NCBI GenBank assembly: GCA_902782505.1
Contig: CACZNO010000217.1
Location: 1-10,693 of the forward strand
Direction: 5' to 3'
Source of the DNA: an uncultured Erysipelotrichaceae bacterium
GTDB lineage: Bacteria > Bacillota_I > Bacilli_A > Erysipelotrichales > Erysipelotrichaceae
DNA length: 10,693 nt
The position numbers and the translations under genes are program-made. Shown here in pieces: positions 1 through 10,693 of this stretch (position 1 is the first letter of the stretch; each line of letters starts with the position of its first letter). The notes beneath the pieces were generated by a model that made no database searches, had not been told where the DNA came from, and saw nothing but the letters and a program-made list of their open reading frames with translations.

Positions 1-217
1 AAACGTCATCTTTTTCCCTTACCGCGACCCGGAGGATTTTCTGATTACCTACGACGCGGTTTTCACCAAGACGGTTTACGAAGGAAAGGGAAGAAGATCG
101 AAAAAGCGTGAGGCGGAATTTATCGCCCGTTTGAAGGATACCGTAGGGGAAATGCTGGAAAACGAAGACGCGGAGATTTTCTGGGACGAGGAGATCCGTC
201 CCTGCCGGAGGGCGTAG
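1..217 (+). CDS. 3' end of an unrecognised protein (partial)
   Basis: An open frame runs in from the window edge (first complete codon at position 2) and ends at TAG 215-217, giving the last 71 residues. The visible part starts NVIFFPYRDPEDFLITYDAV, continues through a very basic stretch (GKGRRSKKREAEF) and ends in an acidic, probably helical tail (ENEDAEIFWDEE) followed by RPCRRA. I do not recognise a family in this fragment. It ends one base before the ATG of the nucleosidase gene, whose ribosome site (GGAGGG, 207-212) lies inside this coding sequence, so the two are almost certainly co-transcribed. The codon usage and spacing match the neighbours, which is the main reason for calling it real. 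Confidence 0.7.
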   Translation, partial: NVIFFPYRDPEDFLITYDAVFTKTVYEGKGRRSKKREAEFIARLKDTVGEMLENEDAEIFWDEEIRPCRRA

Positions 218-218
218 G

Positions 219-908
219 ATGCTGAAGGCGGGATGTGTGATTGCGGTCGAGACGGCGTCTTTCTTCGAAGAATTCGGGAAACCGGATGAGACGCTGTACG
301 CCGGAAAACGGCCGGTCTGGAAGTATAAAAAAGACACGTACGAACTCTACGCGATCCATTCCGGCGCGGGAGAGATTTTTGCGTCCATGGCCGCGCAGCT
401 TCTGATCAGTACCTACAAGATTGATATGCTGTTCAATTTCGGCGTAGTCGGCGGTCTGAACGAGTCGATGGCGCTGGAAAAAATGTGCGTGGTCAAGGAA
501 GTCGTGCATTATGAATTCGACACTTCCGAGATCGACGGATGCGAACCCGGAAGATATCTTCAGTATCCTTCCGCCGCGATTCCGGTGAATGAAAAACTGC
601 TGGAAGCGGCGTTAAGGATTGAACCGTCGCTGAAACCGGTGCGCTGCGCTTCGGGAAACCGGTTTGTCGGAGACCCGGCAAAGAAAAGAGAACTCGCCGA
701 AAAATACGGAGCGGAAATCTGCGAAATGGAAGCCGCGGGGATTCTGTTGACGGCGGACTGGAACGAAGTGCCGTGTCTGATGATCAAGATGGTTTCGGAC
801 GGGGTCGAAGGCGGTGCGGAGGAATTCGCGCGGGAATTGGAGAATACCGGCCGAAAGTGCGCGGCGATTCTGGCAAAAGTTCTGGAAGAAATCGCGGAGG
901 ATCAATGA
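219..908 (+). CDS. MTA/SAH nucleosidase-family protein (nucleoside phosphorylase superfamily)
   Basis: This 229-residue protein has the length and motif order of 5'-methylthioadenosine/S-adenosylhomocysteine nucleosidase, a cytoplasmic enzyme that cleaves the glycosidic bond of MTA or SAH in methionine salvage and methyl recycling. Visible are an N-terminal strand with Glu11 (IAVETASFFEE), the glycine-rich FNFGVVGGL at 72-80, the ribose-binding CEMEAAG at 168-174, and SDG at 193-195, where Asp194 matches the catalytic acid. The usual MEEEV start is altered to VETASF. The segment around 99-117 (EFDTSEIDGCEPGRYLQYP) is not the one I expect for a standard MtnN. The family is therefore secure but the substrate is not; a related purine nucleoside hydrolase or phosphorylase is possible. 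ATG 219 is chosen because GGAGGG lies 6 nt upstream. The stop overlaps the next start (ATGA). Confidence 0.82.
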   Translation: MLKAGCVIAVETASFFEEFGKPDETLYAGKRPVWKYKKDTYELYAIHSGAGEIFASMAAQLLISTYKIDMLFNFGVVGGLNESMALEKMCVVKEVVHYEFDTSEIDGCEPGRYLQYPSAAIPVNEKLLEAALRIEPSLKPVRCASGNRFVGDPAKKRELAEKYGAEICEMEAAGILLTADWNEVPCLMIKMVSDGVEGGAEEFARELENTGRKCAAILAKVLEEIAEDQ

Positions 909-1423
909 AGGACAAAAACGGAATAATCCGGTTATACAATATGATCCTGCCGATCTGGTTACTGGTATGGTGGCCGAGTTATCTGTGGCTGATCCTGATT
1001 CCCTTGAATTACCTTTGGGACCGGCTCATGTTTTCGTTCGCGTTACAGAAAGAAGAAGTCGAAAACCGGAAGAAAATCGCCCGTTATCATACCTGGGAGA
1101 TCTGTCTTGCGGGATTTGCGGCGGATTTTGCGGGTGCGGCGGTGCTGTACTTTATCGCGGTGACTTTCGGGGAGAAAGGATGGGTCTACGAACATATCAC
1201 GGAACATCTTCTCAATCCGTTTACGGATGTGTTCATGTTTCTGCTGGTGTGCTTCAGCATCGCAATCTCCGGGTTACTGGTCTATCTTTTGGACGGAGTC
1301 GTCCTCAGGGGTGCGGTATTACGGTCCGGAGAAGAACTCCGCGGGGATCAGATCCGGAAAATCGCTTTCTGGATGGCCGTTACGACGGCGCCGTATTTCT
1401 ATCTGGTGCCGGTGATCGTGTAA
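905..1423 (+). CDS. Uncharacterised four-helix membrane protein
   Basis: The gene encodes a 172-residue protein that I do not recognise. It has about four hydrophobic segments: residues ~11-36 (very rich in Trp and Leu, LPIWLLVWWPSYLWLILIP), ~66-86, ~105-126 and ~153-172. A charged loop (EKEEVENRKK-like) follows the first segment, and a basic/acidic loop with RSGEELRGDQIRK precedes the last. The start at 905 uses the ATGA overlap with the upstream nucleosidase stop and has GGAGG 4 nt upstream. The frame is open further upstream to 773, but that part only shadows the nucleosidase gene. A clear terminator follows immediately, so this is the last gene of the first operon. It is predicted to sit in the cytoplasmic membrane; its role is unknown. 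Confidence 0.8.
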   Translation: MKDKNGIIRLYNMILPIWLLVWWPSYLWLILIPLNYLWDRLMFSFALQKEEVENRKKIARYHTWEICLAGFAADFAGAAVLYFIAVTFGEKGWVYEHITEHLLNPFTDVFMFLLVCFSIAISGLLVYLLDGVVLRGAVLRSGEELRGDQIRKIAFWMAVTTAPYFYLVPVIV

Positions 1424-1449
1424 AACGCTTGTCTGAGCGTTTTTTCTTT
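1422..1449 (+). terminator. Intrinsic terminator after the membrane-protein gene
   Basis: An 8-bp stem, AAAACGCT (1422-1429) pairing with AGCGTTTT (1436-1443), encloses a 6-nt loop. The run of T that starts in the stem continues to 1445, then CTTT. The hairpin begins within the stop codon of the upstream gene, so the end of translation and of transcription coincide. It separates the first operon from the nuclease-murF operon. Confidence 0.8.
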
Positions 1450-1454
1450 AGGGT

Positions 1455-1483
1455 TTGGAAAATAGTGCTCTGCGCTTTATAAT
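1455..1483 (+). promoter_or_regulatory. Promoter of the nuclease-murF-ligase-racemase-cls operon
   Basis: TTGGAA (1455-1460) and a perfect TATAAT (1478-1483) are separated by 17 bp, a textbook vegetative promoter. The expected transcription start is about 1490, only 2-4 nt before the ATG at 1493. It is the only promoter I can see for the five following genes, which are spaced by 3-4 nt or overlap. Confidence 0.75.
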
Positions 1484-1492
1484 GGATACAGT

Positions 1493-2026
1493 ATGAAAAG
1501 GCGATTTTTCTGGGGCTTGGCGATCGTATTGTTCGGGGTGCTTGTTTTGACGCGTCTTTACCGTGTGCACGCACCGGATCCCGCGGAAGTTCTCATCAAC
1601 GGGCCGAAGACCGGTCAGGTCCGGAAAGTCACTTTGGATTATTGCGTGGACGGTGATACAATGTATTTTTCTGCCGGAAGCGAAGAACTGAAAGTACGGT
1701 TTGCGGGCATTGACGCGCCGGAACTGGAAGACGAAAGCGGCGTCCGCGATCCGCTCGCCGCAAAGGCTAAGGAACGGGCGTGCAATCTGGTGCGCGGGGC
1801 AAAGGAAATTCTCCTCGAAACGCAGGAGGATGACCTTTATGACCGGTACGGAAGGCTTCTGGCGTGGGTGTTTGCGGATAGGGAACTGGTCCAGTATCAA
1901 TTGGTCTACGAAGGTCTGGCAGACACGAAATATCTGAATGAAACGTCGTTATACCGGAAGGAATTGCTGGAAGCGATGCGGTATGCGAGAAAATACAAGC
2001 GCGGCATCTGGGAAACAGGAGAATAG
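1493..2026 (+). CDS. Membrane-anchored SNase-fold (thermonuclease-like) nuclease
   Basis: This 177-residue protein is of the staphylococcal nuclease family, which hydrolyses DNA or RNA with Ca2+. An N-terminal signal/anchor (KRR then hydrophobic residues 5-20) has no obvious cleavage site, so the enzyme probably faces outward, tethered to the membrane. The SNase domain covers ~42-175. It shows VDGDT at 52-56, then VRFAGIDAPE at 68-77, with Arg69, Asp74 and Glu77 matching the metal and catalytic residues. YDRYGRLLAWVF at 116-127 carries Arg121, matching the second catalytic Arg. All key residues look intact. A TAG lies in frame at 1463 and there is no other start codon before 1493, so the start is firm, yet no Shine-Dalgarno sequence precedes it. 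Only 3 nt separate its stop from murF. Confidence 0.88.
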   Translation: MKRRFFWGLAIVLFGVLVLTRLYRVHAPDPAEVLINGPKTGQVRKVTLDYCVDGDTMYFSAGSEELKVRFAGIDAPELEDESGVRDPLAAKAKERACNLVRGAKEILLETQEDDLYDRYGRLLAWVFADRELVQYQLVYEGLADTKYLNETSLYRKELLEAMRYARKYKRGIWETGE

Positions 2027-2029
2027 GAA

Positions 2030-3418
2030 ATGATACAGTTTACATTGGGAGAAGTCATCAAGGCGGTAAACGCGGCGGAAGCGGTGAACGTAGATCCGGA
2101 AAAACGGATCGACGGGGTGACATCCGATTCGAGAAATATCACCGTAGGAAATCTGTTTGTACCGATCAAAGGTGAACGGGTCAACGGACACAGTTTTGTG
2201 GTGTCCTGTATTCAAAACGGCGCGTCCGCTTCTTTCTGGGCGGAAAACGAACCGCACCGGCCGGAAGGGGTTCCGCTGATCATCGTCAAGGATACTGTCA
2301 AGGCGTTACAGGATCTGGCGGCCGCGTACCGGCAGACATTGAAGGCGACCGTGATCGGCGTGACCGGGTCTTCCGGAAAGACTTCGACCAAGGACATCAT
2401 CGCGTCCATCGCGTCGGTAGGATACCGGACCCAGAAGACGTTAGGAAATCACAATAACGAGATCGGTCTTCCGATGACGATTTTGTCCATCCATGAAGAT
2501 ACGCAGGTCGCGGTGGCGGAAATGGGCATCGACGGATTCGGACAGATGGACCTTCTCGGGTCGATTGCCAATCCGGACGTCGCGGTCATCACCAGCATCT
2601 CCGAATCCCATATCGACATGTTCGGATCCTTGGAAAACATCACCGAACAGAAATACAAGATCACGGAATATCTGCGTGAAAACGGCTTGTGCATCTATAA
2701 CGCGGATACCCCGTTATTGGACGATTACGCGAAAGCGCATCCGATTTCCCAGCGCACCGTGTCGTACGGTTTGGAGGAGAAGGCCTCGTTTAGGGCGCTT
2801 ACCAAGCGTTTTGAGAAGGACGGGATTCACTTCACCACACCGGAATTCGGCGGATTTGAGTTCCATTTAGGCTTAATGGGAGACTATGAAGTGCGTAACG
2901 CTTTGGCGGGCGTATTGTGCGGGATTTCGTTAGGGTTAAACGCTGCGGAGATCCAGAAGGGATTCGATGGGGTGGAATTGACCGGCAAGCGGGAAGACAT
3001 CGAACATATCGGCGCTTCCACGGTGATTGACGGGACCTACAATTCCAATCCGGGAAGTCTGGCGGAGACGCTGAGGATGCTGGGAGATTTCCCGGCGGAT
3101 TGTCCGAAAATCGCGATTTTGGGCGATATGTACGGATTGGGGGAACAATCGGCGGCATTGCACGCAAAAGTCGGAAAAGAAGTGGATTACCGCGGAATCG
3201 ATGAATTGTGGACCATCGGGCAGTTTACGCCGGAAATCGGGAAATACGCCGTCAAACGGTTCCCGGATTTGGTGTGGAGACACTTTTCGTCCAAGGAAGA
3301 ACTGCGTGCGGAATGGGTCAAGCTGTGTGAAAAAGAAAATTTCATTATGGCAAAGGCTTCCCGTGCGGTAGAATTAGATATAGTACTACAGGAAGTGAGG
3401 AACGCGTATGAGCGATAA
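2030..3418 (+). CDS. murF: UDP-N-acetylmuramoyl-tripeptide--D-alanyl-D-alanine ligase MurF
   Basis: MurF is the ATP-dependent cytoplasmic ligase that adds the terminal D-Ala-D-X dipeptide to UDP-MurNAc-tripeptide. The protein is 462 residues, normal for the family. Visible motifs are the N-terminal TSDSR (31-35) for UDP binding, the P-loop GVTGSSGKTSTK (110-121), NHNNEIGLPMT (140-150), EMG with the DVAVITSI strand and SHIDMFGS (164-200), NALAGVLCG (290-298), DGTYNSNPGS (334-343) and LGDMYGLGEQS (364-374). The DGTYNSNP and LGDM motifs separate MurF from MurC/D/E. The start has AGGAG 8 nt upstream. Its final 11 nt overlap the ligase gene that makes its dipeptide substrate, an arrangement expected to couple the two products. 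The C-terminal KASR replaces the more usual KGSR, a small change. Confidence 0.96.
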   Translation: MIQFTLGEVIKAVNAAEAVNVDPEKRIDGVTSDSRNITVGNLFVPIKGERVNGHSFVVSCIQNGASASFWAENEPHRPEGVPLIIVKDTVKALQDLAAAYRQTLKATVIGVTGSSGKTSTKDIIASIASVGYRTQKTLGNHNNEIGLPMTILSIHEDTQVAVAEMGIDGFGQMDLLGSIANPDVAVITSISESHIDMFGSLENITEQKYKITEYLRENGLCIYNADTPLLDDYAKAHPISQRTVSYGLEEKASFRALTKRFEKDGIHFTTPEFGGFEFHLGLMGDYEVRNALAGVLCGISLGLNAAEIQKGFDGVELTGKREDIEHIGASTVIDGTYNSNPGSLAETLRMLGDFPADCPKIAILGDMYGLGEQSAALHAKVGKEVDYRGIDELWTIGQFTPEIGKYAVKRFPDLVWRHFSSKEELRAEWVKLCEKENFIMAKASRAVELDIVLQEVRNAYER

Positions 3419-4457
3419 AATCAGAATCGGCGTCCTGTTTGGAGGACAGTCTTCGGAATACAGCGTCAGTTTACACTCGGTATCGTCGGCACTCCGGTCG
3501 ATGCCGGAAGAATATGAAGTTTTGACCTTCGGGATCACCTCGGACGGAAACTGGTATCAATACGAGGGCTCCATTGATGCGATCGAACACGATCACTGGC
3601 TGGAAGGCACCGTTTATCCGGCGACGTTGAGCCTGAATCCGGGAGACCACGGTTTCCTGGTTCATAAAGGAGACAAGGTCGAAACGGTGCGGATCGATGT
3701 GCTGTTCCCGATCATGCACGGGCTGCACGGGGAAGACGGAACCGTACAGGGCGCGTGCGAACTCGCAGGCATTCCGTGCGTAGGATGCGGAATGACTTCC
3801 AGCGCCATCTGCATGGACAAGGAATACACCCACGTCGTCATGGAACACGCGGGCATTCCGATGGCCAAATGGTTCTGCGTCCGCAAGGAAGAAGGCTATG
3901 ACGCGAAAAAACTGTACGAGAAAACCGTCATGGAATTCGGTCTTCCGTGCATCATCAAGCCCTGTAACGCGGGTTCCAGTTACGGTGTTTCCAAGGCCAA
4001 GGACTTTGAAAGCTTCCGTGACGGTCTGGAAGACGCGTTCAAATATGACCGCAAACTGATCATAGAGGAATTCTTAAACGGATTTGAGGTCGGCTGCGCG
4101 GTGTTGGGACAGGTTGATCCGTTACTGGGCGAACCGGACGAAATAGAAATCTCGACGGATATCTTTGATTTCGTGGAAAAATACAATCTCGTCACCTCGA
4201 AGATCCACGTACCGGCGAGAGTTTCTCCGGAAATGAAAGAAAAGATCTACGCTTCGGTGCGTACGATTTACCGGGCTTTGGACTGCAAGGGCATGGCGCG
4301 GGTGGATTGCTTCGTAGTGGGAGAAGAAGTATATCTCAACGAAGTCAATACGATTCCGGGATTCACCTCGGCTTCCCGCTATCCTTCGATGATGAAGGCG
4401 AAGGGCTACAGTTTCACGGATGTGATCCGGATGCTGATCAGGGAGACTTTGAAATAG
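3408..4457 (+). CDS. ddl: D-alanine ligase of the Ddl/Van family with VanG/VanC-type (D-Ala-D-Ser) features
   Basis: This ATP-grasp ligase joins two D-amino acids for MurF. The 349 residues are full length. It shows FGGQSSEYSVSLHS (11-24), MHGLHGEDGTVQG (103-115), IIKPCNAGSSYGV (182-194), and NEVNTIPGFTS (311-321) with the metal-binding Glu/Asn. The specificity parts are unusual for a D-Ala-D-Ala ligase. The omega-loop reads DFVEKYNLVTSKIHVPA (254-270), with EKY followed without a gap by the SKI strand, as in VanC/VanG. SASRYPSMM (321-329) puts Arg at 324, where I recall VanG and VanC2 having the Arg linked to D-Ser selection; ordinary Ddl has Leu or Met there. I infer a D-Ala-D-Ser or dual-specificity enzyme. 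It could instead be the cell's only Ddl working with D-Ala. ATG 3408 lies inside the murF end, with a purine-rich GAGG upstream. Confidence 0.93.
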   Translation: MSDKIRIGVLFGGQSSEYSVSLHSVSSALRSMPEEYEVLTFGITSDGNWYQYEGSIDAIEHDHWLEGTVYPATLSLNPGDHGFLVHKGDKVETVRIDVLFPIMHGLHGEDGTVQGACELAGIPCVGCGMTSSAICMDKEYTHVVMEHAGIPMAKWFCVRKEEGYDAKKLYEKTVMEFGLPCIIKPCNAGSSYGVSKAKDFESFRDGLEDAFKYDRKLIIEEFLNGFEVGCAVLGQVDPLLGEPDEIEISTDIFDFVEKYNLVTSKIHVPARVSPEMKEKIYASVRTIYRALDCKGMARVDCFVVGEEVYLNEVNTIPGFTSASRYPSMMKAKGYSFTDVIRMLIRETLK

Positions 4458-4461
4458 TTGT

Positions 4462-5586
4462 ATGAATCTTGCGCGCGGTTATCTGGAAATTCGAAAGGAT
4501 CTTCTTCAGTCCGACTACATGGAACTGAAGAATTTTCTTACCGGCAAATGTGCGATGATCTGTATTGTCAAATGCGACGGATATGGCTTTGACGGAGTCC
4601 GTGAAGCGCTTCTGTTACAGGAATGGGGCGCGGATTTCTTCGGCGTCGCCTGCAGCGCGGAAGCGGTGATGTTACGGAAAAACGGTATCCGGGGCGATAT
4701 TCTGATCCTCGGTCATACGCTGGAAGAAGCTATTCCCGATTTATGGAAATACGATCTGATCCAGACGGTCGGAGATATCGGATACGGCAGATATCTGGCG
4801 GCAAAGGCTTCCGGGGACCGGGCGTCTGTCCGGGTCCATTTCAAGATCGACACCGGAATGCACCGCCTGGGAATCACGCAGGAAACCCCGATGGAAGCGA
4901 TCCGGAAGCTGTACGATGATCCGTGTCTTCACGCGGAGGGAGCGTTCAGTCATTTCGCCGCGGCGGACAGTTTCCGTGCGGAAGACAAGGCGTTTACCCT
5001 TTGGCAGAAAGAAACCTTTGACCGTTGGCTGAAGAAGGCGGAAGATGCGGGTATGCGATTTGCCTGCACGCACATGTCGGCCAGCGCAGCCATTGTCAAC
5101 TATCCGGAATTCCTGAAGGACTATACGCATTGCCGTCCGGGGATCCTGTTCCATGGGTTTGACAGCGGCGATATGGCACATCCCTATCTGCGGAAGGAAG
5201 TGTTATCATTAAAGAGTTACGTCGGGAAGATCGACGTTTTGCGCAAAGGCGAAACGATCGGTTACGGACGTACATATACCGCGGAAAAGGATTTGACGGT
5301 CGTCACGGTGCCGGTGGGGTACGGAGACGGTATTCCGCGGAATTACAGGGGCGGAGAAGTATTGATTCACGGCGTCCGCTGCCCGATCATCGGACGGATT
5401 TCGATGGATCAGTTATGCGTGGACGCGTCGGAAGCGGGGAATCTTTCGATTGCGGACCCGGTTCTTCTGATCGGAAAGGACCGTGACGAAGAAATCACCT
5501 TAAGGGAGATGGCGGATAAAGCCGGGACGATTCCCAATGAGATCGCGGCGAAGTTCACTTCCCGTCTTCCGAGAATTTATATTTGA
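4462..5586 (+). CDS. Alanine/serine racemase family protein resembling the VanT catalytic domain
   Basis: This fold-type III PLP enzyme has 374 residues, the length of a soluble alanine racemase. PLP Lys37 lies in IVKCDGYGFDG, Arg135 in KIDTGMHRLG, His164 in FSHFAAADS, Arg225 in CRPGILFHG, catalytic Tyr268 in GYGRTYTAEKD and MDQ at 315-317, so catalysis looks intact. Several parts resemble the C-terminal half of VanT serine racemases more than Alr: LILGHT (81-86), KYDLIQTV (96-103), AADS (167-170) and SASAAIVNYPE (206-216). Oddities are the PLP loop (normally KANAYGHG) and FHG in place of LYG at 230-232. There is no membrane domain of the kind that VanT uses for L-Ser uptake. The gene starts 4 nt after the D-Ala ligase with no well-placed ribosome site, so translation is probably coupled. 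It may make D-Ser, D-Ala or both. Confidence 0.88.
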   Translation: MNLARGYLEIRKDLLQSDYMELKNFLTGKCAMICIVKCDGYGFDGVREALLLQEWGADFFGVACSAEAVMLRKNGIRGDILILGHTLEEAIPDLWKYDLIQTVGDIGYGRYLAAKASGDRASVRVHFKIDTGMHRLGITQETPMEAIRKLYDDPCLHAEGAFSHFAAADSFRAEDKAFTLWQKETFDRWLKKAEDAGMRFACTHMSASAAIVNYPEFLKDYTHCRPGILFHGFDSGDMAHPYLRKEVLSLKSYVGKIDVLRKGETIGYGRTYTAEKDLTVVTVPVGYGDGIPRNYRGGEVLIHGVRCPIIGRISMDQLCVDASEAGNLSIADPVLLIGKDRDEEITLREMADKAGTIPNEIAAKFTSRLPRIYI

Positions 5587-7163
5587 GTAAGAGTATGATC
5601 AAGTGGATTGCGAATTTTTTCTGGAAACTGTATAAAATCCTGACGCACCGGATGTTTCTGACGGTGATCCTTTTGTTGGTGCAGTTTGTGGTCATGTATC
5701 TGATGCTGTACTACGCCAACGATTATTCCGTGTATGTACAGGGCGTTTTCCAGTTCATTTCGGTGCTCATGATCATCTATATCCTGAACCAGGACGATAA
5801 TCCCAATGAAAAGATGTCGTTTATCATGTTTATCGCGTTAATTCCGTTCTTCGGAGTTCCGTTCTATATTATCTGGCGCGGGAAAACCGTACATGAAAAA
5901 TACCGTCTGACTCTGGAAAAATCTCATAACCAGGTCAAGCATCTGCACATGCAGGATGAAAGCGTCGGAAACGAATTGCGTGAACTGGACCGCAAACGGT
6001 ACCGCGAGGCGGAATATGTTTACCGTGAAAGCGACTTCCCGGTGCACAAGAATACCTCGACGAAGTATTATCCTTCCGCGGAAGCTCTGTACGAAGAATT
6101 GCTGCCGGCATTGGAGAACGCGAAGCACTTCATCTTCATGGAATTCTTCATCATCAAACACGGTGAAATGTTCGATACGATCATGGAGATCCTGAAGAGA
6201 AAAGTTAAGGAAGGCGTGGAGGTCCGGTTCATGTACGATGATTTCGGATGCGCCGGAAATCTGCCGATGCACTATGACCGGGAATTAAAGGAAATGGGCA
6301 TTGAAGGCGTGATCTTCAATCCGTTCAATCCGCGTCTGACGATCAACCACAACTTCCGCGACCACCGCAAGATCATCGTGATCGACGGATATATCGGGTT
6401 TACCGGCGGATTGAACCTGGCGGATGAGTACATCAACAAGATCTCTCCGTACGGATATTGGAAAGACAGCGGGATCCGTCTGGAAGGGGACGCGGTATGG
6501 AACCTGACGGTTTCGTTCCTGGAAAACTGGGATTTTGCGTCCGAAAGCCATTCCGATTATGCGTTGTTTACACCGCACAGATACCACGAGGAATCGTTTG
6601 AAGCGCTGGACGACGGGTATGTCATGCCGTACGCGGATAATCCGTTAGATGACGAGGAACTCGGACAGTCGGTCTATGTGAACATGATCAATAACGCCGT
6701 GGACTACATCTGGTTCACGACCCCGTATCTGGTGCTGGAGACCTCGGGCCAAAACGCCCTGGAACTCGCGGCGAAACGCGGGGTGGACGTGCGTATCATC
6801 ACGCCGGGGATTCCTGACAACAAGATCCACACCTACGTAGTCACCCGGTCGACTTACCGGCATCTGATCCAGAACGGCGTGCGTATTTATGAATACACAC
6901 CGGGCTTCGTCCACGCGAAAAACGTCCTGTCCGACGATGAGGTCATGTCCTGCGGCACCATCAACCTCGATTACCGCAGTATGTACCACAACTTCGAAAA
7001 CGGCGTCTGGGTATATCGTTCAAAGAGTATCGAAGACATGAAAAAAGACTTCCTTCAGGTGATGGAAGTCTCCAAGGAAATCGATATGGACTGGGTGAAG
7101 AAACGTCCGCTGACGCAGCGTTTTGCCCAATACATCTACCGGATCATGTCGCCGTTCCTATAA
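5583..7163 (+). CDS. cls: Cardiolipin synthase (phospholipase D family)
   Basis: This membrane enzyme makes cardiolipin from two phosphatidylglycerol molecules. The 526 residues begin with about three hydrophobic segments (~24-45, 52-69, 77-98) in the usual Cls order, ending in the PFFGVPFYIIW type segment. Two phospholipase D HKD motifs follow: H261-R-K263 to D268 (DHRKIIVIDG, then FTGGLN) and H444-A-K446 to D451 (FVHAKNVLSDD, then GTINLDYRS). Both are complete, so the enzyme should be active. Two starts are possible: TTG 5583, which overlaps the racemase stop as TTGA, or ATG 5595, four codons later, with a weak GAG-rich site. I kept the longer form. Its location in a wall-precursor operon is notable, and its end overlaps the convergent alr by 6 nt. 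Confidence 0.93.
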   Translation: MSKSMIKWIANFFWKLYKILTHRMFLTVILLLVQFVVMYLMLYYANDYSVYVQGVFQFISVLMIIYILNQDDNPNEKMSFIMFIALIPFFGVPFYIIWRGKTVHEKYRLTLEKSHNQVKHLHMQDESVGNELRELDRKRYREAEYVYRESDFPVHKNTSTKYYPSAEALYEELLPALENAKHFIFMEFFIIKHGEMFDTIMEILKRKVKEGVEVRFMYDDFGCAGNLPMHYDRELKEMGIEGVIFNPFNPRLTINHNFRDHRKIIVIDGYIGFTGGLNLADEYINKISPYGYWKDSGIRLEGDAVWNLTVSFLENWDFASESHSDYALFTPHRYHEESFEALDDGYVMPYADNPLDDEELGQSVYVNMINNAVDYIWFTTPYLVLETSGQNALELAAKRGVDVRIITPGIPDNKIHTYVVTRSTYRHLIQNGVRIYEYTPGFVHAKNVLSDDEVMSCGTINLDYRSMYHNFENGVWVYRSKSIEDMKKDFLQVMEVSKEIDMDWVKKRPLTQRFAQYIYRIMSPFL

Positions 7164-8261
7164 TAATTCATCATGGAACCGTTCTTCAGAAATGTGAACG
7201 GTTTTATTTTCCGAAAGATAGAAACGGGGAATGCGTTCGGAGATGCGGCAGAGAATTTCATGCGGAATCGTTTCCAGATCCCGGGAAACCTCGGTCAGAG
7301 GAATCGTCTGTCCGAACAATTCCACCTGCGTGTGCGGTTCGATGTATTCCGGCAGGCGGACCATCGACTGGTCCATACAGATCCGTCCGACATGCGGCAC
7401 GCGCACGCCGTTGATGCTGACGCAGCGGTGCGCATTGCGCCGGTCCCATCCGTCCGCGTATCCGACCGACATGGTGCCGATCCATTCGTCTTTTTCCGCG
7501 GTGTACGTGGCACCGTATCCGACAGTTTCACCTGCGTGGATTTTTTTCACCAGCGTCAGGGAAGAATACAGGGATAATACCGGTTTGAGATCCGGATGAT
7601 CCGCATAACCGTAAATACCGATGCCCGGACGGATCATGTTGGTGAAGTTTTCGGGGTTATGGAAGACGCCGTCGCTGTTGGACATGTGAATGTAGCGGAA
7701 GGGATAATCCACCGCTTTGACCGTGCGGACGAAGCGTTCGTACTGCGTTTTCATGAAAGCGTCATCCCGTACGTCCGCCGTGGCGTAATGGGAGAAAATA
7801 CCTTCGACGATCGCGCCGCGTGCAAACAGGATGCGTACGGCTTCTTTGATTTCTTCGGCACTGTGAAAACCGATGCGGTTCATGCCGGTATCGACCTTGA
7901 TATGCACGTGTAATCCGCGCAGATCCTTCGGCAATTCCTTTACAAACTCCATGGAGGGAATGGTAAGGGATAAATCGTACTTGACCGCGACATGTTCAAG
8001 GGTCGGTAAAATCGCCCCGAGCACCAGGACCATTCCTGTCACATGATTCTGACGGAGGTGTATTCCTTCTTCCAAAGAGGAAACCGCGAACTTGTCGTAT
8101 CCCCAGCTGTTGGCGCAGCGTGCCATATACGCGTCACCGTGTCCGTACGCGTTGGCCTTCACGACGATCATCACGTCCTTGCCGGAAATCTTCCGGTAAA
8201 GATCTAAATTCGAATGGAACGCGTCCAGGTCAATCTCCGCCCATGTCTGGAATTGTTTCAT
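7158..8261 (-). CDS. alr: Alanine racemase
   Basis: This is a conventional PLP-dependent alanine racemase of 367 residues that interconverts L- and D-Ala to supply peptidoglycan synthesis. It has the standard PLP loop VVKANAYGHGD (Lys35), KVDTGMNRIG (Arg129), FSHYATAD (157-163), HMSNSDG (192-198), RPGIGIYGY (Arg211), catalytic Tyr249 in GYGATYTAEKD and CMDQ at 295-298. The C-terminal ISERIPRFY is followed by ~18 extra residues. The start codon has a strong AGGGGG ribosome site (8270-8275, - strand) 8 nt upstream, and an extended -10 promoter gives a leader of about 30 nt. It is a second racemase beside the VanT-like one at 4462-5586. Its standard motifs suggest that this gene is the housekeeping D-Ala source and frees the other for a different substrate. 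Confidence 0.95.
   Translation of the reverse strand: MKQFQTWAEIDLDAFHSNLDLYRKISGKDVMIVVKANAYGHGDAYMARCANSWGYDKFAVSSLEEGIHLRQNHVTGMVLVLGAILPTLEHVAVKYDLSLTIPSMEFVKELPKDLRGLHVHIKVDTGMNRIGFHSAEEIKEAVRILFARGAIVEGIFSHYATADVRDDAFMKTQYERFVRTVKAVDYPFRYIHMSNSDGVFHNPENFTNMIRPGIGIYGYADHPDLKPVLSLYSSLTLVKKIHAGETVGYGATYTAEKDEWIGTMSVGYADGWDRRNAHRCVSINGVRVPHVGRICMDQSMVRLPEYIEPHTQVELFGQTIPLTEVSRDLETIPHEILCRISERIPRFYLSENKTVHISEERFHDELL
7176..7210 (+). terminator. Probable intrinsic terminator of the cls operon, inside the alr 3' end
   Basis: AACCGTTC (7177-7184) pairs with GAACGGTT (7196-7203) across an 11-nt loop and is followed by TTATTTT. This gives 8 Watson-Crick pairs plus one G-T. It reads as a terminator only on the + strand; on the - strand no T-run follows. 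It lies within the last codons of the convergent alr gene, so the + strand mRNA would run about 50 nt antisense to alr. Confidence 0.6.
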
Positions 8262-8297
8262 ATTTGATTCCCCCTGTCAGCCTTCATCTACCGCAAG

Positions 8298-8306
8298 ATT
8301 ATAACA
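8298..8306 (-). promoter_or_regulatory. Extended -10 promoter of alr
   Basis: On the - strand TGTTATAAT occupies 8306 to 8298, a perfect extended -10 element. No good -35 is found at 16-18 bp upstream (AT-rich only), as is common for extended -10 promoters. The expected start near 8291 leaves a ~30-nt leader containing the AGGGGG ribosome site. Confidence 0.65.
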
Positions 8307-8326
8307 CATTTTTTCTTTCTATATTA

Positions 8327-8356
8327 TTGACTGAGAATATTTAACTATGGTATATT
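8327..8356 (+). promoter_or_regulatory. Promoter of the tRNA operon
   Basis: TTGACT (8327-8332) and TATATT (8351-8356) are 18 bp apart, with a TG at 8348-8349 giving an extended -10. The expected start near 8363 is about 20 nt upstream of the first tRNA. It diverges from the alr promoter, with the two starts about 70 bp apart across a very AT-rich stretch. Confidence 0.65.
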
Positions 8357-8382
8357 ATTCAAGCGCTGGAAACGGCGTCACT

Positions 8383-8458
8383 GGAGGTTTAGCTCAGTTG
8401 GGAGAGCATCTGCCTTACAAGCAGAGGGTCGGGGGTTCGAGTCCCTCAACCTCCACCA
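8383..8458 (+). tRNA. tRNA-Val (anticodon TAC)
   Basis: The acceptor stem GGAGGTT pairs with AACCTCC. The anticodon loop CTTACAA, in a CTGC/GCAG stem, gives TAC. The T arm contains GGTTCGAGTCC and the CCA end is encoded. It is the first of six tandem tRNA genes. Confidence 0.96.
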
Positions 8459-8482
8459 TGTGTATTACCGGTTAGGACTAGC

Positions 8483-8558
8483 GCCGGATTAGCTCAATTG
8501 GCAGAGCAACTGATTTGTAATCAGTAGGTTGTAGGTTCAAGTCCTATATCCGGCACCA
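8483..8558 (+). tRNA. tRNA-Thr (anticodon TGT)
   Basis: The acceptor GCCGGAT pairs with ATCCGGC. The loop TTTGTAA, in an ACTGA/TCAGT stem, gives TGT. CCA is encoded. It lies 24 nt after tRNA-Val, the widest gap in the cluster. Confidence 0.96.
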
Positions 8559-8565
8559 TGAAAGT

Positions 8566-8650
8566 GGGGAGGTAGCGAAGTGGCTAAACGCGGCTGACTG
8601 TAACTCAGCTCTCTCCGAGTTCGGCAGTTCGAATCTGCCCCTCCCCACCA
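8566..8650 (+). tRNA. tRNA-Tyr (anticodon GTA)
   Basis: This is an 85-nt class II tRNA with a long variable arm (CTCTCTCCGAG region). The acceptor GGGGAGG pairs with CCTCCCC. The loop CTGTAAC, in a GCTGA/TCAGC stem, gives GTA. CCA is encoded. Confidence 0.96.
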
Positions 8651-8658
8651 CTTTTTCT

Positions 8659-8734
8659 TGGGGTATAGCCAAGCGGTAAGGCATCAGATTTTGATTCTGA
8701 CATCTCCCTGGTTCGAATCCAGGTACCCCAGCCA
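8659..8734 (+). tRNA. tRNA-Gln (anticodon TTG)
   Basis: The acceptor TGGGGTA pairs with TACCCCA, the usual weak first pair of tRNA-Gln. The loop TTTTGAT, in a TCAGA/TCTGA stem, gives TTG. The discriminator is G and CCA is encoded. Confidence 0.96.
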
Positions 8735-8745
8735 CAAAGGCAAAT

Positions 8746-8820
8746 GACCCGTTAGCTCAGTGGTAGAGCATCTGACTTTTAATCAGAGGGTCGTGCGTTC
8801 GAGTCGCACACGGGTCACCA
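8746..8820 (+). tRNA. tRNA-Lys (anticodon TTT)
   Basis: The acceptor GACCCGT pairs with ACGGGTC. The loop CTTTTAA, in a CTGA/TCAG stem, gives TTT. The T arm has GTTCGAGTC and CCA is encoded. Confidence 0.96.
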
Positions 8821-8829
8821 CTTATACTT

Positions 8830-8903
8830 GCGGATGTAGTTCAGTGGTAGAACTTCAGCCTTCCAAGCTGACTATGCGAGTTCGATTCTCGTCATCCGCT
8901 CCA
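8830..8903 (+). tRNA. tRNA-Gly (anticodon TCC)
   Basis: The acceptor GCGGATG pairs with CATCCGC. The loop CTTCCAA, in a CAGC/GCTG stem, gives TCC. The discriminator is T and CCA is encoded. It is the last tRNA of the operon, followed after 9 nt by the terminator. Confidence 0.96.
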
Positions 8904-8912
8904 TTGCGTAAG

Positions 8913-8939
8913 AAAAGGAACCTTGAAGGTTCCTTTTTT
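8913..8939 (+). terminator. Bidirectional terminator between the tRNA operon and the phosphatase gene
   Basis: AAAAGGAACC (8913-8922) pairs with GGTTCCTTTT (8928-8937) around a 5-nt loop, followed by more T (to 8939). Read on the - strand it is also a hairpin followed by TTTTCTT. It can therefore stop both the tRNA transcript and the convergent phosphatase transcript, whose TAA (8938-8940) lies in its T-run. Confidence 0.85.
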
Positions 8940-9735
8940 ATTCTGTTTCGGGATCCAGATACATCTTCCGCAGAGTTCCCAGATCTTTCGCTGTAAGCCC
9001 GTATTCTTTTTCAAAGAAGTTTTCATAAGTGTCGTAGCGTTCCTGGATCTCCGCCATGAACATGTGCGCCGATTCCGGCAGGGAACCTTCGATCGCAGTC
9101 AGAAAGGTGCGGTAATTCTTGCTGATTTTCGGAAGGATCCCGCGGCGTTTGATGCGGTTTTCGATGAAGTCCTTCCGGTATTCGTTGGTCAGCAGATAAT
9201 CTTCCAGAATGTGTTTTTCCGGTACCCCCAGCGCCAGAAGGATCAAGATCGCCGCGATGCCGGTGCGGTCTTTTCCTTGGGAACAATGTACCAGGATCGG
9301 CGTGTTTCCCTCCAGGATCTCCCGGAAAAGAATCCGGTAGGCTTCGTTGGAATACGCCAGCGCCGAGAAATAACTGGCGACTAACCGCGATACCAGGTTT
9401 CCGTGCTGGTCTTCGTCGACGATCATTCCCCAAAGCTCCCGGAAGGAATAGTTCAGATCTTCCAGAATGTTTCCGAAACCTGCGCAGACTTCAATGACCC
9501 GGATATCCCCGTCTCTGGGATCAGGCAGTTTTCTGACCCGTCTTGGTGCGCGCAGATCAATGACTGTCCGGATGCCGAGATCTTTCAGAGCCTCGATTTC
9601 TTCCGCAAGGAAAAGACCCGGTGCCCCGCTGCGGAAAAACACGCCGCGTTTTACCGTTCCGTTGTACGCCGAAGGATAGCCTCCGATATCACGGAAATTC
9701 GTTTCTTTACGGAATCGTTCGTCAGGTTTGTTCAT
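8938..9735 (-). CDS. Tyrosine-protein phosphatase (LipA/PtpB-like, Y_phosphatase3 family)
   Basis: This 265-residue phosphatase belongs to the family that includes Listeria LipA and mycobacterial PtpB, which act on phosphotyrosine and sometimes on phosphoserine/threonine or phosphoinositides. Visible are the N-terminal NFRDIGGYP (13-21), LRAPRRVRKLPDP (61-73), a long helical insert, and the P-loop HCSQGKDRTG (150-159), with nucleophile Cys151 and Arg157. The Lys-Asp pair (155-156) in the loop is the family hallmark. There is no signal peptide, so it is probably cytoplasmic. The start is fixed: an in-frame TAG lies just upstream, no other start codon intervenes, and NFRDIGG begins at residue 13. 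There is no Shine-Dalgarno site, and the -10 box ends 6 nt before the ATG. The substrate cannot be told from the sequence. Confidence 0.9.
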   Translation of the reverse strand: MNKPDERFRKETNFRDIGGYPSAYNGTVKRGVFFRSGAPGLFLAEEIEALKDLGIRTVIDLRAPRRVRKLPDPRDGDIRVIEVCAGFGNILEDLNYSFRELWGMIVDEDQHGNLVSRLVASYFSALAYSNEAYRILFREILEGNTPILVHCSQGKDRTGIAAILILLALGVPEKHILEDYLLTNEYRKDFIENRIKRRGILPKISKNYRTFLTAIEGSLPESAHMFMAEIQERYDTYENFFEKEYGLTAKDLGTLRKMYLDPETE

Positions 9736-9741
9736 AAGGGT

Positions 9742-9747
9742 ATTATA
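9742..9747 (-). promoter_or_regulatory. -10 box of the phosphatase gene (half of a divergent promoter)
   Basis: On the - strand a perfect TATAAT occupies 9747 to 9742, six bases before the ATG at 9735. The expected transcription start falls on or next to the A of the start codon, giving a leaderless mRNA. The -35 region (about 9765-9771) has only weak similarity to TTGACA. Confidence 0.6.
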
Positions 9748-9751
9748 ACGC

Positions 9752-9757
9752 TATAAT
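9752..9757 (+). promoter_or_regulatory. -10 box of the YjbR-EVE gene (half of a divergent promoter)
   Basis: A perfect TATAAT lies six bases before ATG 9764, mirroring the - strand box only 4 bp away. A weak -35 (TTGTTC, 9728-9733, 18-bp spacing) falls within the phosphatase start region. A leaderless transcript is predicted. A start at ATG 9788 with a ~24-nt leader is the alternative. Confidence 0.55.
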
Positions 9758-9763
9758 GAACAT

Positions 9764-10693
9764 ATGAGTCTGGAAAGCGATCTCTTTATGAAACGGAAAC
9801 CCGATGAAAAGAAACTGCGCTCGTTCGGCTTTGTGCCGGAAAACGACGGGTTTTCGTATGAGCGCATCGTCATGGACGGGAAATTCCGCGCGGTTGTCCG
9901 CGTGTCGTCCAAGGGCGAAGTTTCCGGGGATATGATCGACGCGGAAACGGATGAAGAATATCTGCCGCTTCATATGCGCCACGCGGACAACACGACCGCA
10001 AACCTGGTGCGAAGCGCTTATCTGGATGTGCTGCGTGAAGTGGCGGAGAAGTGTTTTGTCATGACCGAATTCATGTCCGACCAGACGATCCGTATGGCTT
10101 CCTGGATCCAAAAGGAATTCGGGGAGGAACCGGATAATCCGTTTTCCGATGTGGACGCCGCGATTTTCCGCAACAGGGAAAGCCGCAAATGGTACGCGAT
10201 CGTGATGATTGTCGAAAAAGGAAAAGTCCTCGGCACGAAGGATGAATCACGTGCGGAAGTCATGAACCTGAAAGTTCCGAAAGAACGTCTCGAAGAAATC
10301 TTACAGATCAAAGGCATCTATCCCGCCTATCACATGAACAAGAAATCCTGGGTGTCCATCATCATGGACAACACCGTCCCTGATCCCTGGGTCGAACATC
10401 TTCTCGAACAATCCCGTTCGTTCACCGAAACCCGCAATCCCCAAAACGCTCCGCATGACTGGATCGTTCCCGCGAATCCAAAATATTATGATGTGCTGGG
10501 AAATCTGAAAGCGTACGGCACTCTTGAATGGCCGGGGATCAAAGGCGTCAAAGCGAATGATACCGTCTACATCTATTACGCCGCGCCGTATTCTTGTCTT
10601 CTGATGAAATGCCGTGCTGTATCCTTCACCGGCGGAACTGACGCAGCCGGATTAACCCTCGAAGAGGTCTATGACAAGGACCGGTATCCCCTG
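9764..10693 (+). CDS. MmcQ/YjbR-family protein fused to an EVE (PUA-like) domain, 3' end outside the window
   Basis: The open frame continues past the window edge with 310 residues visible. Residues ~13-98 form a small N-terminal module (DEKKLRSFGFVPENDGFSYERI, then GDMIDAETDEEYLP) that often precedes YjbR domains. Residues ~100-221 form a YjbR/MmcQ domain, with KWYAIVMIVEK, EVMNLKVPKERLEEIL, and KGIYPAYHMNKKSWVSIIMD, the last being the signature. From ~232 an EVE-like domain begins: DWIVPANPKYYDVLG, WPGIKGVKANDTVYIYYAAPYSCLLMKCRAV. YjbR has a double-wing DNA-binding-like fold, and EVE domains are PUA-like and can bind modified bases. I infer a nucleic-acid-binding protein; no function is established. 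ATG 9764 lacks a ribosome site and suits a leaderless mRNA. ATG 9788 (residue 9) is a possible start. The EVE assignment rests on pattern recognition only. Confidence 0.82.
   Translation, partial: MSLESDLFMKRKPDEKKLRSFGFVPENDGFSYERIVMDGKFRAVVRVSSKGEVSGDMIDAETDEEYLPLHMRHADNTTANLVRSAYLDVLREVAEKCFVMTEFMSDQTIRMASWIQKEFGEEPDNPFSDVDAAIFRNRESRKWYAIVMIVEKGKVLGTKDESRAEVMNLKVPKERLEEILQIKGIYPAYHMNKKSWVSIIMDNTVPDPWVEHLLEQSRSFTETRNPQNAPHDWIVPANPKYYDVLGNLKAYGTLEWPGIKGVKANDTVYIYYAAPYSCLLMKCRAVSFTGGTDAAGLTLEEVYDKDRYPL

What the first reader, a model, noticed from the sequence alone, without database searches (positions are those of the whole stretch)
2030..5586. murF, VanG-like ligase and VanT-like racemase in one operon: a possible built-in D-Ala-D-Ser cell-wall pathway
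Seen: murF overlaps a ligase with an EKY omega-loop running straight into SKIHVPA and with Arg324 in SASRYP. A racemase-family gene with VanT-like segments follows 4 nt later. Known: in VanC/VanG resistance, D-Ala-D-Ser ends lower vancomycin binding, and the loop and this Arg are tied to D-Ser selection. Intrinsic low-level resistance with D-Ser-ending precursors has been reported in Clostridium innocuum. Inferred: this host makes D-Ser-ending or mixed precursors constitutively from a housekeeping operon. No VanRS, VanXY or VanY gene is in the window, so this would differ from acquired van clusters.
Basis: partly seen in the sequence, partly recalled or inferred. Interest (0 to 1): 0.72.

Follow-up and report, generated by a model that had tools for sequence, protein, structure and literature searches.

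The report
Housekeeping D-Ala-D-Ser cell-wall operon
A bacterium related to Erysipelothrix seems to end its cell-wall peptide in D-serine instead of D-alanine, using an everyday operon and not a resistance island; this could explain natural vancomycin resistance in its relatives, but the chemistry has not been measured.

Summary
In detail: murF (2030-3418), a Van-type ligase (3408-4457) and a VanT-like racemase (4462-5586) sit in one operon; an Alr-type racemase (7158-8261, minus) lies next to it. The ligase falls with VanG/VanA-type ligases and apart from presumed D-Ala-D-Ala ligases (100/100) and keeps the VanG Asp/Phe/Arg pocket. The racemase has the VanT Asn at the Alr Tyr354 site. The 88%-complete genome shows one ligase, one murF, two racemases and no VanY-domain gene. 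Of 61 family genomes read (chosen for a Van-like ligase), 44 have this murF-ligase-racemase cassette; in 28 of the 44 no other ligase was found, among them Erysipelothrix genomes. A ligase named Clostridium innocuum, a species reported to make serine-ended precursors, has the same pocket. Most likely: constitutive D-Ala-D-Ser ends. Not shown: enzyme activity, precursors, MIC. Against: EKY and Arg alone are not diagnostic; both proteins miss the VanG/VanT cut-offs and pass broad D-Ala-D-Ala/Alr ones; in 31 of the 44 the Asn racemase is the only one found; the pocket/Asn co-change is not significant once relatedness is counted. A known kind of pathway in a new, apparently sole-ligase form.

The parts
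1422..1443 (+). Terminator-like hairpin ending the upstream unit
   Evidence: 19 such sites found against 12.8 (sd 3.0) expected, so weak
1455..1483 (+). Promoter-like site before the operon (10 of 12 matches, 17-nt spacer)
   Evidence: 13 such sites found against 9.0 (sd 2.8) expected, so weak
1493..2026 (+). Staphylococcal-nuclease-like gene, first gene of the predicted operon, 3 nt before murF
   Evidence: PF00565 68.8 bits; spacing
2030..3418 (+). murF
   Evidence: TIGR01143 358 bits, over its cut-off; only murF match in the genome at E <= 1e-30
3408..4457 (+). Van-type D-Ala-D-X ligase, predicted D-Ala-D-Ser ligase
   Evidence: Best NCBIfam model VanG 421.4 bits, under its cut-off of 495; best solved relative VanG 4fu0; tree
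4137..4139 (+). Codon of Asp244 (VanG Asp243 equivalent)
   Evidence: Alignments
4164..4166 (+). Codon of Phe253 (VanG Phe252 equivalent)
   Evidence: Alignments
4176..4184 (+). Codons of Glu257-Lys258-Tyr259, the omega-loop EKY
4377..4379 (+). Codon of Arg324
4462..5586 (+). VanT-like soluble racemase (racS), predicted serine racemase, probably also active on alanine
   Evidence: Best NCBIfam model vanT-G-Cterm 338.2 bits, under its cut-off of 460; best solved relative serine racemase 4ecl; tree
5536..5538 (+). Codon of Asn359, at the Alr Tyr354 site
5583..7163 (+). Cardiolipin synthase, last gene of the predicted operon
   Evidence: TIGR04265 343.6 bits, over its cut-off of 290
7158..8261 (-). 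Alr-type alanine racemase (racA), predicted source of D-Ala
   Evidence: alr TIGR00492 319.3 bits against vanT-G-Cterm 274.8; best solved relatives are alanine racemases; groups with solo Alr rows

Best explanation
This is a housekeeping D-Ala-D-Ser pathway. Shown by sequence: one operon holds MurF, a ligase of the Van (D-Ala-D-X) clade with the D-Ser-type pocket, and a soluble racemase of the VanT clade with the serine-racemase Asn; an Alr-type racemase lies next to it; no other ligase, murF or VanY-domain gene was found in the 88%-complete genome. Inferred: racA makes D-Ala, racS makes D-Ser, the ligase joins them, and MurF adds D-Ala-D-Ser to the stem peptide. Lipid II then ends in D-Ser constitutively (with some D-Ala possible), and vancomycin binds it less well. 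A D,D-dipeptidase is not needed because no dedicated D-Ala-D-Ala ligase competes.
For: Ligase: 46 Van-type rows including the window, VanG and VanA against 14 presumed D-Ala-D-Ala ligases, 100/100; Asp/Phe/Arg pocket as in VanG. Racemase: in one clade of 82 rows with VanTG and the other cassette racemases; Asn at the site where VanT has Asn and alanine racemases have Tyr. Genome: one ligase, one murF, two racemases, no VanY domain; the sister genome G001 gives the same counts. Family: 44 of 61 genomes read have the cassette, 28 of the 44 with no other ligase. Co-loss of ligase pocket and racemase Asn in G271, G258 and G026. A ligase named C. innocuum has the same pocket, and that species is reported to make serine-ended precursors (passages).
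Against: No activity or precursor data. The VanG and VanT models are not reached (421.4 of 495; 338.2 of 460), while broad D-Ala-D-Ala and Alr models are passed; these models also score highest on G026, whose pocket is lost, so their ranking does not follow the pocket. In 31 of 44 cassette genomes the Asn racemase is the only one found, so it must make D-Ala too. G009 has the ligase pocket but a Tyr racemase, and 5 further loci have the pocket with Q, V, I or P. The controlled co-change test is not significant. A 112-row quick tree put clostridial ligases of the D-Ala-D-Ala kind inside the Van-type rows on unstarred branches. The genome is 88% complete.
Confidence: 0.65

Rival explanations
1. 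Ordinary D-Ala-D-Ala synthesis by proteins of Van-type ancestry: the ligase makes mainly D-Ala-D-Ala and racS is a second alanine racemase.
For: Broad D-Ala-D-Ala and Alr models are passed. Many cassette genomes have no other racemase (31 of 44). Relatives G271, G258 and G026 with a D-Ala-type pocket show that such ligases can change product (inferred). D-Ser ligase VanC2 also makes D-Ala-D-Ala (PMC12004154, passages).
Against: The D-Ser-type pocket and the Asn are kept together in the window, G001 and all four g19 genomes read. The window genome already has a separate Alr-type racemase.
Confidence: 0.17
2. Mixed wall: a canonical murF-ddl pair exists in the 12% of the genome that is missing, and the cassette adds D-Ser ends beside D-Ala ends, as reported in outline for mixed cases.
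For: Three of four g19 genomes, the nearest genus, have a second, canonical ligase, and G019 and G245 a second murF-like gene beside it. The own genome is 88% complete.
Against: Both genomes of the genus lack ligase and murF of that type; if 88% completeness applied independently, both missing would be about 1 to 2% (rough, since gaps are not independent).
Confidence: 0.13
3. D-Ala-D-lactate synthesis: the ligase uses D-lactate.
For: VanA shares the Asp, Phe and Arg positions.
Against: The Lys-Tyr of the omega loop is kept as in VanG, while VanA differs there; the operon has a racemase and no dehydrogenase.
Confidence: 0.03
4. A decayed or captured acquired vanG cluster that gives inducible resistance.
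For: VanG and VanT are the closest solved relatives.
Against: murF is part of the cassette, the racemase has no membrane domain (374 aa), no VanY-domain gene is in the genome, and in G067 and G020 the real vanG-like arrangement, with a VanY-domain gene after the ligase, looks different.
Confidence: 0.02

Closest known systems
Intrinsic serine-ended precursor pathway of Clostridium innocuum (David et al. 2004, not held; known here through PMC8888209 and PMC7018531)
   Same: Chromosomal genes for a serine-ended precursor in a species with a ligase of the same clade and pocket (P0295).
   Different: P0295 has Gly-Lys-Tyr, the window Glu-Lys-Tyr. P0295's nearest cassettes (G065, G238) lie in genomes that also have a canonical ligase, whereas none was found in the window genome. 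That P0295 is the gene studied in 2004 is inferred.
Acquired vanG/vanC/vanE-type clusters
   Same: Ligase pocket and racemase Asn; common ligase-racemase ancestry in both trees.
   Different: Here murF is in the operon, the racemase is soluble, and no VanY-domain gene was found; no regulator among the window proteins scanned.
murF-ligase-racemase cassettes of Erysipelothrix and other Erysipelotrichaceae
   Same: Same gene order and pockets, often the only ligase found.
   Different: Many have Gly-Lys-Tyr in the loop and a single racemase; five loci fuse murF and ligase.
Intrinsic D-Ala-D-lactate walls of Leuconostoc and lactobacilli (recalled)
   Same: An altered terminus as normal wall chemistry with intrinsic glycopeptide resistance.
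   Different: D-lactate, not D-Ser, and a differently altered ddl (recalled, not tested here).

Membership tests
Van-type (D-Ala-D-X) ligases | Grouping with VanA/VanG and apart from D-Ala-D-Ala ligases | tested here: met
   46 against 14 rows, 100/100; in the larger quick tree clostridial rows were inside on unstarred branches
[quoted passage not shown]
   421.4 bits, best model but under the cut-off
D-Ala-D-Ser ligases | Asp243, Phe252, Arg324 of VanG (importance recalled) with the Lys-Tyr loop | tested here: met
   Asp244, Phe253, Arg324, Lys258-Tyr259
D-Ala-D-Ser ligases | Use of D-Ser as second substrate | not testable with these tools
   Needs enzyme assay or precursor mass spectrometry
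D-Ala-D-Ala ligase (broad) | TIGR01205 and NF002528 cut-offs | tested here: met
   284.9 over 245.65 and 344.6 over 262; broad subfamily models, passed also by Erysipelothrix and G068 cassette ligases
VanT serine racemase | NF033131 score over the cut-off of 460 | tested here: not met
   338.2 bits, best model but under the cut-off
VanT serine racemase | Asn at the Alr Tyr354 site | tested here: met
   Asn359; role of the site and Asn in VanT from PMC3485190, passages
VanT serine racemase | N-terminal membrane domain | tested here: not met
   374 aa, catalytic part only; membrane-type VanT model matched only in its C-terminal part
Acquired van cluster | VanXY/VanY-type peptidase | tested here: not met
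   No PF02557 match in G000 or G001; 22 of 24 genomes searched had one. VanX (PF01427) was not searched
Acquired van cluster | VanR/VanS regulators | tested here: inconclusive
   None among window proteins scanned; the rest of the genome was not searched
C. innocuum-type intrinsic pathway | Serine-ended precursors made constitutively | not testable with these tools
   Needs LC-MS of precursors

The most novel reading that the evidence does not exclude
A large part of the Erysipelotrichaceae, Erysipelothrix included, has replaced D-Ala-D-Ala by D-Ala-D-Ser as its normal and only stem-peptide end, with its own MurF, ligase and racemase. Other lineages keep a complete D-Ala-D-Ala set beside it, and one lineage (G023/G026 genera) went back to D-Ala-D-Ala by changing ligase and racemase pockets together. 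The acquired vanG/vanT pairs and this cassette descend from one ligase-racemase pair. This would explain the vancomycin resistance of Erysipelothrix.
Probability: 0.45. Interest if true: 0.8.

Novelty: new variant of a known kind. Interest (0 to 1): 0.63.

Why it matters
D-Ala-D-Ser is mostly met as a resistance trait added to a D-Ala-D-Ala wall. Here it looks like the normal wall chemistry of a lineage, with no ordinary ligase found. For E. rhusiopathiae a 2022 genome paper (PMC9637936, passages read) reports a vancomycin MIC of 32 mg/L, infers D-Ala-D-Ala from the murF annotation, offers a vex23-vncRS locus as one candidate and says further investigation is needed. The cassette gives a testable alternative for the genus. 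It also shows that broad models name these genes D-Ala-D-Ala ligase and alanine racemase, so such a pathway is easily overlooked.

Tried and rejected
Rejected: EKY plus Arg324 as proof of D-Ser use (EKY occurs with a D-Ala-type pocket in L162, L163 and L172; VanA shares the Arg). Rejected: a second ligase in the own genome; the two weak PF07478 matches on contig C120 read as other ATP-grasp proteins (my reading, no family scan was run on them). Not an answer to D-Ala supply: D-amino-acid aminotransferase matched in 2 of 24 genomes. Led to no significance: the relatedness-controlled test of co-change. Model scores do not separate pocket types. Papers on VanT (2015), VanG (2012) and C. innocuum (2004) are not held. 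The ten paper searches (listings, with passages read in some papers) showed no paper that names a D-Ser pathway in Erysipelothrix; the library lacks most subscription papers. E. rhusiopathiae itself was not seen by name among the hits; the genus is named through P0122, P0125, P0156 and P0182 (and P0176, a MAG). No structure prediction was run.
Full report
What is there. The window is contig C217 of a 1.46-Mb, 88%-complete draft genome. The same family code holds Dielma fastidiosa: G024 contig C3 and NZ_HE578925.1 have the same length, and their ligases are identical. A ligase 63% identical to the window's is named Erysipelotrichaceae bacterium. The host is therefore taken to be an Erysipelotrichaceae. 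From 1493 to 7163 five genes lie head to tail with gaps of 3, -11, 4 and -4 nt: nuclease-like, murF, ligase, racemase (racS), cardiolipin synthase. Promoter-like and terminator-like sites stand before the first (barely above chance). A second racemase (racA, 7158-8261, minus) converges on the end.

The ligase. Its best curated model is VanG, 421.4 bits under a cut-off of 495; it passes two broad D-Ala-D-Ala subfamily models. Its best solved relative is VanG 4fu0. It has the equivalents of VanG Asp243, Phe252 and Arg324 (their importance is recalled) and the Lys-Tyr loop. In a 60-row tree, 46 Van-type rows (window, cassettes, VanG, VanA) stand against 14 presumed D-Ala-D-Ala ligases (5 family ddl, 9 clostridial rows with a Tyr/Met pocket; the product assignment is mine) with 100/100 support; the window groups with genus g19 at 100/99. 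A quicker 112-row tree placed the clostridial rows inside on unstarred branches of 85-88, so the finer order is unsure.

The racemases. racS is closest to VanT (338.2 bits, cut-off 460; alr 264.3 bits) and to serine racemase 4ecl. It falls with VanTG and the cassette racemases in a clade of 82 rows (97) and has Asn at the Tyr354 site. That site bears on substrate choice and VanT has Asn there (PMC3485190, passages). racA is closest to alanine racemases, groups with solo Alr rows, and has His at the site, as has its counterpart in G001. Of 41 racemases read with no ligase frame in the locus, 38 have Tyr; the others are Leu (L207), Asn (L204, at a contig edge) and Ile (L211, which belongs to the G020 vanG-like locus).

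The genome. One ligase, one murF, two Alr-family racemases, both in the window, and no VanY-domain gene. The only other genome of the genus, G001, also 88% complete, gives the same counts. Absence is likely, not proven.

The family. Of 272 genomes searched, the listing shows 108 (my count) with a hit at E <= 2e-58, a rough mark of the Van type; many others have only a canonical-type ligase. I read loci of 60 of these plus the window. Of the 61, 44 have murF, ligase pocket Asp/Phe/Arg and an Asn racemase together; in 28 of the 44 no other ligase was found at E <= 1e-15 (20 of the 28 in genomes at least 90% complete), and in 16 there is a further one. Three have the cassette with a lost pocket (below), and G009 has the pocket with a Tyr racemase. 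Thirteen loci show no murF; 12 of those 13 genomes have two or more ligases (exception G033), but the loci of G138 and G117 end too soon upstream to judge. In G067 and G020 a VanY-domain gene follows the ligase. Among 24 genomes searched for murF, G019, G065 and G014, for example, have a second murF-like gene right beside the canonical ddl. Five loci fuse murF and ligase in one frame of 785-814 aa.

Erysipelothrix. Genus g62 is Erysipelothrix by named hits. Nearly complete genomes of it, several in one contig, have one ligase and, in the two searched, one murF. Four genomes checked have two racemases each; the cassette copy has Asn in all four, and the one solo copy read (G198) has Tyr. One of 13 genomes of the genus, G201, shows no ligase. 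Of four named ligases, three have the pocket; E. larvae does not.

Natural controls. In G271, G258 and G026 the ligase pocket reads Phe or Tyr, Tyr, Leu and the racemase has Asp or His instead of Asn; each genome has one ligase and one racemase. Over 78 pairs, 63 have both features, 8 neither, 6 the pocket only, 1 the Asn only; two pairs are doubles of one genome (L062/L159, L107/L186), leaving 76 (62, 7, 6, 1). With relatedness counted, 3 independent pairs remain on starred branches, 2.0 agreeing and 0.1 opposing, which cannot reach significance.

Literature calibration. C. innocuum is said to resist vancomycin presumably through two chromosomal genes for a serine-ended precursor (PMC8888209; also PMC7018531; passages). 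A ligase cluster of 400 members named C. innocuum (P0295) has the same pocket with Gly-Lys-Tyr, and is 79% identical to the cassette ligase of G065. That it is the gene studied in 2004 is inferred. VanC2, a D-Ser ligase, also makes D-Ala-D-Ala (PMC12004154, passages), so mixed ends are possible.

Weak points. In 31 of 44 cassette genomes (24 of them at least 90% complete) the Asn racemase is the only one found, so there it must make D-Ala too; D-amino-acid aminotransferase matched in only 2 of 24 genomes. Asn thus marks a serine-capable enzyme, not a serine-only one. VanG and VanT models score highest also on G026, whose pocket is lost, and on the Erysipelothrix ligase a D-Ala-D-Ala model scores slightly higher than VanG (314.0 against 309.9).

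Verdict. A built-in D-Ala-D-Ser pathway is well supported by sequence and unmeasured. It is a known kind of pathway in a new form: a murF-linked housekeeping cassette that seems to be the only ligase system in this genus and in many relatives.

Noticed in passing
window 7260-7262 (codon in the minus-strand racemase 7158-8261): The Alr-type racemase has His at the Tyr354 site, as has its counterpart in G001 (L140), while 38 of 41 other racemases read without a ligase beside them have Tyr.
   Followed up: partly
L175, L177, L188, L190, L191: murF and the Van-type ligase are one fused frame of 785-814 aa in five genomes (G028, G061, G187, G009, G008).
   Followed up: partly
genomes G016 and G188 (98% and 99% complete): No D-Ala ligase and no Alr-family racemase was found in either; G069 (99%) has a racemase but no ligase match.
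   Followed up: no
P0182 (Erysipelothrix larvae ligase): Reads Val, Phe and Phe at the three pocket positions (VFEDKYF), unlike the three other named Erysipelothrix ligases.
   Followed up: no
L025 (G054:C24:31742-32761): A VanG-like ligase frame with two stop codons inside; left as it is.
   Followed up: no
window 8383-8903: Cluster of six tRNA genes on the plus strand: Val, Thr, Tyr, Gln, Lys, Gly.
   Followed up: no
window 8938-9735 (minus): Tyrosine-phosphatase-family protein, PF13350, 184.7 bits.
   Followed up: no
window 219-908 (plus): Nucleoside-phosphorylase-family protein (PF01048), distantly like MTA/SAH nucleosidase and under those models' cut-offs.
   Followed up: no
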